NCBI RefSeq assembly: GCF_013155545.1
Contig: NZ_JABJVV010000004.1
Span: 186,001-250,000 of the forward strand
From: Caenimonas soli
GTDB lineage: Bacteria; Pseudomonadota; Gammaproteobacteria; Burkholderiales; Burkholderiaceae_C
Reading direction: 5' to 3'
DNA length: 64,000 nt
Shown: piece after piece, positions 1 through 64,000 of the stretch
Layout of the letters: each line of letters begins with the position of its first letter
How positions within the stretch are numbered: position 1 is the stretch's first letter
Notes under the pieces: generated by a model
What the model was told of the DNA's origin: nothing
The model's input: only the letters and a program-made list of their open reading frames with translations
Databases searched by the model: none
Program-made: the position numbers and the translations under genes

Positions 1-362
1 TGGCAGGGCACGAACGAGCCGATGTGGTCGCGCAGCACGCGGCGGGCCGAATCGATGACGTCGCGCTTGGTGGAGCCCACGTCCATGATCAGCATGTCGT
101 TGGTGACCAGGTGCTTGATGGCCTTGAGCGTGGCCTCGGTCGCTGAGACCGGCACCGCCAGCAACACGATGTCGGCCCCCGAAACGGCCAGCAGGGCAGA
201 CGGCGCCTCGACGTCGATCACGCCCATGGACAACGCACGTTGCGTGGTGGACGGCGATTTGCTGTAGCCGACGACGCGTTTCACCAGACCGGCGCGCTTG
301 AGCGCCAGGGCGAAAGAGCCCCCCATGAGGCCGCAGCCGATCAGACCAAGTTGCTCGAACAT
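1..362 (-). CDS. tyrA: Prephenate dehydrogenase, N-terminal part (cut by window edge)
   Basis: About 120 N-terminal codons are present; the rest lies beyond base 1. The protein opens with a Rossmann dinucleotide-binding loop, GLIGCGLMGGS (residues 6-16), and has the DVGSTK motif at residues 94-99, both usual in TyrA. The family oxidises prephenate (or arogenate) with NAD(P) on the way to tyrosine in the cytoplasm. The ATG lies 9 bases after the pheA stop on the same strand, so gyrA, pheA and tyrA look co-transcribed. Cofactor and substrate preference cannot be read from this part. Confidence 0.9.
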   Translation of the reverse strand, partial: MFEQLGLIGCGLMGGSFALALKRAGLVKRVVGYSKSPSTTQRALSMGVIDVEAPSALLAVSGADIVLLAVPVSATEATLKAIKHLVTNDMLIMDVGSTKRDVIDSARRVLRDHIGSFVPC

Positions 363-371
363 ATTTTCGTT

Positions 372-1450
372 TTAATCGCCGACGGGATAGGTGCCTAGCA
401 CCTTGTAGAAGGCACAGAGGGACTGGAGATCTTTGAGCGCCGCAGCCACATGAGGCTGCGAGGGGTGGCCTTGCACGTCGATATAGAAATAGTATTCCCA
501 CTGGCCGGATCGCGCCGGCCGCGACTCGAACCTCGTCATGGAGACACCATGCTGTTTGAGCGGGACCAGGATGTCGTGGACAGCGCCGGGCCGGTTGGGA
601 ACGGAAACCACCAGGCTGACGCAGTCGCGGCCGGAGGCCTGCGGCGCTTCCAGGGTCTGCGGCAGGCAGATTACGGCGAAGCGTGTGCGGTTGAACGGGT
701 CGTCCTGGATGGCGTGCGCTGCGATGTGCAGGCCGAATTCGCTGCCGGCGCGTTCCCCGGCGATGCCGGCCCACGCCGGGTTGGTGGCCGCCAGCCGGGC
801 GCCCTCGGCGTTGCTCGACACCGCGCGGCGCTCGGCCTTCGGCAGGTGCTTGTTCAACCAGCCCTGGCACTGCGCCAGCGCCTGGGGATGGGCCAGCACC
901 ACCTCCACGCCATCCAAGGAATTGGACAGGCGCAAAAGGTGATGGCGCACCAGCAGGCTGATCTCGCCGACGATATGAAGGGGCGAGTGCAGCAGCAGGT
1001 CGAGCGAACGCGTGACCACGCCTTCGCTGTTGTTCTCCACCGGCACCACGCCGAAATCGGCCGTGCCCGCGGTCGCCGCATGGAACACCTCGTCGAAGTT
1101 GACGCAGGGCACATGCTCGATGCTGGAGCCGAAGAACTGCACCGCGGCCTGCTCGCTGAAGGTGCCGGCCGGGCCCAGGTAGGCCACGCGCTGCGGCGCT
1201 TCCAACGCCCGGCAGGCCGACATGATTTCGCGCCAGATGGTCGCGACGTTGCTTGCCTTCAGCGGCCCCGGGTTGGCGGCCTGAAGGCCGTTGATGACCT
1301 GGGCCTCGCGGTCGGGGCGGAACACGGTCGAGCCTTCCGCGCGTTTGAGGTCCCCGACCTCGTTGGCCAGTGCCGCCCGGCGATTGAGGGCGGCCAGCAG
1401 TTCGCGATCGACGGCATCGATCTCGTTGCGCAGCTGGGCCAGGTCCTTTT

Positions 1451-1454
<4 letters not shown>
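372..1454 (-). CDS. pheA: Bifunctional chorismate mutase / prephenate dehydratase (P-protein)
   Basis: 360 residues, the usual P-protein length. An AroQ-type chorismate mutase helix bundle spans about residues 1-85. The prephenate dehydratase domain starts near residue 89 ([14 protein letters not shown]) and holds the catalytic NRTRF motif. A C-terminal ACT domain, with GAVHDIL and ESRP elements, is the site of phenylalanine feedback inhibition in this family. The protein makes phenylpyruvate from chorismate. Its ATG overlaps the gyrA stop by 4 bases, indicating translational coupling. In many Burkholderiales serC sits between gyrA and pheA; here it does not. Confidence 0.97.
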
Positions 1455-4084
<2,630 letters not shown>

Positions 4085-4202
4085 TAGGAGGAGGCTGAGG
4101 CGGCGCGAAGCCTTTGATTTTACGTTGAAGGGCCATGTCGCGAACCCGCAACAAAATGGGCTGAATGAGGTTTTGTCCTACGTGGCTTGCACGCCTTATG
4201 CG

Positions 4203-4230
4203 TTGATTGTGTAAGGACGTGTGGCACAAT
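4203..4230 (+). promoter_or_regulatory. Candidate sigma-70 promoter of the ompA-family gene
   Basis: TTGATT at 4203-4208 and CACAAT at 4225-4230 are separated by 16 bases and lie about 85 bases upstream of the ompA ATG. This implies an untranslated leader of roughly 75 bases, which is common for abundant outer-membrane proteins. The assignment is by eye and no start site has been mapped. Confidence 0.45.
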
Positions 4231-4313
4231 AAGTTTGACGCTTTTGGTGATGGTCACCTTAAGCGTAGTATTTTCGCAGCGCGGCTGCGGCTTTTTCCCC
4301 GAAGAGGAGAACC

Positions 4314-4988
4314 ATGAAGAAACTGAATAAAGTGGCGCTGATGTTTGCAGCCGCTGCGTTGGCAACCGCCGCAGGTGCGCAAACTCGCGTTACGGCAGCC
4401 GACGGCGGCAACCGTATCGACAACTGGGTCAATGCATCCGGCGACCTGGTGTGGAAGAACGGCACCAACGAACTGTGCTGGCGCAATTCCAACTGGACGC
4501 CTGCCACCGCCGCCAAGGGCTGTGATGGTGCCCTGGTCGCCGCTGCTCCGGCTCCCGCTCCCGTGGCAGCCGCCCCGGCGCCGGCCGTGACTCCTCCGGC
4601 TCCCGCTCCGGCTCCCCAGCCGCCGGCCGCCACCAAGGTGACCTACGCCGCTGACGCTTTCTTCGACTTCGACAAGTCTGTGCTCAAGCCTGAAGGCAAG
4701 GCCAAGCTCGACGACCTGGTCGGCAAGGTCAAGGATATTAACCTGGAAGTTATCATCGCCGTCGGCCATACCGACTCGGTGGGCTCCGATACCTACAACC
4801 AGAAGCTGTCCGTGCGCCGCGCTGAAGCCGTCAAGGCTTACCTGGTGTCCAAGGGCATCGAAAAGAACCGCGTGTACACCGAAGGCAAGGGCGAGAAGCA
4901 GCCTGTGGCCGACAACAAGACCGCCGAAGGCCGCGCCAAGAACCGCCGCGTGGAAATCGAAGTGGTCGGCACCCGCGCCAACCGCTAA
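4314..4988 (+). CDS. OmpA-family outer membrane / peptidoglycan-anchoring protein
   Basis: 224 residues with a Sec signal peptide (cleavage near AGA-QT, about residue 22). A short N-terminal region contains two Cys that could pair. A flexible Ala/Pro hinge (about residues 80-105) leads to a C-terminal OmpA domain (about 108-220). That domain carries the peptidoglycan-binding signature GHTDSVG, followed by [12 protein letters not shown], with the diaminopimelate-contacting Asp and Arg. There is no eight-stranded barrel, so it resembles the short OmpA-like proteins of beta-proteobacteria. A good ribosome site (GAGGAG) precedes the ATG and a strong terminator follows, so it is probably monocistronic and highly expressed. 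Confidence 0.93.
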
Positions 4989-5006
4989 ATCCTTGGCGAT
5001 TCCAGA

Positions 5007-5033
5007 AAAAGCCCCGGCGACGGGGCTTTTTTT
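5007..5033 (+). terminator. Rho-independent terminator after the ompA-family gene
   Basis: The arms AAAAGCCCCG (5007-5016) and CGGGGCTTTT (5021-5030) close on a GCGA tetraloop and run into a T tract. It begins 18 bases after the stop codon and separates this gene from ubiG. Confidence 0.93.
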
Positions 5034-5053
5034 ATGGCTACCATCGGGTCTCC

Positions 5054-5764
5054 ATGACCGAGACAACCGTAAACGCTGACCCGGCCGAACTGGCCAAGTT
5101 TTCCGAGCTCGCCCACCGCTGGTGGGATCCCGAGAGCGAGTTCCGCCCGCTGCACCAGATCAACCCGCTGCGGCTGGAGTGGATCCAGTCGCACCTGCCC
5201 CTGGCGGGCAAGCGCGTGCTGGACGTGGGCTGCGGGGGCGGCATCCTCTCCGACTCCATGGCCCGCAAGGGCGCCCAGGTGCTGGGCATCGACCTGGCGG
5301 CAAAAGCCTTGAAGGTCGCGCAATTGCACGCTCTGGAAGCGCAAACGCCGAATGTCGCCTACCGCGAGGTCAGCGTCGAGGCGCTCGCCGCCGAAGAGCC
5401 TGGCTCATTCGATGCCGTCACCTGCATGGAGATGCTGGAGCATGTGCCCGATCCCGGCTCGGTGGTGCGCGCCTGCAGCCGGCTGGTGAAGCCGGGCGGC
5501 TGGGTGTTTTTCTCCACCATCAACCGCAACCCTAAATCTTTCGTTTTTGCCATCGTGGGCGCGGAGTACCTGCTCAACCTGCTTCCCCGGGGCACCCACG
5601 AGTACCTGAAATTCATCCGGCCCAGTGAGCTGGCCGCTCACGCTCGCACGGCCGGCCTTGAGCTGGTGCACACGCGCGGCATGGAATACAACCCGCTCAC
5701 ACGCCGCTATTGGCTGTCGGGCGACACCAGCGTGAACTACATGTTCGCCACGCAGAGGGCCTGA
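5054..5764 (+). CDS. ubiG: Ubiquinone biosynthesis O-methyltransferase
   Basis: 236 residues, typical for UbiG. The N-terminus ([17 protein letters not shown]) is the family's hallmark start. The SAM-binding motif VLDVGCGGG is at residues 55-63 and [11 protein letters not shown] follows. UbiG performs both O-methylation steps in ubiquinone synthesis, using S-adenosylmethionine. Its stop overlaps the start of gph (ATGA-type, 1-base step), the ubiG-gph coupling often seen in proteobacteria. Confidence 0.97.
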
Positions 5765-6438
5765 TGTTCAGTGATATCCGTGCGGTGCTGTTCGACCTCG
5801 ACGGCACCCTGATCGACAGTGCGCCGGACCTGGGAGTGGCGGCCGACAAGATGCGGCTGGATCGCGGCCTGCCATCCCTGCCGCTCGAGCGCTACCGTCC
5901 CATGGCCGGCGCCGGCGCGCGTGGCATGTTGGGCGTGGCTTTCGGCATCACGCCCGAGCATCCCGACTACCCCGCGCTACGGGAGGAGTTCTTCGCCAAC
6001 TACGAAAACTGCATGACCGAGCGAACCTATGTTTTCCAGGGCATTGCCGAGCTCATCGCCCAACTGCTGGGCCAGGGCCTGGCCTGGGGTGTGGTGACGA
6101 ACAAGTCGATGCGCTTCACCCAGCCGCTGACGCAACGCATGAGCTTGTTCGCCACTGCCTCGGCCGTGGTCGGCGGGGACAGCACCCCGCACGCAAAGCC
6201 CCATCCCGCCCCTTTGCTGGAGGCAGCGCGGCAGTTGCGGCTCGATCCGGCTCGCTGTATCTACGTGGGGGACGACGAGCGCGATGTGGCCGCCGGCTTG
6301 GCGGCCGGCATGGGCACCGTGGCCGCCACTTACGGCTACCTCGGCAGTAACGCCGACACCATGCTCTGGGGGGCTCATGCCCACATTCATTCACCGCTTG
6401 AATTGCTGGCGCTCTTGAAATCACAGCGGCAGGCGTAA
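5764..6438 (+). CDS. gph: Phosphoglycolate phosphatase, HAD superfamily
   Basis: 224 residues from the ATG that overlaps the ubiG stop. An in-frame start further upstream would run through ubiG and is not supported. HAD motif I is FDLDGTLID (nucleophile D11, acid D13), with TNKS as motif II and a VGDDERD motif III/IV. The family dephosphorylates 2-phosphoglycolate formed during DNA repair or oxygenase side reactions. The 3' end of the gene carries the probable ssrA promoter. Substrate specificity inside the HAD family is inferred from the ubiG neighbour and motif spacing. Confidence 0.92.
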   Translation: MFSDIRAVLFDLDGTLIDSAPDLGVAADKMRLDRGLPSLPLERYRPMAGAGARGMLGVAFGITPEHPDYPALREEFFANYENCMTERTYVFQGIAELIAQLLGQGLAWGVVTNKSMRFTQPLTQRMSLFATASAVVGGDSTPHAKPHPAPLLEAARQLRLDPARCIYVGDDERDVAAGLAAGMGTVAATYGYLGSNADTMLWGAHAHIHSPLELLALLKSQRQA

Positions 6439-6441
6439 AAT
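6415..6441 (+). promoter_or_regulatory. Candidate ssrA promoter inside the gph 3' end
   Basis: TTGAAA (6415-6420) and TAAAAT (6436-6441) lie 15 bases apart, and the mature tmRNA 5' end follows 9 bases downstream. The -10 box overlaps the gph stop codon. Spacing is slightly short of the 16-18 ideal, so the exact -35 is uncertain. Confidence 0.5.
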
Positions 6442-6450
6442 ACGAGGCTT

Positions 6451-6836
6451 GGGGCTGCACTGGTTTCGACGTGGGTTCGGACGCGTGGCAGGGCATGTCG
6501 AGCTGAATGTGCTCGTAAAACAGATTCAAACAAACTAACTGCAAACGACGAACGTTTCGCACTCGCCGCTTAATTGCCGGTGAGCTTTGCAACAGCAGGC
6601 CTATGGGCTGGGCAAGGGGTCTTTAGCGCAAGTTAAGGGCTCCCGGCTGCAAAGATAATTTCATAGGCTGGTTTCGTGTCGGGTAACTTGGCACGGAACG
6701 AGAAAAGAGGTTACTGGCGTCTTGTATAGCGTGCCGCTGCGCGATACAGGAGGCGAGACTCAATCAGACGGCTACACATGTAGAACTGTGCGAAGAAGGC
6801 TTGCGGACGCGGGTTCAATTCCCGCCAGCTCCACCA
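6451..6836 (+). ncRNA. ssrA: tmRNA (transfer-messenger RNA)
   Basis: The 5' end GGGGCTGCACTGGTTTCGAC and the 3' end, with a T-arm-like GGTTCAATTCC and CAGCTCCACCA, pair as the alanyl acceptor stem; CCA is encoded. Length is 386 bases, normal for single-piece tmRNA. The internal reading frame (6541-6573) encodes the tag ANDERFALAA, the usual beta-proteobacterial type. tmRNA with SmpB frees ribosomes stalled on broken mRNAs and marks the products for proteolysis. A strong terminator follows. ssrA 3' ends are favourite integration sites, and an accessory sugar locus begins right after it. Confidence 0.98.
6541..6573 (+). other. tmRNA proteolysis-tag reading frame
   Basis: The resume codon GCA starts a ten-residue tag, ANDERFALAA, ended by TAA. 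The ALAA tail is the ClpXP/ClpAP recognition element of SsrA tags. It is not an independent gene. Confidence 0.95.
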
Positions 6837-6848
6837 CTACAGCGGACA

Positions 6849-6885
6849 AGGGCCGCCGGGAATCTGTTCCTGGCGGCCCTTTTTC
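6849..6885 (+). terminator. Rho-independent terminator of ssrA
   Basis: The arms AGGGCCGCC (6849-6857) and GGCGGCCCT (6872-6880) are perfectly complementary, with further pairing towards a small loop, and are followed by a T run. It isolates ssrA from the sugar locus downstream. Confidence 0.95.
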
Positions 6886-7010
6886 CTTGGCAAATATCCG
6901 GACATCTGTACTAGCACAAGGAGGACAAAACTCCTGTATCCAAGGCATGCGCGGGGTGCACATTTCATGGGTATGAAGCTGCTTTGCGGCCAGCGGAGGC
7001 ACAACGCGTC

Positions 7011-7799
7011 ATGAAGGTCGTCCTGTTTTGCGGAGGGCTCGGCATGCGCATTCGCGATGCCGAGAACCTGCCCAAGCCGATGGTGCAAATCGGCTTGCGG
7101 CCCTTGCTGTGGCATGTGATGAAGTACTACGCCCACTTCGGCCACAAGGATTTCATCCTCTGCCTGGGACACCGGGCCGACGCCATCAAGAACTACTTCC
7201 TCAACTACAACGAGTGCATCTCCAACGACTTCATCCTGTCCGCAGGGGGCAAGAACCTGGAGCTCATAAGCAGCGACATCGAGGACTGGCGCATCACTTT
7301 CGCGTACACCGGGATCAATTCCAATATTGGACAGAGATTGAAGGCGGTGGAGAAGTATCTGGAAGGGGAGACCGAGTTCCTGGCCAATTACAGCGACGGC
7401 CTCACGGACCTGCCGTTGCCCCAGCAACTGGAACACTTCCGCCGGCAGGGCAAGGTGGCGAGCTTCCTGTGCGTGCGGCCGAACCTGAGTTATCACGTCG
7501 TTTCACTCCAGGAGGGTACCAACCTCGTGGCTGACATCCATGCCATCGACAACGGCGATGTGCGCGTCAACGGCGGCTTTTTCATCTTCAAGAAAGAGAT
7601 ATTCAACTACATAGGGGACAAGGAAGAACTGGTCGAGCAGCCGTTCCACAGGCTGCTCCAGGAGCGGCAGTTGATGGGCTATCCCTACGACGGCTTCTGG
7701 GCCAGCATGGACACTTTCAAGGACAGGCAGCAGCTGGAAAGCCTGTACGCGACCGGGGCCGCCCCGTGGGAAGTGTGGAGAACCAATGGCAAGGGCTAA
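7011..7799 (+). CDS. Sugar-1-phosphate nucleotidyltransferase, glucose-1-phosphate cytidylyltransferase-like
   Basis: 262 residues from the ATG preceded by GGAGG; an in-frame start 27 bases upstream is less likely. The nucleotide-binding loop GGLGMRIRD (residues 8-16) and PKPMVQIG (21-28) define a sugar nucleotidyltransferase. YSDGLTDL, VNGGFF and GFWASMDTFKDR match RfbF-type cytidylyltransferases, which charge glucose-1-phosphate with CTP. It is the first gene of the plus half of the sugar locus, 125 bases after the ssrA terminator. The first product is therefore probably a CDP-hexose, but the nucleotide and sugar are inferred. Confidence 0.85.
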   Translation: MKVVLFCGGLGMRIRDAENLPKPMVQIGLRPLLWHVMKYYAHFGHKDFILCLGHRADAIKNYFLNYNECISNDFILSAGGKNLELISSDIEDWRITFAYTGINSNIGQRLKAVEKYLEGETEFLANYSDGLTDLPLPQQLEHFRRQGKVASFLCVRPNLSYHVVSLQEGTNLVADIHAIDNGDVRVNGGFFIFKKEIFNYIGDKEELVEQPFHRLLQERQLMGYPYDGFWASMDTFKDRQQLESLYATGAAPWEVWRTNGKG

Positions 7800-7826
7800 C
7801 GACAAACGGCGCCGCAGGGGGCCCCT

Positions 7827-8504
7827 ATGCTGCAGCTAGGCCTGCCACGCGATCCGGCGGCGCCCCTCACCCTGTTGTGCCTGGGGGCCCACTCGGACGA
7901 CATTGAAATCGGTTGCGGCGGGACCGTTCTGCAGTTGCTTTCCGCCCGTTCCAATCTGCGCGTGGTGTGGGTGGTGTTCAGTTCCGCCGGCGAGCGCGAG
8001 AGGGAAGCTCGTACCAGTGCGTCGCTCTTTCTCCAGCAGGCCAGAGCGCAAGAGGTCATCGTGATGAACTTCCGCGACGGATTCTTCCCGTACCAGGGGG
8101 CGGATATCAAGGAGTCCTTCGAGGAGCTCAAGATAAATGTCGATCCGGACCTGATCTTCACCCACTATCGCGATGACCGGCACCAGGACCATCGCACCAT
8201 CAGCGAACTGACCTGGAACACATGGCGCCGGCATCTGATCCTGGAATACGAGATTCCGAAGTACGACGGTGACCTGGGCGCTCCAAATTGTTTCGTGCCT
8301 CTCAAGAAGGAAGTTTGCGCACGCAAGATCAAGAACATCTGCGATGTGTTCAAGAGCGAAAGCAACAAGGCATGGATGACCGAAGATACCTTTCGGGCAA
8401 TCTTGCGGTTGCGCGGGGTCGAGTGCGCTGCCCCGGACCAATATGCCGAGGCGTTCTATTGCCGAAAGCTTATTCTTGGGACAGAACTCAGCAATGAGAA
8501 CTGA
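7827..8504 (+). CDS. PIG-L / LmbE-type zinc N-deacetylase
   Basis: 225 residues. The zinc motif near the N-terminus is AHSDDIEIG (residues 21-29), a variant of the canonical HPDDE. The second motif, HQDH, within DDRHQDHRTIS, supplies the remaining histidines. Members remove acetyl groups from N-acetylated sugars or other acetamides. The gene lies 27 bases after the cytidylyltransferase-like gene and is co-directional, so it probably acts on a sugar or glycan of the same pathway. The actual substrate cannot be read from the sequence. Confidence 0.85.
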   Translation: MLQLGLPRDPAAPLTLLCLGAHSDDIEIGCGGTVLQLLSARSNLRVVWVVFSSAGEREREARTSASLFLQQARAQEVIVMNFRDGFFPYQGADIKESFEELKINVDPDLIFTHYRDDRHQDHRTISELTWNTWRRHLILEYEIPKYDGDLGAPNCFVPLKKEVCARKIKNICDVFKSESNKAWMTEDTFRAILRLRGVECAAPDQYAEAFYCRKLILGTELSNEN

Positions 8505-8572
8505 CACACGAACGCACGTGTCTGAGCTACGATCACAGCGGATTTGACAAACGCCACAGGGAGTCATCGCAA

Positions 8573-9610
8573 ATGAGGCTGCTCGTCAGCGGAGTCGAGG
8601 GCTACATCGGCTGTCTTCTCGCACCGTTGCTGCAGGCACGCGGGCACGAGGTTGTCGGGCTGGATACCGGGTACTACCGCGATGGCTGGTTGTTCAGCGA
8701 TCGCAAATTGATACCGGGATTTCCGCGCACCATCAATCGCGACATACGCGAGATCCAGCTGGGCGATGTGCAGGGAGTGGACGCCATCGTGCACATGGCA
8801 GAGCTGTCCAATGATCCGCTGGGCGAGAACAATCCCGAGCTGACGTACGAGATCAATCACCGGGCTTCGGTTCGGCTTGCCGAGCTGGCGCGGGACGCCG
8901 GTGTGAAGCGGTTCGTCTACACGTCTTCCTGCAGTGTCTACGGTGTCGCCGATGGCGCGGAGCCCATGAACGAGCGCTCGCCCACCAGTCCGCAGACCGC
9001 GTACGCCAGGTGCAAGACACTGGTCGAGCGCGACGTCGGCGCCATGGCTTCGTCCACCTTCTCGCCGACGTTCCTGCGCAACGCAACTGCCTACGGCGCG
9101 TCACCGAGGATGCGCTTCGATATCGTGTTGAACAATCTCTGCGGTGTCGCCGCCACGACGGGCCGGATCGTCATGACGAGCGATGGCTCGCCCTGGCGGC
9201 CGCTGGTGCATGTGCTGGACATCTGCGAGGCGATCGCCTGCGTCCTCGAAGCGCCGCGGGAGGCGGTCCACGGTGAGGTATTCAACGTCGGCCATGACGC
9301 CGACAACTACCAGGTTCGCGAGATCGCGCAGATCGTCGCGCAGGCTTATCCCGGCTGCCAGCTGTCGTACGGTCCCCCCGGGGGCGACAATCGCAGCTAC
9401 CGGGTCAGCTTTGCCAAGATCCGCGACCGGCTGCCCGGCTTTCGTTGTGCCTGGGATGCGCGCAAAGGGGCCCAGCAGCTCCATGACGTATTCGAACGCA
9501 TCGCCATCGACTCGGCTGTATTCAACGCCCGGCCTTTCACACGCCTGAAGCAGATCAAGTATTTGAGCGTGTCCGGACAGGTCGATGAACGGCTCTTCTG
9601 GCGGTATTGA
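8573..9610 (+). CDS. NAD-dependent epimerase/dehydratase (extended SDR)
   Basis: 345 residues with the NAD-binding loop GVEGYIG (residues 7-13). The catalytic Tyr-Lys pair is Y144 and K148 in YARCK, and SSCSVYG supplies the conserved serine. These enzymes oxidise C4 of nucleotide sugars to epimerise, dehydrate or reduce them. In this locus it is the only candidate for a 4,6-dehydratase or 4-epimerase acting on the charged sugar. It sits between the deacetylase and the glycosyltransferase with 68 and 13 bases of spacing. Which of the SDR reactions it performs is unknown. Confidence 0.85.
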   Translation: MRLLVSGVEGYIGCLLAPLLQARGHEVVGLDTGYYRDGWLFSDRKLIPGFPRTINRDIREIQLGDVQGVDAIVHMAELSNDPLGENNPELTYEINHRASVRLAELARDAGVKRFVYTSSCSVYGVADGAEPMNERSPTSPQTAYARCKTLVERDVGAMASSTFSPTFLRNATAYGASPRMRFDIVLNNLCGVAATTGRIVMTSDGSPWRPLVHVLDICEAIACVLEAPREAVHGEVFNVGHDADNYQVREIAQIVAQAYPGCQLSYGPPGGDNRSYRVSFAKIRDRLPGFRCAWDARKGAQQLHDVFERIAIDSAVFNARPFTRLKQIKYLSVSGQVDERLFWRY

Positions 9611-9623
9611 GTCGTCCCATCCG

Positions 9624-10688
9624 ATGAGACCGAGGATCGTCTTTCTGGTGATGTCGGCCGTCAGCAAGCCGGCGACGATAGAGCAACTCGCCCGTGCCCT
9701 GGCGCCCCACCTCGTGCTGGTCCATCACGATTTCTCGCAGACGCCCAACTTCCCGCTCACGGCTCCGAACGTGCGGTTCGTGCCGAATCCCAAGCAGACC
9801 GGTTGGGCCGTGTTCGGATTCGTCGAAGGAATCTTCCATTCGTTGCAGTACGCGATGGCGAACATCGACTTCGATTATTTGCAGCTGCTTAGCCCGACGT
9901 GCCTGCCCATCAAGCCCCTCGAACAGTTCGAGGCGCACGTGTCGGGAGGCGCGGATGCCCATTTCGACTGCATCGATCTGCTGGGTGACCGCGATGCCTT
10001 GATGTCGGTCGGTTATCGGGCATTGACGCCCGAGAGGTCATTCCGCCACCGGGTAGTGAGATTCCTGTCGCTTTCGTACTTCGGCGCGACGTCCGGCCGG
10101 CGAGACGAGGCCGGAATCTGGCTGCGAAGCGGCGCCGGCAGGGGGGTCATGCCATGGATTGCGTTTGCCACCGTCAAGGCGCTTTCCCGGCCATGGATAG
10201 GGCGCCATATCTTCGATGAATCGTTTCGTCCGTATTACGGAACGACCTGGTTCGGCGCGCGCCGCAACGTCATCGGTGGCATGGTGGACATGTTTTCCCG
10301 ACCCGCTGTCCACGACTATTTCAGCCGCCTGCGGATTTCCGACGAATTCCTCATCCCTACGCTGCTGATGCACCTGGGGCCGCGCAAGGGGCCCATGAAC
10401 CATTTCATCCAGAAATACGACGACGCCCACCCGGGCGAATTCCATGAGGAGCACTTCGAACAACTCAGGAGATCCGACGCCTTTTTTGCCCGCAAGTTTG
10501 CGGACAATCCGGCGGCGCCTGCTCGCGTGAAGGTGCTGCGTGAATTGGCCGCGACCGACGCCTTCACGCCATCGGACCTGCCCCTTGCTTCGCCGCCTCC
10601 GGCACGCGCCCCACAGGAAGACATCAGGAAAGAAACCTCGGGCGCAAGGGGTACGCCCTGGGTTTCGCCAAGCAGGCCCGCCACCTGA
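9624..10688 (+). CDS. Core-2/I-branching-type (GT14-like) glycosyltransferase
   Basis: 354 residues from the ATG chosen here. An in-frame GTG-region start at 9585 would overlap the epimerase by 26 bases and has a somewhat better upstream purine stretch, so the start is uncertain. The N-terminal IVFLVMSAV and the central DFDYLQLLSPTCLPIKP resemble the branching-enzyme family PF02485, whose bacterial members transfer a sugar onto a glycan. The C-terminal 40 residues are Pro/Ala-rich and look disordered. It closes the plus half-operon and probably attaches the modified sugar. No signal peptide is seen. Confidence 0.7.
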   Translation: MRPRIVFLVMSAVSKPATIEQLARALAPHLVLVHHDFSQTPNFPLTAPNVRFVPNPKQTGWAVFGFVEGIFHSLQYAMANIDFDYLQLLSPTCLPIKPLEQFEAHVSGGADAHFDCIDLLGDRDALMSVGYRALTPERSFRHRVVRFLSLSYFGATSGRRDEAGIWLRSGAGRGVMPWIAFATVKALSRPWIGRHIFDESFRPYYGTTWFGARRNVIGGMVDMFSRPAVHDYFSRLRISDEFLIPTLLMHLGPRKGPMNHFIQKYDDAHPGEFHEEHFEQLRRSDAFFARKFADNPAAPARVKVLRELAATDAFTPSDLPLASPPPARAPQEDIRKETSGARGTPWVSPSRPAT

Positions 10689-10702
10689 AATGGCGCACTT
10701 GT

Positions 10703-11431
10703 TCAGTAAGATTTCACGAGCGGCCGCATACTGATTTCGGTGATCTCGATGGTACGCGGCAGAGTCAAGGCGTGGATGGCCACCGCGGCCACGTCCTCTG
10801 GCTGCATGAGCAACTCCGGCTGGTATGCCTTGCCCTCCGTAGCATGAAGGGCGGCCTGCATCGGGCTTGCCGTGCGGCCCAGGAACAGGCTGAGTACCCG
10901 CACGCCGGCCGGATTGACTTCTTCCCGCAAGCTGTCCGCGACCGCCTTCAGTGCGTGCTTGCTGGCCGCGTACTGGCTTGCATTCGCCTTGGCTGCATAT
11001 CCGGCGCTCGAGTTCAGGAACAAGACCTGTCCCTGTCGTGATTTGAGCGCCGGCAAGAGTCCCTGGGTCAAGACATAGGGCGCGCGTACGTTGGTTTTGT
11101 AGTGGCTGTCCAAGCGGTCGGCAGCTGCGGATTCGAGCGGACCCAACCATATGACCCCGGCGCCATGCACAAGGATATCGACGGCCTGAACATCACGCTT
11201 GATGGCTGCAATGAGCTCGTCGACTTCGTGGTCCACCGACAGATCGGCCTGAAAACAGTGGTGGCGTCCCGCCTTCCCTTTGGCGGCGTCGACTACCGAT
11301 TGCAAGGTCTCCAACTTTCGGCCGACCAGGCAGAGGCTCGCGCCCTGTGCAGCGAGTTCCAACGCGATCGCCTTGCCAATCCCGCTGCTTGCGCCGGTCA
11401 CTACGGCAACCTGATTTTCCAGTGTGTTCAT
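10703..11431 (-). CDS. Short-chain dehydrogenase/reductase
   Basis: 242 residues, classical SDR. TGASSGIG (residues 12-19) binds NAD(P), VHGAG replaces the usual NNAG, and S142, Y154 and K158 (YAASK) form the active site. It is the last gene of the minus half of the sugar locus, overlaps the DUF4910 gene by 4 bases, and ends 14 bases from the convergent glycosyltransferase. Context suggests reduction or oxidation of a keto-sugar intermediate. Classical SDRs act on many substrates, so this is inference. Confidence 0.85.
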   Translation of the reverse strand: MNTLENQVAVVTGASSGIGKAIALELAAQGASLCLVGRKLETLQSVVDAAKGKAGRHHCFQADLSVDHEVDELIAAIKRDVQAVDILVHGAGVIWLGPLESAAADRLDSHYKTNVRAPYVLTQGLLPALKSRQGQVLFLNSSAGYAAKANASQYAASKHALKAVADSLREEVNPAGVRVLSLFLGRTASPMQAALHATEGKAYQPELLMQPEDVAAVAIHALTLPRTIEITEISMRPLVKSY

Positions 11432-12756
11432 GCCGGCGCCAGCAAGTCATGGCGGAACAACATTTCCGCCGCATTCTTTATCACTTCAAAAGACAGCCCG
11501 GACCGCTCGGCGATATCGAGCAGGCTGAAGCTTCCATCCGATAGATTCAGGACCCACAACATGGCCATCTCCAGTTGCTTGATGTTGTTGCCGCCCATGA
11601 CACTGTAAAGGCCGCGCTTGCCCAATTGGGGTTCGCACTTCGGATTCCGGTTGACGTAACTGCGGTTGTGCTCGAGCACGTCGAACACCGAGAGAATCGT
11701 CGCCAAAGACTCGGCCAGCGCTCCCGGATCGACGAAGCCCAGATCGTCCGCGGACGTGTGGTACTGCGGAAATTGGCCGTGGTGGCTGCGCATCAGGCAA
11801 CCGACGGCCAGGTTGAATCCAGGCGAGCAGTACTGCCGCTCGTCATAGCCGTAGGGAGAAAATTCCACGGTGGTGTGGCCGCTTCCGGAGTGCTTGAGGA
11901 TGTGCTCCACAGCGAGATCGATCTCCGCATTGCCGCGGCGGCTCTTCTTGTAAGTGAAGTTGCCGCGGTCGCCGATGCAGGTGAGGACCAGGCCGTGCGC
12001 AATCGCACGGGCGCGATCTTCATTCAAGCTGAGCCAGGTGATCGAGCCGATGGTCCCCGGGATGAACAGGAACCGGTACGAATAGCGCAGCGGCACCTGG
12101 CTCAGGTGTTGGGCCAGGAAAGTGGCGACCGCCACCCCCGAAAGATTGTCGTTGCACAGGGAAGGGTGGCAGGCGTGGCAGGAAACAAGCACTTCCTGCG
12201 CCGAGGCGCCTTTCAGCAGGCATTCGCCGTAGGTCAGGTGCCCGTCTTGCAGCGTGGAATCGATGCAAACCTCGTATTCGTCCTCGGCCATTTCCTCCAG
12301 CTGGCGGTGGGGCAGGCAGAAGCCCCAATCCTCCTTGTAATAGGAAGTGCGATACGGGATCAGATCCGGCTGATCGGGCAGGGTGTGCAGATGGGGCCGC
12401 AGCTGGGCCAGCGACATCTGGCCCCGGACGGGCACGCTGTAGTTCATCACGTGCAGGTTGTGGCGGCGAAAGTCGATGACTCGTTCGCCGCTCGAACTCT
12501 TCACATAAGCCTCGCGGATATTCCATTCGCGAGGCACGGTCCAGTCGAACACCTGGGTGCCGCTGGGCACTTCATGCATTTCGAGCGGGATCTCTTTTCC
12601 GACCCGCGCCAGTGTCTGGCGAAGGCCGTCGCCGGTGATGCTGCGGCATATCGGATAAAGCTCACGTATCAGCGCATGGATGGCGGGGCCGATCGCCTGC
12701 GGGTCGAGCGCGGCTCGAAGCTGGGCGAGATCGGTGGTCGGCATGTCGGTCGGCAA
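11428..12756 (-). CDS. DUF4910-type, M28-like metallo-aminohydrolase of polysaccharide loci
   Basis: 442 residues, no signal peptide. The sequence VSCHACHPSLCNDNLSGVAV (residues 191-210) resembles the zinc-binding His...Asp block of M28 peptidases (H197 and D203 as likely ligands). A later YHTSADDL supplies another likely histidine ligand. The M28 acid pair is replaced by PGTIGSITWL, as usual in this family. A C-terminal winged-helix-like segment follows. Such proteins occur in surface-polysaccharide clusters, but no reaction is firmly established to my knowledge. Here it overlaps the SDR gene and lies 2 bases after the RmlC-like gene. Confidence 0.75.
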   Translation of the reverse strand: MPTDMPTTDLAQLRAALDPQAIGPAIHALIRELYPICRSITGDGLRQTLARVGKEIPLEMHEVPSGTQVFDWTVPREWNIREAYVKSSSGERVIDFRRHNLHVMNYSVPVRGQMSLAQLRPHLHTLPDQPDLIPYRTSYYKEDWGFCLPHRQLEEMAEDEYEVCIDSTLQDGHLTYGECLLKGASAQEVLVSCHACHPSLCNDNLSGVAVATFLAQHLSQVPLRYSYRFLFIPGTIGSITWLSLNEDRARAIAHGLVLTCIGDRGNFTYKKSRRGNAEIDLAVEHILKHSGSGHTTVEFSPYGYDERQYCSPGFNLAVGCLMRSHHGQFPQYHTSADDLGFVDPGALAESLATILSVFDVLEHNRSYVNRNPKCEPQLGKRGLYSVMGGNNIKQLEMAMLWVLNLSDGSFSLLDIAERSGLSFEVIKNAAEMLFRHDLLAPA

Positions 12757-12758
12757 GG

Positions 12759-13289
12759 TCAGCCGGTGAAGTCAGGATAGGTCCGGTCGCGGTCCAGCAT
12801 CACCGGGTCGGCGATCATCCACTTGATGCCGAACGCCGGATCGTCGTAGCGAACCCCGCGCGCATGATCCGGTGAATAGAACTGCGACATCTGGTAGAAG
12901 ATTTCGGTGTTGTCTTCGAGCGTTTGAAAGCCGTGCGCAAAACCCTCGGGCACATACATCATCCGGTAGTTGGCGGCGCTCAGCACTTCGCCCACATGCT
13001 GCTTGTAGGTAGGCGAGTCGCGCCTCAAGTCGATGATGACGTCGTACGCAGCGCCGGCGGTGCAGCGAACCAGCTTGGCTTCTTCGAACGGGGCCGCCGC
13101 GTAGTGCATGCCGCGCAGCGTTCCCTTCAGCCGGTTGAACGAAATATTGCACTGCGCGATGGCGGGGTTCAGGCCGTGGGCCAGGAACTCCTCCTGGCAC
13201 CAGGAACGAGCGAAAAAGCCGCGCTCGTCGTCGCGTCTTTCCAGTTCGAGAATGAAGGCGCCCTTCAGCCTGGTCTCGGTGAAGATCAT
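12759..13289 (-). CDS. dTDP-4-dehydrorhamnose 3,5-epimerase-like (RmlC fold) sugar epimerase
   Basis: 176 residues from the ATG that overlaps the methyltransferase stop by 4 bases; longer in-frame starts would run through that gene. The RmlC signature is clear: LRGMHY with catalytic H62, YVPEGFAHGF, and a conserved tyrosine in FYSPDHARG (Y138). RmlC-type enzymes epimerise C3 and/or C5 of 4-keto-6-deoxy nucleotide sugars. No rmlA, rmlB or rmlD is seen here, so it may act on a CDP-activated 4-keto sugar and be specific for one carbon. Confidence 0.88.
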   Translation of the reverse strand: MIFTETRLKGAFILELERRDDERGFFARSWCQEEFLAHGLNPAIAQCNISFNRLKGTLRGMHYAAAPFEEAKLVRCTAGAAYDVIIDLRRDSPTYKQHVGEVLSAANYRMMYVPEGFAHGFQTLEDNTEIFYQMSQFYSPDHARGVRYDDPAFGIKWMIADPVMLDRDRTYPDFTG

Positions 13290-14542
13290 GGCAAGACCTC
13301 CACCTCGGGGATGGGCACTACCAGTTTTCCGCCCCATTCGCGGATGTAGGACAACTGTTCCCGGATCTCGTTCTTCAGGTTCCAGGGCAGGATCAGGACG
13401 TAATCGGGCCGGGTCTCGCGAATCTTTTCCGGGGGAAAGATCGGGATGCGGGTGCCGGGAAGAAACTTGCCGTGCTTGTAGGGGTTGCGGTCCACCGTGT
13501 AGTCCAGGAAGTCGGTGCGGATGGCGCAATAGTTGAGGAGGGTGTTGCCCTTGCCCGGGGCGCCGTAGCCGGCGATCGACTTGCCGGCCTGCTTGGCTTC
13601 GATCAGGAAGGCCAGGATCTTTCGTTTGGTTTCCTTGACCCGCTCGTCGAAGGAAAAATAGGTTTCTAGCCGGGTGAATCCGGCTCTCTCTTCCCGGTCC
13701 GCCAGTTCCCGGACGCGATCGGTCACCGGGTGCGAGAGGTCTTCAGCGTGCCTGGCATACACCCGCAACGAGCCACCGTGGGTAGCGAGCTCCTCCACAT
13801 CGAAAACCGCGAGGCCGAACCTGGCCAGGATCTTCATCGTGGTGAGGAAAGAGAAGTAGGAAAAGTGTTCGTGGTAGATGGTGTCGAACTGGTTACCTTC
13901 CATCAACCGCATCAGGTGGGGAAACTCCAGCGTGATCACGCCTTGGGGTATGAGCAGTGTCTTCATGCCCTCGACGAAGCTGCAGATGTCCGGAACCTGC
14001 GCGAGCACGTTGTTCCCGACGATCAGGTCGGCTCGGGTACCGTCGCTCACCATCTCGGCCGCCATCTCCCGGCCGAAAAATCTCACCAGCGTGGGGATGC
14101 CTTTCCTGGTCGCCTCCCTGGCGACATTCGCGGCCGGCTCGATGCCCAGCACCGGGACGCCTTGCTCCATGAAGTATTGCAGCAGGTAGCCGTCATTGCT
14201 GGCCAGTTCCACCGCCAGGCTGCGCTCGCCCAATTGGAAGCGCTTGACCATCAGCTCCGTGTAGGCCTTGGCATGGGCCAGCCAGCTGTCCGAATAGGAA
14301 GAGAAGTAGGCGTATTCGGTGAAGATGTGTTCCGGGCTGATGTATTCCTGCAGCTGCACCAGAAAGCAGTGTTCGCACACGAACACATGCAGCGGATAGA
14401 AAGCCTCCATCTGGTTCAACTGGTCCGCCGGCAAGAAGCTTTCGCAGGGCGGCGACATGCCCAGATCGGTGAACGTGTGGCGCAAGGCCGAGCCGCAGAA
14501 GCGGCACGAAGCGGCCCGGGCTGAATTTGCGGCGAGGGACAT
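13286..14542 (-). CDS. Class I SAM-dependent C-methyltransferase of deoxysugar type
   Basis: 418 residues with the three-part layout of sugar C-methyltransferases (TylC3/NovU type). An N-terminal zinc-binding region has CRFC and CEHC, a central SAM-binding domain contains VELASNDGYLLQYF, and a C-terminal domain has GAPGKGNTLLNYC. These enzymes add a branch methyl to C3 (or C5) of 4-keto nucleotide sugars before epimerisation, which fits the RmlC-like gene immediately downstream. It is the first gene of the minus half-operon. Its promoter probably lies in 14543-14700, where two GTCCTAC motifs occur. Confidence 0.85.
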   Translation of the reverse strand: MSLAANSARAASCRFCGSALRHTFTDLGMSPPCESFLPADQLNQMEAFYPLHVFVCEHCFLVQLQEYISPEHIFTEYAYFSSYSDSWLAHAKAYTELMVKRFQLGERSLAVELASNDGYLLQYFMEQGVPVLGIEPAANVAREATRKGIPTLVRFFGREMAAEMVSDGTRADLIVGNNVLAQVPDICSFVEGMKTLLIPQGVITLEFPHLMRLMEGNQFDTIYHEHFSYFSFLTTMKILARFGLAVFDVEELATHGGSLRVYARHAEDLSHPVTDRVRELADREERAGFTRLETYFSFDERVKETKRKILAFLIEAKQAGKSIAGYGAPGKGNTLLNYCAIRTDFLDYTVDRNPYKHGKFLPGTRIPIFPPEKIRETRPDYVLILPWNLKNEIREQLSYIREWGGKLVVPIPEVEVLP

Positions 14543-14618
14543 GACCGAATACTCTCGTCAATATCAGAGTCACATTTTGTGGGCGATATCCTCGGTCACC
14601 ATGGGACTGTTCTCCCGA

Positions 14619-14652
14619 TTTTGTCCTACACATATGCGAATCCGTCCTACAG
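14619..14652. promoter_or_regulatory. Pair of GTCCTAC motifs 21 bp apart
   Basis: TTTTGTCCTACA (14619-14630) and CCGTCCTACAG (14642-14652) carry GTCCTAC exactly 21 bp (two helical turns) apart, in the divergent region between the methyltransferase and a small plus-strand gene. A third TTTTGTCCTAC is at 4171-4181 in the gyrA/ompA divergent region. The spacing fits a regulator binding one face of DNA, but no known factor is assigned. Confidence 0.35.
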
Positions 14653-14735
14653 CGTCGAGTTCGCACTGGCCCTAGATTGTGCGTGAGGCGGCAGCGCCGC
14701 CTTCATGTCCCAAGCATGTGTCCACAGGATGAGCT

Positions 14736-14918
14736 ATGCATCAATCGCCGCAAAAAAAACTTGCGAACCGCCGCGAAAAATACTCCGAGTTCGACCCCAC
14801 GGATACCGACGCCGATCGCCGGCCGTATCGCCCAAGCCAACCGAAGGCCCGCAAGTTCGCCCTGCGCGACGAACCCTGGCGTGAGTCGCGCTCGGAGCGC
14901 AATCACAGCGAAAACTAG
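14736..14918 (+). CDS. Small hydrophilic protein of unknown function
   Basis: 60 residues, not recognised. It is rich in Arg, Lys, Asp, Glu and Ser, has no hydrophobic stretch and no Cys, and is probably disordered. GGATGAG six bases upstream of the ATG is a plausible ribosome site. It sits between the divergent methyltransferase and rsuA (53 bases downstream), co-directional with rsuA, and may share its transcript. The downstream rsuA spacing is the only contextual support, so it could be a chance frame. Confidence 0.45.
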   Translation: MHQSPQKKLANRREKYSEFDPTDTDADRRPYRPSQPKARKFALRDEPWRESRSERNHSEN

Positions 14919-14971
14919 CCTGCGCCCCTTCTCGCGCGCTGCCCCTGGTGCGGCGCTGAGATACTCGGGGC

Positions 14972-15694
14972 ATGCAACTGCAGGACATTCTGTTTTCCCA
15001 GGGGTTTGGAACCCGCCGCGTTTGCGCCGGCCTGATCCAGCAAGGCCGCGTGAGCGTGGACAGGCAGCCGGTGACGGATGCCGCCGCGGAGTTCGAGGCG
15101 GCCGGCTTGCGCTTTGCCGTCGGCGGGGTGGAGTGGGAGTACCACGAAAAGGCGTATCTCCTGCTGCACAAGCCCGCAGGAACCGAGTGTTCGCGCAAGC
15201 CCTCGGCTTACCCCAGCATCTACACCTTGCTGCCACCGCCGCTGCGCCAGCGTCCCCAGAAGGCCGCTACGCAGGGGGTCCAGGCGGTGGGCCGCCTGGA
15301 CCAGGACACGACCGGCATGCTGCTCCTCACCGACGACGGGCAGTTCATCCACCGGATGAGCTCGCCGCGCCATCACGTGCCCAAGGTCTACGAGGTGACC
15401 GCCAAGCATGCGGTCGACGAGCGCCAGATCGGCCGCTTGCTCGAAGGCGTCGTCCTCGATGATGACCCCCGGCTGGTGCGGGCGGCCGCCTGCGAACTTG
15501 CCGGGGAGCGGCTGCTTCGCCTCACCCTGACCGAAGGCAAGTACCACCAGGTCAAACGGATGATCGCGGCCGTGGGCAACCGGGTCGAGGGGCTGCATCG
15601 CTCGCGCATCGGCGGCCTGGCGCTTCCTGCGGATCTCGCGCCGGGCCAGTGGCGCTGGTTGTCCCCCGCCGATCTGGCCCTGCTGGAGCCCTGA
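14972..15694 (+). CDS. rsuA: 16S rRNA pseudouridine synthase, RsuA family
   Basis: 240 residues. A short S4-like RNA-binding segment (about 1-45) precedes the catalytic domain. The catalytic aspartate D110 lies in GRLDQDTTGMLLLTDDG, and KYHQVKRMIAAVGNRV is the second family motif. RsuA isomerises U516 of 16S rRNA; assignment to RsuA rather than RluB/E/F rests on length and the S4 start. The stop codon abuts the stop of the convergent hydrolase within the palindrome CCCTGATCAGGG (15689-15700). Confidence 0.87.
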   Translation: MQLQDILFSQGFGTRRVCAGLIQQGRVSVDRQPVTDAAAEFEAAGLRFAVGGVEWEYHEKAYLLLHKPAGTECSRKPSAYPSIYTLLPPPLRQRPQKAATQGVQAVGRLDQDTTGMLLLTDDGQFIHRMSSPRHHVPKVYEVTAKHAVDERQIGRLLEGVVLDDDPRLVRAAACELAGERLLRLTLTEGKYHQVKRMIAAVGNRVEGLHRSRIGGLALPADLAPGQWRWLSPADLALLEP

Positions 15695-16468
15695 TCAGGG
15701 CAGTTTCGCCAGGAACTCCACGATTCGCTGATTCACCCGGTCCGGCTGGTCGCGATGCGGGGAATGGCCGCACTGCGGCAGGACCAGCCGGGAGAACGGG
15801 CCGCGCGTCGGCTCGATGTCGTCGATCTGTTGCAGCGATCCGTAGGGATCGTCCTCGCCCTGGATGGCCAGGATCGGGGCCTGGATGTGGCGGCACTCGG
15901 ACCGGATATCGAAGAGGCGAAAGCCGGGGCTGAGCCAGATGTCGTTCCACTGCCAGAACGCGCAGTCCACGTCGGCGTGATAGCGCTTCAGGCGCTCCCG
16001 AAGGTCGCCGGATTCATAGGCTTCGCGTGCCTGCGCGATGGCTTGCACCGACCGGTCTTCCACGATGACGTGCGGCGCCATGACCACGCAGGCGGTCACG
16101 GGCAGATGGCTGGCGTGTAACAAGGCGATGGTGCCGCCGTCCGAATGGCCCAGCAGCAGCGGGCTTTCGATATCCAGCGCCTCGAGCAACGCCGGCAGCA
16201 CGTCCACGGCCTCGCGGTGCATGTAATCGGGCCCCAGGCGGCCGGCTCCCCGCACGTCGGGAATGTTTTCCGACTGGCCATAGCCCCGGCGCGAATAGAC
16301 GACGCCCGCGCGCCCGGTGGCGGCACAGACCTGGGCGGGCCAGTCGCGCCACATGGCCACCGACCCCAGGCCCTCGTGCAGAAAAATAATTGGTGCCAGG
16401 CGTCGGCCGGCAGAGGCTGCCAAGCGTTGAACCTCGAGTCCGGCGCCGTTGACCTTCATCAAATCCAT
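15695..16468 (-). CDS. Alpha/beta hydrolase
   Basis: 257 residues of the alpha/beta-hydrolase fold. The oxyanion element is LHEGLGS, the nucleophile elbow is GHSDGG with S109, and GEDDPYG and CGHSPH provide the acid and histidine of the triad. No signal peptide is seen, so it is cytoplasmic. The substrate is unknown. It ends tail-to-tail with rsuA with no spacer, and its start is divergent from the YVTN-propeller gene. Confidence 0.85.
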   Translation of the reverse strand: MDLMKVNGAGLEVQRLAASAGRRLAPIIFLHEGLGSVAMWRDWPAQVCAATGRAGVVYSRRGYGQSENIPDVRGAGRLGPDYMHREAVDVLPALLEALDIESPLLLGHSDGGTIALLHASHLPVTACVVMAPHVIVEDRSVQAIAQAREAYESGDLRERLKRYHADVDCAFWQWNDIWLSPGFRLFDIRSECRHIQAPILAIQGEDDPYGSLQQIDDIEPTRGPFSRLVLPQCGHSPHRDQPDRVNQRIVEFLAKLP

Positions 16469-16535
16469 CGGGGGATATTACGGGAACGGCGAAGCCCGCC
16501 GGATACACTCTTATGTTCCCCTGGAAGCGTCTTTT

Positions 16536-17519
16536 GTGAACTTTCTATCGCGTTGCCTCGTCCTTTTGCCGGCGGCATTCTTTGCCGCCGTTTCTTTTGC
16601 GGAGGGCGCGGGCGCGCCCCCGATCTTCGTACTGAACTCCCTGGATGGCAGCGTCAGCGTGGTGGACCCCCTGAACTGGAAGGAGGTCAAGCGCCTGCCT
16701 ACCGGCAAGGAACCGCATCACCTGTACATGACGCCCGACGAGAAGTCCGTCATCGTGGCCAACGCGCTGGCCGACTCGCTGACGTTCATCGATCCCCGCA
16801 CGGCGGAGATCCAGCGCACGGTGCGGGGCGTACTCGATCCCTACCATCTGCGCTTTTCGCCCGACATGAAGTGGCTGGTGATTGCCGGCAACCGTCTCAA
16901 TCACGTCGATATCTATCGCTGGGACGGCAAGGAGGCGCAGCTGGCCAAGCGCATCGCCACAGCCAAGACTCCCAGCCACATCTGGATCGACGGCAAGAGC
17001 ACGACCGCTTTCGTGAGCATGCAGGACAGCGACGAACTGGTGGCGCTGGACCTGGCAAGCCAAGCGCTGACGTGGCGCGTGAAGACCGGCCCGATGCCTG
17101 CCGACGTGTTCGGAACGCCCGACGGCAAGAACTTGCTGGTCGGCATGACCGGCGGCGATTCGGTCGAGGTGTATGACGTGAGCGGCAAGGAAGCCAAGCT
17201 TGCCAAGAAGATCAAGACCGGCGCGGGCGCCCATGCATTTCGCGCTGTGGGCGACGGCCGGCATGTGTACGTGACCAACCGCGTTGCCAACACCATCGGC
17301 AAGATCGACCTGCAGACGCTGGCGCTGGTCGACACCTTCCCCGCGCCGGGCGGACCCGACTGCATCGAGGTACTGGCCGGCGGCAAGCTGCTTTTGGTGA
17401 CCTCGCGCTGGGCCAAGAAACTCACCCTGATCGACATCGAGACGAAGAAGATCGTCGGGCAGGTCAAGGTAGGAAAGTCTCCCCATGGCGTCTGGACGCT
17501 GGCGCACGCGCCTCGCTGA
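16536..17519 (+). CDS. Exported YVTN/YncE-type beta-propeller protein
   Basis: 327 residues from a GTG preceded by GGAAG. A longer frame has no ribosome site and would bury the signal peptide. Residues 1-22 are a Sec signal (cleavage near SFA-EG). The mature part is built from repeated propeller blades such as PIFVLNSLDGSVSVVDP and HVYVTNRVANTIGKIDL. Such periplasmic propellers are scaffolds or binding proteins, and the ligand is unknown. The gene overlaps the next one (polysaccharide deacetylase) by 35 bases, so the two are probably translated together. Confidence 0.85.
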   Translation: MNFLSRCLVLLPAAFFAAVSFAEGAGAPPIFVLNSLDGSVSVVDPLNWKEVKRLPTGKEPHHLYMTPDEKSVIVANALADSLTFIDPRTAEIQRTVRGVLDPYHLRFSPDMKWLVIAGNRLNHVDIYRWDGKEAQLAKRIATAKTPSHIWIDGKSTTAFVSMQDSDELVALDLASQALTWRVKTGPMPADVFGTPDGKNLLVGMTGGDSVEVYDVSGKEAKLAKKIKTGAGAHAFRAVGDGRHVYVTNRVANTIGKIDLQTLALVDTFPAPGGPDCIEVLAGGKLLLVTSRWAKKLTLIDIETKKIVGQVKVGKSPHGVWTLAHAPR

Positions 17520-18297
17520 GGCCAGCCGGCTGACGCTGGCCGCGGTCGCGCTCTTGACGGGCCCGGCCGTGGCCCTGGCATGCGACAGGCCCGTGTACCT
17601 CACGCTGGACACCGGGCACATGGAAGTGGCGCCCTTGATCGCGGAAGTGCTGGCGCGCCAGCAGGTGAAGGTCACCTTCTTCGCCGCGAACGAGCGAACC
17701 AAGACCGGCGACGGCAGCCTGGGATCCCACTGGGCGCCCTGGTGGAAGGCCCGCGCGGCCGAAGGGCATGAGTTCGCTTCGCACACCTGGGATCACGTCT
17801 ATTGGCGCGGCGACCTGCCGGGGACGCCGCCGCGATTTCGCGTGCGTGCAACGGCCGGTCCCAACGAGGGGCGCGACTTCGTCTGGACGGCGGCGCAATA
17901 CTGCGGACAGATCGAGAAGGCGGCACAGCGTCTGCAAGAAGTGACGGGAAAGCGGCCGCTGCCCCTGTTTCGCGCGCCCGGCGGCAAGACCTCGCCTGCG
18001 TTCCTGCAGGCCACCAAAGCCTGTGGGTACGAACACGTGGCCTGGTCGCCCGCCGGATTCCTGGGCGACGAGTTGCCCAGTGAGACGGCCAGCAACGAAG
18101 CATTGCTGAAGAAGGCGCTGCGCGACGTTCGAAGCGGCGACATCCTCCTGGCCCATCTGGGAATCTGGTCGCGTAAGGACCCCTGGGCGCCGGCGGTGCT
18201 CGAGCCACTCATCGTAGGCCTGAAGCAAAAGGGGTTCTGCTTCTCGACCTTGCGCGATCACCCGGCTTACCGGGACTGGATCGCCAACGCGCGCTGA
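17485..18297 (+). CDS. Exported polysaccharide deacetylase (NodB homology) family protein
   Basis: 270 residues with a signal peptide ending near ALA-CD (residue 32). The NodB motifs are LTLDTGH (39-45), SHTWDH (H100 and H104, metal ligands) and RAPGG. Motif 1 is normally TFDDG; here the second Asp, usually a metal ligand, is Thr, and a His follows the Gly. The protein would act on a periplasmic or cell-wall glycan, or may bind without deacetylating. It overlaps the propeller gene by 35 bases and is followed by the desaturase-like gene after 2 bases. Confidence 0.85.
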   Translation: MASGRWRTRLAEASRLTLAAVALLTGPAVALACDRPVYLTLDTGHMEVAPLIAEVLARQQVKVTFFAANERTKTGDGSLGSHWAPWWKARAAEGHEFASHTWDHVYWRGDLPGTPPRFRVRATAGPNEGRDFVWTAAQYCGQIEKAAQRLQEVTGKRPLPLFRAPGGKTSPAFLQATKACGYEHVAWSPAGFLGDELPSETASNEALLKKALRDVRSGDILLAHLGIWSRKDPWAPAVLEPLIVGLKQKGFCFSTLRDHPAYRDWIANAR

Positions 18298-18299
18298 CC

Positions 18300-19283
18300 A
18301 TGGACTGGATCGAAGACGCTTTTTCCTGGGTGCAGCAGTGGCTGTTCGAAACGCTCATGCAGCCGGCGATGTTCGCGCTGGGCCTGGGCCATTTGCTCGA
18401 GGACGGCTACGCTGCAAGCGGCTGGCTGCTGGTGGGGCTGATCCAGATCGCCATCCTGGTCGCCGTGATCGGCCCCCTGCAGCGCTGGCGGCCGGTGGAG
18501 CCCGTGAGCGACCGCGCCACCATCCGCACGGACGTGCTGTACACCCTTGTCCATCGGCTCGGCCTGTTCCGCGTGGCCTTGTTCTTTGTCGTCGATCCCT
18601 GGTTCGACGAGCTGTTCGGCATGGTGCGGGTGGCGGGCTTCGGCACATTCCATCTCGACCAGTTGTGGCCTGGTGTTACCGACAACGCGCTGGTGAGCTT
18701 CGCCATCTACCTGGTCGTGTTCGATTTCGTGGATTACTGGATGCACCGGGCGCAGCATGGCCTGAACTGGTGGTGGAGCCTGCACTCGCTGCACCACGCG
18801 CAGCGCCAGATGACGATGTGGAGCGACAACCGCAATCACCTGCTCGACGACCTGCTGCGCGACAGCCTGCTCGTGTTGCTGGCGCAGCTGATAGGCGTTG
18901 CGCCCGGGCAGTTCGTGGCCATCGTCGCCGTCACCCAGCTGAGCGAAAGCCTGCAGCACGCCAACCTCCGGTTGTGGTTCGGGCGGGTGGGCGAGCGGCT
19001 GTGGATCAGCCCGCGCTTTCACCGCCTGCATCACAGCATCGGCATCGGCCACGAGAGCGGTGAAACCGGCCCGGTGATCGTGCAAGGGCGCAGCCCCGCG
19101 CTCGGCGGGCACAACTTTGGCGTGCTGTTTCCCTGGTGGGACATGCTGTTCGGCACAGGCAACTTCGAGCAGCGCTACGACCCCACGGGGGTGCGCGACC
19201 AGGTCGAACAGGGGCGCGACTATGGGCGCGGCTTCTGGTCGCAGCAAGGGCTGGGACTCAAGCGCCTGTTCGGCAAGGGATAG
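18300..19283 (+). CDS. Sterol desaturase / fatty acid hydroxylase family membrane protein
   Basis: 327 residues with several membrane segments (about 40-62, 85-100, 130-147, 190-215). The di-iron histidine clusters are HRAQH (149-153), HSLHH (162-166) and HRLHH (241-245). The family inserts oxygen or double bonds into lipid chains at the inner membrane using a non-haem di-iron centre. In bacteria without sterols it more likely modifies fatty acids, carotenoids or hopanoids. The gene follows the deacetylase by 2 bases in one run, suggesting an envelope-related function. Confidence 0.88.
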   Translation: MDWIEDAFSWVQQWLFETLMQPAMFALGLGHLLEDGYAASGWLLVGLIQIAILVAVIGPLQRWRPVEPVSDRATIRTDVLYTLVHRLGLFRVALFFVVDPWFDELFGMVRVAGFGTFHLDQLWPGVTDNALVSFAIYLVVFDFVDYWMHRAQHGLNWWWSLHSLHHAQRQMTMWSDNRNHLLDDLLRDSLLVLLAQLIGVAPGQFVAIVAVTQLSESLQHANLRLWFGRVGERLWISPRFHRLHHSIGIGHESGETGPVIVQGRSPALGGHNFGVLFPWWDMLFGTGNFEQRYDPTGVRDQVEQGRDYGRGFWSQQGLGLKRLFGKG

Positions 19284-19340
19284 CCGCGTACGCGCTATGC
19301 TGCGCGGATGATCGCAGTGCAGAACCGCTTCAAGCAAGAT

Positions 19341-19393
19341 CACGCCCCCTCGGGGGGCAGTGCAGCCGCCTTGGCGGCAAACGTGGGGGCCCA
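19341..19393. repeat. REP-like GC-rich palindromic element
   Basis: CGCCCCCTCGGGGGGC is followed by GCCGCCTTGGCGGC and then GTGGGGGCC. The outer CGCCCCC and GTGGGGG pair around two inner hairpins. I recall similar cassettes scattered between Comamonadaceae genes. Only this one copy is obvious in the window, so genome-wide repetition is an inference. Confidence 0.5.
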
Positions 19394-20266
19394 TTGACAT
19401 TGTTTCTGGATTCGTTCTGGCGGGCGGTGGCTTACTGCTTGCACCCGCGCGTGATCGCGCTGTCGTTCCTGCCGCTGGTCGTGATGGTGGTGCTGTCACT
19501 GGGACTGGGCTACTTCTATTGGGACGCGACGCTGGAGTGGGTGCGTGGGCTGCTCGAATCCTCCGATCTCATGAAGAGCGTGTGGGCGTGGCTGCAGGGC
19601 GTGGGCGCCGGGAGCCTCAAGACGGTCGTGGCCCCGCTGATCGTGATCTTCGCCCTGACGCCGCTGATCGTGTTGCTGTCGCTGCTGATGGTCGCGATTT
19701 TCATGGGCCCCGCCTTGTCGGCGCTGGTGGCCGAGCGGCGCTTCACGCACCTGGAGCGCAAGCGCGGCGGCTCGCTCGCGACCAGCATCGCCTGGTCGCT
19801 GGGCTCGACGGCGCTGGCCTTGCTGGCCCTCGTGATCTCGCTGCCGCTGTGGCTGGTGCCGCCGCTGATCTTGATCTTGCCGCCCCTGATCTGGGGTTGG
19901 CTCACCTATCGCGTGATGGCCTTCGATGCGCTGTCGGAGTACGCCAGCACGGAGGAACGGCGCGAGGTCTTTCGCAGGCACCGGCCCTGGCTGCTGGGCA
20001 TAGGCGTGCTCACGGGCTATCTCGGGGCGGCGCCCAGCATCGTCTGGGCTTCGGGCGCCCTGTTCGCTGCGGCCTTCGTGATCCTGGTTCCCCTGGCCAT
20101 CTGGATCTACACCCTGGTGTTCGCCTTCGCGTCGCTCTGGTTCGCCCACTATTGCCTGGCTGCGCTGGAAAGGCTTCGTGCCGAGCCGCCCCCCGCGCCG
20201 CCGTATTCCCCGCCCGCCCCGCCGCCGTTAGCATTGGCGGATGACACAGGCAACCCCCCAAGCTGA
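19394..20266 (+). CDS. EI24 domain-containing inner-membrane protein (CysZ-like)
   Basis: About 290 residues from a TTG start chosen because GGGGG lies just upstream and the N-terminus then begins LTLFLDSFWRAVAYC, as usual for this family. An upstream ATG-type frame would extend back into the desaturase-like gene. Several long hydrophobic helices are present (about 25-50, 85-115, 140-175, 200-250), and the tail is Pro-rich. Relatives include the sulfate permease CysZ, but no cys genes are nearby. Its 3' end overlaps the CinA-like gene by 26 bases. Confidence 0.82.
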   Translation: MTLFLDSFWRAVAYCLHPRVIALSFLPLVVMVVLSLGLGYFYWDATLEWVRGLLESSDLMKSVWAWLQGVGAGSLKTVVAPLIVIFALTPLIVLLSLLMVAIFMGPALSALVAERRFTHLERKRGGSLATSIAWSLGSTALALLALVISLPLWLVPPLILILPPLIWGWLTYRVMAFDALSEYASTEERREVFRRHRPWLLGIGVLTGYLGAAPSIVWASGALFAAAFVILVPLAIWIYTLVFAFASLWFAHYCLAALERLRAEPPPAPPYSPPAPPPLALADDTGNPPS

Positions 20267-21065
20267 GCCAGCCCTCGTGGGCTTGGTGATCGTCGGCGAC
20301 GAAATCCTCTCCGGCAAACGTGCCGACAAGCACATGCCCAAGCTCATCGAACTGCTGGCCGCGCGCGGCCAGCAGCTGGCGTGGGCCGAGTACGTCGGCG
20401 ACTCGCCCGAGCGCATCACCGCCACGCTGCAGCGCGCGTTCGCCTCGGGCGACCTCGTGTTTTCCTGCGGCGGGATCGGCGCGACCCCCGACGACCATAC
20501 CCGCCAGTGCGCGGCCAAGGCGCTGGGCGTCGAGCTCGAACTGCATCCCCAGGCCGAAGCCTTGATTCGGGAACGCATGCAGGACATCGCGCGGGAGCAG
20601 GGGACGGCGTACGAGGCCGACCGGCCGGACAACATCCACCGGCTGAACATGGGCGTGTTCCCCAAGGGTGCGCGGCTCATCCCCAATCCGTACAACAAGA
20701 TTCCCGGCTTCAGCGTGGGCCATGTGCACTTCGTGCCGGGCTTTCCGGTGATGGCCTGGCCGATGATGGCGTGGGTGCTCGACACCCATTACCAGCATTT
20801 GTTCCGAGAGAAAGCCTACGCCGAGAAGTCCGTCATCGTGTTTGGGGCCATGGAGGCCGCCCTGACGCCGCTGATGGAGGAGATCGAGCGTGACCACCCC
20901 GGCGTCAAGGTGTTCAGTCTGCCCAGTGTGGATCACCCGGAATACGGCCGCCACATCGACCTGGGCGTCAAGGGCGAACCCGGCCGGGTGGAGCCAGCCT
21001 ATGCGCAGTTGCTGGCCGGCCTGCGCAGCTTTGGCGCGCGTCTGGGCCCCGAATTGGTGCGGTAG
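20241..21065 (+). CDS. CinA-N-like molybdopterin-binding domain protein
   Basis: 274 residues resembling the N-terminal (MoaB/MogA-fold) domain of CinA: IVGDEILSGKRADKH near the start, then FSCGGIGATPDDHT. The C-terminal nicotinamide-nucleotide amidase domain of full CinA is absent. CinA-type proteins are linked to pyridine-nucleotide salvage and competence; single-domain versions are common in beta-proteobacteria and poorly characterised. The stop codon lies inside a perfect inverted repeat (21052-21081) upstream of the glnA regulatory region. Confidence 0.83.
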   Translation: MTQATPQAEPALVGLVIVGDEILSGKRADKHMPKLIELLAARGQQLAWAEYVGDSPERITATLQRAFASGDLVFSCGGIGATPDDHTRQCAAKALGVELELHPQAEALIRERMQDIAREQGTAYEADRPDNIHRLNMGVFPKGARLIPNPYNKIPGFSVGHVHFVPGFPVMAWPMMAWVLDTHYQHLFREKAYAEKSVIVFGAMEAALTPLMEEIERDHPGVKVFSLPSVDHPEYGRHIDLGVKGEPGRVEPAYAQLLAGLRSFGARLGPELVR

Positions 21066-21081
21066 CGCTGCCGCACCAATT
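21052..21081. promoter_or_regulatory. Perfect 11-bp inverted repeat over the CinA-like gene stop
   Basis: AATTGGTGCGG (21052-21062) and CCGCACCAATT (21071-21081) flank TAGCGCTG, which contains the stop codon. It could form a terminator-like hairpin (without a T run). Its TTGGTGC/GCACCAA arms also look like NtrC half-sites. Confidence 0.6.
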
Positions 21082-21088
21082 GAGTGCA
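21072..21088. promoter_or_regulatory. Putative NtrC binding site 1 upstream of glnA
   Basis: CGCACCAATTGAGTGCA resembles the NtrC palindrome GCAC-N7-GTGC with both half-sites intact. It lies about 120 bases upstream of the sigma-54 promoter, normal enhancer distance. Confidence 0.65.
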
Positions 21089-21098
21089 ACGACCTGAT

Positions 21099-21115
21099 TG
21101 CACCATTTTGGCGCA
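21099..21115. promoter_or_regulatory. Putative NtrC binding site 2 upstream of glnA
   Basis: TGCACCATTTTGGCGCA is a near-perfect match to the NtrC consensus TGCACC-N5-GGTGCA with one changed position. Its centre is 27 bp from that of site 1, and it lies about 93 bases upstream of the sigma-54 promoter. Confidence 0.8.
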
Positions 21116-21207
21116 ATGCTCATCCAAAAGAGCAAGGCTTCCGTAGGGAAAAGGGCCAAAGATCGGGGACAATCGCCAGCTTTGCGGGCCGCGCCATGCA
21201 CCAGCTT

Positions 21208-21224
21208 TGGCACAGAAACTGCAT
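21208..21224 (+). promoter_or_regulatory. Sigma-54 promoter of glnA
   Basis: TGGCACAGAAACTGCAT carries the GG (-24) and GC (-12) elements exactly 12 bases apart, as RpoN requires. It lies about 50 bases upstream of the glnA ATG and downstream of two NtrC-like sites, which fits nitrogen-limitation control. Confidence 0.85.
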
Positions 21225-21273
21225 TCCAATCCCCGTCCCATATTCTTAACAACCATCCACTAGGAGAACCTTG

Positions 21274-22692
21274 ATGGCAGCCAAGAGCGTCGCAGACGTG
21301 ATGAAGATGGTGAAGGAGAACGAAGTCAAGTTTGTCGACTTCCGTTTCACCGACACCCGCGGAAAAGAACAACACGTCACTGTGCCCGTTTCTCATTTCG
21401 ACGAAGACAAGTTCAGCGGCGGCCATGCATTCGACGGCTCCTCGATCGCGGGTTGGAAGGGCATCGAAGCCTCCGACATGCTGCTGATGCCGGATCCGAA
21501 CACCGCCAACATCGACCCCTTCTTCGAAGAGACGACGATGCTCCTGTCGTGCGACGTGCTCGAGCCGGGCGACGGCAAGGCCTATGACCGCGACCCGCGT
21601 TCCATCGCCAAGCGCGCCGAGGCGTACCTCAAGGCATCCGGCCTGGGCGACACCGCGTTCTTCGGACCGGAACCCGAATTCTTCATCTTCGACGACGTGC
21701 GCTGGGGCGCCGACGGATCGGGCTCCTTCGTGGAGATCGACGAGTACGAAGCACCGTGGAACACGGGCAAGAAGATCGAAGGCGGCAACAAGGGCCACCG
21801 TCCCACCACCAAGGGCGGCTATTTCCCCGTTCCCCCGGTCGACAGCACGCAAGACCTGCGCGCCGAGGTCTCTCTGATCCTCGAATCATTGGGCATCCCG
21901 GTCGAAGTGTTCCACCACGAAGTGGCGGGCGCCGGCCAGAACGAGATCGGCACCCGGTTCTCGACGCTGGTCCAGCGCGCGGACTGGACCATCCTCATGA
22001 AGTACGTGATCCACAACGTGGCCAATGCCTACGGCAAGACCGCGACCTTCATGCCCAAGCCCATCGTCGGCGACAACGGCTCGGGCATGCATGTGCACCA
22101 GTCGGTCTGGAAAGACGGCAAGAACCTGTTCGCCGGCGACGGCTACGCGGGCCTGTCGGACTTCGCGCTGTACTACATCGGCGGCATCATCAAGCACGCC
22201 CGTGCCCTGAACGCCATCACCAACCCGGGTACCAACAGCTACAAGCGCCTGGTTCCCGGCTTCGAAGCCCCGGTGAAGCTGGCGTACTCGGCCCGTAACC
22301 GTTCGGCCTCGGTCCGCATCCCCTACGTTCCCAACCCGAAGGGCCGCCGGATCGAAGTCCGCTTCCCCGACCCGCTGATGAACCCCTACCTGGGTTTCGC
22401 CGCCATGCTGATGGCCGGCCTGGACGGTGTGGAGAACAAGATCCATCCCGGCGAAGCCGCCACCAAGGACCTGTACCACCTGCCGCCGGAAGAAGACGCA
22501 AAGATTCCGACCGTGTGCCACAGCCTGGATCAGGCCCTGGATTATCTGGACAAGGGCCGCGGCTTCCTGACCAAGGGCGGTGTGTTCAGCGACACCATGA
22601 TCGACGCATATATCGAGCTGAAGATGCAGGAAGTGACCCGTTTCCGCATGACGACGCACCCGATCGAGTTCGACATGTACTACTCACTGTGA
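21274..22692 (+). CDS. glnA: Type I glutamine synthetase
   Basis: 472 residues from the ATG preceded by AGGAGAA. The family signatures [12 protein letters not shown] and [16 protein letters not shown] are present, and the adenylylation tyrosine is Y401 in NLYHLPPEE-like context ([11 protein letters not shown]). The dodecameric enzyme makes glutamine from glutamate, ammonia and ATP, and is switched off by GlnE adenylylation. Transcription appears to be driven by sigma-54 and NtrC, whose gene lies 1.8 kb downstream. A strong terminator follows, so ntrBC needs read-through or its own promoter. Confidence 0.98.
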
Positions 22693-22730
22693 TTGACACG
22701 ATGCTGTAATTTCTCACAGCATGTGGCACG

Positions 22731-22762
22731 AAAAGGACGCTTAAGGGCGTCCTTTTCTTTTT
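22731..22762 (+). terminator. Rho-independent terminator after glnA
   Basis: AAAAGGACGC (22731-22740) pairs perfectly with GCGTCCTTTT (22747-22756) and is followed by a T-rich stretch. Confidence 0.92.
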
Positions 22763-22848
22763 GAAATCAACGGCTTATTTGGTTTTCATGAAGGATTGCG
22801 CGATACTGTCGAGCCGTCCTATGCATTCCGATGCGGAGGAGCAATCCA

Positions 22849-23343
22849 ATGAAATACGCCTTTTTGATCCCCATGGCCGTTGCCGCGATGGCGGCCAACA
22901 GCTACGCCCAAACCCCGGTCTATCGTTGCGCAGGCAACGTGTACACCAATGACGCGGGCGAGGCTCGCGCGAAGGGTTGCAAGACCCTGGAAGGTGGCAA
23001 CGTCACCGTTGTCCAGGGAACGCGCGTCAATACCTCGGCGACGGTCAAGGTCTCCACGGCCCCGCAAGCCGCCGCAGGGCCGGGCCAGCGCGTCGATGCC
23101 GACGAGCAGCGCGCAAGGGACTCGGACGCCCGCGGCATCCTCGAGGCCGAATTGAAAAAGGCCGAAGCGCGCCAGGCCGAACTGGTCAAGGAATACAACA
23201 ACGGCGAGCCCGAGAAGATGGGGCCGGAGCACCGCAACTACCAGAAGTACCTGGATCGCGTCGCCGAGCTGAAGGCAAACATCGCGCGCAACGAGAGCGA
23301 CATCGCCGGTATCAAGCGCGAGCTGGGCCGAGTGTCAAAATAA
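22849..23343 (+). CDS. Exported coiled-coil protein of unknown function between glnA and ntrB
   Basis: 164 residues from the ATG with GGAGGAG upstream. A Sec signal peptide (about 1-20, ending SYA-QT) precedes a short segment, PVYRCAGNVYTND, with two Cys (mature CAGN and GCKTLE), reminiscent of DUF4124-type N-termini. The second half (about 85-160) is highly charged and predicted coiled coil. It is a periplasmic protein of unknown role. It begins 87 bases after the glnA terminator and ends 4 bases before ntrB, so it probably shares the ntrBC transcript. Confidence 0.75.
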   Translation: MKYAFLIPMAVAAMAANSYAQTPVYRCAGNVYTNDAGEARAKGCKTLEGGNVTVVQGTRVNTSATVKVSTAPQAAAGPGQRVDADEQRARDSDARGILEAELKKAEARQAELVKEYNNGEPEKMGPEHRNYQKYLDRVAELKANIARNESDIAGIKRELGRVSK

Positions 23344-23347
23344 GGGC

Positions 23348-24421
23348 TTGACCAAGCCGGCGCCACTTCCTACCCGTTTCCAGTCGCTCGACCTCCTGGC
23401 CACCCTCGTGGCGGTCGTCGCGGGCGACGGATCCGTCCTCTTCGCCAACTCGGCGCTCGAAGACGCCCTCGGCAGCTCTCGCCGCACGATCGAGGGCTCC
23501 AACTTCCCCCAGTGTTTCACCGAACCGCACATCTTGCAGAACGCGCTGGAAGGTGCAAGCAGCAATGAGTTCGCGGCCCTGCGCTACGACGCCTGGCTGG
23601 TTCGCCAGAGCCACGCCGAGCCCGTGCCCGTTCACGTGGTCGTTGCGCAGACCGACAGGCCGGGTGAGTGCATCGTGGAACTCCTGCCGCTGGAGGCGCA
23701 GGCCAGGCAGGACCGCGAAGAGCGCCTGATCGACCAGGCCCAGGCCAACAAGGAGTTGATCCGCAACCTGGCGCATGAAATCAAGAATCCGCTCGGCGGG
23801 ATTCGCGGCGCGGCGCAGCTGCTGGAAATGGAGATCGAGTCCAAGGACTTGAAGGAATACACCCGGGTCATCATCCATGAGGCCGATCGGCTGCAAACGC
23901 TGGTGGATCGCCTGCTGGCGCCGCACCGCCGGCCGCACGTGGTGGGCGACGTCAACATCCACGAAGTCTGCGAAAGGGTGCGATCGCTGATCCTGGCGGA
24001 GTTTCCGCGCGGCCTGAAGGTGGCGCGGGAGTACGACACGTCCATTCCCGAGTTCCGGGGCGATCGCGAGCAACTGATCCAGGCGGTGCTCAACATCGCC
24101 CAGAACGCCTGCCAAGCCCTGTCGGAACGGATTTCGGCAGGCGATGCGCAGCTGGTTTTGCGCACCCGCATCGCCCGGCAGGTCACTTTCGGCAAACAGC
24201 GCTACCGACTGGCATTGGAATTGCATGTCATCGACAACGGGCCCGGTGTACCGGACTCGATCAGGGACCGCATTTTCTTTCCGCTGGTGTCGGGCAGGGA
24301 AGGCGGTTCAGGCCTCGGGCTGACGTTGGCGCAAACCTTCGTTCAGCAGCATCATGGGCTGATCGAGTGCGAAAGCGCGCCCGGGAGGACGGATTTCAAG
24401 ATACTGATTCCGTTGCCATGA
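23348..24421 (+). CDS. glnL: Nitrogen sensor histidine kinase NtrB
   Basis: 357 residues from a TTG start 4 bases after the upstream gene; no in-frame ATG gives a complete PAS domain. A PAS-like sensor (about 15-110) precedes the H-box LAHEIKNPLGGIRG with phosphorylated H143, followed by N, G1 (DNGPGVPD) and G2 (GGSGLGLTLAQ) ATP-binding boxes. There is no transmembrane segment, as expected for NtrB. In its family it phosphorylates or dephosphorylates NtrC according to the PII protein state. The start codon choice suggests low translation. Confidence 0.95.
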   Translation: MTKPAPLPTRFQSLDLLATLVAVVAGDGSVLFANSALEDALGSSRRTIEGSNFPQCFTEPHILQNALEGASSNEFAALRYDAWLVRQSHAEPVPVHVVVAQTDRPGECIVELLPLEAQARQDREERLIDQAQANKELIRNLAHEIKNPLGGIRGAAQLLEMEIESKDLKEYTRVIIHEADRLQTLVDRLLAPHRRPHVVGDVNIHEVCERVRSLILAEFPRGLKVAREYDTSIPEFRGDREQLIQAVLNIAQNACQALSERISAGDAQLVLRTRIARQVTFGKQRYRLALELHVIDNGPGVPDSIRDRIFFPLVSGREGGSGLGLTLAQTFVQQHHGLIECESAPGRTDFKILIPLP

Positions 24422-24454
24422 GCAAATGCAGTTGACCTGAGGTGACAAGAACCA

Positions 24455-25960
<1,506 letters not shown>

Positions 25961-25964
25961 ATTG

Positions 25965-26007
25965 GCTGTCATCCCGGACTTGATCCGGGATCCATGCCAA
26001 TGACAGC
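25965..26007. repeat. Dispersed palindromic element between ntrC and xth
   Basis: GCTGTCAT (25965-25972) and ATGACAGC (26000-26007) form outer arms around an inner hairpin ATCCCGGA / TCCGGGAT (25971-25978 and 25984-25991). The core TCATCCCGGACTTGATCCGG resembles a palindromic repeat that I recall from many proteobacterial genomes. It probably acts as a bidirectional transcription stop between the two convergent genes. Confidence 0.65.
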
Positions 26008-26784
26008 TCAGATCTCCACTGTCACCGGCGCGTGGTCGCTGGGCTTGTCCCATTTGCGCGGAACGCGGTCGATGGCGCAGCCTTTCACCCCGGGCTTCAA
26101 GGCCTCGCTGACCAGGATATGGTCGATGCGCAGGCCCCGGTTCTTCTGGTAGCCCAGCATCCGGTAGTCCCACCAGCTGTAGCTCTTCTCGGGCTGCTCG
26201 AACAGCCGGAAGCTGTCGCACAGCCCCAGCTCGATCAGCTTGCGAAAATGATCCCGTTCCTGGGTGGTGTGGTGGATCGTCTCGCGCAGACCCTCCGGGT
26301 CATACGAGTCCCGGTCTTCCGGCGCGATATTGAAATCGCCCAGCAGCACCAGGCGCGGGTGCCGGGCCATTTCCTCGCTCAGGTAGTCGCGCAGGCCGCG
26401 CAGCCAACTCATCTTGTATTCGAACTTGTCGGTGCCCGGCGCCTGGCCGTTGACGAAGTAGCCGTTGACCAGCCGCACTTCGCCGGCCGGGCCGTCGATC
26501 GTTGCCGCGATCACGCGCGAATGCTCGTCGGCGAAGCCCACGATGTTCTTCACGATGTCGCGCACCGGCAGCCGGCTCATGATCGCGACGCCGTTGTACG
26601 TCTTCTGCCCGAAGACCGCGCAGTGCTCATAGCCGACCGAGCGCAACACCTCGAGCGGAAACTTGTCGTCCGTGAGCTTGAGCTCCTGCAGGCACAGCAC
26701 GTCCACCGGATTGGCGGCGGTCCAGTCCAGCACGTGCTGCAACCGCGCGGTCAGCGAATTGACGTTCCAGGTGGTGATCTTCAT
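26008..26784 (-). CDS. xthA: Exodeoxyribonuclease III
   Basis: 258 residues of the EEP nuclease fold. MKITTWNVNSLTARL starts the protein, LCLQELKL carries the catalytic Glu, LGDFNIAPE the Asp/Asn pair, and KPSDHAPVTVEI the terminal Asp-His. It removes 3' blocks and acts as an AP endonuclease in base-excision repair. The stop codon touches the palindromic element shared with ntrC. Upstream, 7 bases separate it from the DUF4337 gene. Confidence 0.95.
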   Translation of the reverse strand: MKITTWNVNSLTARLQHVLDWTAANPVDVLCLQELKLTDDKFPLEVLRSVGYEHCAVFGQKTYNGVAIMSRLPVRDIVKNIVGFADEHSRVIAATIDGPAGEVRLVNGYFVNGQAPGTDKFEYKMSWLRGLRDYLSEEMARHPRLVLLGDFNIAPEDRDSYDPEGLRETIHHTTQERDHFRKLIELGLCDSFRLFEQPEKSYSWWDYRMLGYQKNRGLRIDHILVSEALKPGVKGCAIDRVPRKWDKPSDHAPVTVEI

Positions 26785-26791
26785 CGTCGGC

Positions 26792-27370
26792 TCAAATGTG
26801 CAGCATTGCCAGCAAACCGATCGCTACGCCGACGCCACCCATTCCGAACATGCCCCATTCCAGCCATTTCTTCCTGGTGAGCAGGGCAATGGCAGCCAAG
26901 GCGATGGACACCTGCAGCGCCGTGGTGGCCTGGGCCCAGCGGTGGTGCTGGTGCATCTGCTCGTCGCTGCGCTTGTCCCACTCGTTTGCCTGGGCTTCCA
27001 GCTTGCGGGCGTCGGCCTCGATCTCCTTCTTTTCCTTCTCGTAGCGCTCCATCTTGGCCTGGTAGATGCCTTGCTTGTCTGGCGGCGACAGGTCGCGCGA
27101 GACTTCGGCCAGCGACTGCTTCGTGCTCTTGGACTGGAAATAGTTCCACTGGTTGGCGGCTTCGGTCTTCTTGATCGCCGCGTTATTCTTGTAAAGGCCG
27201 GCGTTGGCCTGGGTCGCGCCGCCCATGTAGGCGAAGATCGCGCCGACCGTGGCGATCACCGCGGTGAACATGGCGATCTGGTTGATCATGCCGCCTTGAG
27301 CGCTGTGCTGCACCGCATGCTCCAACTCGTGGTCGTGCGGGCCGTGAACGTGGAAACCTGCTCCGGACAT
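26792..27370 (-). CDS. DUF4337 family membrane protein
   Basis: 192 residues. A His-rich N-terminus (FHVHGPHDHELEHAVQH) precedes a membrane helix (about 28-50), a long charged coiled coil (about 65-140, KMERYEKEKKEIEADARKLE) and two C-terminal hydrophobic helices (about 150-190). This matches the DUF4337 family, whose function is unknown. It lies 1 base after folA and 7 bases before xth on the same strand, so it is probably co-transcribed with both. Confidence 0.85.
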   Translation of the reverse strand: MSGAGFHVHGPHDHELEHAVQHSAQGGMINQIAMFTAVIATVGAIFAYMGGATQANAGLYKNNAAIKKTEAANQWNYFQSKSTKQSLAEVSRDLSPPDKQGIYQAKMERYEKEKKEIEADARKLEAQANEWDKRSDEQMHQHHRWAQATTALQVSIALAAIALLTRKKWLEWGMFGMGGVGVAIGLLAMLHI

Positions 27371-27371
27371 T

Positions 27372-27869
27372 TCAAACTCCTCGTTGGGTGTTCTGGTAGG
27401 TGACGAAACTGTAGTGCACGCCGCCGGCCGAGATGTGCGACTCGCGGGCGACCTGCTTCCACGGCGCGCTCAGTTCCGGGGCAAACGCGTCGCCCTCGAA
27501 ATCGGCGTCGAGCTCGGTGACTTCCGCCGTGTCGGCCAGCGACAGTGCCTGCGCGTAGATCTGCGCGCCGCCGATGACCCAGGCCTGCGGGTGGTGCTCG
27601 CACTGGGCGAGAGCCTCCCGCAGCGAGGCGGCACGCTGCGCGCCTGCCGCCGTCCAGCCGGCGTCGCGCGTGATGACGATGTTGGGGCGTCCGGGCAGCG
27701 GGCGGAACTTCGGCGGCAGCGAATCCCAGGTCTTCCGGCCCATGATGACGGGGCAGCCCATCGTGAGCCGCTTGAAGTGCGCCAGGTCTTCGGGCAGGTG
27801 CCAGGGCAGGGTGCCGCCCTTGCCGATCACGCCATTGCGGGCGCGCGCATAGATCAATCCGAGTTTCAT
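27372..27869 (-). CDS. folA: Dihydrofolate reductase
   Basis: 165 residues, full length. The N-terminal block NGVIGKGGTLPWHLPEDLAHFK contains the substrate-side acid and the Trp of the active site. VIMGRKTWDSLP and the VIGGAQIYAQAL NADPH motif follow. It reduces dihydrofolate to tetrahydrofolate with NADPH. It lies 4 bases after thyA, whose reaction produces the dihydrofolate it recycles. Confidence 0.97.
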   Translation of the reverse strand: MKLGLIYARARNGVIGKGGTLPWHLPEDLAHFKRLTMGCPVIMGRKTWDSLPPKFRPLPGRPNIVITRDAGWTAAGAQRAASLREALAQCEHHPQAWVIGGAQIYAQALSLADTAEVTELDADFEGDAFAPELSAPWKQVARESHISAGGVHYSFVTYQNTQRGV

Positions 27870-27873
27870 TCGT

Positions 27874-28692
27874 TCAGACAGCCACCGGAGCCTTGATGGC
27901 GCCGTGGCATTGGTAGTCCAGCACCTCGAAATCCTCGTACTCGTAGTCGAAGATCGATGCGGGCTTGCGCTTGATGTTCAGCACGGGATAGGGGAAGGGC
28001 TGGCGGCTCAACTGCAGCTCCACTTGCTCGTGGTGGTTGCTGTAGATGTGGCAGTCGCCGCCGGTCCAGATGAAGTCGCCGATGCCCAGGTCGCACTGCT
28101 GCGCCATCATGTGCGTGAGCAAGGCGTAGCTTGCGATGTTGAAAGGCACGCCCAGGAAGATGTCCGCGCTGCGCTGATAGAGCTGGCAGGAAAGCTTGCC
28201 GTCCGCCACATAGAACTGGAAGAAGGCGTGGCAGGGCGCCAGCGCCATCTTCGGGATGTCGGCCACGTTCCAGGCGCTCACGATGATGCGCCGCGAGTCG
28301 GGGTTGGTCTTGATCGTCTTGACCGCCTCGGCGATCTGGTCGATCTGGCCGCCGTCCGGCGTCGGCCAGCTGCGCCATTGCACGCCGTAGACGGGGCCCA
28401 GGTCGCCGTCGGGTGCGGCCCACTCGTCCCAGATGGTGACGCCGCGCTCTTTCAGCCAGTTGTTGTTGCCCGAGCCCTGGAGGAACCACAGCAGTTCCTG
28501 GATGATCGACTTCAGGTGGACCTTCTTGGTCGTCACCAGCGGAAAACCTTCGTTCAGGTCGAACCGCATCTGGTAGCCGAACACGCTGCGGGTGCCCGTG
28601 CCCGTGCGATCGGTCTTGGGCGTGCCATGCGTGTACACATGGCGCATGAAGTCCTCATACTGGGACCGGACGGGGCGGCTGGTTTCGCTCAT
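27874..28692 (-). CDS. thyA: Thymidylate synthase
   Basis: 272 residues from the ATG at 28692. A longer in-frame start would reach into the FAD-oxidase gene and is rejected. Active-site cysteine is in [11 protein letters not shown]. Other signatures are [11 protein letters not shown] and [20 protein letters not shown]. It methylates dUMP to dTMP using methylene-tetrahydrofolate. The gene precedes folA in the same run and lies 8 bases after the upstream dehydrogenase gene. Confidence 0.97.
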
Positions 28693-28700
28693 GGATGGAA

Positions 28701-30113
28701 TTATGGGCGAATCACTCGCCCCGGATTCATCAGGTTGGCGGGATCCAGTGCGCGCTTGATCCCGCGCATCATCTGCAGCGCCACCGGGGGTTTGTGCTGC
28801 TCCAGCTTTTCCAGCTTGAGGCTGCCTACGCCATGCTCGGCGGAGATGGATCCGCCGAAGTGCTGGACCGACTCGTACACCAGCGAATTCACCTTCTCTT
28901 CCCAATCGTTCAGGAAAGCCGCTGCGTCACTGTCCTTGGGCGCCTGCACGTTGTAGTGCAGGTTCCCGTCGCCCAGGTGGCCGAAGTTCACGAGGCGCAC
29001 GCCGGGAATATGCCGTGCCAGCAGGGCGTCCGTCTCGTGGCAAAACTGCGGAATGCGTGACACCGGGATCGAGATGTCGTGCTTGATGTTGAGGCCTTCT
29101 TCGGCCTGGGCCAGCGGAATGCTTTCGCGGATGTGCCAGAGCTGGTGCGCCTGGGTCAGGTTCTCGGCCACGACGGCATCGGTCACGCAGCCTTCCTCGA
29201 GCGCGGTTTCGAGCAGACGCTCGAACTGGGCCCGCGCATGCAGTTCGGATTCGTTGTCCGAATTTTCCAGCAGCACGCAGTAGGGCGCCTGGTCGTACAA
29301 AGGCACGCGCATCTGGGAAAAGTGCCGCGCCACCAGGCTCAGGGCGAATTGGCCCATGACCTCGAAGCCGGTCAGCCCGGCGCCCAGGTGCTTGTGGGCC
29401 AGGCCCAGAAGCCGCACGGCTTCTTCCAGCGACGGCACGGCGGCCCAGGCCGTCAGTTCCGCAGCGGGGAGGGGGAAGAGCTTCATGGTCGCAGCCGTAA
29501 TCACCCCCAGCGTTCCTTCGCTGCCGATGAAAAGATTCCGCAGGTCGTAGCCCGTGTTGTCCTTGCGCAGGCCCGACAGGCCATTCCAGATTTCGCCCTG
29601 GGCCGTGACGACCTCCAGCCCGAGGCAAAGCTCGCGCGCATTGCCGTAACGCACGACCTGGGTTCCGCCCGCGTTGGTAGCCAGGTTGCCGCCGATGGTG
29701 CAGGTGCCCTCGGCCGCAAGGCTCAAGGGAAAGAGCAAGCCTGCCCCCGCCGCGGCCTCCTGGAGGTTTTGCAGGACGCAGCCCGCCTCCACCGTCATCG
29801 TCAGATTTTCCGTGTCGATCTCGCGCACGGTCTTCATGCGCTGGAGGCTGAGCACCACCTGCGTTCCCGATGTGTCGGGCGTGGACCCGACCACCAGCCC
29901 CGTGTTGCCTCCCTGCGGCACGATGGACGTGCCCGCGGCGGCGCAAGCCTTTACCACCTGGGCGACCTCCGCAGTGGAGCCGGGCCGGACCACGGCCAGC
30001 GCCTTGCCGCGCGAACGCTTTCGCCAATCCTGTTCCCAGGCGGTCAAGTCGCCTTCGGTGAGCACCTGGCTGTCGCCCACAAGCTGCCGCAGTTGGTCGA
30101 TCAGTGTGGTCAT
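28701..30113 (-). CDS. FAD-binding D-2-hydroxyacid dehydrogenase (GlcD / D2HGDH family)
   Basis: 470 residues. An N-terminal PCMH-type FAD domain includes [13 protein letters not shown] and [22 protein letters not shown]-terminal FAD-oxidase domain ends with [16 protein letters not shown], where the His pair binds substrate and metal. Relatives oxidise D-lactate, glycolate or D-2-hydroxyglutarate and pass electrons to a quinone or ETF. The single-subunit form favours a D-2-hydroxyglutarate or D-lactate enzyme, which cannot be resolved by eye. It overlaps the DUF2069 gene by 4 bases. Confidence 0.88.
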
Positions 30114-30499
30114 GATTTCGCCCTATGAAGACGTACCCGCACATGCAAAGCGCAGGCGGCGAACAGCACCAGGCAGAGCACGGTTTCGATCATTGCCAGC
30201 TGCGCACTCAAACCCCGATCGCTATACGCGCGCACAACACCCTCGGTGAAATAAATCCACACCATCAGGCTCACCCAGCGGTAGGTGTACATGCGGTTGC
30301 GCAGCAGACCTGCCAGCGGGAAACACAGAGGTAGCACCTTGATCACCAGCCAGGAGCCGCCGGGCCGCACCGGCGCGAGCCAGAGTTCCCAGGCGAGGCC
30401 CAGGACGATGAGTGCCAGCAGGCTGCCGGCGGCGAGCCATCGGGTGATAGCGACCGTGCTGTCGGGGCGTGCGGCTGGCGCGGAATCGGATGTGGACAT
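30110..30499 (-). CDS. DUF2069 family membrane protein
   Basis: 129 residues from the ATG at 30499, 22 bases from the divergent YihY gene. Four hydrophobic helices (about 18-36, 47-65, 70-88 and 98-117) form a small integral membrane protein. MYTYRWVSLMVWIYFTEGVV matches the DUF2069 pattern. Function is unknown. The 4-base overlap with the downstream dehydrogenase gene indicates coupled translation. Confidence 0.82.
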   Translation of the reverse strand: MSTSDSAPAARPDSTVAITRWLAAGSLLALIVLGLAWELWLAPVRPGGSWLVIKVLPLCFPLAGLLRNRMYTYRWVSLMVWIYFTEGVVRAYSDRGLSAQLAMIETVLCLVLFAACALHVRVRLHRAKS

Positions 30500-30521
30500 G
30501 GCGATGGCATCATAGCGGCCG

Positions 30522-31724
30522 ATGGATGCCCGCCAATTGCTCGCCGATCTCACCCACTTTCCGTGGAAATCCACTGCGTTGACGCTGGGCGAGCGCTTTC
30601 GCGAGGACAGGCTGGGCTTGACGGCCAGCAGCCTGACTTTCACGACCACGATGGCCCTGGTGCCGTTCTTTACCGTGGCGTTGGCCGTGTTCACGGCATT
30701 TCCCGTATTCGGCAAGCTGCAGGGCGCCCTGCAGGCCTGGCTGGTGCAAAGCCTGGTTCCGGACGCTATTGCCCGGCAGGTTCTGGGCTACCTGACCCAG
30801 TTCGCGGGCAAGGCCAGCCGTCTCGGCGCCCTCGGCCTGGCGGTCCTGTTCGTCACGGCCCTGGCCCTGGTGCTGACGATCGACCGCACGCTCAACAGCA
30901 TCTGGCGGGTCAAGCGGCGCCGCCCCCTGGGCCAGCGGGTGCTGGTCTATTGGGCCGTGATGACGCTCGGGCCGCTGCTGCTGGGCGCCTCCCTGAGCAT
31001 CAGCTCGTACCTCATTTCCGCATCGCGCGGGCTGGTCGCGTCAATGCCCGGCGGCGTCCAGCTGCTGCTCGATGTCATCCAGTTCTTCCTGCTCGCCGCC
31101 GGCCTGGCCGCCTTGTATCGGTATGTGCCGAACACGCCGGTGCGCCGCAGCCATGCCTGGGCCGGAGGCCTGTTTGCCGCGATCGGGATCGAATTGGCGC
31201 GCAGCCTGTTGGCCCTGTACCTCGGCAAGGTGCCCACCTATTCCGCCGTGTACGGCGCCTTCGCCACCGTGCCCATCCTCCTGGTGTGGATCTATATCGC
31301 CTGGGTGATCGTGCTGTGGGGCGCGGTGATCGCCGCGTACCTGCCGAGCCTCGTAGCCGGCACGCGGCGGCGCGCCACGGCGCACGGCTGGCAGTTTCAA
31401 TTGGCGCTGGAAGTGCTGCGTGAACTGGATCGCGCGCGCAGTTCGGCGCAGCGCGGGCTGAGTGCGCTGCAACTGGCCCGGGCGCTGGAAGCGGAAACCC
31501 TTCAGCTCGAGCCGGTGCTGGAGACCCTGGTGGCGCTCGACTGGGTAGGCCGTGTCAACGAGATCGAGGATGAGGAAGAAACGCGCTACATCCTGCTGGC
31601 GGAAGCGCAATCCACCGTGCTGGAGCCCCTGATCCGCAATTTGCTGCTGCCGTATTCGGATGCGACCGACAAGCTCTGGAAGAGCGGACAGCTGTCGTCG
31701 GTGTATCTCAAGGATGTGATCTAA
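30522..31724 (+). CDS. YihY/BrkB family inner-membrane protein
   Basis: 400 residues. The opening segment TLGERFREDRLGLTASSLTF is the hallmark of the YihY (UPF0761) family. Six transmembrane helices lie within residues 45-275, and a soluble winged-helix-like C-terminal domain follows (about 290-395). The function is not settled; older ribonuclease BN or serum-resistance names should not be relied on. It starts 22 bases from the divergent DUF2069 gene and ends convergent with mutL. Confidence 0.9.
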   Translation: MDARQLLADLTHFPWKSTALTLGERFREDRLGLTASSLTFTTTMALVPFFTVALAVFTAFPVFGKLQGALQAWLVQSLVPDAIARQVLGYLTQFAGKASRLGALGLAVLFVTALALVLTIDRTLNSIWRVKRRRPLGQRVLVYWAVMTLGPLLLGASLSISSYLISASRGLVASMPGGVQLLLDVIQFFLLAAGLAALYRYVPNTPVRRSHAWAGGLFAAIGIELARSLLALYLGKVPTYSAVYGAFATVPILLVWIYIAWVIVLWGAVIAAYLPSLVAGTRRRATAHGWQFQLALEVLRELDRARSSAQRGLSALQLARALEAETLQLEPVLETLVALDWVGRVNEIEDEEETRYILLAEAQSTVLEPLIRNLLLPYSDATDKLWKSGQLSSVYLKDVI

Positions 31725-31745
31725 CGCTGCGCGTTTGGCCGCGTC

Positions 31746-33530
31746 CTAGCGCCCGCGCATGAACAGCGCATCCAGCTCCCGCACCGTCAGCTGCCGCCAG
31801 GTGGGCCGGCCGTGGTTGCACTGGTCGGAGCGCTCGGTTTCTTCCATCTGGCGCAACAGCGCGTTCATCTCATCGAGCGTCAGCTTGCGGTTGGCGCGCA
31901 CGGCGCCGTGGCAGGCCATGGTGCCGAGCAGCTCGTTCTGGGCGCGTTGGATCACCGTGCTGGCGTCGTGCTGGGCCAGTTCGGCCAGTACGCTGCGCGC
32001 CAGTTCCGCCGCGTCGCCCTGGGCCAGGCTGGTCGGCACTGCCCGCACGGCCAGGGTCTTGGGGGAGAAGGGCGTGATTTCCAGGCCCAGCGTCCGGAGT
32101 GTCGTGGCGCAGGCCTCGGCGGTGGCGATTTCCTGCGGGGTCGCGGCGAACGTCGCAGGGATCAGCAGCGGCTGGCTGGCGATCTGGCTGCTGTCCATCT
32201 GGAGCTTGAGCCGCTCATAGACGATGCGCTCGTGCGCGGCATGCATGTCCACGATCACCAGGCCATGCCGGTTCTCGGCCAGGATGTAGATGCCCTGCAG
32301 CTGGGCGATCGCCCGGCCCAGGGGCCAATCGCCCTCGGGCAATTGGGGCGCAGCGTCCTTGGCAGGCTCAGGCGCAACGATTCCCGGTTGCCACAGCGCC
32401 CCCAGGTCGGAAACACGGTGACCGGCAGGCTGGCTGAAGTCCATGGCAGGTTGCGCCCAGTTCATGGCGGGCCGCTGGATTTCCTCGCGCGGCATTTCGA
32501 TCGGCCCGGCGGACGCTGCTGCGGCACGAGGTGCGGCCAGTGCATATTCCACCGCATGCCGCACCGCCTGGTGCACTTCGCGGCTGTCCCGAAAGCGCAC
32601 CTCGATCTTGGTCGGGTGCACATTCACGTCCACCCGGCCGGGGTCGATCTCGATGTAGAGCGCATACACCGGCTGGCGCTGGCCATGCAACACGTCTTCA
32701 TAGGCGCTGCGCGCCGCGTGCGTGAGCACCTTGTCGCGCACGAAGCGCCCATTGACGTAGGTGAATTGCTGGTCCGCGCGCGAACGCGCGGCATCGGGAA
32801 TACCGGCACGCCCGGTGATCCGGATGGGCCCGGCGCCGTAGGTCACGTCCACGCTCTGCTCGATCAGGTCGGCGCCCAGCACGTCGGCCAGGCGCTGTTC
32901 GCGCGTTGCCGGGCGCCATTGTTCGACGAGCTTGCCCTCGTGCCAGATGGCAAACCCCACGTCCGGCCGGCCGAGCGCATGCCGGCGGACCGACTCGATG
33001 CAATGGGCCAGCTCGGTGGCGTCCGTCTTCAGGAATTTGCGGCGGGCCGGGGTGCTGAAGAACAGTTCCTTCACTTCCACGGTGGTGCCGGTAGCGCGGG
33101 CAGCGGGCCGCAGTTCGCCGGTGCGGCCGTCCAGCAGGAAGGCATTCGGCTGGTCCGCGGTGCGCGACAGGATGTTCAATTGGGCGACCGAGCCTATCGC
33201 GGCCAGCGCCTCCCCGCGAAATCCCATGGTGCCCACCGACTCCAGGTCGGCCAGCGACGCGATCTTGCTGGTGGCATGGCGGCGCAATGCCAGGGGCAAC
33301 TCTTCGCGGGCGATGCCCCCGCCGTCGTCTTCCACGGAAATCAGCCGCACGCCGCCCGCGAGCAAGCGCACCGTGACCTGGGCCGCGCCGGCGTCCAGCG
33401 CGTTGTCAACCAGCTCGCGCACCACGGAGGCGGGGCGCTCCACCACCTCGCCGGCGGCAATCTGGCTGATAAGCTCATCAGGCAGTTCCCGGATGGGCCG
33501 GCGGGGCAGGGGGGACAGGACGGCGTTCAT
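31746..33530 (-). CDS. mutL: DNA mismatch repair protein MutL
   Basis: 594 residues from the ATG at 33530; a second ATG at 33542 would add four residues. GHKL ATPase motifs are complete: RELVDNALDAGA (general base Glu and Asn), EDDGGGI and GFRGEAL. A Pro/Ala-rich linker (about 340-400) connects to the dimerisation domain. The C-terminal part lacks an obvious DQHAxxER endonuclease motif but has the related DMHAAHERIVYE. MutL links MutS mismatch recognition to downstream nicking. It is divergent from dedA by 36 bases. Confidence 0.96.
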   Translation of the reverse strand: MNAVLSPLPRRPIRELPDELISQIAAGEVVERPASVVRELVDNALDAGAAQVTVRLLAGGVRLISVEDDGGGIAREELPLALRRHATSKIASLADLESVGTMGFRGEALAAIGSVAQLNILSRTADQPNAFLLDGRTGELRPAARATGTTVEVKELFFSTPARRKFLKTDATELAHCIESVRRHALGRPDVGFAIWHEGKLVEQWRPATREQRLADVLGADLIEQSVDVTYGAGPIRITGRAGIPDAARSRADQQFTYVNGRFVRDKVLTHAARSAYEDVLHGQRQPVYALYIEIDPGRVDVNVHPTKIEVRFRDSREVHQAVRHAVEYALAAPRAAAASAGPIEMPREEIQRPAMNWAQPAMDFSQPAGHRVSDLGALWQPGIVAPEPAKDAAPQLPEGDWPLGRAIAQLQGIYILAENRHGLVIVDMHAAHERIVYERLKLQMDSSQIASQPLLIPATFAATPQEIATAEACATTLRTLGLEITPFSPKTLAVRAVPTSLAQGDAAELARSVLAELAQHDASTVIQRAQNELLGTMACHGAVRANRKLTLDEMNALLRQMEETERSDQCNHGRPTWRQLTVRELDALFMRGR

Positions 33531-33566
33531 GCGATCGCACATTGTAGGGAGTGATAATCCACGCCC

Positions 33567-34232
33567 ATGGAACTCATCGCATTTCTGGTCGACTTCATCC
33601 TGCACGTCGACAAACATCTCGAAACCTTCGTACTGAATTACGGTACCTGGGTCTATGCCTTGCTGTTCCTGATCATCTTCGTCGAGACCGGCGTCGTGGT
33701 CATGCCCTTTCTGCCGGGGGACTCGCTGTTGTTCGTGGTGGGCGCCATGTGCGGGGTGGGGCTGATGGACTACCAGCTGTCGGTGGCGCTGCTGCTGGCC
33801 GCCGCGGTGCTGGGCAACCAGAGCAACTACGCCATCGGGCGCTTCTTCGGGCCCAAGGTGTTCAAGTGGGAGGACTCGCGCTATTTCAACAAGCGGGCGT
33901 TCGACCAGGCCCATGCGTTCTATGAAAAATACGGCGGCATCACCATCGTGGCGGCGCGGTTCATGCCTTTCCTGCGTACCTTCGCGCCTTTCGTTGCCGG
34001 GGTGGCGCAGATGACCCGCAGCAAGTTCACCTTCTACGACGTCACCGGCGGCGCGTTATGGGTCGGCGGCATCATCACGGCCGGCTATTTCTTCGGCAGC
34101 GTCCCCTGGGTCAAGGAAAACCTGGACAAGATCATCTGGGCGATGATCCTGATCCCCGGGCTCATCATCCTCTGGGGCGCGTGGAAAGCGAAACGCAACG
34201 CCACCCGGGCCGCGAACGCCGGGCAGATTTAG
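33567..34232 (+). CDS. DedA family (SNARE-associated / VTT domain) inner-membrane protein
   Basis: 221 residues with about five hydrophobic helices. ETGVVVMPFLPGDSLLFVVG and FMPFLRTFAPFVAGVAQM are the two DedA signatures, including the essential acidic and arginine residues. DedA proteins are proposed to flip lipids such as undecaprenyl phosphate or phospholipids and need the proton gradient. The gene is divergent from mutL and convergent with the ROK regulator. Confidence 0.92.
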   Translation: MELIAFLVDFILHVDKHLETFVLNYGTWVYALLFLIIFVETGVVVMPFLPGDSLLFVVGAMCGVGLMDYQLSVALLLAAAVLGNQSNYAIGRFFGPKVFKWEDSRYFNKRAFDQAHAFYEKYGGITIVAARFMPFLRTFAPFVAGVAQMTRSKFTFYDVTGGALWVGGIITAGYFFGSVPWVKENLDKIIWAMILIPGLIILWGAWKAKRNATRAANAGQI

Positions 34233-34257
34233 GGCCCCCTAGGCGGGCAGGGCGGCG

Positions 34258-35487
34258 TCAAGCCGCCTTGAGAAATGTCTCGCGGTCGGGCGCGAAGTTG
34301 GCGTGCAGCGGCAGTAGCGCGCCGCCCAGCGCGCGAGCGTCCGACCCTATGCTGCCGGCATGCAATGCCGGGCGCCACAAGCCTTCCCAGTTATAGCTGT
34401 CCAGGGCTTGCGCCGTTTGCGCCAGCAGCGACTCCAGCGCCGCCGGCGCCAGCGAGCCGTCCATCACCACGGCGTCTACATCCACCACGGCGGTGCCCGA
34501 GACGATGCAATGGGCCAGTGCGTTCGCCGCCGAGCGGATCCACGGGCTGGTGTGGTCGCGGTAGGGCGCCTCGAGCGAGCGCGCGTCATACGCCGCCGAC
34601 GGGTCGAGCCCGTGCTGCTGGTAGTGCTGCTCCAGGTCCCAGAGCGAGGCATGCCGCACCAGCTGCTCCGGCACCGCGCCGGGTTGCGCCAGATTCACCG
34701 GCAACGAGGCGACGGCCCCGGCATTGCCTCGCACGCCGAAGTGCGGCTGCGAATGCAACACCAGCCCGCCGCCCACGAACGTGTCGACGAACAGGTACAG
34801 GAAGCTCTTGATGTCGCGTCCGCGGCCCAGCAGCAGTTCGGCGACGCAGGCCGCCGACGTGTCGCGCGCGAAGCTCACCGGCACGTCGATCATCGCCTGG
34901 ACCTGCGCCGCCAGGTCGATGCTGTTCCATTGTTCGGACTGCTGGGACGAGAGGCCCAGCATGCGGTGCCATCCGCCCATCTGGAACGGCGCGGCCACCC
35001 CCACGCCGACCAGCCGCGAGGAACGCGCGCCGAGTGAGCGGCGCAGGGTGCGCAGCTGCTGGCTGACGGCCGGCAGCAGCTCGGCGGCGTCGGGGAAGGC
35101 GTACGACAGGCTGAGGCGCTTGCGCACCTTGCCGTTGAAATCGACCAGCAGTGCGTCGGTGCTGCGCCGGCCGATCTTGATCCCGATGGCATAGGCGCCG
35201 TCGGGATCGAGCGTCAGCGGGATCGAGGGCTGGCCGATGCGGCCGCGCACCGGATCGTGGCGCAGCAGCAGGCCATCTTCCTCCAGCCGGGTGGTGATGA
35301 GGCCGATGGTCTGTGCCGTGAGGCCGGTCACGCGGGCCAGTTCCGCCTTGGGCAGCGCGCCGTGCATTCGCAGCGCCTGCAACACCACCCGCTCGTTGTA
35401 CTGCCGCATGCCCAGTTGGTTGGAGCCGCGTGGACGCAGCGGCGCGGTGGCTGCGCCTTCGAGTCCATGGTCGGCGGGCGTGTTCAC
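34258..35487 (-). CDS. ROK-family transcriptional regulator of the sugar ABC operon
   Basis: 409 residues from a GTG that overlaps the ATPase stop by 4 bases; a longer frame would run through that gene. An N-terminal winged helix (about 25-85, LPKAELARVTGLTAQTIGLI) precedes a ROK domain. The sugar-kinase phosphate loop is degenerate (IGIKIGRRSTDALL) and the CxCGxxGCxE zinc motif is absent, so it should sense sugar without phosphorylating it. It is the last gene of the frcBCA-like operon and is probably its autoregulated repressor; the divergent kinase may also be a target. Confidence 0.85.
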   Translation of the reverse strand: MNTPADHGLEGAATAPLRPRGSNQLGMRQYNERVVLQALRMHGALPKAELARVTGLTAQTIGLITTRLEEDGLLLRHDPVRGRIGQPSIPLTLDPDGAYAIGIKIGRRSTDALLVDFNGKVRKRLSLSYAFPDAAELLPAVSQQLRTLRRSLGARSSRLVGVGVAAPFQMGGWHRMLGLSSQQSEQWNSIDLAAQVQAMIDVPVSFARDTSAACVAELLLGRGRDIKSFLYLFVDTFVGGGLVLHSQPHFGVRGNAGAVASLPVNLAQPGAVPEQLVRHASLWDLEQHYQQHGLDPSAAYDARSLEAPYRDHTSPWIRSAANALAHCIVSGTAVVDVDAVVMDGSLAPAALESLLAQTAQALDSYNWEGLWRPALHAGSIGSDARALGGALLPLHANFAPDRETFLKAA

Positions 35488-36281
35488 GCGAGGGCGGCCT
35501 GCGGGATTTGGGACGGCTCCATCGCACCCGTCATCACGGCCACCACATCGCTCATGCCGATCTGTTTGGGGTTGACCACTGCGGCGCGCCGGCCCAGGCG
35601 CTGGATGTGGATGCGATCGGCGATTTCGAACACGTGCGGCATATTGTGGCTGATCAGGATCACCGGCAGCCCCTTGTCGCGCACCCGCCGGATCAGCTCC
35701 AGCACCATGTTGCCTTCTTTCACGCCGAGCGCCGCCGTGGGTTCGTCCATGATGACCACATGTTGCGCGAACGCGGCCGCGCGCGATACCGCAACGCATT
35801 GGCGCTGGCCGCCGGACAGCGTTTCCACCGGCTGGGTCATCGAGCGGATACCGACCTTGAGCTCGTTCATGCGGGCCACCGCCTGATCCAGCATGGCTTT
35901 CTTGTCCAGCACGCGCAGGTAGGTGCCCAGCACACCCGGACGCAGCAGTTCGCGCCCGAGAAACAGGTTTTCCGCGATGCTCATGGCCGGGGCCACGGCC
36001 AGCTCCTGGTAGACGGTTTCGATGCCGGCGCGCCGCGCATCGATCGGGCTCTTGAAGTGCACCGGCTGGCCGTCCAGCCGGATCTCGCCTTCGTCAGGGA
36101 CCGTGGCGCCGGACAGCACCTTGATCAGCGACGACTTGCCCGCGCCGTTGTCGCCGATCACGGCCAGGATTTCACCGGCGCGCAACTCGAAGTCGCAGCC
36201 GTCCAGCGCGGTGACGTGCCCGTAGCGCTTGGTGAGGCCGCGGGCCTGCATGACGAGCGTTGTTTTGGAGAGAGTTTCCAT
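35484..36281 (-). CDS. frcA: Sugar ABC transporter ATP-binding protein (FrcA-like)
   Basis: 265 residues, a single ATPase domain. Walker A is GDNGAGKSS, the ABC signature is LSGGQRQ, and Walker B is VVIMDEPTAAL. Most CUT2 sugar ATPases are double-length; the single-domain form is typical of the fructose FrcBCA type. It energises uptake through the permease encoded 1 base upstream. It overlaps the ROK regulator gene by 4 bases. The fructose assignment is by resemblance of the whole operon. Confidence 0.85.
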   Translation of the reverse strand: METLSKTTLVMQARGLTKRYGHVTALDGCDFELRAGEILAVIGDNGAGKSSLIKVLSGATVPDEGEIRLDGQPVHFKSPIDARRAGIETVYQELAVAPAMSIAENLFLGRELLRPGVLGTYLRVLDKKAMLDQAVARMNELKVGIRSMTQPVETLSGGQRQCVAVSRAAAFAQHVVIMDEPTAALGVKEGNMVLELIRRVRDKGLPVILISHNMPHVFEIADRIHIQRLGRRAAVVNPKQIGMSDVVAVMTGAMEPSQIPQAALA

Positions 36282-36282
36282 G

Positions 36283-37239
36283 TCAGCGCGCTCCCCGGTT
36301 CGACAGGCGGTCGGCGAGCACGGCGAGGATCACGAGCACGCCGGTGATCAGGGTCTGCACCACCGACGCCACGCCCATCAGCGTGAGCCCATTGCGGAAC
36401 ACGCCGACGATCACGGCGCCCACCAGCGAGCCCAGGATGAGGCCGCGGCCGCCGAAGAGGCTGGTGCCCCCCAGCACCACCGCCGTGATGGCGTCGAGGT
36501 TTTCCGTCTGGCCGGCCTGGGGATCGCCGACGCCGGTTCGTGCGATCGAAAGCAGCGCCGCGATGCCATAGAAAAAACCGGCCAGCACGTAGACACCCAG
36601 CACCACGCGCTGCACGCTGATGCCCGTGAGGCGAGCCGCTTCGGCGTTGTTACCGACGGCGTAGATGTGCCGGCCCGGCGCCGTGTCCGACAGCATGCGC
36701 CAGGCCACGATGTACAGGGCGAACATCAGCAGCGTGCCCCAGCTGATCTGGGTGCCGCCCAGGGCGAAGGTGTTGCCGATGGCGGTGAGCGAATCGGGCA
36801 GGTTGGTAACCGTCTGCGATTTCGAGTACATCTGCGTCAGGGCGAACGCGATGTTCATGGTGCCCAGCGTGACGATGAAGGCGGGCAGGCGCGCGCGGGT
36901 CACCAGCAGCCCGTTGACCAGGCCGAAGGCGCAGGTCACGGCGATGCCGGCGAGCATGGCCAGCGGCACCGGCAGGCCGCTCTCGGCCGCCAGCTTGGTC
37001 ACCACCATCGAACCCAGCGCCATCACGACGCCGCAGGACAGGTCGATGCCGGCCGTGAGGATGATCAGCGTCTGGCCGATCGCCAGAACGCCGACCACCA
37101 TGACTTGCTGCAGCACCAGCGACAGGTTCTCGCCGGTCAGGAACCGCTCGGACTGCGTTGCGAAAAACAGGCAAGCGGCGGCCAGCGCCAGCCAGGGGCC
37201 GAGCAGCCCCCAGGGCAGCGGACGGTGGGAAAGGGACAT
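36283..37239 (-). CDS. frcC: Sugar ABC transporter permease (FrcC-like)
   Basis: 318 residues from the ATG at 37239; an upstream in-frame start at 37329 would overlap the binding-protein gene and is less likely. About nine to ten hydrophobic helices are visible. GIDLSCGVVMALGSM, VGNNAEAARLTGI and GGTSLFGGRG are signatures of BPD-type 2 (CUT2) permeases. The protein forms the membrane channel of the sugar importer and lies between the genes for the binding protein and the ATPase. Confidence 0.87.
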   Translation of the reverse strand: MSLSHRPLPWGLLGPWLALAAACLFFATQSERFLTGENLSLVLQQVMVVGVLAIGQTLIILTAGIDLSCGVVMALGSMVVTKLAAESGLPVPLAMLAGIAVTCAFGLVNGLLVTRARLPAFIVTLGTMNIAFALTQMYSKSQTVTNLPDSLTAIGNTFALGGTQISWGTLLMFALYIVAWRMLSDTAPGRHIYAVGNNAEAARLTGISVQRVVLGVYVLAGFFYGIAALLSIARTGVGDPQAGQTENLDAITAVVLGGTSLFGGRGLILGSLVGAVIVGVFRNGLTLMGVASVVQTLITGVLVILAVLADRLSNRGAR

Positions 37240-37310
37240 GGTGGTGAGCCTGGCGAGCGAGAACCCATCGCGCACCCCGGCAACTGGCCGGGCGCTTGAG
37301 TCGCCAATGC

Positions 37311-38300
37311 TCACTTGTTGCCCCAGCACAAGTCAAGCCCCAGCTTGGTGTCTTTGCTGTCGACGCCGGAAAGCGGCTTGCCCGCGATCAACGTCACGCC
37401 CGTGTCGGTGTAGCCGGAGGCCTTCTTGCCCGTCTTCGCATAATCGACGCCTGCCGCCACGCCCATGGCCGCCATCTTCAGCGGGTATTGCTGCGAGGTC
37501 GCGGCGATCGAACCCGCGGCGGTGTCCTTCACGCCCTGGCACCCGCCGTCGACGGAGACGATCACCACGTTCTTTTCCTTGCCCGCCTTCTTCAGCGCGT
37601 TGAACGCGCCGGCCGCGGCCGGTTCGTTGATGGTGTAGACGATGTTGATGTCCGGATTCTTCTGCAGGCAGTTTTCCATCGCGGCCTGGCCCTTGGCGAT
37701 GTCGCCGAAGCTGTCGGACATGCACACGATCGCCGGGTCCTTGGACAGCTCGTTGGACTTGGCGTCCGCTGCGGCCAGGCCGAATCCCTTCATGAAGCCG
37801 TTGTGGCGCTGCGCGCCCACAGGGTGGCCGGGGAACAGGTCGAGCGTCGCGACGCGGGCCGGCTTGGCGCCCAAAGCTGCCTTGGCGTACTGGCCGATCA
37901 GCATGCCGGCCTGGTAGTTGTCCGTGGCGAACAGGGCGTCGGCGCCGTCGAACGGGCTATCCAGCGCGATCACCTGCACCCCCTTGCCCTGCAGCTTCTT
38001 CACGGTGGGAATGATCGCGTCGCCGCTGGAAGTGATGAGGATGGTTTTCGCGCCGGCCGATGCCATGTTCTCCAGCGCGGCGATCTGGCCCGCGGTATCA
38101 CCGTCCGATTTTCCGGCTGCCGTCAGCAGCTTGGCGCCGGCCTTCTTCGCCTCGGCCTCGGCGCCTTCCTTCATCTTCACGAAAAAGGGATTGGTGTCGG
38201 TCTTGGTGATCAGGCCGATCACCGGTTGGCCTTGGGCCAGGGCGGTGCCGGCGGCGAGCGCCAGGGTGGACAGCAGGAACTGGGGAAGGGCTGCTTTCAT
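37311..38300 (-). CDS. frcB: Periplasmic sugar-binding protein of the ABC importer (FrcB-like)
   Basis: 329 residues with a signal peptide ending near ALA-QG (residue 23). The mature protein is a periplasmic-binding-protein type I fold. VIGLITKTDTNPFFVKMKEG opens domain 1, and FPGHPVGAQRHNGFMKGFGL is characteristic of fructose-type binding proteins. It captures the sugar for FrcC/FrcA. It is first in the operon and divergent from a PfkB sugar kinase with 86 bases between them. Confidence 0.85.
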   Translation of the reverse strand: MKAALPQFLLSTLALAAGTALAQGQPVIGLITKTDTNPFFVKMKEGAEAEAKKAGAKLLTAAGKSDGDTAGQIAALENMASAGAKTILITSSGDAIIPTVKKLQGKGVQVIALDSPFDGADALFATDNYQAGMLIGQYAKAALGAKPARVATLDLFPGHPVGAQRHNGFMKGFGLAAADAKSNELSKDPAIVCMSDSFGDIAKGQAAMENCLQKNPDINIVYTINEPAAAGAFNALKKAGKEKNVVIVSVDGGCQGVKDTAAGSIAATSQQYPLKMAAMGVAAGVDYAKTGKKASGYTDTGVTLIAGKPLSGVDSKDTKLGLDLCWGNK

Positions 38301-38340
38301 GGGTGTGTCTCCAGAAGTGTTGGTTGCCGCGAGCGAGCGA

Positions 38341-38368
38341 ACAAACTATAGTGGCGACGGACTAACTA
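38341..38368. promoter_or_regulatory. Possible operator between the sugar-binding protein gene and the kinase gene
   Basis: ACAAACTA (38341-38348) and ACTAACTA (38361-38368) form an imperfect direct repeat with 20-bp spacing. They resemble ROK/XylR-type half-sites (ACAAACTAA). A self-complementary ACTATAGT overlaps the first copy. Position in the divergent promoter region supports a role, but the match is weak. Confidence 0.3.
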
Positions 38369-38386
38369 AATCAAGTGGTTTTATTT

Positions 38387-39418
38387 ATGGAAAACCCTGA
38401 GAGCTTGCTGAAGAGCATCCGGGTGGCAACAGCTGGAGAGGCGCTCATTGACCTCGTCGATCGAGGGGATGGCCTGCTCGAGCCCTGTGCCGGCGGCGCT
38501 GTGTACAACTTCACGCGCGCGCTGGCGCTGCAGGGCTTGGGCACTGCCTATCTCAATCCGCTCTCACGTGACGGGTTCGGGCGGCGGCTGGCGCGGGGCC
38601 TGGCCGATTCCGGTGTGCTGCTGGCCCGCGCCGAGGCCATTGCCGAGCCGACCTCGCTGGCCGTGGTCGGAGTCGACGCCGAAGGTCAACCGGCCTACAC
38701 CTTCTACCGCCAGGGCGTCGCCGACCGGGCCATAGACGCCTCGACGCTCTCGGCGGCTACCCAGTCCCTCGCGGGGCTGGAGGTCGTGTGCACGGGTTGC
38801 CTGGCACTGGCCTCGGCGGACGAGCATCGCTACCTGCCCTGGCTGAAGGCCTGCCGCGCGCGCGGTTTGACTGTGGTGGTGGACGCCAACCTGAGGCCGG
38901 CCGCCATGCCCGACGCCGAGGCCTACCGTGCGACAGTGCGCGCGGCGCTGGCGCTGGCCGACGTCATCAAGGTGAGTGACGAGGACCTGCTGGCACTGGC
39001 GCCGGGCCAGCCCGATCTGCTGCTGTCGGCGCGCGAACTTTTCGAACTCGGACCGGCGCAGTACGTGGCGCTCACACAAGGCAGCCAAGGCGCGATGCTG
39101 CTCGCCCGCGACGGCCGCCGCTGGCATGCTCTCGACCACGCCGCGCTGCGGATTGTGGACACGGTGGGTGCCGGCGATTGCTTCCTCGCCGGCCTGGTGG
39201 CGGGCCTGTTGGACAACGGGATGCGGCAGGCGGAAAACGCCGGACTCTGCGGTGCGGCGGCCCAGCGCGCCCTGGTGCGGGCCGTCGCCAGCGCCAGCTA
39301 CTGTGTGCAGCGGCGCGGCTGTGTACCGCCCGGCCGCCACGAACTGGAGTGCCAGATGCAACAGGGAACAGTGCGCGTCGTCGAGCAACAACCCGCGCTG
39401 GCCCGAATTAATAAGTGA
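38387..39418 (+). CDS. PfkB-family carbohydrate kinase (fructokinase-like)
   Basis: 343 residues from the ATG; a GTG four codons upstream is possible. The N-terminal VATAGEALIDLV and GGAVYNFTRALALQGLG bind the sugar. The ATP-site signature DTVGAGDCFLAGL holds the catalytic Asp. The family phosphorylates fructose, ribose, ketodeoxygluconate or nucleosides. Divergence from a fructose-type importer suggests it phosphorylates the imported sugar. Its 3' end overlaps the first arm of a palindrome that precedes the dioxygenase genes. Confidence 0.87.
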   Translation: MENPESLLKSIRVATAGEALIDLVDRGDGLLEPCAGGAVYNFTRALALQGLGTAYLNPLSRDGFGRRLARGLADSGVLLARAEAIAEPTSLAVVGVDAEGQPAYTFYRQGVADRAIDASTLSAATQSLAGLEVVCTGCLALASADEHRYLPWLKACRARGLTVVVDANLRPAAMPDAEAYRATVRAALALADVIKVSDEDLLALAPGQPDLLLSARELFELGPAQYVALTQGSQGAMLLARDGRRWHALDHAALRIVDTVGAGDCFLAGLVAGLLDNGMRQAENAGLCGAAAQRALVRAVASASYCVQRRGCVPPGRHELECQMQQGTVRVVEQQPALARINK

Positions 39419-39433
39419 GCGTATTATTTCGGG
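39402..39433. promoter_or_regulatory. Imperfect palindrome directly upstream of the dioxygenase gene
   Basis: CCCGAATTAATA (39402-39413) and TATTATTTCGGG (39422-39433) match as inverted repeats at 11 of 12 positions, with an 8-base spacer. The right arm ends one base before the dioxygenase ATG and the left arm lies in the kinase 3' end. It could be an operator or an RNA hairpin that masks the ribosome site. Confidence 0.5.
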
Positions 39434-39434
39434 G

Positions 39435-40745
39435 ATGAACGCCCCGCAGACACTGTCCCGCTGGACCCAGCCTGGTTCCAGCCGCGTGCCCTTTTGGGCC
39501 TATACCGATGCGCAGCTTTACCAGCGCGAGCTCGAGAAAATCTTCTACGGCGAGCATTGGTGCTACGTCGGCCTCGAGGTTGAAATCCCCAACGTCGGCG
39601 ACTACAAGCTCAGCTCGGTGGGGGAGCGCCAGGTCATCATGGTGCGCGACCGCGTGGCGCCGAAAGACCGTGGCGTGGACACCGGCGTGCGCGTGGTGGA
39701 GAACCGCTGTGCCCATCGCGGCGTGCGTTTCTGCCAGCAGCCGCAGGGCAACGCGCGCAGTTTCGTTTGTCCCTATCACCAGTGGACCTACAAGCTCAAC
39801 GGCGATCTGGCGGGCCTGCCGTTCAAGGATGGCGTCAAGGACGGCGACTGCGTCAACGGCGGCATGCCCGCGGACTTCGACATCAAGCAGCACGGCCTGG
39901 AGAAACTGCGCGTGGCGGTTCTGCACGGCTTGGTATTCGCGACCTTCAGCGACAGTGCCGAGCCGTTGCAGGACTATCTCGGCCCGCAGGTCATGCCCTG
40001 GCTGGACCGCATCTTCAAGGGCCGGCAGCTCACGCTGCTGGGCTACAACCGCCAGCGCATTCCGGGCAACTGGAAGCTGATGATGGAGAACATCAAGGAC
40101 CCGTACCACCCCGGCCTGCTGCACACCTGGTTCGTGACCTTCGGGCTGTGGCGCGCGGACCAAAAAAGCCGCATGGTGATGGACGCGCACGGGCGCCACG
40201 CCGTGATGATCTCTCGCCGCAACGACGGCGGCCAGAACGCCGCGGTGACGCAGGGCGTGACCTCGTTCAAGGCCGACATGGCGCTCAACGACACGCGGCT
40301 GCTCGATGTGGTGCCGGAACCCTGGTGGGCCATTGACGATCCGGCCCATCCCGGCCAGCAGATCACGCCCACGGTGACGATGATCACCCTGTTCCCCAGC
40401 CTCATCATCCAGCAGCAGGTCAATTCGCTCTCCACCCGGCACATCGTGCCCCGCGGCGAGGGTGAGTTCGATTTCGTCTGGACTCATTTCGGCTTTGAGG
40501 GCGACACGCCCGAGATGACGCAGCGCAGGTTGCGCCAGGCCAACCTGTTTGGCCCGGCGGGATTCGTCAGCGCCGACGATGGGGAAGTGATAGAGCTCAG
40601 CCAGGATGGCTTCAGGCAGAAAGGCGAGGACGGCAGCACGCTGTGCGAACTGGGCGGAACCGGCACCGAAGGCACCGAGCACATGGTCACGGAAACCCTG
40701 ATCCGCAGCATGTACGCCTACTGGCGCAAGGTGATGGCGGTATGA
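39435..40745 (+). CDS. Aromatic-ring-hydroxylating dioxygenase, large (alpha) subunit
   Basis: 436 residues. The Rieske [2Fe-2S] ligands are CAH and CPYH (C-x-H...C-x2-H, about residues 95-120). The catalytic iron site is KDPYHPGLLH, with a later Asp in SADDGEV. The pattern is closest to the AndAc/TphA2/NagG group acting on aromatic carboxylates such as anthranilate, terephthalate or salicylate; the substrate is not determined. The ATG follows a palindrome and has no clear ribosome site. No ferredoxin or reductase is encoded nearby, so electron donors must lie elsewhere. Confidence 0.88.
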   Translation: MNAPQTLSRWTQPGSSRVPFWAYTDAQLYQRELEKIFYGEHWCYVGLEVEIPNVGDYKLSSVGERQVIMVRDRVAPKDRGVDTGVRVVENRCAHRGVRFCQQPQGNARSFVCPYHQWTYKLNGDLAGLPFKDGVKDGDCVNGGMPADFDIKQHGLEKLRVAVLHGLVFATFSDSAEPLQDYLGPQVMPWLDRIFKGRQLTLLGYNRQRIPGNWKLMMENIKDPYHPGLLHTWFVTFGLWRADQKSRMVMDAHGRHAVMISRRNDGGQNAAVTQGVTSFKADMALNDTRLLDVVPEPWWAIDDPAHPGQQITPTVTMITLFPSLIIQQQVNSLSTRHIVPRGEGEFDFVWTHFGFEGDTPEMTQRRLRQANLFGPAGFVSADDGEVIELSQDGFRQKGEDGSTLCELGGTGTEGTEHMVTETLIRSMYAYWRKVMAV

Positions 40746-41230
40746 GCGGCGCCGGCGTGGAAAGGCTGATGCTGCAGCTGGAGATAGACCAACTTAACGC
40801 CGCCTACGCCGCCGCGCTCGACGAAAAGCGCTTCGACGAGTGGCCGGGATTCTTTCTGGAGGATGGGCGCTACAAGGTGCAGGCCCGCGAGAATTTCGAC
40901 CGCGGACTGCCGCTGGCGCTCATGGCCCTGGAGAGCCAGGGGATGATGAAGGACCGCGTTTACGGCGTGACGCAGACCATCTACCACGCGCCGTATTACA
41001 CCCGGCACGTGGTGAGCCCGGCGCAGGTGCTGGCGCAGGAGGGGGGCCTGGTCAGGGCCCAGTCTCATTACGCCGTGTTCCGCACCAGGCCAGGCGACTC
41101 GAGCGAGGTCTACAACGTGGGCCGCTACATCGACGAGATCGTGCGCACGGAGGCCGGCCTCAAGTTTGCCAGCCGGCTGTGCGTGTACGACAGCGAGATG
41201 GTCCTCAACTCGCTGATCTACCCGATCTGA
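40742..41230 (+). CDS. Aromatic-ring-hydroxylating dioxygenase, small (beta) subunit
   Basis: 162 residues from the ATG overlapping the alpha-subunit stop by 4 bases. It has the cone-shaped NTF2-like fold expected of ring-hydroxylase beta subunits: LEIDQLNAAYAAALDEKRFDEW at the N-terminus and YVN/YNVGRYIDEIV-type strands later. It stabilises the alpha3-beta3 oxygenase. Together with the large subunit it makes a complete oxygenase component. No other catabolic gene for the ring follows; the next gene is on the opposite strand. Confidence 0.87.
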   Translation: MSGAGVERLMLQLEIDQLNAAYAAALDEKRFDEWPGFFLEDGRYKVQARENFDRGLPLALMALESQGMMKDRVYGVTQTIYHAPYYTRHVVSPAQVLAQEGGLVRAQSHYAVFRTRPGDSSEVYNVGRYIDEIVRTEAGLKFASRLCVYDSEMVLNSLIYPI

Positions 41231-41248
41231 TCGAACCTGGCGGTCAGC

Positions 41249-41470
41249 TTAGTACCTGCGCCGATTGGGTTCCGTGGCCCTGTTGCCGATGTAGGCACCG
41301 GCGGCTGCACCACCGATGGTGCCGACAGGGCCGCCGATCAGGGCGTCACCCACCACACCGCCTACGACGGCACCGCCCACGGTACCCACGGTTTGACGGT
41401 CCATCGTGGCACAGCCAGTCAGGCCCATCAGGGATGCGGCGATCGCGGCCGCGGCAAGTTTGGATTTCAT
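41249..41470 (-). CDS. Glycine-zipper 2TM outer-membrane lipoprotein (OsmB-like)
   Basis: 73 residues from the ATG at 41470. A lipoprotein signal with lipobox LTGC (Cys at about residue 20) precedes a glycine-zipper stretch (VGTVGGAVVGGVVGDALIGG and GGAAAGAYIG). The tail is basic (RRRY). Such small lipoproteins are envelope-stress or osmotically induced in other proteobacteria. It stands alone, with 210 bases to the amidase gene upstream; I see no strong element in that gap beyond GC-rich short hairpins. Confidence 0.85.
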   Translation of the reverse strand: MKSKLAAAAIAASLMGLTGCATMDRQTVGTVGGAVVGGVVGDALIGGPVGTIGGAAAGAYIGNRATEPNRRRY

Positions 41471-41680
41471 CTGCACACCTCTTGTATTGGACTGCCAGGC
41501 GCGCCTGCTTCCGGCGGACGCTTGTGATGCCTGTGCTGCCACTCTAAGCAGGCCTGCTCTGAAGAGGCGTAGGAAAGGGCAGCCGGGCATCGTCGGCCCT
41601 CGGCGCAACCGCCGGGCAGGAATCGTGAAGGCCTATGGAAGCCTGCGCCGACACAGCAATATCGCCGGCGGAACGGCGCT

Positions 41681-42967
41681 TTACAGGGGGCGGTTTCGCG
41701 CCAGCGGTGGGTTCTTCGCGAAGTAGCGGTGGATGCCGCGCATGATGGCGTCGGCCAGCTGTTCCTGGTAGGCGTCGCTGCGCAGCCGCAGTTCTTCCTC
41801 GGGGTTGCTGATGAAGGCTGTTTCCACCAGGACGCTAGGGATATCCGGGGCTTTGAGGACGGCAAATCCGGCCTGTTCGACGCTGCGCTTGTGCAGGCGG
41901 CCGACATTGCCGATCTCGCCCAGCAGCGCGCTTCCCAACTTGAGGCTGTCGTTGATCTGGGCCGTCGTGCTCATGTCCAGCATGGCGCGGGCCACGTGCG
42001 CGTCGTGGCTCTTGACGTTGACGCCGCCGATCAGGTCGGCCTTGTTTTCCTTGTCGGCCATCCAGCGCGCAGCCGTGCTCGAAGCCGCGCCCTGGCTGAG
42101 GGCGAACACGCTGGCGCCGCGGGCGCTGGGGGTGAAGAAGGCGTCGGCGTGGATGCTGACGAACAGGTCGGCCTGCACGCGCCTGGATTTCTGCACGCGC
42201 ACATGCAGGGGCACGAAGAAGTCGGCGTCGCGCGTCAAGAAGGCGCGCATGGGATTGCCGTTGATCACGGAGGCATTGATGCGCTCGCGCAGCCGATGCG
42301 CGATCTGCAACACCACGTCTTTCTCGCGCGTGCCGCTGGGGCCGACGGCGCCCGGGTCCTCGCCGCCATGACCCGGATCCAGGGCGACGATGATGAGGCG
42401 GTCGGTCTTCTGCGGCCGCCGTGTCGCGGCCTCGGGCTTGGGACGCTGCAATTTTTCGGCGATCAGGTCGCCCAACGGGTCGCTCGCCGGCGTTGGGGGC
42501 GGCACCGGCCGGTCGCGCATCCGTTCGGCGATCAGGGCCTCCAGCGGGTCCACTTCCTTGACCGGATAGAAATCGAAGACCAGGCGGTGTTGGTAGGCGG
42601 CCACCGGGGTGAGCGTGAAGACCTGGGGCACGGCCGGCTGCTTCAGGTCGACCACCATCCGCACCACGCCCGGCGCATGCTGGGACGCCCGGATGCCGGC
42701 GATGAAGGGATCGTCGGACCGCACCTTGGCCACCAGTTCGCGCAGTTCGGGGCTGAGATCGAGACCCTCGATGTCCACCGCCAGGCGCGGGGGATTGGTC
42801 ATGACGACCTGCGTGGAGCTGAGCTTGGCGTCGGATTCGATGGTGACGCGCGAATACTCGGGCGCGGGCCAGACCCGCACGGCGACGATGGTGGCGCCGC
42901 GGGCGATCTGCTGCGTTCCCAGCAACAGCACCAACGAGCCTTGGCGCAGGATATCGCGCCGGTTCAT
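41681..42967 (-). CDS. amiC: N-acetylmuramoyl-L-alanine amidase, AmiC type
   Basis: 428 residues. The N-terminus NRRDILRQGSLVLLLG looks like a twin-arginine export signal, as in E. coli AmiC. An AMIN septum-targeting domain spans about 30-135, followed by a Pro-rich linker. The amidase_3 domain (about 200-420) has zinc ligands in LDPGHGGEDPGA, the Glu of REKDVVL, the His of SIHADAF, and the catalytic Glu in VETAFISN. It splits peptidoglycan cross-wall during cell separation. Its ATG overlaps the tsaE stop by 4 bases. Confidence 0.95.
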   Translation of the reverse strand: MNRRDILRQGSLVLLLGTQQIARGATIVAVRVWPAPEYSRVTIESDAKLSSTQVVMTNPPRLAVDIEGLDLSPELRELVAKVRSDDPFIAGIRASQHAPGVVRMVVDLKQPAVPQVFTLTPVAAYQHRLVFDFYPVKEVDPLEALIAERMRDRPVPPPTPASDPLGDLIAEKLQRPKPEAATRRPQKTDRLIIVALDPGHGGEDPGAVGPSGTREKDVVLQIAHRLRERINASVINGNPMRAFLTRDADFFVPLHVRVQKSRRVQADLFVSIHADAFFTPSARGASVFALSQGAASSTAARWMADKENKADLIGGVNVKSHDAHVARAMLDMSTTAQINDSLKLGSALLGEIGNVGRLHKRSVEQAGFAVLKAPDIPSVLVETAFISNPEEELRLRSDAYQEQLADAIMRGIHRYFAKNPPLARNRPL

Positions 42968-43404
42968 TGCAGGAGCTCCCGGCCCAGCGGCGTTTGCGCC
43001 TTCAGCGCCACGTGGCGCGATCCGTCGGGTTGCATGTCGATGCGCACGACCAGGTCGGCCGGCGGCAGCAGGCCCGCGGCGTTCTGTGCCCATTCCGCCA
43101 GCTTGAGCCCGGGGCCCGCGAAGATGTCGCGAAAGCCCGCGTCTTCCCATTCGCGCGGGTCGGTGAAGCGGTAGAAGTCGAAATGCCAGATCGCCAAGCC
43201 TTCGACCTCGTATGGCTCGACCACGGCGTAGGTGGGGCTCTTGATGCGCCCCTGCACCCCCAGTGCGCGCAGCAGGTGCCGCACCACGGTGGTTTTGCCG
43301 GCTCCCAGTTCGCCATGCAACTCGATGAAGGCCTGGGCGATGGCGGGATGCGACGCCAGTTGCGCGGCGAAAGCCCGGGTCTCGTCCTCACTGGCCCAGA
43401 CCAC
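42964..43404 (-). CDS. tsaE: tRNA t6A biosynthesis ATPase TsaE
   Basis: 146 residues from a GTG at 43404, giving VVWASEDETRAFAAQL. Longer frames would pass through queG and have no ATG nearby, so the start is moderately uncertain. Walker A is GELGAGKTT, then IKSPTYAVVEPYEV and HFDFYRFTDPREWEDAG, all TsaE signatures. It powers the TsaBD complex that makes N6-threonylcarbamoyl-adenosine in tRNA. It is coupled to amiC (the common tsaE-amiC pair) and divergent from queG, whose start is only 30 bases away. Confidence 0.92.
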   Translation of the reverse strand: MVWASEDETRAFAAQLASHPAIAQAFIELHGELGAGKTTVVRHLLRALGVQGRIKSPTYAVVEPYEVEGLAIWHFDFYRFTDPREWEDAGFRDIFAGPGLKLAEWAQNAAGLLPPADLVVRIDMQPDGSRHVALKAQTPLGRELLQ

Positions 43405-43434
43405 GGCGCGGACGGCACTTTCTACAATCGGCGG

Positions 43435-44523
43435 GTGGCGTTCTACAGCGGTCAGATCGACGGTCCTCAACTGGTGGCGGATATACAGGCCTGGGCCCGT
43501 GAATTGGGATTCTCCCAAATCGGCGTCGCGGGCGTGGATCTCTCGTCCGCCGAGGCCGGATTGCTGGCCTGGCTGTCCAACGGCTTTCACGGTGAAATGG
43601 CCTACATGCAAACCCATGGCCTCAAGAGGGCCAGGCCGGCCGAACTCGTGCCCGGCACGGTGAGCGTGATCACGGCCCGCATGGACTACCTGCCCCGCAC
43701 AGCCGAGGAGGGCTGGCAATCGGTTGAATTCGAGCGTCTGCGTCGGCCACAGGAGGCCGTGGTATCCCTCTACGCCCGCGGCCGCGACTATCACAAGGTG
43801 CTGCGCTCGCGGCTGCAAAAGCTCAGCGAGCGCATCGCAGAGAAGGTGGGGCCGTTCGGCCACCGCGCATTCACCGATTCTGCGCCGGTGCTGGAAGCTG
43901 AGCTTGCCGCGCGCAGCGGCCAGGGCTGGCGGGGCAAGCACACCCTGGTGCTCAGCCGCGAAGCAGGGTCCATGTTCTTCCTGGGCGAGATCTACGTGGA
44001 CCTGGCGCTGCCGCCCAGCCCGCCGGTGACCGAGCATTGCGGCACTTGCAGTGCCTGCATCGACGTGTGCCCGACGCAGGCCATCCTGGCGCCGCAGCGG
44101 CTGGACGCCCGCCGCTGCATCTCCTACCTCACCATCGAGCATGCCGGCCCCATTCCCGAAGAGTTGCGCGCGCTGATGGGCAACCGCATCTACGGCTGCG
44201 ACGACTGCCAGCTGATCTGCCCGTGGAACAAGTACGCGCGGCGCAGCGCTTTGCCTGACTTCGACGAAAGGGAAGGGCTGACCGGAGCGCATCTCGCGGA
44301 GCTGTTCGGCTGGACCGAGGATGAGTTTCTTCGCCTCACCGAGGGCAGCCCGATACGGCGCATCGGCCATGAACGCTGGCTGCGCAATATCGCCGTCGCT
44401 ATCGGCAATGCCTTGCGCGAAGCGGACGACCCCAGTCTGCGCGCCGCGCTGCAAGCCCGGACGCAACATCCCAGCGCCCTGGTGCGCGAGCATGTGGCCT
44501 GGGCGCTAGCCCAGCACGCCTAG
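43435..44523 (+). CDS. queG: Epoxyqueuosine reductase
   Basis: 362 residues from a GTG at 43435. The N-terminal cobalamin-binding region includes ELGFSQIGVAGVDL and GEMAYM. Two [4Fe-4S] motifs, CGTCSACIDVCPT and CDDCQLICPWN, follow. A HEAT-like tail is present (AVAIGNALREADDPSLRAAL). QueG reduces epoxyqueuosine to queuosine in tRNA. The last 18 bases overlap the convergent AEC carrier gene. The divergent pairing with tsaE joins two tRNA-modification genes. Confidence 0.94.
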   Translation: MAFYSGQIDGPQLVADIQAWARELGFSQIGVAGVDLSSAEAGLLAWLSNGFHGEMAYMQTHGLKRARPAELVPGTVSVITARMDYLPRTAEEGWQSVEFERLRRPQEAVVSLYARGRDYHKVLRSRLQKLSERIAEKVGPFGHRAFTDSAPVLEAELAARSGQGWRGKHTLVLSREAGSMFFLGEIYVDLALPPSPPVTEHCGTCSACIDVCPTQAILAPQRLDARRCISYLTIEHAGPIPEELRALMGNRIYGCDDCQLICPWNKYARRSALPDFDEREGLTGAHLAELFGWTEDEFLRLTEGSPIRRIGHERWLRNIAVAIGNALREADDPSLRAALQARTQHPSALVREHVAWALAQHA

Positions 44524-45411
44524 CGCGAACGGCAGGCTCAGCAGGCCCAGCAAGGTCGACAGCGTCACCAGCCCGGCGACATAGGGGCCGTTGTAGCCCA
44601 TGCGCGACGCCAGCACATAGGCACTGGAAGCGGTGGGCAGGGCCGAGAAGGCCAGCAGCACGGCGGTCTGCGCCGGGTCCAGGCGAAACAGGCGCGCCAG
44701 CCCGAACGCTGCCAAAGGCAGGATGAAATGGCGGATGGCCAGTACGGCCACCATCAGCGTCTTGCCCTGGGCCAAGCTGCCGAATTGCATACCCGCGCCC
44801 GCAGCCATCAGGCCCAGCGCCAGCGACGCCGCGCCGATGCGGCTCACCGTGGGCTCGAGCCAGGCCGGAATGGAAAAGCCAAGCAGATTGGCCGCGAGGC
44901 CGGAGGCCGTGCCGACGATCAGCGGGTTGCGCAGCAACTCGCTCAGAAAACCCCGTTGTGCGTGCCGCGCCATAGGCCACACCGCGGCCACGTTGAAAAG
45001 CGGCACGCACACGCCGATCAGCACGGCGACCAGCAGCAGTCCCTGCGGGCCGGCCACTCGCTCGGCCAGGGCCAGCGCAATGAAGGAGTTGAAGCGGAAT
45101 GCCACCTGCGCGCTCGCGGCATGGTCGCGGACATCGATTCGCCGGCCCAGCCAGGGCAGGTGGGGCAATGAGTAGGACAATGCGATGCCGGCCAGTCCTG
45201 TCAGCACGCCCGCTGCGATCAGGCTCGAGGCCGCGCCCAGGTCCAGCGGGCTCTTCACAATGGACTGGAACAGTAGAACCGGGAAGAGGAAGTAGTACGT
45301 CAGGGCCTCGACCTGCTGCCACACCGTGCGGTTCAGGGCCGTATAGCGGCAGACCAGGTAGCCACAAAGAATCAGCGAGAAATCGGGAAAAAGCAGTTGC
45401 GCAAAGTTCAC
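44506..45411 (-). CDS. AEC-family (auxin efflux carrier-like) permease
   Basis: 301 residues with about ten hydrophobic helices in two inverted halves, typical of bacterial AEC/PIN-like transporters. FSLILCGYLVCRYT, FNSFIALALAE and LSALPTASSAYVLASRMGYN are family-like elements. Relatives export malate, malonate or other organic acids. Substrate is unknown. It is convergent with queG (18-base overlap) and divergent from a Bug-type binding-protein gene with about 120 bases between. Confidence 0.87.
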   Translation of the reverse strand: MNFAQLLFPDFSLILCGYLVCRYTALNRTVWQQVEALTYYFLFPVLLFQSIVKSPLDLGAASSLIAAGVLTGLAGIALSYSLPHLPWLGRRIDVRDHAASAQVAFRFNSFIALALAERVAGPQGLLLVAVLIGVCVPLFNVAAVWPMARHAQRGFLSELLRNPLIVGTASGLAANLLGFSIPAWLEPTVSRIGAASLALGLMAAGAGMQFGSLAQGKTLMVAVLAIRHFILPLAAFGLARLFRLDPAQTAVLLAFSALPTASSAYVLASRMGYNGPYVAGLVTLSTLLGLLSLPFALGVLG

Positions 45412-45453
45412 CGCCCGAGGATAGCTGCAACTCTAGGGTTACCCCTTATGTGT

Positions 45454-45472
45454 AAACCGCAGAGCGCGGTTT
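45454..45472. promoter_or_regulatory. Hairpin / inverted repeat upstream of the Bug-protein gene
   Basis: AAACCGC (45454-45460) and GCGGTTT (45466-45472) flank AGAGC. About 10 bases upstream lies GGGTTACCC, another small palindrome. Both sit in the divergent region between the AEC carrier and Bug genes. They may be operator sites, but no regulator gene is adjacent. Confidence 0.35.
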
Positions 45473-45530
45473 GGCTTCTGCTTATAGGATGCAGGGTCTT
45501 TTGCTTTTTCGCATATCAAGGAGTGTCCCC

Positions 45531-46502
45531 ATGAAACGCCGTCAATGGTTTGCCTTGTCGACTGCCGCACTGGCGCTCGTCGCCGGCCCCGTGCTCGCAC
45601 AGAGCTACCCCAACAGGCCGATCAAGATTCAAGTGCCGTTCGCCCCCGGCGGCACGACCGACATCATTGCCCGCGTCATGTCCGAGCCGCTGGGCAAGGC
45701 CCTGGGCCAGCCGGTGATCGTCGAGAACAAGGCGGGCGGGGGCGGCGTGATCGGGGCCACCGAAACCATGCGCTCGGCGCCGGACGGCTACACGCTGGGC
45801 ATCGCGACGGTTTCGACCACCGCGGCCAACCCGGCCATCAATCCCAAGATCCCGTACAACCCGATCACCGACTTCACGCCCATCATCAACATCGCGGCCA
45901 CGCCCAATGTGATCGCCGTGCACCCGAGCTTCCCGGCCAAGGATTACAAGGCCTTCGTCGCCGAGCTCAAGCGCGCGCCGGGCCGCTACTCCTACTCGTC
46001 GTCGGGCACGGGCGGCATCGGCCATTTGCAGATGGAGCTGTACAAGAGCCTGTCGGGCGCCTTCGTCACCCACATCCCGTACCGAGGTGCGGGCCCGGCG
46101 CTGAACGACACGGTGGCCGGCCAGGTGCCCATGATCTTCGACAACCTGCCGTCGGCGCAGCCGTTTATCAAGGACAACCGCCTCATCCCGATCGTGGTGG
46201 CGGCGCCCCAGCGCCTGGCCAGCCTGCCCAACGTGCCGACCTTCAAGGAAGTGGGGCTGGAGCCGGTGAACCGCATGGCTTATTACGGTATCTGGGGCCC
46301 GAAGAACATGCCCAAGGACGTGGTCGACAAGATCTATGCCGCCACCAAGAAGGCGCTGGAGGATCCGGCGGTGCGCAAGCGCATCGAGGACACCGGCTCC
46401 ATCGTCGTCGGCAATACGCCGCAGCAGTTCGCCGAGCAGATCAAGGCCGAGTACGACGTGTACAAGAAGGTGGTTGACCAGGCCAAGCTCAAGCTCGATT
46501 GA
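45531..46502 (+). CDS. Bug/TctC-type periplasmic solute-binding protein
   Basis: 323 residues from the ATG with AAGGAG upstream. The signal peptide ends near VLA-QS. The mature N-terminus, [20 protein letters not shown], is the Bug signature, and [15 protein letters not shown] and [18 protein letters not shown] follow. Such proteins bind carboxylates for tripartite transporters or act as sensors; no TctA/TctB genes are near. The stop overlaps the TTG start of xerD, an unusual coupling of an orphan Bug gene with a housekeeping gene. Confidence 0.92.
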
Positions 46503-47386
46503 GCGGCGACGCTTCCATCGACGCCTTCATCGACGCCCTGTGGCTGGAAGAAGGGCTGTCGAAGAACACCCTGGCGGCGTACCGGCGAGACCTCTCGCTG
46601 TACGCCGCCTGGCTGTCTGGGCAGGGCCGCACGCTAGCCGGCACTTCCGAGGCCGATCTCAACGGCTACTTCGCGGCGCGCCATGAGGGCAGCAAGGCGA
46701 CCACGGCCAATCGCCGGCTCACCGTTTTCAAGCGCTACTTTCGCTGGGCTTTGCGTGAACGCCTGATCACGGCCGACCCGACCCTGCGGCTGCAATCGGC
46801 CAAGCAGCCGCTGCGCGTGCCCAAGACCCTCACCGAGGCGCAGGTCGAGGCCTTGCTGGACGCGCCCGACGTCGATACCCCGCTGGGCCTGCGCGACCGC
46901 ACCATGCTGGAGCTGATCTATGCAAGCGGCTTGCGCGTGAGTGAGCTGGTCACGCTCAAGACATTCAACGTCAGCATGAGCGAGGGGGTGTTGCGCGTGC
47001 TGGGCAAGGGCAGCAAGGAGCGCCTGGTGCCGTTCGGCCAGGTCGCCCGCGACTGGATCAGCCGCTACCTGGCCGATGCGCGGCCGGTCATCCTCGATGG
47101 GCAGCAGACCGTGGACCTGTTCGTCACTTCGCGGGGGCAGGGGATGACCCGCGCGATGTTCTGGGTGATCGTGAAGAAGCAGGCGCAGGCGGCCGGCATC
47201 ACGGCGCCGCTGTCACCGCATACCTTGCGTCACGCGTTCGCCACCCACTTGCTCAATCATGGGGCGGACCTGCGCGCGGTGCAGATGTTGCTGGGCCACG
47301 CCGACATTTCCACCACTACAATTTATACGCACGTCGCGCGCGAGAGGCTGAAGCAGCTGCACGCGGCGCACCACCCGAGAGGCTGA
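46499..47386 (+). CDS. xerD: Site-specific tyrosine recombinase XerD
   Basis: 295 residues from a TTG that overlaps the upstream stop by 4 bases. The N-terminal SAM-like core-binding domain has [13 protein letters not shown]. Catalytic Arg is in ASGLRVSEL, and the second block [20 protein letters not shown] contains the His-x-x-Arg. The third block, [15 protein letters not shown], has the His and the nucleophilic Tyr. XerD with XerC resolves chromosome dimers at dif. Its full length and typical sequence mark it as the housekeeping enzyme, not an element integrase. Confidence 0.95.
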
Positions 47387-47387
47387 T

Positions 47388-47822
47388 ATGTCGATCGACT
47401 GGAACTCATTCACGCCCTGGTCCTCGCTGGCCGGCGGCGCGCTGATCGGCCTGGCGACGGCGATGTTCGTCCTGCTCAATGGCCGCATCGCCGGCGTCAG
47501 CGGAATCCTCGCGGGCTTGCTGCGTCCCGCCCGCGGCGAAATCGCATGGCGTGTCGCCTTCATCGGCGGACTGATCCTTGCGGCTCCCGCATACGGCTTG
47601 TTGACGGCACTCCCCTCGGTGCGGATCGACGCCGGCTACGGCATGCTGGTGATTGCGGGCCTTTTGGTGGGAGTCGGCACGCGCTACGGGGCCGGGTGCA
47701 CGAGTGGCCACGGCGTCTGCGGCCTGTCGCGGCGCTCGCCGCGTTCCCTGGCCGCGACCGTTGCCTTCATGGCAACGGGGTTCATCACGGTTTTCATCGT
47801 CCGGCATCTGCTGGCACTGTGA
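47388..47822 (+). CDS. YeeE/YedE family sulfur-transport membrane protein, first half
   Basis: 144 residues with about four hydrophobic helices. The motif [20 protein letters not shown] carries the conserved Cys of thiosulfate-uptake YeeE/YedE proteins. The family imports thiosulfate or related sulfur species, and the short form works with a partner half. It starts 1 base after xerD and ends 7 bases before the second half. Together they match the PmpA/PmpB-type split arrangement. Confidence 0.85.
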
Positions 47823-47829
47823 GCAAGCC

Positions 47830-48276
47830 ATGCCGCTATTGAGTGCTTTCATCACGGGCCTGGTGTTCGGCTTCGGGCTGCTCTTGTCCGGCATGGCCAA
47901 TCCGGCCAAGGTGCTGGGCTTTCTGGACATCGCGGGTGCCTGGGATCCGTCGCTGGTGCTGGTGATGGCGGGGGCCATCAGCGTCGGCCTCGTCGCCTTC
48001 AGCCTGGCGGGCCGGCGTACGCAGTCGCTGCTGGGCGAGGAGATGAGGCTGCCGCCCTCCGGTCGTATCGACCGCCGGCTGCTGGCCGGCAGCGCGGTGT
48101 TCGGCGTCGGATGGGGCCTGGCGGGTTTCTGTCCGGGGCCTGCGCTGGTGGCGCTGGGCATGGGCCTGGAGCCGGCCGCCGTGTTCGTGGCCGCGATGCT
48201 TGCCGGGATGGCCGGCTTCGAGATCCTGGAGTGGCAGCGCCAGAAGGTGGTCGCTGTGTCGGCTACCCGAAGGTGA
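47830..48276 (+). CDS. YeeE/YedE family sulfur-transport membrane protein, second half (DUF6691)
   Basis: 148 residues from the ATG at 47830. [21 protein letters not shown] and [19 protein letters not shown], with the conserved Cys, identify the partner half of a split YeeE/YedE transporter. About four hydrophobic helices are visible. Its stop overlaps the GTG start of the MFS transporter gene. The frame extends upstream through the first-half gene, but without a better start. Confidence 0.83.
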
Positions 48277-49850
48277 CCCTCTCTTACCGCTTCCCCTGCG
48301 ACGACGCATCACTGCGTGACCGCACGCCGGGCGTCGCTTGCGGTGCGACCCAGAAGCGCTGGGTGCTGGCCGCCTCGATCATGGGATCGAGCCTTGCCTT
48401 TGTCGACGGCACTGTCGTCAACATCGCCTTGCCGGCTATCCAGAATGAACTGCGCGCTTCGGTCTATCAGGCGCAGTGGGTTATCGAGTCGTACGCGCTG
48501 TTGTTGGCGGCGCTGCTCCTGGTCGGCGGCGCGCTGGGCGATCGCCTGGGGCGCCGGCGCGTCTTCATGCTGGGGGTGGTCATCTTCGCCGTCGCGTCGA
48601 TTGCCTGCGCCTTTTCGCGCACCGTGCAACAGTTGATTGCCGCTCGCGCTGTGCAGGGTGTGGGCGCTGCCCTGCTGGTGCCGGGCAGCCTGGCATTGAT
48701 CAGCGCCTGCTTTCCAGAGGACGAGCGCGGGCGCGCCTTCGGCACCTGGGCGGCGTTCAGCGGCATCACCTCCGCGATCGGACCTTTGCTGGGCGGCTAT
48801 TTGGTCGATCGGCTGTCCTGGGCCTGGGCCTTCGCCGTCAATGTGCCGCTGGCCGTGATGGTGCTCGCGATCACGTGGGCTCGCGTTCCCGAGAGCCTTC
48901 GTCCGCAATCGGCAGGGCGACTGGATGTTGGAGGAGCTGTGCTCGCGACCGCGGGGCTGGGCGGCCTGGTGTTCTTTTTCACCGAGGCGCCCGCGCGGGG
49001 CTGGGGCGCCCCAGCGGTGCTGTTGGCGCTGGCCATCGGGGTCGTGGCGCTGGTCGCCTTTTTCCTTGTCGAGCGCGTTCGGGCTGCACCGATGCTGCCG
49101 CTCGGGCTGCTGCGCAATCGCAACTTCGCCGCCGCGAACCTGCTGACGCTGCTGCTCTATGCGGCGCTCGGCGGCGGGCTGTTCTACCTGCCGCTGAACC
49201 TGATCCAGGTGCAGGGCCTGACTGCGACGGCGGCCGGCGCCGCGCTGCTGCCGTTCATCCTGATCATGTTCGTGCTGTCCCGGTGGGCCGGCGGGCTGGT
49301 TGACCGGCGCGGCGCGCGAGCCCCTCTGATCATCGGGCCGCTCATCGCGGCCGCCGGATTCGCATTGCTGGCGCTGCCGGGCCGCGAATCCAGCTATTGG
49401 AACGGTTTTCTGCCCGGGGTGGCCGTGCTGGGCCTGGGCATGGCCATTGCGGTGGCGCCTTTGACGACGACCGTCATGCAATCGGTGGCCGCAGACGATG
49501 TTGGCACGGCCTCCGGTGTCAACAATGCGCTGTCGCGTGTGGCGGGCGTGCTGGCGATCGCCGTGTTCGGCTCACTCATGGCGGCCGTGTTTGAGCCGAG
49601 GCTGCACGCCGCCGTGGCGGGCACCGGCATGCCGGCCGACCTCGCCCTTGCGATTTTGCAGCAACGCGACCGGCTGGCCGCGATCGAATTGCCGGCAGGC
49701 ACTGCGGAAGCGGTCGCGCAGGCTGCGCGTGCGGCGGTGCAGGACGCTTTCGTCGCCGGCTACCGCTGGATCATGGCATGCAGCGCGGCCTTGGCGCTTG
49801 CCAGCGCTGCCGTGGCGGCCGCCTGGCTGGACGATACGGACTTGCGATAA
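48273..49850 (+). CDS. DHA2-family MFS drug/proton antiporter
   Basis: 525 residues from a GTG overlapping the YeeE-half stop by 4 bases. About 14 hydrophobic helices follow. The motif-A-like GALGDRLGRRRVFMLG and ARAVQGVGAALLVPGSLALI (motif C region) identify the DHA2 (14-TM) group that exports drugs and toxic compounds. The first 35 residues are soluble and poorly conserved, so an internal start is possible. It probably shares a transcript with the YeeE pair and the downstream FMN reductase. Confidence 0.88.
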   Translation: MTLSYRFPCDDASLRDRTPGVACGATQKRWVLAASIMGSSLAFVDGTVVNIALPAIQNELRASVYQAQWVIESYALLLAALLLVGGALGDRLGRRRVFMLGVVIFAVASIACAFSRTVQQLIAARAVQGVGAALLVPGSLALISACFPEDERGRAFGTWAAFSGITSAIGPLLGGYLVDRLSWAWAFAVNVPLAVMVLAITWARVPESLRPQSAGRLDVGGAVLATAGLGGLVFFFTEAPARGWGAPAVLLALAIGVVALVAFFLVERVRAAPMLPLGLLRNRNFAAANLLTLLLYAALGGGLFYLPLNLIQVQGLTATAAGAALLPFILIMFVLSRWAGGLVDRRGARAPLIIGPLIAAAGFALLALPGRESSYWNGFLPGVAVLGLGMAIAVAPLTTTVMQSVAADDVGTASGVNNALSRVAGVLAIAVFGSLMAAVFEPRLHAAVAGTGMPADLALAILQQRDRLAAIELPAGTAEAVAQAARAAVQDAFVAGYRWIMACSAALALASAAVAAAWLDDTDLR

Positions 49851-49870
49851 TTTACTGAACGGAGCAAACC

Positions 49871-50422
49871 ATGCCAACCCTCCTGGGAATCTCCGGCAGC
49901 CTGCGTGCCGGCTCATACAACACGGCGCTCCTGCGCGCGGCAGCCGGCCTGATGCCTGGCGGCACCACCCTGGAAGTCGTCACGTTGCACGGCATCCCGT
50001 TGTACGACGGCGACGTCGAATCCAACGAAGGCATCCCGCCGGTGGTGCAGGCCTTGAAAGATCGTGTTGCCGCCTGCGATGGACTGCTGCTGGTCTCGCC
50101 CGAGTACAACAATTCGATGCCGGGCGTGCTGAAAAACGCGATCGACTGGCTCACCCGGCCTGCCGCGGACATCCAGCGGGTGTTCGGCGACCGCCCGGTC
50201 GCCGTTATCGGCGCGTCCCCCGGAGGTTTCGGCACGATGCTGGCGCAGAACGCCTGGCTTCCGGTGTTGCGCACTCTGGGTACACGGCCCTGGTTCGGCG
50301 GCCGATTGATGGTCTCGCGCGCAGGCCAGGTGTTCAACGAGGCGGGCGAGTTGGTTGACGAGAAAGTGAAGGCCCAACTGCAGCGGTTCCTGCAGGGCTT
50401 CGTGGCTTCGCTGCAGCGCTAG
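49871..50422 (+). CDS. NADPH-dependent FMN reductase
   Basis: 183 residues of flavodoxin-like fold. LLGISGSLRAGSYNTALLRA binds FMN phosphate, and LLLVSPEYNNSMPGVLKNAI is the family signature. It resembles ChrR/ArsH-like quinone or metal-ion reductases that relieve oxidative stress. It follows the MFS exporter by 20 bases. The last 4 bases overlap the convergent histidine-kinase gene. Confidence 0.9.
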   Translation: MPTLLGISGSLRAGSYNTALLRAAAGLMPGGTTLEVVTLHGIPLYDGDVESNEGIPPVVQALKDRVAACDGLLLVSPEYNNSMPGVLKNAIDWLTRPAADIQRVFGDRPVAVIGASPGGFGTMLAQNAWLPVLRTLGTRPWFGGRLMVSRAGQVFNEAGELVDEKVKAQLQRFLQGFVASLQR

Positions 50423-51552
50423 TTGTAGCGGGGCAAGCTGATCGTGAAAACGCAGCCGACGGCCGGGACGTCCTGGACGGTCAACGTGCCGCCATCGGCT
50501 TCGACGCTGGCGCGCGCGATCGAAAGGCCGAGGCCGAGACTTGACTTGTCGCCCACCGTTCGCTGGGAGAACGGCTTGAACATGGTGGTTGCGTACCCGG
50601 GGGCCAAGCCGCCGCAGTGGTCGTGAACGGAAATCAGGATCTTGTCGCCGACAGCCTGCGAGTTCAACGTCACTTCCGTGTCGGGCCGGCTGAACTTGAA
50701 AGCATTCTGCAGCAGGCTTTCCAGCGCCGAGAGCAGTCGGGCGTGATCCCCGGTAAGTTCCAGGGCCGGATCAACGGCCGCTGTCGTGAACCTGCAGCCG
50801 CTGGCCTGCGCATAGAGCAGGGCGTCATTTCTGGCCTCGGCAATGAAGGATGTGAGCGGAAACGTTTGACGCTCGCGGATGGCATCCGCTTCGGTGTGCA
50901 CTTCCGCCAGCGACCGGTTGACGAGGGTGTTAAGAGCGGCCAGGCTTCTTTTCAGGACCGCGCCGGTGGAACCGGAGATGGGCAGATTGCCCTGCTCGAG
51001 GGCCGCCACCGCATACGAGGCGGTAGAAAGGGAGTTGCGAAGCTCATGCACGAGGACCCCGACGCGCTCGTTCACTTCGGCGGTTTGCTTGCGGGCTACC
51101 ATGGCATCGCGCTGATGACTGAACGCGCTCACCGCACTTGCGATGGCGTTGTCAAGACAGCGGTTCAACGTGCGGAACTCGTCAATCGAAAATGGCGCGT
51201 CCCGCTCGAATGCCAGATCGGTGATCGCCTGGCAAAGGTCGCCGTAGTCGTGGACCACTTGGTCGACCGAGAATCCGAGGTTCAGGAGCTGCTTGCCATG
51301 CGCCGTTGCGCTCACACCCATTTCGGACACTACAAGCGTGCCCCCGCCTGATTCACCCGAAATTCTGAGACTCTCCGCGGCATCGCCTGCCCCTTCCTCG
51401 GCCTCGAGCGTTTTCTGAAGCTGAGCGAGAAATAGTGGGACGCCATTGCTCAATTGCTCAGCCGTGGCCGCGCGTCTCGGTCGCAATGCGACCTTGGCCT
51501 TGCACCGTTCAACCAGTTCGTCGTGGTTGTTGGCCAGAAATCTGGACATCAT
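50419..51552 (-). CDS. Soluble orphan sensor histidine kinase
   Basis: 377 residues without transmembrane segments. An all-helical N-terminal region (about 1-155) has no PAS or GAF motif and resembles RsbR-type or four-helix sensor modules. The H-box VLVHELRNSLSTASYAV holds H169, and the ATPase domain has QNAFKFS (N box), HDHCGGLAPG (G1) and SSLGLGLSIAR (G2). No response regulator is encoded beside it. It faces the promoter region of the small DUF3606-like gene. Confidence 0.85.
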   Translation of the reverse strand: MMSRFLANNHDELVERCKAKVALRPRRAATAEQLSNGVPLFLAQLQKTLEAEEGAGDAAESLRISGESGGGTLVVSEMGVSATAHGKQLLNLGFSVDQVVHDYGDLCQAITDLAFERDAPFSIDEFRTLNRCLDNAIASAVSAFSHQRDAMVARKQTAEVNERVGVLVHELRNSLSTASYAVAALEQGNLPISGSTGAVLKRSLAALNTLVNRSLAEVHTEADAIRERQTFPLTSFIAEARNDALLYAQASGCRFTTAAVDPALELTGDHARLLSALESLLQNAFKFSRPDTEVTLNSQAVGDKILISVHDHCGGLAPGYATTMFKPFSQRTVGDKSSLGLGLSIARASVEADGGTLTVQDVPAVGCVFTISLPRYN

Positions 51553-51739
51553 GAGGGTAGCTTGAGTGGAGTTTAAAAATCCACACTACGAATCTGGGCC
51601 CAATTCGTCTGTACGTTGCCGCACATAGTGCATTTGCTTTCATATCACCATGGCTTCGGGTCTGCGCGGTTGCCGACCTGTCGAGGTTGTGCCAAGCTGG
51701 GGCGAGGGGAGTTAATGTCGTCGAAATTGAGGTGGCGAG

Positions 51740-51934
51740 ATGACGTTACAAGTAATCGGCATGCAGCAGCAGCCTGAGCGGAGCGCGCGAGAATTTGACG
51801 AATGGGCCAAGACATTGCGTACTTCGCCTGATCAACTGCGGGAGGCGGTATGTGTGGTGGGTATAACTCCACGCAAGATTCGCGCTTACCTCAGAACGCA
51901 TCCGACTCCCCGAATCGCCACTATCCCTCGGTAA
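51740..51934 (+). CDS. Small DUF3606-like protein
   Basis: 64 residues. FDEWAKTLRTSPDQLREAVCVVGITPRKI fits the DUF3606 pattern (a W-x-K stretch, then E/D-Q-L-R-x-A-V-x-x-VG). Function of the family is unknown. GAGGTGG upstream of the ATG is a plausible ribosome site. It lies between the divergent histidine-kinase gene (187 bases) and the convergent Lrp-type gene. The preceding 187-base gap has no feature I can assign. Confidence 0.6.
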   Translation: MTLQVIGMQQQPERSAREFDEWAKTLRTSPDQLREAVCVVGITPRKIRAYLRTHPTPRIATIPR

Positions 51935-51968
51935 GCACCAGTCCGGCCTCCTCGGCTCGCCTCCGCGA

Positions 51969-52445
51969 TCAGGCCGGGATGTGCAGCTTCGTCGAATTCT
52001 TGACCTCCTCCATGACGGCATACGTTCGGGTTTCACGCACACCGGGCAGTTGCCAGAGGACGGTGCCGGCGAAGGTTCGGTAGGCGTCCATGTTGGCGAC
52101 GCGTGTCTTCAGAAGGTAGTCGAACCCGCCGGCCACCATGTGGGCTTCCAGGATTTCAGGGTGAACTTGTACTGCGGCCTGGAACTCGCGGAACACGTTC
52201 GGGGTGGTCCGGTCGAGGAGAACTTCGACGAAGACCAGCATCCCTGCGCCGAGTAAGCGAGGGTTGAGGCGAGCTTCGTAGCCTTCGATGAATCCATCCC
52301 GGGTCAGTCTCTGGACGCGGGCGAGCACGGCCGTGGGGGACAGCGCCACTGCTTCCGCTAGCTTGAGGTTCGAAATCCGGCCATCGTCCTGCAGTTGCTG
52401 AAGGATGCGCCGGTCCGTTCGGTCGAGATCTTCGAGGCTGGGCAT
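51969..52445 (-). CDS. Lrp/AsnC-family transcriptional regulator (probable PutA regulator)
   Basis: 158 residues from the ATG at 52445. An N-terminal winged helix (LDRTDRRILQQLQDDGRISN, then LAEAVALSPTAVLARVQRL) precedes an Lrp ligand-binding RAM domain with HMVAGGFDYLLKTRV. The gene is divergent from putA with 100 bases between. PutA here has no DNA-binding domain of its own, so this protein is the likely proline-responsive activator (PutR/Bkd-type). That role is inferred from context. Confidence 0.9.
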   Translation of the reverse strand: MPSLEDLDRTDRRILQQLQDDGRISNLKLAEAVALSPTAVLARVQRLTRDGFIEGYEARLNPRLLGAGMLVFVEVLLDRTTPNVFREFQAAVQVHPEILEAHMVAGGFDYLLKTRVANMDAYRTFAGTVLWQLPGVRETRTYAVMEEVKNSTKLHIPA

Positions 52446-52545
52446 GTGTAGAGAATCCTTCGGGAGAATGCTGATAAATCGAAGCAATATGCTACCCAGA
52501 AACTGGAACATTGAGGATGTCACTTGAAAACCTCCTAAATAGTCC

Positions 52546-55500
52546 ATGAACTTCACCTCGGCACGCGCCTTCGAGCAATTCTTCGAACCCGCTGAGCTGG
52601 CCGCACCCCGGCTGCGACAGGCGATCACTGCCGCTTGGCGCCTCCCCGAGCCGGAGGCTGTCAAGCTGGTTTTGGCCAGCGCGAGCGTCCCGCAGGGCGT
52701 CAAGTCCAGGTCGCAATCTCTCGCCCAACAAATCGCACGCACGTTGCGCAACCGCAAGTCCAGCTCCGGGCGCGCAGGCATCGTGCAGAACCTGCTGCAG
52801 GAATACGCGCTTTCGTCCCAAGAAGGGATCGCCCTCATGTGCCTCGCCGAGGCGCTGCTGCGGATTCCAGACTCTGCGACCCGCGACAGCCTCATTCGCG
52901 ACAAGATCGCCCAAGGGCAGTGGCGCACACACCTCGGCAAGAGCCCCTCGTTGTTCGTGAACGCGGCGACCTGGGGCTTGCTCATCACCGGCAAGCTCGT
53001 GTCGACGCACAGCGAATCGGGCCTGTCGGCCTCGATCGGCCGGCTGGTCAGCCTCGGCGGCGAACCGCTGATCCGCAAGGGCGTCGACATGGCGATGCGG
53101 ATGATGGGGGAGCAGTTCGTCACCGGCGAGCACATCGAGGAAGCGTTGGCGAACGCGCGCGAGCGCGAGAAGGAAGGATTCCGCTACTCCTACGACATGC
53201 TCGGCGAGGCGGCGCTGACCGCCGGTGATGCCCAGCGCTACCTGCGCGATTACGAGAACGCGATCCATGCCATCGGCAAGGCGTCCGCCGGGCGCGGAAT
53301 CTACGAAGGGCCGGGCATCTCCATCAAGCTGTCGGCACTCCATCCGCGCTACAACCGGTCGCAATACGACAGGGTCATGGGCGAGCTCTACCCGGTGCTC
53401 ACGAGCCTGTGCGCGGTTGCGAAGCGCTACGACATCGGCCTGAACATCGATGCCGAAGAAGCGGATCGCCTGGAGATCTCGCTCGATCTCCTCGAAAGGC
53501 TTTCCTTCGAGCCCCAGCTGCAGGGCTGGGACGGGCTGGGCTTCGTAGTCCAGGCCTACCAGAAGCGCTGCCCTTTCGTGATCGACTACTTGATCGATCT
53601 CGCCCGCCGCAGCGGCCGGCGGCTGATGGTCCGGCTGGTAAAGGGCGCTTATTGGGACTCGGAGATCAAGCGGGCCCAGGTGGACGGACAGGATGGCTAT
53701 CCGGTGTACACGCGCAAGCCCTACACCGATGCGAGCTACATCGCCTGCGCACGGAAACTCCTCGAAGCACCGGAGGCGGTCTATCCGCAGTTCGCAACGC
53801 ACAACGCGCACACGCTGGCGACCATCTACGAGCTGGCCGACCCGAAGCGGTACACTCCTGGACAGTACGAATTCCAGTGCCTGCACGGCATGGGAGAGCC
53901 GCTCTACGAGCAAGTGGTGGGCGGCACGAGCGATGGGAAGCTGGGACGTCCCTGTCGCATCTACGCGCCGGTCGGCACCCACGAAACCTTGCTCGCCTAC
54001 CTGGTGCGTCGCCTGCTCGAGAACGGTGCGAACACATCCTTCGTCAACCAGATCGCGGACCAGACGCTCTCCATCGAAGCGCTGGTGCGAGACCCGGTCG
54101 ACACCATCGAGGACTATGCACGCAAGGAAGGCCAGGTCGGCCTCCCGCATCCGGCGATACCGCTGCCGCGCGACCTCTACGGGAGCGTCCGGCAAAACTC
54201 GCGTGGGCTCGACCTCGCCAATGAGGCGCAACTGCGCGAGCTTGCCGTTTCGTTCAAAGCCGCGGCACAACAGCCCTGGCACGCGGAACCAATGCTCGCG
54301 GTGGACACGGCCTCTACAGAGAAGGCGCCTGTGTTGAACCCGGCGAATCAAACCGACAAGGTCGGTTACGTCCGTGAAGCGACGCCCGAGGACGTCGACC
54401 TCGCTTTGCAGCATGCGGACCTCGCGGCCCCTGCGTGGGCTTCGGTTTCTCCCGCCGAGCGCGCGCGTCTGTTGGAGGCTGCGGCAGTGCGACTCGAAGA
54501 TGATATACCGCGCTTGATGAGCGTGCTGATCCGCGAGGCTGGCAAGTCGGCGGCCAACGCCATCGCCGAGGTGCGCGAAGCTGTCGACTTCCTGCGGTAC
54601 TACGCTCGCGAGATTCGCGACCACTTCGACAACAGCACGCATGTTCCGCTGGGGCCCGTTGTGTGCATCAGCCCGTGGAACTTTCCGCTTGCGATTTTTG
54701 TCGGCCAGCTCTCCGCGGCGCTCGCGGCGGGCAATGTGGTCCTCGCAAAGCCGGCGGAGCAGACTCCGCTGGTCGCGGCGGAAGCCGTGCGAGCCTTGTG
54801 GGCCGCCGGTATCCCACGCGGCGCGATCCAGCTGCTTCCCGGCCGTGGCTCCGTGGTCGGTGCGCGACTGGTTGCGGATCCCCGCGTCAAGGGCGTGCTG
54901 TTCACCGGATCGACCGAGGTGGCGCGGATTCTTCAGGGCAGCGTTGCCGGCCGGGTGAACGAGAACGGTCGCGCGATCCCGCTGATCGCCGAAACCGGGG
55001 GCCAGAACGCCATGATCGTCGACTCATCCGCGCTGGTGGAGCAGGTGGTCAGCGACGTACTGGTGTCTGCCTTCGACAGCGCGGGCCAACGGTGCTCGGC
55101 GCTGCGGGTTCTGTGCGTGCAGGAGGAAGGCGCAGATCGCGTCCTCGAAATGCTCCTGGGCGCGATGGCAGAACTGCGGGTGGGCAATCCTGCGCGCCTC
55201 GCGACAGATGTGGGGCCGGTCATCGACGATGAAGCACGGGGGAACATCGAGCGGCATATCCAGGAGATGCGGGCCAAGGGCCGCCGCGTTCACCAGCTTG
55301 CAGGTCACAGCCAGGATCCGCTTCACGCCGGCACGTTCGTGTTGCCCACGGTCATCGAGATCGACAACATCTCGGAGTTGAAGCGCGAAGTGTTCGGGCC
55401 CGTCCTGCACTTCGCCCGCTTCAGGCGGGAAGAGCTGGACGGCCTCGTCGGCCAGATCAACGGCACCGGTTATGGGCTGACGATGGGCCTGCACACGCGC

Positions 55501-56295
55501 ATCGACGAAACGATCGCCCGTGTCGTGGATGTCGCGCAGGCAGGCAACATCTACGTCAATCGGAACATCGTCGGCGCGGTAGTCGGCGTCCAGCCGTTTG
55601 GCGGAGAGGGGCTTTCCGGCACCGGCCCCAAGGCGGGTGGCCCGCTCTATCTCTACCGTCTGCTGTCCCGCCGTCCCGAGGATGTCCTGGCGCGCGCGGT
55701 CGAAGGGGACGCCGACGCGAGTGAACGCACCCCGCGGACCCCCACCGGGCCTTTGCGCGCTCTCGCGGATTGGGCTGCCACCCAAGGCCCCGACCTTGGC
55801 TCGCTGCCCGCGGTCTGCGCCCGCTTTGCCAGCCTGGCGCGATCCGGCGAATCGGTCGTGCTGCCGGGGCCCACGGGTGAGCGCAATGTGTACAGCATTA
55901 CCCCACGTCCGCATGTGCTCTGCCTGGCACAGAATGAGTCCGACCGGTTCACCCAACTTGCTGCCGTTCTTGCGGCGGGCAGCCGTGCCATCTGGCCAGG
56001 AGACGCCGAGATGCTCCTGCAGCGTCTTCCGGCCGAAGTTCAGGGTCATGTCGCCATCGCGCGAAATTGGGCAGCGCCAGAAGTTTCGTTCGACTGCGTG
56101 CTGCTGCATGGCGCGGCGCAGGAGCTTGCGGACGTACAACAGCGCCTGGCAAAGCGAGAGGGAGCAGTCGTCAGTGTCGAACGCCTCGCACCCGGCGAAA
56201 CCGACATTCCGCTGGAGAGACTCGTCATCGAGCGTGCGCTCAGCATCAATACGGCTGCCGCCGGCGGAAACGCGACCTTGATGACGCTCGGCTGA
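52546..56295 (+). CDS. putA: Bifunctional proline dehydrogenase / L-glutamate-gamma-semialdehyde dehydrogenase
   Basis: 1249 residues. No ribbon-helix-helix domain is present at the N-terminus, so this is the bifunctional, not trifunctional, type. The FAD proline dehydrogenase barrel (about 180-460) has SIKLSALHPRYN and FQCLHGMGEPLYEQV. The aldehyde dehydrogenase part (about 590-1060) has SPWNFPLAIF, ETGGQNAMIV and the catalytic Cys in SAGQRCSALRV. A 190-residue C-terminal extension follows, as in long PutAs. It oxidises proline to glutamate at the membrane. No clear ribosome site precedes the ATG. Confidence 0.96.
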   Translation: MNFTSARAFEQFFEPAELAAPRLRQAITAAWRLPEPEAVKLVLASASVPQGVKSRSQSLAQQIARTLRNRKSSSGRAGIVQNLLQEYALSSQEGIALMCLAEALLRIPDSATRDSLIRDKIAQGQWRTHLGKSPSLFVNAATWGLLITGKLVSTHSESGLSASIGRLVSLGGEPLIRKGVDMAMRMMGEQFVTGEHIEEALANAREREKEGFRYSYDMLGEAALTAGDAQRYLRDYENAIHAIGKASAGRGIYEGPGISIKLSALHPRYNRSQYDRVMGELYPVLTSLCAVAKRYDIGLNIDAEEADRLEISLDLLERLSFEPQLQGWDGLGFVVQAYQKRCPFVIDYLIDLARRSGRRLMVRLVKGAYWDSEIKRAQVDGQDGYPVYTRKPYTDASYIACARKLLEAPEAVYPQFATHNAHTLATIYELADPKRYTPGQYEFQCLHGMGEPLYEQVVGGTSDGKLGRPCRIYAPVGTHETLLAYLVRRLLENGANTSFVNQIADQTLSIEALVRDPVDTIEDYARKEGQVGLPHPAIPLPRDLYGSVRQNSRGLDLANEAQLRELAVSFKAAAQQPWHAEPMLAVDTASTEKAPVLNPANQTDKVGYVREATPEDVDLALQHADLAAPAWASVSPAERARLLEAAAVRLEDDIPRLMSVLIREAGKSAANAIAEVREAVDFLRYYAREIRDHFDNSTHVPLGPVVCISPWNFPLAIFVGQLSAALAAGNVVLAKPAEQTPLVAAEAVRALWAAGIPRGAIQLLPGRGSVVGARLVADPRVKGVLFTGSTEVARILQGSVAGRVNENGRAIPLIAETGGQNAMIVDSSALVEQVVSDVLVSAFDSAGQRCSALRVLCVQEEGADRVLEMLLGAMAELRVGNPARLATDVGPVIDDEARGNIERHIQEMRAKGRRVHQLAGHSQDPLHAGTFVLPTVIEIDNISELKREVFGPVLHFARFRREELDGLVGQINGTGYGLTMGLHTRIDETIARVVDVAQAGNIYVNRNIVGAVVGVQPFGGEGLSGTGPKAGGPLYLYRLLSRRPEDVLARAVEGDADASERTPRTPTGPLRALADWAATQGPDLGSLPAVCARFASLARSGESVVLPGPTGERNVYSITPRPHVLCLAQNESDRFTQLAAVLAAGSRAIWPGDAEMLLQRLPAEVQGHVAIARNWAAPEVSFDCVLLHGAAQELADVQQRLAKREGAVVSVERLAPGETDIPLERLVIERALSINTAAAGGNATLMTLG

Positions 56296-56296
56296 T

Positions 56297-56785
56297 TCAG
56301 GGTCCCAGCCACCGCCCCTCCGGCCACGCTCCTCGTTCGACTGCATCCTTCGCGCACCCCACCAAGAGCACGACGGCACGCCGCACGTGCTGGCCGATCG
56401 CCCGGTTGGCTGGAAGGGCAAGAACGATCGTCCGGGTGATCTTCGGATTGCAGAGCGGTGCGGCCGAGACAAGCTTGCGCGCCAGTTCATCGGCGAAGGC
56501 AACCGGCGGAAGAGTCGTGAGGCCATGGCCGCCGAGCACAAGGCTCTTCTGGACGCTCATCGCATTGGTCTCGACCGCGATCCACTGCTGCAGCGTGCCG
56601 GCATAACCCATTGAGATCCTCATGCGGATGCCCGGGTCGTTGGCCGCGACGGCACTCACCAGCGGGCTGGAAATCAGGTCGCAGGTGCTTGGCAGCAGCC
56701 CCACCGTGACGAGGCCGCCGATGCCGTCGACAGCGCCGCCGATTTCGGCCCGTGCGCGATCAAGTTCCAGCATGGCACGGCGCGC
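56297..56785 (-). pseudogene. lysR-type regulator remnant, 5'-truncated with internal deletion
   Basis: The minus-strand frame encodes parts of a LysR substrate-binding domain: LVTVGLLPSTCDLISSP and RMRISMGYAGTLQQW, then VETNAMSVQKSLVLGGHGLT. The helix-turn-helix third is missing; reading upstream becomes unrelated sequence at about 56780. About 80-90 residues expected between GTLQQW and VETNAM are also missing, though the frame stays open. It abuts a 5'-truncated citE on the plus strand. It is unlikely to make a functional regulator. Confidence 0.7.
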
Positions 56786-57079
56786 ATAGACGGAGTGACG
56801 GTCGCCATCGGCGACGACGATAAGCTGCGTGAAGACACTCGGCGGGCGCTGCGCTTCGGCTTCGGTGGCAAGCTGTGCATCCATCCGCGCCAGGTGCCTC
56901 TTATCCACGAGTTCCTGTCGCCGACGGCAGAGGAGGTCGATTGGGCGCGGCGTGTGATTGCCGCGGACGCCACCTCCGGTGGCGCCGCCGTGCAAATCGA
57001 CGGCCGCATGGTGGATCTCCCGGTGGTGCTGCAGGCGCGCCGGACCCTTGCTCGGGCTCGAGGCTCGCAGGCATCATGA
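56783..57079 (+). pseudogene. citE (HpcH/HpaI aldolase family) 3' fragment
   Basis: About 97 codons encode only the C-terminal part of a CitE-type lyase: IDGVTVAIGDDDKLRED, GFGGKLCIHPRQVPLI and DGRMVDLPVVLQARRT. The intact paralogue at 62595-63422 contains matching GFGAKLCIHPCQV and DGRMVDRPVVLQAQRT. The catalytic two thirds are absent. The break at about 56780 coincides with the truncated end of the lysR remnant, so both were cut by one event. A GTG at 56795 could still start a 94-residue peptide. Confidence 0.75.
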
Positions 57080-57110
57080 GCCGTGCGCTGGCTCGACCGC
57101 AGTCGCGATC

Positions 57111-59135
57111 TCAGTCCAGCGTGACCAGACGGGACTCGTGCGGCGCCAGTCTGCCCTGTGCCACAACCTTCGACCAGCGCGCGAGTTCGGCGTTCACCTT
57201 CGCTGAAAGCGCAGCGGGACTACCCGGTTCGACCTGCGCACCATTGCTCTGGAAGCGTTCCACCACTTCCGGATCGTTAAGCACCTCGTTCAACAATTCG
57301 TTGAGCTTGCCGATGGTCTCTGCGGGCGTGCCACTTGGCGCGAACAAACCGTACCACTGCGCGATGTCGACACCGTCCACACCGAGTTCCGCCAAGGTGG
57401 GGACTTCCGCCAGACCGGGCAGTCGCTGCGGACCCGCGACCGCCAATGCCCGCAAGTACCCGGCGCGAATGAACGGATGCGCCGTAAAGAGACTGGGAAA
57501 CATGATCTGCGAACGGCCCGCGACCGTGTCGGCGATCGCCGGGGCCGCGCCTTCGTAGGTCGCACCGGCCATTGACGTGCCACTGCTTAGCTGGAACAGT
57601 TCCGCGGCAAAGTGCGGCGGCGTGCCGTCACCGGCCGAGGCGTAGACGAATCGGCGCGGCTCGGCCTTCAGCTTCGCAATCAGCGTCGCCACGTCGGCAG
57701 GGGCTTTGTCCGGATGGGCCACCATCAGGGTAGGAGATGAGCCGACCAGTCCGATCGGCGCGAAATCGGCGACCGGGTCGTAACCGACCTTCTGCAATGC
57801 AGGATTCATTGCATGCGTGCCGATGTAGCCGAACATGAGCGTGTGGCCGTCCGGTTCGGCAAGCGCCACATACTCGCTCGCAACAGCGCCATTCGCGCCG
57901 GCCCGGTTGTCCACCAGCACTTCCTGACCCAGCAGGGGACTCAGCTTGCCGGCAATGATTCGCGCCATGGCGTCGTTACCGCCACCCGCACGAGTTGGCA
58001 CGATGATCGTGAGAGCCTTGTGCGGGAAGGTCGATGGCACCTTGGCCGTCGTGTCGGGTCGCGAAAACACGTAGTCCGGCAAATGCAGTTCGCCCTGCAT
58101 GATCTTGCGTGCGGTGCGGACCAGCGCGGCGCGCTCGACGGCCGCATGCTCTCCTGTGCCTTTCAACTCGACTTCCACATCGATTTGACCGGCCGGATGC
58201 AGCACGACCAGGGCATGCCGCCCCGGTTCGCGCGCCATGCCGCTTGCCACGGTGCCGGGCAGCGCAAAGGCGCTGGCAACGCCGATGGCACCTGTCACGG
58301 CGTGGGATGCGTGGCAGCGGCGCGGCGTGAAGTAGCGGGAGGTCACGCTGTTGGGCGAATCACCTGCGCTTACCAGCACCGGCTTCGGAATGACACTGTT
58401 CGACACGTCGCCCAGGCCCATCATGCGGCCGGCCTGCAGGCGCAGGGCCTCCAGCCGCTCCAGCAGCGGGGTGTCCGCGTCCAGCGCTGCCGGCTTCTCG
58501 CGACCGGTCAGGCCCAGGTCGGAGGCGCGCACGATCATCAGGGGCATCGCCGCGTCGATGCAGGTCACCTCGACGCCGTCGATGGTGTCGATGCGCTTGC
58601 CAGTCGGAAAGACCTGCCCTGTGACAGCGCCCCAAGCGTCCAGAAAGTTGAGCAGGATGGGTGCCGCAGTCCCGGCCACGCCGTCGATGCGCGCATCGCC
58701 TTCGTAGCTGACGCGACCGCCGGGCGTGCGCACCGTCACGTCGATGCGCGAGCCTGTGTTGACGTTGTATACACGCACGCTGGTGGTTCCATCCCGGGCG
58801 GGAATCAGACCCTGTTCGATCGCGAAAGGTGCCACGCCGGACAGCATGTTGCCGCAGTTGGGCCGTGTGTCGACCGAACGATGCCCGACGCCCACTTGTG
58901 CGAACAGGTAGTCGAGGTCGCAGCCGGGTTGGGTGGAGCGCGAGACGATGGCGACCTTGCTGTTGAGCGTGCTGCCGCCGCCGACCCCATCGAGCTGGAG
59001 GGGATCGGAGGCACCGATGGCACCGATCAGCGCCTGGTCCCGCGCCTCATCACCCTCGGGGAGCCACTCGCGCAGGAAGAACGGCCCTCGCGAGGTGCCG
59101 GCGCGCATGAGCACGCAGGGGATGATCTTGTTCAT
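57111..59135 (-). CDS. PrpF-type isomerase fused in frame to a Bug/TctC solute-binding domain
   Basis: 674 residues in one open frame. Residues 1-359 are a complete PrpF/GalD (DAP-epimerase fold) protein: AGTSRGPFF, GGGSTLNSKVAIV (K60) and RPNCGNMLSG (C94). They end in the usual LPDYVFSR. After a short linker (PDTTAKVPST) residues 370-674 are a full Bug domain, starting at HKALTIIVPTRAGGGNDAMA, exactly where the signal peptide should have been. The Bug part is therefore predicted cytoplasmic and unable to work in the periplasm. The gene lies 1 base after another Bug gene, its close paralogue. Confidence 0.85.
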   Translation of the reverse strand: MNKIIPCVLMRAGTSRGPFFLREWLPEGDEARDQALIGAIGASDPLQLDGVGGGSTLNSKVAIVSRSTQPGCDLDYLFAQVGVGHRSVDTRPNCGNMLSGVAPFAIEQGLIPARDGTTSVRVYNVNTGSRIDVTVRTPGGRVSYEGDARIDGVAGTAAPILLNFLDAWGAVTGQVFPTGKRIDTIDGVEVTCIDAAMPLMIVRASDLGLTGREKPAALDADTPLLERLEALRLQAGRMMGLGDVSNSVIPKPVLVSAGDSPNSVTSRYFTPRRCHASHAVTGAIGVASAFALPGTVASGMAREPGRHALVVLHPAGQIDVEVELKGTGEHAAVERAALVRTARKIMQGELHLPDYVFSRPDTTAKVPSTFPHKALTIIVPTRAGGGNDAMARIIAGKLSPLLGQEVLVDNRAGANGAVASEYVALAEPDGHTLMFGYIGTHAMNPALQKVGYDPVADFAPIGLVGSSPTLMVAHPDKAPADVATLIAKLKAEPRRFVYASAGDGTPPHFAAELFQLSSGTSMAGATYEGAAPAIADTVAGRSQIMFPSLFTAHPFIRAGYLRALAVAGPQRLPGLAEVPTLAELGVDGVDIAQWYGLFAPSGTPAETIGKLNELLNEVLNDPEVVERFQSNGAQVEPGSPAALSAKVNAELARWSKVVAQGRLAPHESRLVTLD

Positions 59136-59136
59136 C

Positions 59137-60108
59137 TCAGTCGGCTGTCAGCTTTGCAGCCTGCACCACCTTCTTCCACTTGACCTGTTCCTGCTCAACA
59201 TAACTGCGCAACTGGTCCGGCGACATGGTGGAGACCTCCGCGCCGTGGCCTTCGAGGCGCTGGACGACGCTCTTGTCAGCGAGCACCTGGTTAAGGACCT
59301 TGTTGAGTTGGTCCACCACCGGTTTGGGCGTCTTTGCGGGCGCGAAGATAGCGTACCACTGGGAGACATCGACGCCGGTGATGCCTTGTTCCTTGAGCGT
59401 CGGCACGTCGGGCATCAGCGCCGAGCGCTTCTCCCCGGCGACGCCCACCGCCTTCAGCTTGCCGCCCTTCACGTAGGGCATGGCGGTAAACAGGCTGGGG
59501 AACATCACCTGGGTCTGGCCGCCGATGGTGTCGGTGATCGCCGGTGCGGAGCCCTTGTACGGCACGTGAAGCATCGCGGTGCCCGTCGAGAGCTTGAACA
59601 TCTCGGCCGCGAAGTGGGGCGCCGTGCCATTGCCCGCCGAGGCGTAGCTGCTCTTGTCGGGGGCAGCCTTGAGCATCGCCACCACCTCCTTGGCGTTGCT
59701 GGCCTTGACCGTGGGCGCCACGACCATCAAGGTAGCCGACGAGCCGACCATGGCGACGGGTTCGAAATCTTTTACCGGGTCGTAGCGCAGCTTCTGCAAT
59801 GACGGGTTCATGGCGTGAGTCGCGATGTAGCCCAGCATCAGCGTGTAGCCGTCAGGTGGGGCGCGCATGACGAATTCGCTCGCGATCGCGCCATTGGCGC
59901 CGGCCTTGTTGTCGACGATGACGGGCTGCTTGAGGATCGCCGACATGGCTTGGCCGACGACCCGCGCCATCGCATCGTTGGCGCCGCCCGCAGCGGTCGG
60001 CACCACGATGGTGATGGCCTTTTCGGGATAAGCGGCGAATGCGCTCCCGCAGGCGAGGGTGGCGGCCAGTGCGGCGGCGCCGAAAAGATGAGGTCGGGAA
60101 AATTGCAT
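59137..60108 (-). CDS. Bug/TctC-type periplasmic solute-binding protein
   Basis: 323 residues with a signal peptide (cleavage near AFA-AY, residue 25). The Bug pattern YPEKAITIVVPTAAGGANDAM is followed by VIVDNKAGANGAIASEFV and SYASAGNGTAPHFAAEMFKL. Its sequence is clearly similar to the Bug half of the downstream fusion (for example shared GANGA.ASE and HFAAE blocks). It probably binds the organic acid degraded by this cluster. It is divergent from the LysR gene, with 156 bases between. Confidence 0.92.
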   Translation of the reverse strand: MQFSRPHLFGAAALAATLACGSAFAAYPEKAITIVVPTAAGGANDAMARVVGQAMSAILKQPVIVDNKAGANGAIASEFVMRAPPDGYTLMLGYIATHAMNPSLQKLRYDPVKDFEPVAMVGSSATLMVVAPTVKASNAKEVVAMLKAAPDKSSYASAGNGTAPHFAAEMFKLSTGTAMLHVPYKGSAPAITDTIGGQTQVMFPSLFTAMPYVKGGKLKAVGVAGEKRSALMPDVPTLKEQGITGVDVSQWYAIFAPAKTPKPVVDQLNKVLNQVLADKSVVQRLEGHGAEVSTMSPDQLRSYVEQEQVKWKKVVQAAKLTAD

Positions 60109-60188
60109 TTGTCTACTCCGGTGGATGTGAATGCGGAACTTGGTGGACTGTTGTTCCTGGAATGGGCTCTATGGTCCGCCGGACGGAA

Positions 60189-60201
60189 AATTCTGTGAAT
60201 T
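60189..60201. promoter_or_regulatory. Palindrome between divergent Bug and lysR genes
   Basis: AATTCTGTGAATT is a perfect inverted repeat (AATTC-TGT-GAATT) in the 156-base divergent region. Its position, about 64 bases upstream of the lysR ATG, suits a LysR-type recognition site. Binding is not shown. Confidence 0.45.
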
Positions 60202-60264
60202 GCATGTTTAGAATCGATTGATGCGCACCGTCGATCAGTGAGGCGTTTTTCTGAGGAACAGCCG

Positions 60265-61194
60265 ATGGCCATCAACTTCAATCTCAACGACCTTCAGGCT
60301 TTTCGTGCCGTGGCCGAACTCAGCAGCTTCCGCAAGGCGGCAGAAGCGCTTCATGTCTCGCAACCCGCCTTCAGCAGGCGTATCGAGAAACTCGAGGAGG
60401 CCCTGGGCGTCCAACTGCTCGAGCGCACCACGCGGCACGTGAGCCTGACGTCTGTGGGCCGCGATTTCGACCGCAAGGTGCAGCAACTTCTCGATGACCT
60501 GGACCACACGCTGCTCGGCATAAGGGGCGTGGCCGCGACCCGCATGGGCGAGGTAACGATTGCCTGCGTGCCGTCGACCGTCTACTACTTCCTGCCGCAG
60601 GTGATTTCACGCTACCACGAGCGCTACCCGAAGATCAGGGTCAAGGTGTTCGATGCCAGCGCCAACGAAGTGCTTACGGCGGTGTCGCGCAGCGAAGCCG
60701 ACTTCGGACTCAACTTCGTCGGCGGTCAGGAACCCGACATCGAGTTCAAGCCGCTGATGGAGGAGCGCTTCGTCGCTGCTTGCCGGCGCGACCATCCGTT
60801 GGCAAAGAAGCGCCGCGCCACATGGACCGAACTGGCGCAGTATGACTACATCTCCGTGAGCAAGGCGTCCGGGAACCGGCTGTTGCTCGATCAGGCGCTT
60901 TCCAATGTGCCGGGACGGCCGCAGAGCATCTATGAGACAGAGCACGTGACCACAATGCTCGGGTTGGTCGAAGCGGGCCTCGGCGTGGCCGCGGTGCCAT
61001 CTATCGCTATGCCGGGCGCCGATCATCCGCTTCTGGTGAGCGTGCCGCTCCTCGATCCGGTCGTCACCCGCAAGATCGGACTGATCCGGCGCAAGGGGCG
61101 CTCCCTGTCCCCGGCGGCCCAGCAGCTCTATGAATTTTTCACCGAGATGAAGGTCAAGCGCGGAAAGCCCGCAAGCCGACGCACTGCGTCCTGA
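60265..61194 (+). CDS. LysR-family transcriptional regulator
   Basis: 309 residues from the ATG with GAGGAA upstream; an in-frame GTG lies 27 bases earlier. An N-terminal winged helix (LNDLQAFRAVAELSSFRKAAEALHVSQPAFSRRIEKLE) is followed by a substrate-binding domain (VTIACVPSTVYYFLPQVISR). It is divergent from the Bug/PrpF-Bug operon and convergent with the lyase operon, so it may control both. The effector is probably the organic acid or its CoA ester, by analogy. Confidence 0.93.
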   Translation: MAINFNLNDLQAFRAVAELSSFRKAAEALHVSQPAFSRRIEKLEEALGVQLLERTTRHVSLTSVGRDFDRKVQQLLDDLDHTLLGIRGVAATRMGEVTIACVPSTVYYFLPQVISRYHERYPKIRVKVFDASANEVLTAVSRSEADFGLNFVGGQEPDIEFKPLMEERFVAACRRDHPLAKKRRATWTELAQYDYISVSKASGNRLLLDQALSNVPGRPQSIYETEHVTTMLGLVEAGLGVAAVPSIAMPGADHPLLVSVPLLDPVVTRKIGLIRRKGRSLSPAAQQLYEFFTEMKVKRGKPASRRTAS

Positions 61195-61212
61195 CGCAAA
61201 CGGGGGGTGGGA

Positions 61213-62559
61213 TCAGCGCCGGTGGGCCAAGACCCGGTCGACCATCACTCCGGCTTGGCCGAGGTGGTTCGCGGGATCGCACATGGCTTCGAGCTGGGCA
61301 CGCGTGACGTGCTTGCAGATCTCACCGTGCGCAGCCAGTATCTCGATCAGGGGGCGGTTTTCCTTGATCGCCTGCCGGCACAGGTCATACACGAGGTCGT
61401 GCGCGTATTCGCGGCCGATGTACGGGCCCAGGCCCATCATCACCGCCTCCGACATCACCAGCCCGTTGGTCATGTCGATGTTGGCGCGCATGCGCGCGGC
61501 GTCCACTTCGAGACCTTTGAGAACGAACTTGGTCTGCTTCAGCGCTCCCGACATGAGGCAGAAGATCTCGGGAAGCGAGACCCATTCGATTTCCCACGGG
61601 CCGGTGGAGCGCTCGTGGTCGGCCACCATCGCGTCCATTAGTGCCGCGGCATGCTGGCGCGCCACCGAGATGTTGGCGTGGATGTAGAGACAGGAGATCG
61701 GGTTGCGCTTTTGCGGCATGGTGGACGACGAGCCCCGGCCCGGCGCGTACGGCTCGAACACCTCTGCCACCTCGGTTTGCATCATCAGCTTGACGTCCAT
61801 CGCGATCTTGCCGAGCGAGCCACCGACCAGAGCCAGGAAAGCGCCGACTTCGGCAATGGTGTCGCGCACGGTGTGCCAGGAGATCAGCGGCTGGGCCAGG
61901 CCCAGTTCCTTCATGAGGCCGGCCTGCGTTTCCATCGCGCCTTTTTCCAGTGAGGAGAGGGTGCCCGAGGCGCCGCCAAACTCGCCCATCAGCACGCGCG
62001 GCTTCAACTGCTGCAGGCGTTCGCGGTGGCGATCGATGCCGGCCAGGATGCTGGCCATCTTGTAGCCGAAGGTTATGGGCGTGGCCTGCTGCAGGTTGGA
62101 GCGGCCGATGACGGGCGTGTCACGGTATTTTTTCGCAAGGGAAGCGAGAGCGTCGGCGATCTCGTCCAGGTCTTGCTCGACCAGCGCCAGACCCTCGCGC
62201 ATCTGCAGCACTGCTGCGGTATCGGTGATGTCCTGGGTGGTGGCGCCCCAGTGGCAGTACTCGCCAAGCTTGTCGCGACAGTTGGCGTTGATCTGGTTGA
62301 CCACGGCGATGATGGGGTAGCCGATCTGCTCGGTCTTGGCCTTGAGCTTGTCCCAGTCGATCTGCGACAGGTTGCAGTTGCGGACGATCTCGTCCGCCGC
62401 TTCCTTCGGGATGATTCCCAATTCGCCCTGGACTTTGGCAAGGGCGCGCTCGATGTCGAGGTACTTGGCGGTGCGGTTTTCGTCGGACCAGACGTCGCGC
62501 ATTCGCGAGTCGCTGAACATGTCGCCGAAGATGCGTGAGTCGATGATGGTGGAGGCCAT
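61213..62559 (-). CDS. Fumarase/aspartase-superfamily lyase (PurB/PcaB-like)
   Basis: 448 residues from the ATG at 62559; a longer frame would run into the CitE gene. The superfamily signature is SSTMPQKRNPISCLY. HWGATTQDITDT, TPVIGRSNLQQATPITFG and VADHERSTGPWEIEW resemble adenylosuccinate lyase and 3-carboxymuconate cycloisomerase. A biosynthetic purB is unlikely in this operon, so it more probably adds or removes water, ammonia or a ring bond on a dicarboxylate intermediate. It lies 35 bases after the CitE-like gene. Confidence 0.87.
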   Translation of the reverse strand: MASTIIDSRIFGDMFSDSRMRDVWSDENRTAKYLDIERALAKVQGELGIIPKEAADEIVRNCNLSQIDWDKLKAKTEQIGYPIIAVVNQINANCRDKLGEYCHWGATTQDITDTAAVLQMREGLALVEQDLDEIADALASLAKKYRDTPVIGRSNLQQATPITFGYKMASILAGIDRHRERLQQLKPRVLMGEFGGASGTLSSLEKGAMETQAGLMKELGLAQPLISWHTVRDTIAEVGAFLALVGGSLGKIAMDVKLMMQTEVAEVFEPYAPGRGSSSTMPQKRNPISCLYIHANISVARQHAAALMDAMVADHERSTGPWEIEWVSLPEIFCLMSGALKQTKFVLKGLEVDAARMRANIDMTNGLVMSEAVMMGLGPYIGREYAHDLVYDLCRQAIKENRPLIEILAAHGEICKHVTRAQLEAMCDPANHLGQAGVMVDRVLAHRR

Positions 62560-62594
62560 GGTATGTGTCGCTCTCTGGTAGGAAGTGGATGGGG

Positions 62595-63422
62595 TCAGTC
62601 GCGGGCCAGGCCCAAGGTGCGCTGCGCCTGCAGCACCACCGGACGGTCGACCATGCGACCGTCGAGCCGGGCGGCGCCCGGCGATGCGGCATCGGCCGCG
62701 ATCACGCGCCGCGCCCAGTCCAACGCTTCGGCGCTGGGCCGCAGCGCCGCGTGGATCGGCTCGACCTGGCAGGGGTGGATGCACAGCTTGGCGCCGAAGC
62801 CCTGACCTCTCGCGACGGCCAGGTCGGCGAGCAGGCGCACCGGGTCGTCGAACTGCGGTGTGATGCCGGCCACCGGGGTTGGAAGGCCCGCGACGCGCGA
62901 GGCGAGCGCGATGCGGCTGGCCGCATACGCCAGTCCCGAGGCGTCGCTCGTCATGTCGATGTCAAGATCGAGGGCGAAATCAAGGGTGCCGAAGACCAGG
63001 CGGGAGGCGCCGGCAGCGGCCACTGTGTCGACCTGTACGACGCCGCGCGCGCTTTCGATCAATGCGAGCACGCTCGCATTGCGCAGCGCCGCCTTTGTCT
63101 CGGCAATCTGCTGCGCCGACTCGGCCTTGGGCAGCAGGACGCTGCTGGCGCCGGCCTCTCGAAGCGCCCGCAGGTCGTCGGCAAACCACGTCGACTCGGC
63201 GTCGTTGATGCGGACCACGATGCGCGACCTGTCGGCGGGCGACGCGCCCATGAACCAGTTCGCGATCATTTGGCGGGCCGCGGCCTTGTCGTCGGCCGCG
63301 ACCGCGTCTTCGAGATCCAGGATCACGGCGTCGGCGCCGCTCGCCAGCGCCTTGCCGAACCGTTCCGGCCGCGTTCCGGGAACGAACAGGTAGGTGCGCG
63401 GCTGGATGGGAGCTTCCAACAT
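62595..63422 (-). CDS. HpcH/HpaI aldolase / citrate-lyase beta (CitE-like) family protein
   Basis: 275 residues from the ATG at 63422, 10 bases after the CoA-transferase stop. RTYLFVPGTRPERFGKALAS and DAVILDLEDAVAADDK are the CitE N-terminal motifs, including Glu/Asp metal contacts. VVRIND, LPKAES and GTLDFALDLDID follow. Family members cleave CoA esters such as citramalyl-, malyl- or citryl-CoA. With a CoA-transferase upstream, a (methyl)malyl- or citramalyl-CoA type cleavage is the likeliest role. A 3' fragment of a paralogue lies at 56783-57079. Confidence 0.9.
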   Translation of the reverse strand: MLEAPIQPRTYLFVPGTRPERFGKALASGADAVILDLEDAVAADDKAAARQMIANWFMGASPADRSRIVVRINDAESTWFADDLRALREAGASSVLLPKAESAQQIAETKAALRNASVLALIESARGVVQVDTVAAAGASRLVFGTLDFALDLDIDMTSDASGLAYAASRIALASRVAGLPTPVAGITPQFDDPVRLLADLAVARGQGFGAKLCIHPCQVEPIHAALRPSAEALDWARRVIAADAASPGAARLDGRMVDRPVVLQAQRTLGLARD

Positions 63423-63432
63423 CGGGCTCGCC

Positions 63433-64000
63433 TCAGACCGCGTTCGTTGCGTGCAGGGCCGCAATCTCGGCCGCGCCGTAGCCCAGCTCGGCGAGGATCG
63501 TATCGGTGTGCTGGCCAAGCGCGGGCACGGGGTCCATGCGCGGCCCCACGTCCCAGGTGCCCGGCGGCAGCATGGCAGGCAAGGATCCCTTGGGCGAGCC
63601 GACTTCCGTCCAGCGCCCGCGTGCCTTGAGCTGCGGATGCGCCCAGACATCGTGCATGGTGTTGACGCGAGCGTTGGCAATCTGCGCGAGTTCGAGCCGC
63701 TCCACGACCTGCGCACCGGTGAGGGGCGAGAAGGCCTCGACGATGATCCGGCGCAGCGCGTCACGCTCGGCCACCCGCTTGAAGTTTGCGGTGAAGCGCG
63801 GGTCGCTGGCGAGATCCGGTTGCTCCAGGACCTTGTCGCAAAAGCTGACCCATTCGCGCTCGTTCTGCAGGCCCAGCATTACGGCCGTGCCGTCGCCCGC
63901 CGGGAAGGGACCGTACGGATAGATGGTGGCATGGCTCGCGCCCGTGCGCGGCGGCGGCGCCGCGCCCTCAAAGGCGTAGTAGAGAGGGTAGCTCGTCCAT
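63433..64000 (-). CDS. CaiB/BaiF family CoA-transferase, C-terminal part (cut by window edge)
   Basis: About 189 C-terminal codons are present; the catalytic Asp region lies beyond base 64000. FPAGDGTAVMLGLQNEREW, ADFPE-like LASDPRFTANFKRVAERDAL and WAHPQLKARGRW are typical of family III CoA-transferases. These enzymes move CoA between organic acids. It is the first visible gene of the leftward operon with citE and the lyase, so it probably activates the substrate as a CoA ester. Confidence 0.88.
   Translation of the reverse strand, partial: WTSYPLYYAFEGAAPPPRTGASHATIYPYGPFPAGDGTAVMLGLQNEREWVSFCDKVLEQPDLASDPRFTANFKRVAERDALRRIIVEAFSPLTGAQVVERLELAQIANARVNTMHDVWAHPQLKARGRWTEVGSPKGSLPAMLPPGTWDVGPRMDPVPALGQHTDTILAELGYGAAEIAALHATNAV

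Follow-up and report, generated by a model that had tools for sequence, protein, structure and literature searches.

The DNA analysed here (the window) is a stretch of 64,000 nucleotides from Caenimonas soli. A single uninterrupted open frame of 674 amino acids lies on its minus strand at 57111-59135 (stop codon at 57111-57113) and joins a PrpF-family enzyme to a Bug/TctC solute-binding domain. The features of the locus are as follows.

57111-58028, minus strand: signal-less Bug/TctC half of the fused gene, residues 370-674, with the stop codon (Pfam, fold match).
58029-58058, minus strand: linker of about ten residues (360-369), modelled with low AlphaFold2 confidence.
58059-59135, minus strand: PrpF half (4-oxalomesaconate tautomerase-like), residues 1-359 (Pfam, NCBIfam, alignment, fold match).
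59137-60108, minus strand: standalone bug gene with a signal-peptide-like N-terminus, upstream, ending one base before the start of the fused gene.
60238-61194, plus strand: divergent LysR-family regulator.
61213-62559, minus strand: PcaB/adenylosuccinate lyase-like lyase, with the start inferred at MASTIID inside a longer open reading frame (61213-62784).
62595-63422, minus strand: HpcH/CitE-type C-C lyase, with the start inferred at MLEAPI inside a longer open reading frame (62595-63764).
63433-64000, minus strand: class III (CaiB/BaiF) CoA-transferase, extending beyond the end of the window.

The next gene after the CoA-transferase, outside the window, encodes a MaoC/FAS1-like hydratase. 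The interval between putA and the fused gene (56297-57078) contains remnants, including a partial LysR substrate-binding domain in a 232-residue frame and, on the opposite strand, a fragment that is 59% identical to the neighbouring CitE/HpcH lyase.

Domains in the fused protein were assigned with Pfam. The PrpF domain covers residues 5-353 (E value 2.7e-110, 369.2 bits against a cut-off of 27, near full length) and the TctC/Bug domain covers residues 391-659 (3.2e-52, 178.2 bits against a cut-off of 27, profile positions 2-270 of 274). The motif LPDYVFSR marks the end of the PrpF half, at residue 359, and a linker of some ten residues comes next. The initial annotation, which had described a complete PrpF and a complete signal-less Bug domain in one frame with a ten-residue linker, is borne out by the 674-residue frame and the two near full-length domains. 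PrpF/GalD enzymes are cytoplasmic, and Bug-type solute-binding proteins are regarded as periplasmic, exported by means of a signal peptide; the fused Bug half of the window lacks the N-terminal signal peptide on which export of Bug/TctC proteins depends. No signal-peptide-like hydrophobic stretch was found between the two domains at the window junction, as judged from length and hydropathy rather than with a trained predictor. An internal start codon with a Shine-Dalgarno sequence was also sought in the window linker and none was found, so that the window gene does not have the ribosome-binding site and start codon of an embedded gene. AlphaFold2 modelled both domains as folded, with the linker (residues 356-369) at a pLDDT of less than 50 and a pTM of 0.51; a flexible tether with no fixed or confident arrangement of the domains is predicted. 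The Bug half gave fold matches with a target-normalised TM-score of about 0.9 to several members of the group formed by RPA4515, BugD, BugE, Bug27, MatC, TphC and a terephthalate-binding protein.

As had been proposed at the outset, proteins with PrpF and TctC in one chain were sought across Burkholderiales. Duplicates were excluded, as were loci lacking a usable PrpF, matches to PrpF that begin beyond residue 10 (L016 included) and truncated non-fused frames; 154 non-redundant loci were retained. The set comprises 47 split loci and two fused classes: class B (45 loci) has a signal peptide inside the frame, and class A (62 loci, including the window) has none. The two fused classes were assigned by linker length and hydropathy. 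Three further genomes of the genus carry the same unbroken fused frame, with identities of 89, 87 and 77%. An artefact of assembly or sequencing has nothing in its favour and a probability close to nil; the presence of the same fused frame in many independent Burkholderiales assemblies refutes it and also rules out chance or a one-strain accident.

In the family sample (399 genomes), a close PrpF (E value of 1e-130 or better) was found in 61 genomes. The gene is fused in 46 of the 49 genomes with a PrpF at least 73% identical and split in all 12 with a PrpF 62-69% identical, bug lying directly downstream in 11 of these 12. The Ramlibacter sample (60 genomes) contains a PrpF at 1e-60 or better in 19 genomes: six are fused without a signal (that of G003 being present solely in pieces, at contig ends), a further seven are fused and have a signal, four are split and two are distant. 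The order-wide sample gave a match at 1e-90 in 49 of 399 genomes and includes two fused class A loci from outside the family, L118 (G190) and L012 (G041). Also outside the family, genome G322 of the order sample carries a fused-length frame of 688 amino acids, and in a member of another family (G416:C4:1199-2263) a distant PrpF (49%) lies inside a 674-residue open frame. Among the best 80 of 278 relatives in the named collection, 80 of 80 are fused; these were picked by their match to the whole fusion, which biases the count, and the 399-genome family sample is the fairer one. The fused genera among these 80 are Ramlibacter, Variovorax, Pseudorhodoferax, Hydrogenophaga, Rhodoferax, Polaromonas, Ottowia, Cupriavidus, Rubrivivax, Ideonella, Roseateles, Massilia, Noviherbaspirillum and others. 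The PrpF-Bug fusion is a widespread and apparently selected architecture of many soil and water bacteria. No published description of it was found in the open-licence full texts searched. One paper found in the literature search gives PrpF and TctC as separate genes in the passages available from it, and the available passages of PMC5812351 mention TctAB fusions and do not contain PrpF.

The junction of the class B genes was analysed at the nucleotide level. The Gly-Asp pair at this position is encoded by GGA-GAC in 45 of 45 genes; the hexamer is Shine-Dalgarno-like and lies just upstream of an internal start codon (ATG in 40 genes, GTG in five), which begins 9 or 12 nt past the first base of GGA. 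GGA makes up 145 of 3021 Gly codons (4.8%) in class B genes, and of their 58 conserved Gly columns the junction alone is fixed for it, in all 44 aligned rows, the runner-up column reaching 15.6%. A start codon in the linker together with a Shine-Dalgarno-like motif was found in 45 of 45 class B genes versus four of 62 class A genes, the window gene being outside these four. The residues that follow the internal start resemble a signal peptide, with Lys or Arg near the start in 44 of 45 and an A-x-A-like end in 43 of 45. On these features, the one class B frame probably gives both a PrpF-Bug fusion and, by internal initiation, a free exported Bug. In the split form L015 the same AAGGAGAC precedes the overlapping bug start, so that the site may predate the fusion. 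A programmed frameshift that would free PrpF in class B was considered and rejected: a TGA in the +1 frame overlies the internal start in 38 of the 45 genes and is absent from seven, and hence is not a fixed device.

Trees were calculated separately for the two halves. The 26 of 47 split loci that encode distant PrpFs (less than 56% identity) were kept out of them, leaving 128 rows. In a quick PrpF tree of these rows the split forms are for the most part basal, and class A lies inside a grade formed by class B, with 58 class A rows in one supported group and four elsewhere. Three split or broken rows (L178, L183 and L186, of which L183 is from a fragmentary assembly) lie inside the fused group of 110. 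L178 and L186 have a stop codon after PrpF and a separately starting bug, yet belong to this group, which indicates that the fusion can be lost. In a careful PrpF tree (52 rows) the Ramlibacter split forms L013 and L015 fall among class B and may thus have reverted to the split state instead of retaining it from the ancestor. For the PrpF half, class A as one clade was rejected (AU p = 0.00013, 52 of the 128 rows). In the Bug-half tree, by contrast, all 62 class A rows group together (support 84); in a second Bug-half tree 16 of 18 class A rows do so (95/98, with the bootstrap not settled), and a constraint joining L085 to L088 was not rejected (p = 0.34). The conflict between the two halves over class A could stem from convergence, long-branch pull or recombination of the Bug half, and the signal would have been lost in one to four events.

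Split, adjacent prpF and bug genes are likely to be the ancestral state, judging from the sequences. The window's form looks derived, with the signal and the internal start lost and an exported Bug encoded next door. The initial annotation had suggested, as one of two options, that a single precise deletion removed the prpF stop codon and the bug signal peptide. This is disfavoured, as class B lacks the stop codon and keeps both the signal and the internal start; together with the position of class A among class B in the PrpF tree, this indicates two steps. Nor is the fusion restricted to one strain with separate genes in its relatives, the outcome that had been named as grounds for abandoning the idea: some relatives do have the two genes apart, in part as what is likely to be the ancestral condition and in part through reversion within the fused group. 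All three forms (split, fused with an internal start and fused without a signal) occur within Ramlibacter, a natural series in which the path can be tested.

The standalone bug product of the window is 54% identical to the fused Bug half. This identity and the separate places of the two in the Bug tree rule out a recent duplication of the neighbouring bug gene. Among loci longer than 8 kb, the flanks encode a separate Bug at 40 of the 50 belonging to class A, 36 of these 40 Bugs (counted by eye) sharing at least 62% identity with the standalone Bug of the window; at the other ten, none was found in the flanks examined. The corresponding count for class B is six of 29 loci longer than 8 kb, and none of these six Bugs exceeds 45% identity. 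In the Bug tree, class A contributes 35 standalone Bugs that belong to four groups, which suggests that a separate Bug was recruited more than once.

Selection was estimated as dN/dS by the Nei-Gojobori method, using the ratio of sums over pairs with all dS values between 0.15 and 1.5. The trio of the window and its two closest relatives (three pairs) gave values of 0.047 for PrpF, 0.130 for the fused Bug and 0.070 for the standalone Bug. In 31 genomes with all three genes (291 pairs) they are 0.130, 0.279 and 0.223, respectively. PrpF and the fused Bug gave 0.149 and 0.309 in class A (1219 pairs) and 0.240 and 0.207 in class B (980 pairs). The constraint on the fused Bug is two to three times weaker than that on PrpF in the window trio and in class A. 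The ratios, well below neutrality, indicate that the fused Bug half is under purifying selection, with a lower constraint after loss of the signal. In the comparison with the paralogue at 59137-60108, which the initial annotation had called for, the fused half is constrained, and less so than the paralogue both in the trio and in the 31 genomes. The length of the linker has changed at least ten times in class B and 17 times in class A, as counted solely in fused members. Since these are by their definition in frame, the comparison made here, with those rows of the fused group that are split or broken, is a rough one. About two thirds of insertions and deletions would be expected to break the frame if the frame were unimportant. 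Set against these many changes, only three of 110 rows are split or broken, and the fusion itself therefore seems to be selected.

Exported Bugs have 100 conserved positions in this comparison; the window is identical at 93 of them, and 81 are retained by at least 90% of class A. The family motifs, including the GGxND loop, are retained in class A, and full-length frames of 658-689 amino acids are present in all 62 non-redundant loci, a set that is itself defined by the open frame. The early observation that the Bug half keeps its motifs and has no stop codon is upheld. A recently dead Bug domain, one of the two readings first offered, is disfavoured by the dN/dS values (about 0.13 in the window trio and 0.31 in class A) and by the frame being open in 62 loci. 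The other, a Bug domain at work in the cytoplasm, is favoured by the constraint and the kept motifs, with the weaker constraint relative to PrpF telling against it. In L016 (G003:C77), a class A locus at a contig end, about 38 residues of the Bug half are missing in frame, through decay or misassembly. Ala382, which precedes the GG loop, is replaced in 61 of 62 class A proteins (Ser in 35, Arg in 24, Phe in one and Val in one); Ala is the residue here in class B (44 of 45) and in both standalone (33 of 35) and split Bugs (18 of 19). In Bug proteins, the GG loop that follows lines the ligand cleft. This near-uniform replacement suggests that binding in class A has been changed rather than lost.

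The identity of the PrpF half was assessed with family models. It passes the NCBIfam model NF033377 (4-oxalomesaconate tautomerase; 497.9 against a cut-off of 440) and fails the equivalog cut-off of TIGR02334 (2-methylaconitate isomerase PrpF; 194.5 bits against 440.55). Its nearest solved relatives are Escherichia coli YbhH (6otv; 55% identical in the fold match) and LigU. Lys60 and Cys94 align with the active-site Lys66 and Cys100 of LigU, which were taken to be the mutated LigU residues from the entry titles LigU(K66M) and LigU(C100S). The neighbouring genes were scored in the same manner. CoA-transferase, hydratase and citramalyl-CoA lyase, the three enzyme types of itaconate degradation, also occur near the fused gene. 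Differing from that pathway, the CitE-like protein of the window lies far below the RipC cut-off (153.9 bits against 375) and the PcaB-like lyase scores above the cut-off of one PcaB model (359.9 against 355.75), which points rather to aromatic-acid pathways. The operon context is mixed, itaconate-like in part and aromatic-acid-like in part, with 4-oxalomesaconate as a candidate substrate. Our guess is that the pathway of the window acts on an unsaturated di- or tricarboxylate. On plasmid 3 of Variovorax sp. SRS16 (L207), a dctA C4-dicarboxylate transporter gene at 3089-4420 belongs to the cluster, a hint at the class of substrate; the plasmid record annotates the class A gene merely as 4-oxalomesaconate tautomerase.

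We propose, with slightly better than even confidence, that the fused gene encodes a PrpF-family isomerase carrying a flexibly tethered cytoplasmic Bug ligand-binding domain, with two products in class B and with export in class A left to a separate bug gene. The ancestor would have had adjacent, separate prpF and bug genes, as more distant relatives do. Loss of the prpF stop codon would have given class B, in which bug keeps its signal peptide, its start codon and a Shine-Dalgarno-like site within the joint frame, and this frame would produce a PrpF-Bug fusion as well as an independently initiated exported Bug. In class A the signal and internal start would then have been lost and a separate bug gene would have taken over export. 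The fused Bug would stay in the cytoplasm because it is of use there to bind the di- or tricarboxylate of the pathway beside the isomerase, where it might hold the substrate, hand it over or regulate the enzyme. More tentatively, and short of even confidence, we suggest that one gene originally supplied both an enzyme with a cytoplasmic Bug and an exported Bug, and that after recruitment of a second Bug the signal was dropped and the cytoplasmic Bug domain became a dedicated ligand receptor of the isomerase. If this is true, a tripartite-transporter binding protein has been put to use inside the cell; the conserved enzyme-Bug fusion suggests that one bacterial group keeps a Bug domain intracellular.

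The weaker constraint on the class A Bug half can be read differently. It may be a passenger in slow decay, made dispensable when the separate exported Bug took over, its frame being preserved since a truncated or misfolded tail would damage PrpF. The dN/dS of the fused Bug, about double that of PrpF in class A and below it in class B, fits this account, as does the in-frame deletion in L016. We nevertheless regard it as unlikely, since dN/dS is well under 1, 81 of the 100 conserved positions are retained, every class A locus of the set (defined, as noted, by the open frame) has a full-length frame and the near-uniform replacement at 382 is unlike drift. Somewhat less probable still is a purely structural service of the Bug half to PrpF (solubility, oligomer formation or stability) without ligand binding. 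The flexible linker between two intact folds in the AlphaFold2 model and a sequence constraint weaker than in exported Bugs would suit such a role; the fact that the motifs of the Bug family, the GGxND loop among them, have been kept would not, and close relatives function without the fusion, judged by gene content.

For class B, the full-length product might instead be a membrane polyprotein in which PrpF remains inside, the internal signal inserts and the Bug domain crosses the membrane, perhaps to be cut by signal peptidase, a topology that class A would have lost. Every class B frame does contain a signal-like hydrophobic stretch, which has an A-x-A-like end in 43 of 45. This arrangement is improbable, because it would make the conserved GGA-GAC and the internal start needless. 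Large folded N-terminal enzyme domains are unusual ahead of a Sec signal, and residues 341-388 of a class B protein were not confidently modelled by AlphaFold2 (less than 50). Our preferred reading remains that of a tethered cytoplasmic Bug domain, with an independently initiated exported Bug in class B.

The proteins and genes of this family were compared with known systems. With GalD, LigU and YbhH of the PrpF family, the window PrpF shares the passed cut-off and the active-site Lys and Cys; in contrast to them it has a C-terminal Bug domain, and its operon adds a CitE-like lyase to a CoA-transferase and a MaoC-like hydratase, which may mean a different substrate. With the Bug/TctC proteins RPA4515, BugD, BugE, Bug27, MatC and TphC, the Bug half shares a nearly full TctC domain and the fold, and it differs from them in having no signal peptide, in lying behind a cytoplasmic enzyme and in the altered residue beside the GG loop. 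The Shigella Spa33 variants are said to come from an in-frame embedded gene with its own ribosome-binding site. Such a gene is also described for Ms6 lysA/Lysin241 (PMC3111421). The window gene itself, unlike these two, has no internal start. Class B shares with them an internal Shine-Dalgarno-like site and start codon and a predicted shorter in-frame product. It differs in that the inner product has a predicted signal peptide, so that the two products would reside in different compartments; class B is a clean candidate for a single frame with products in both.
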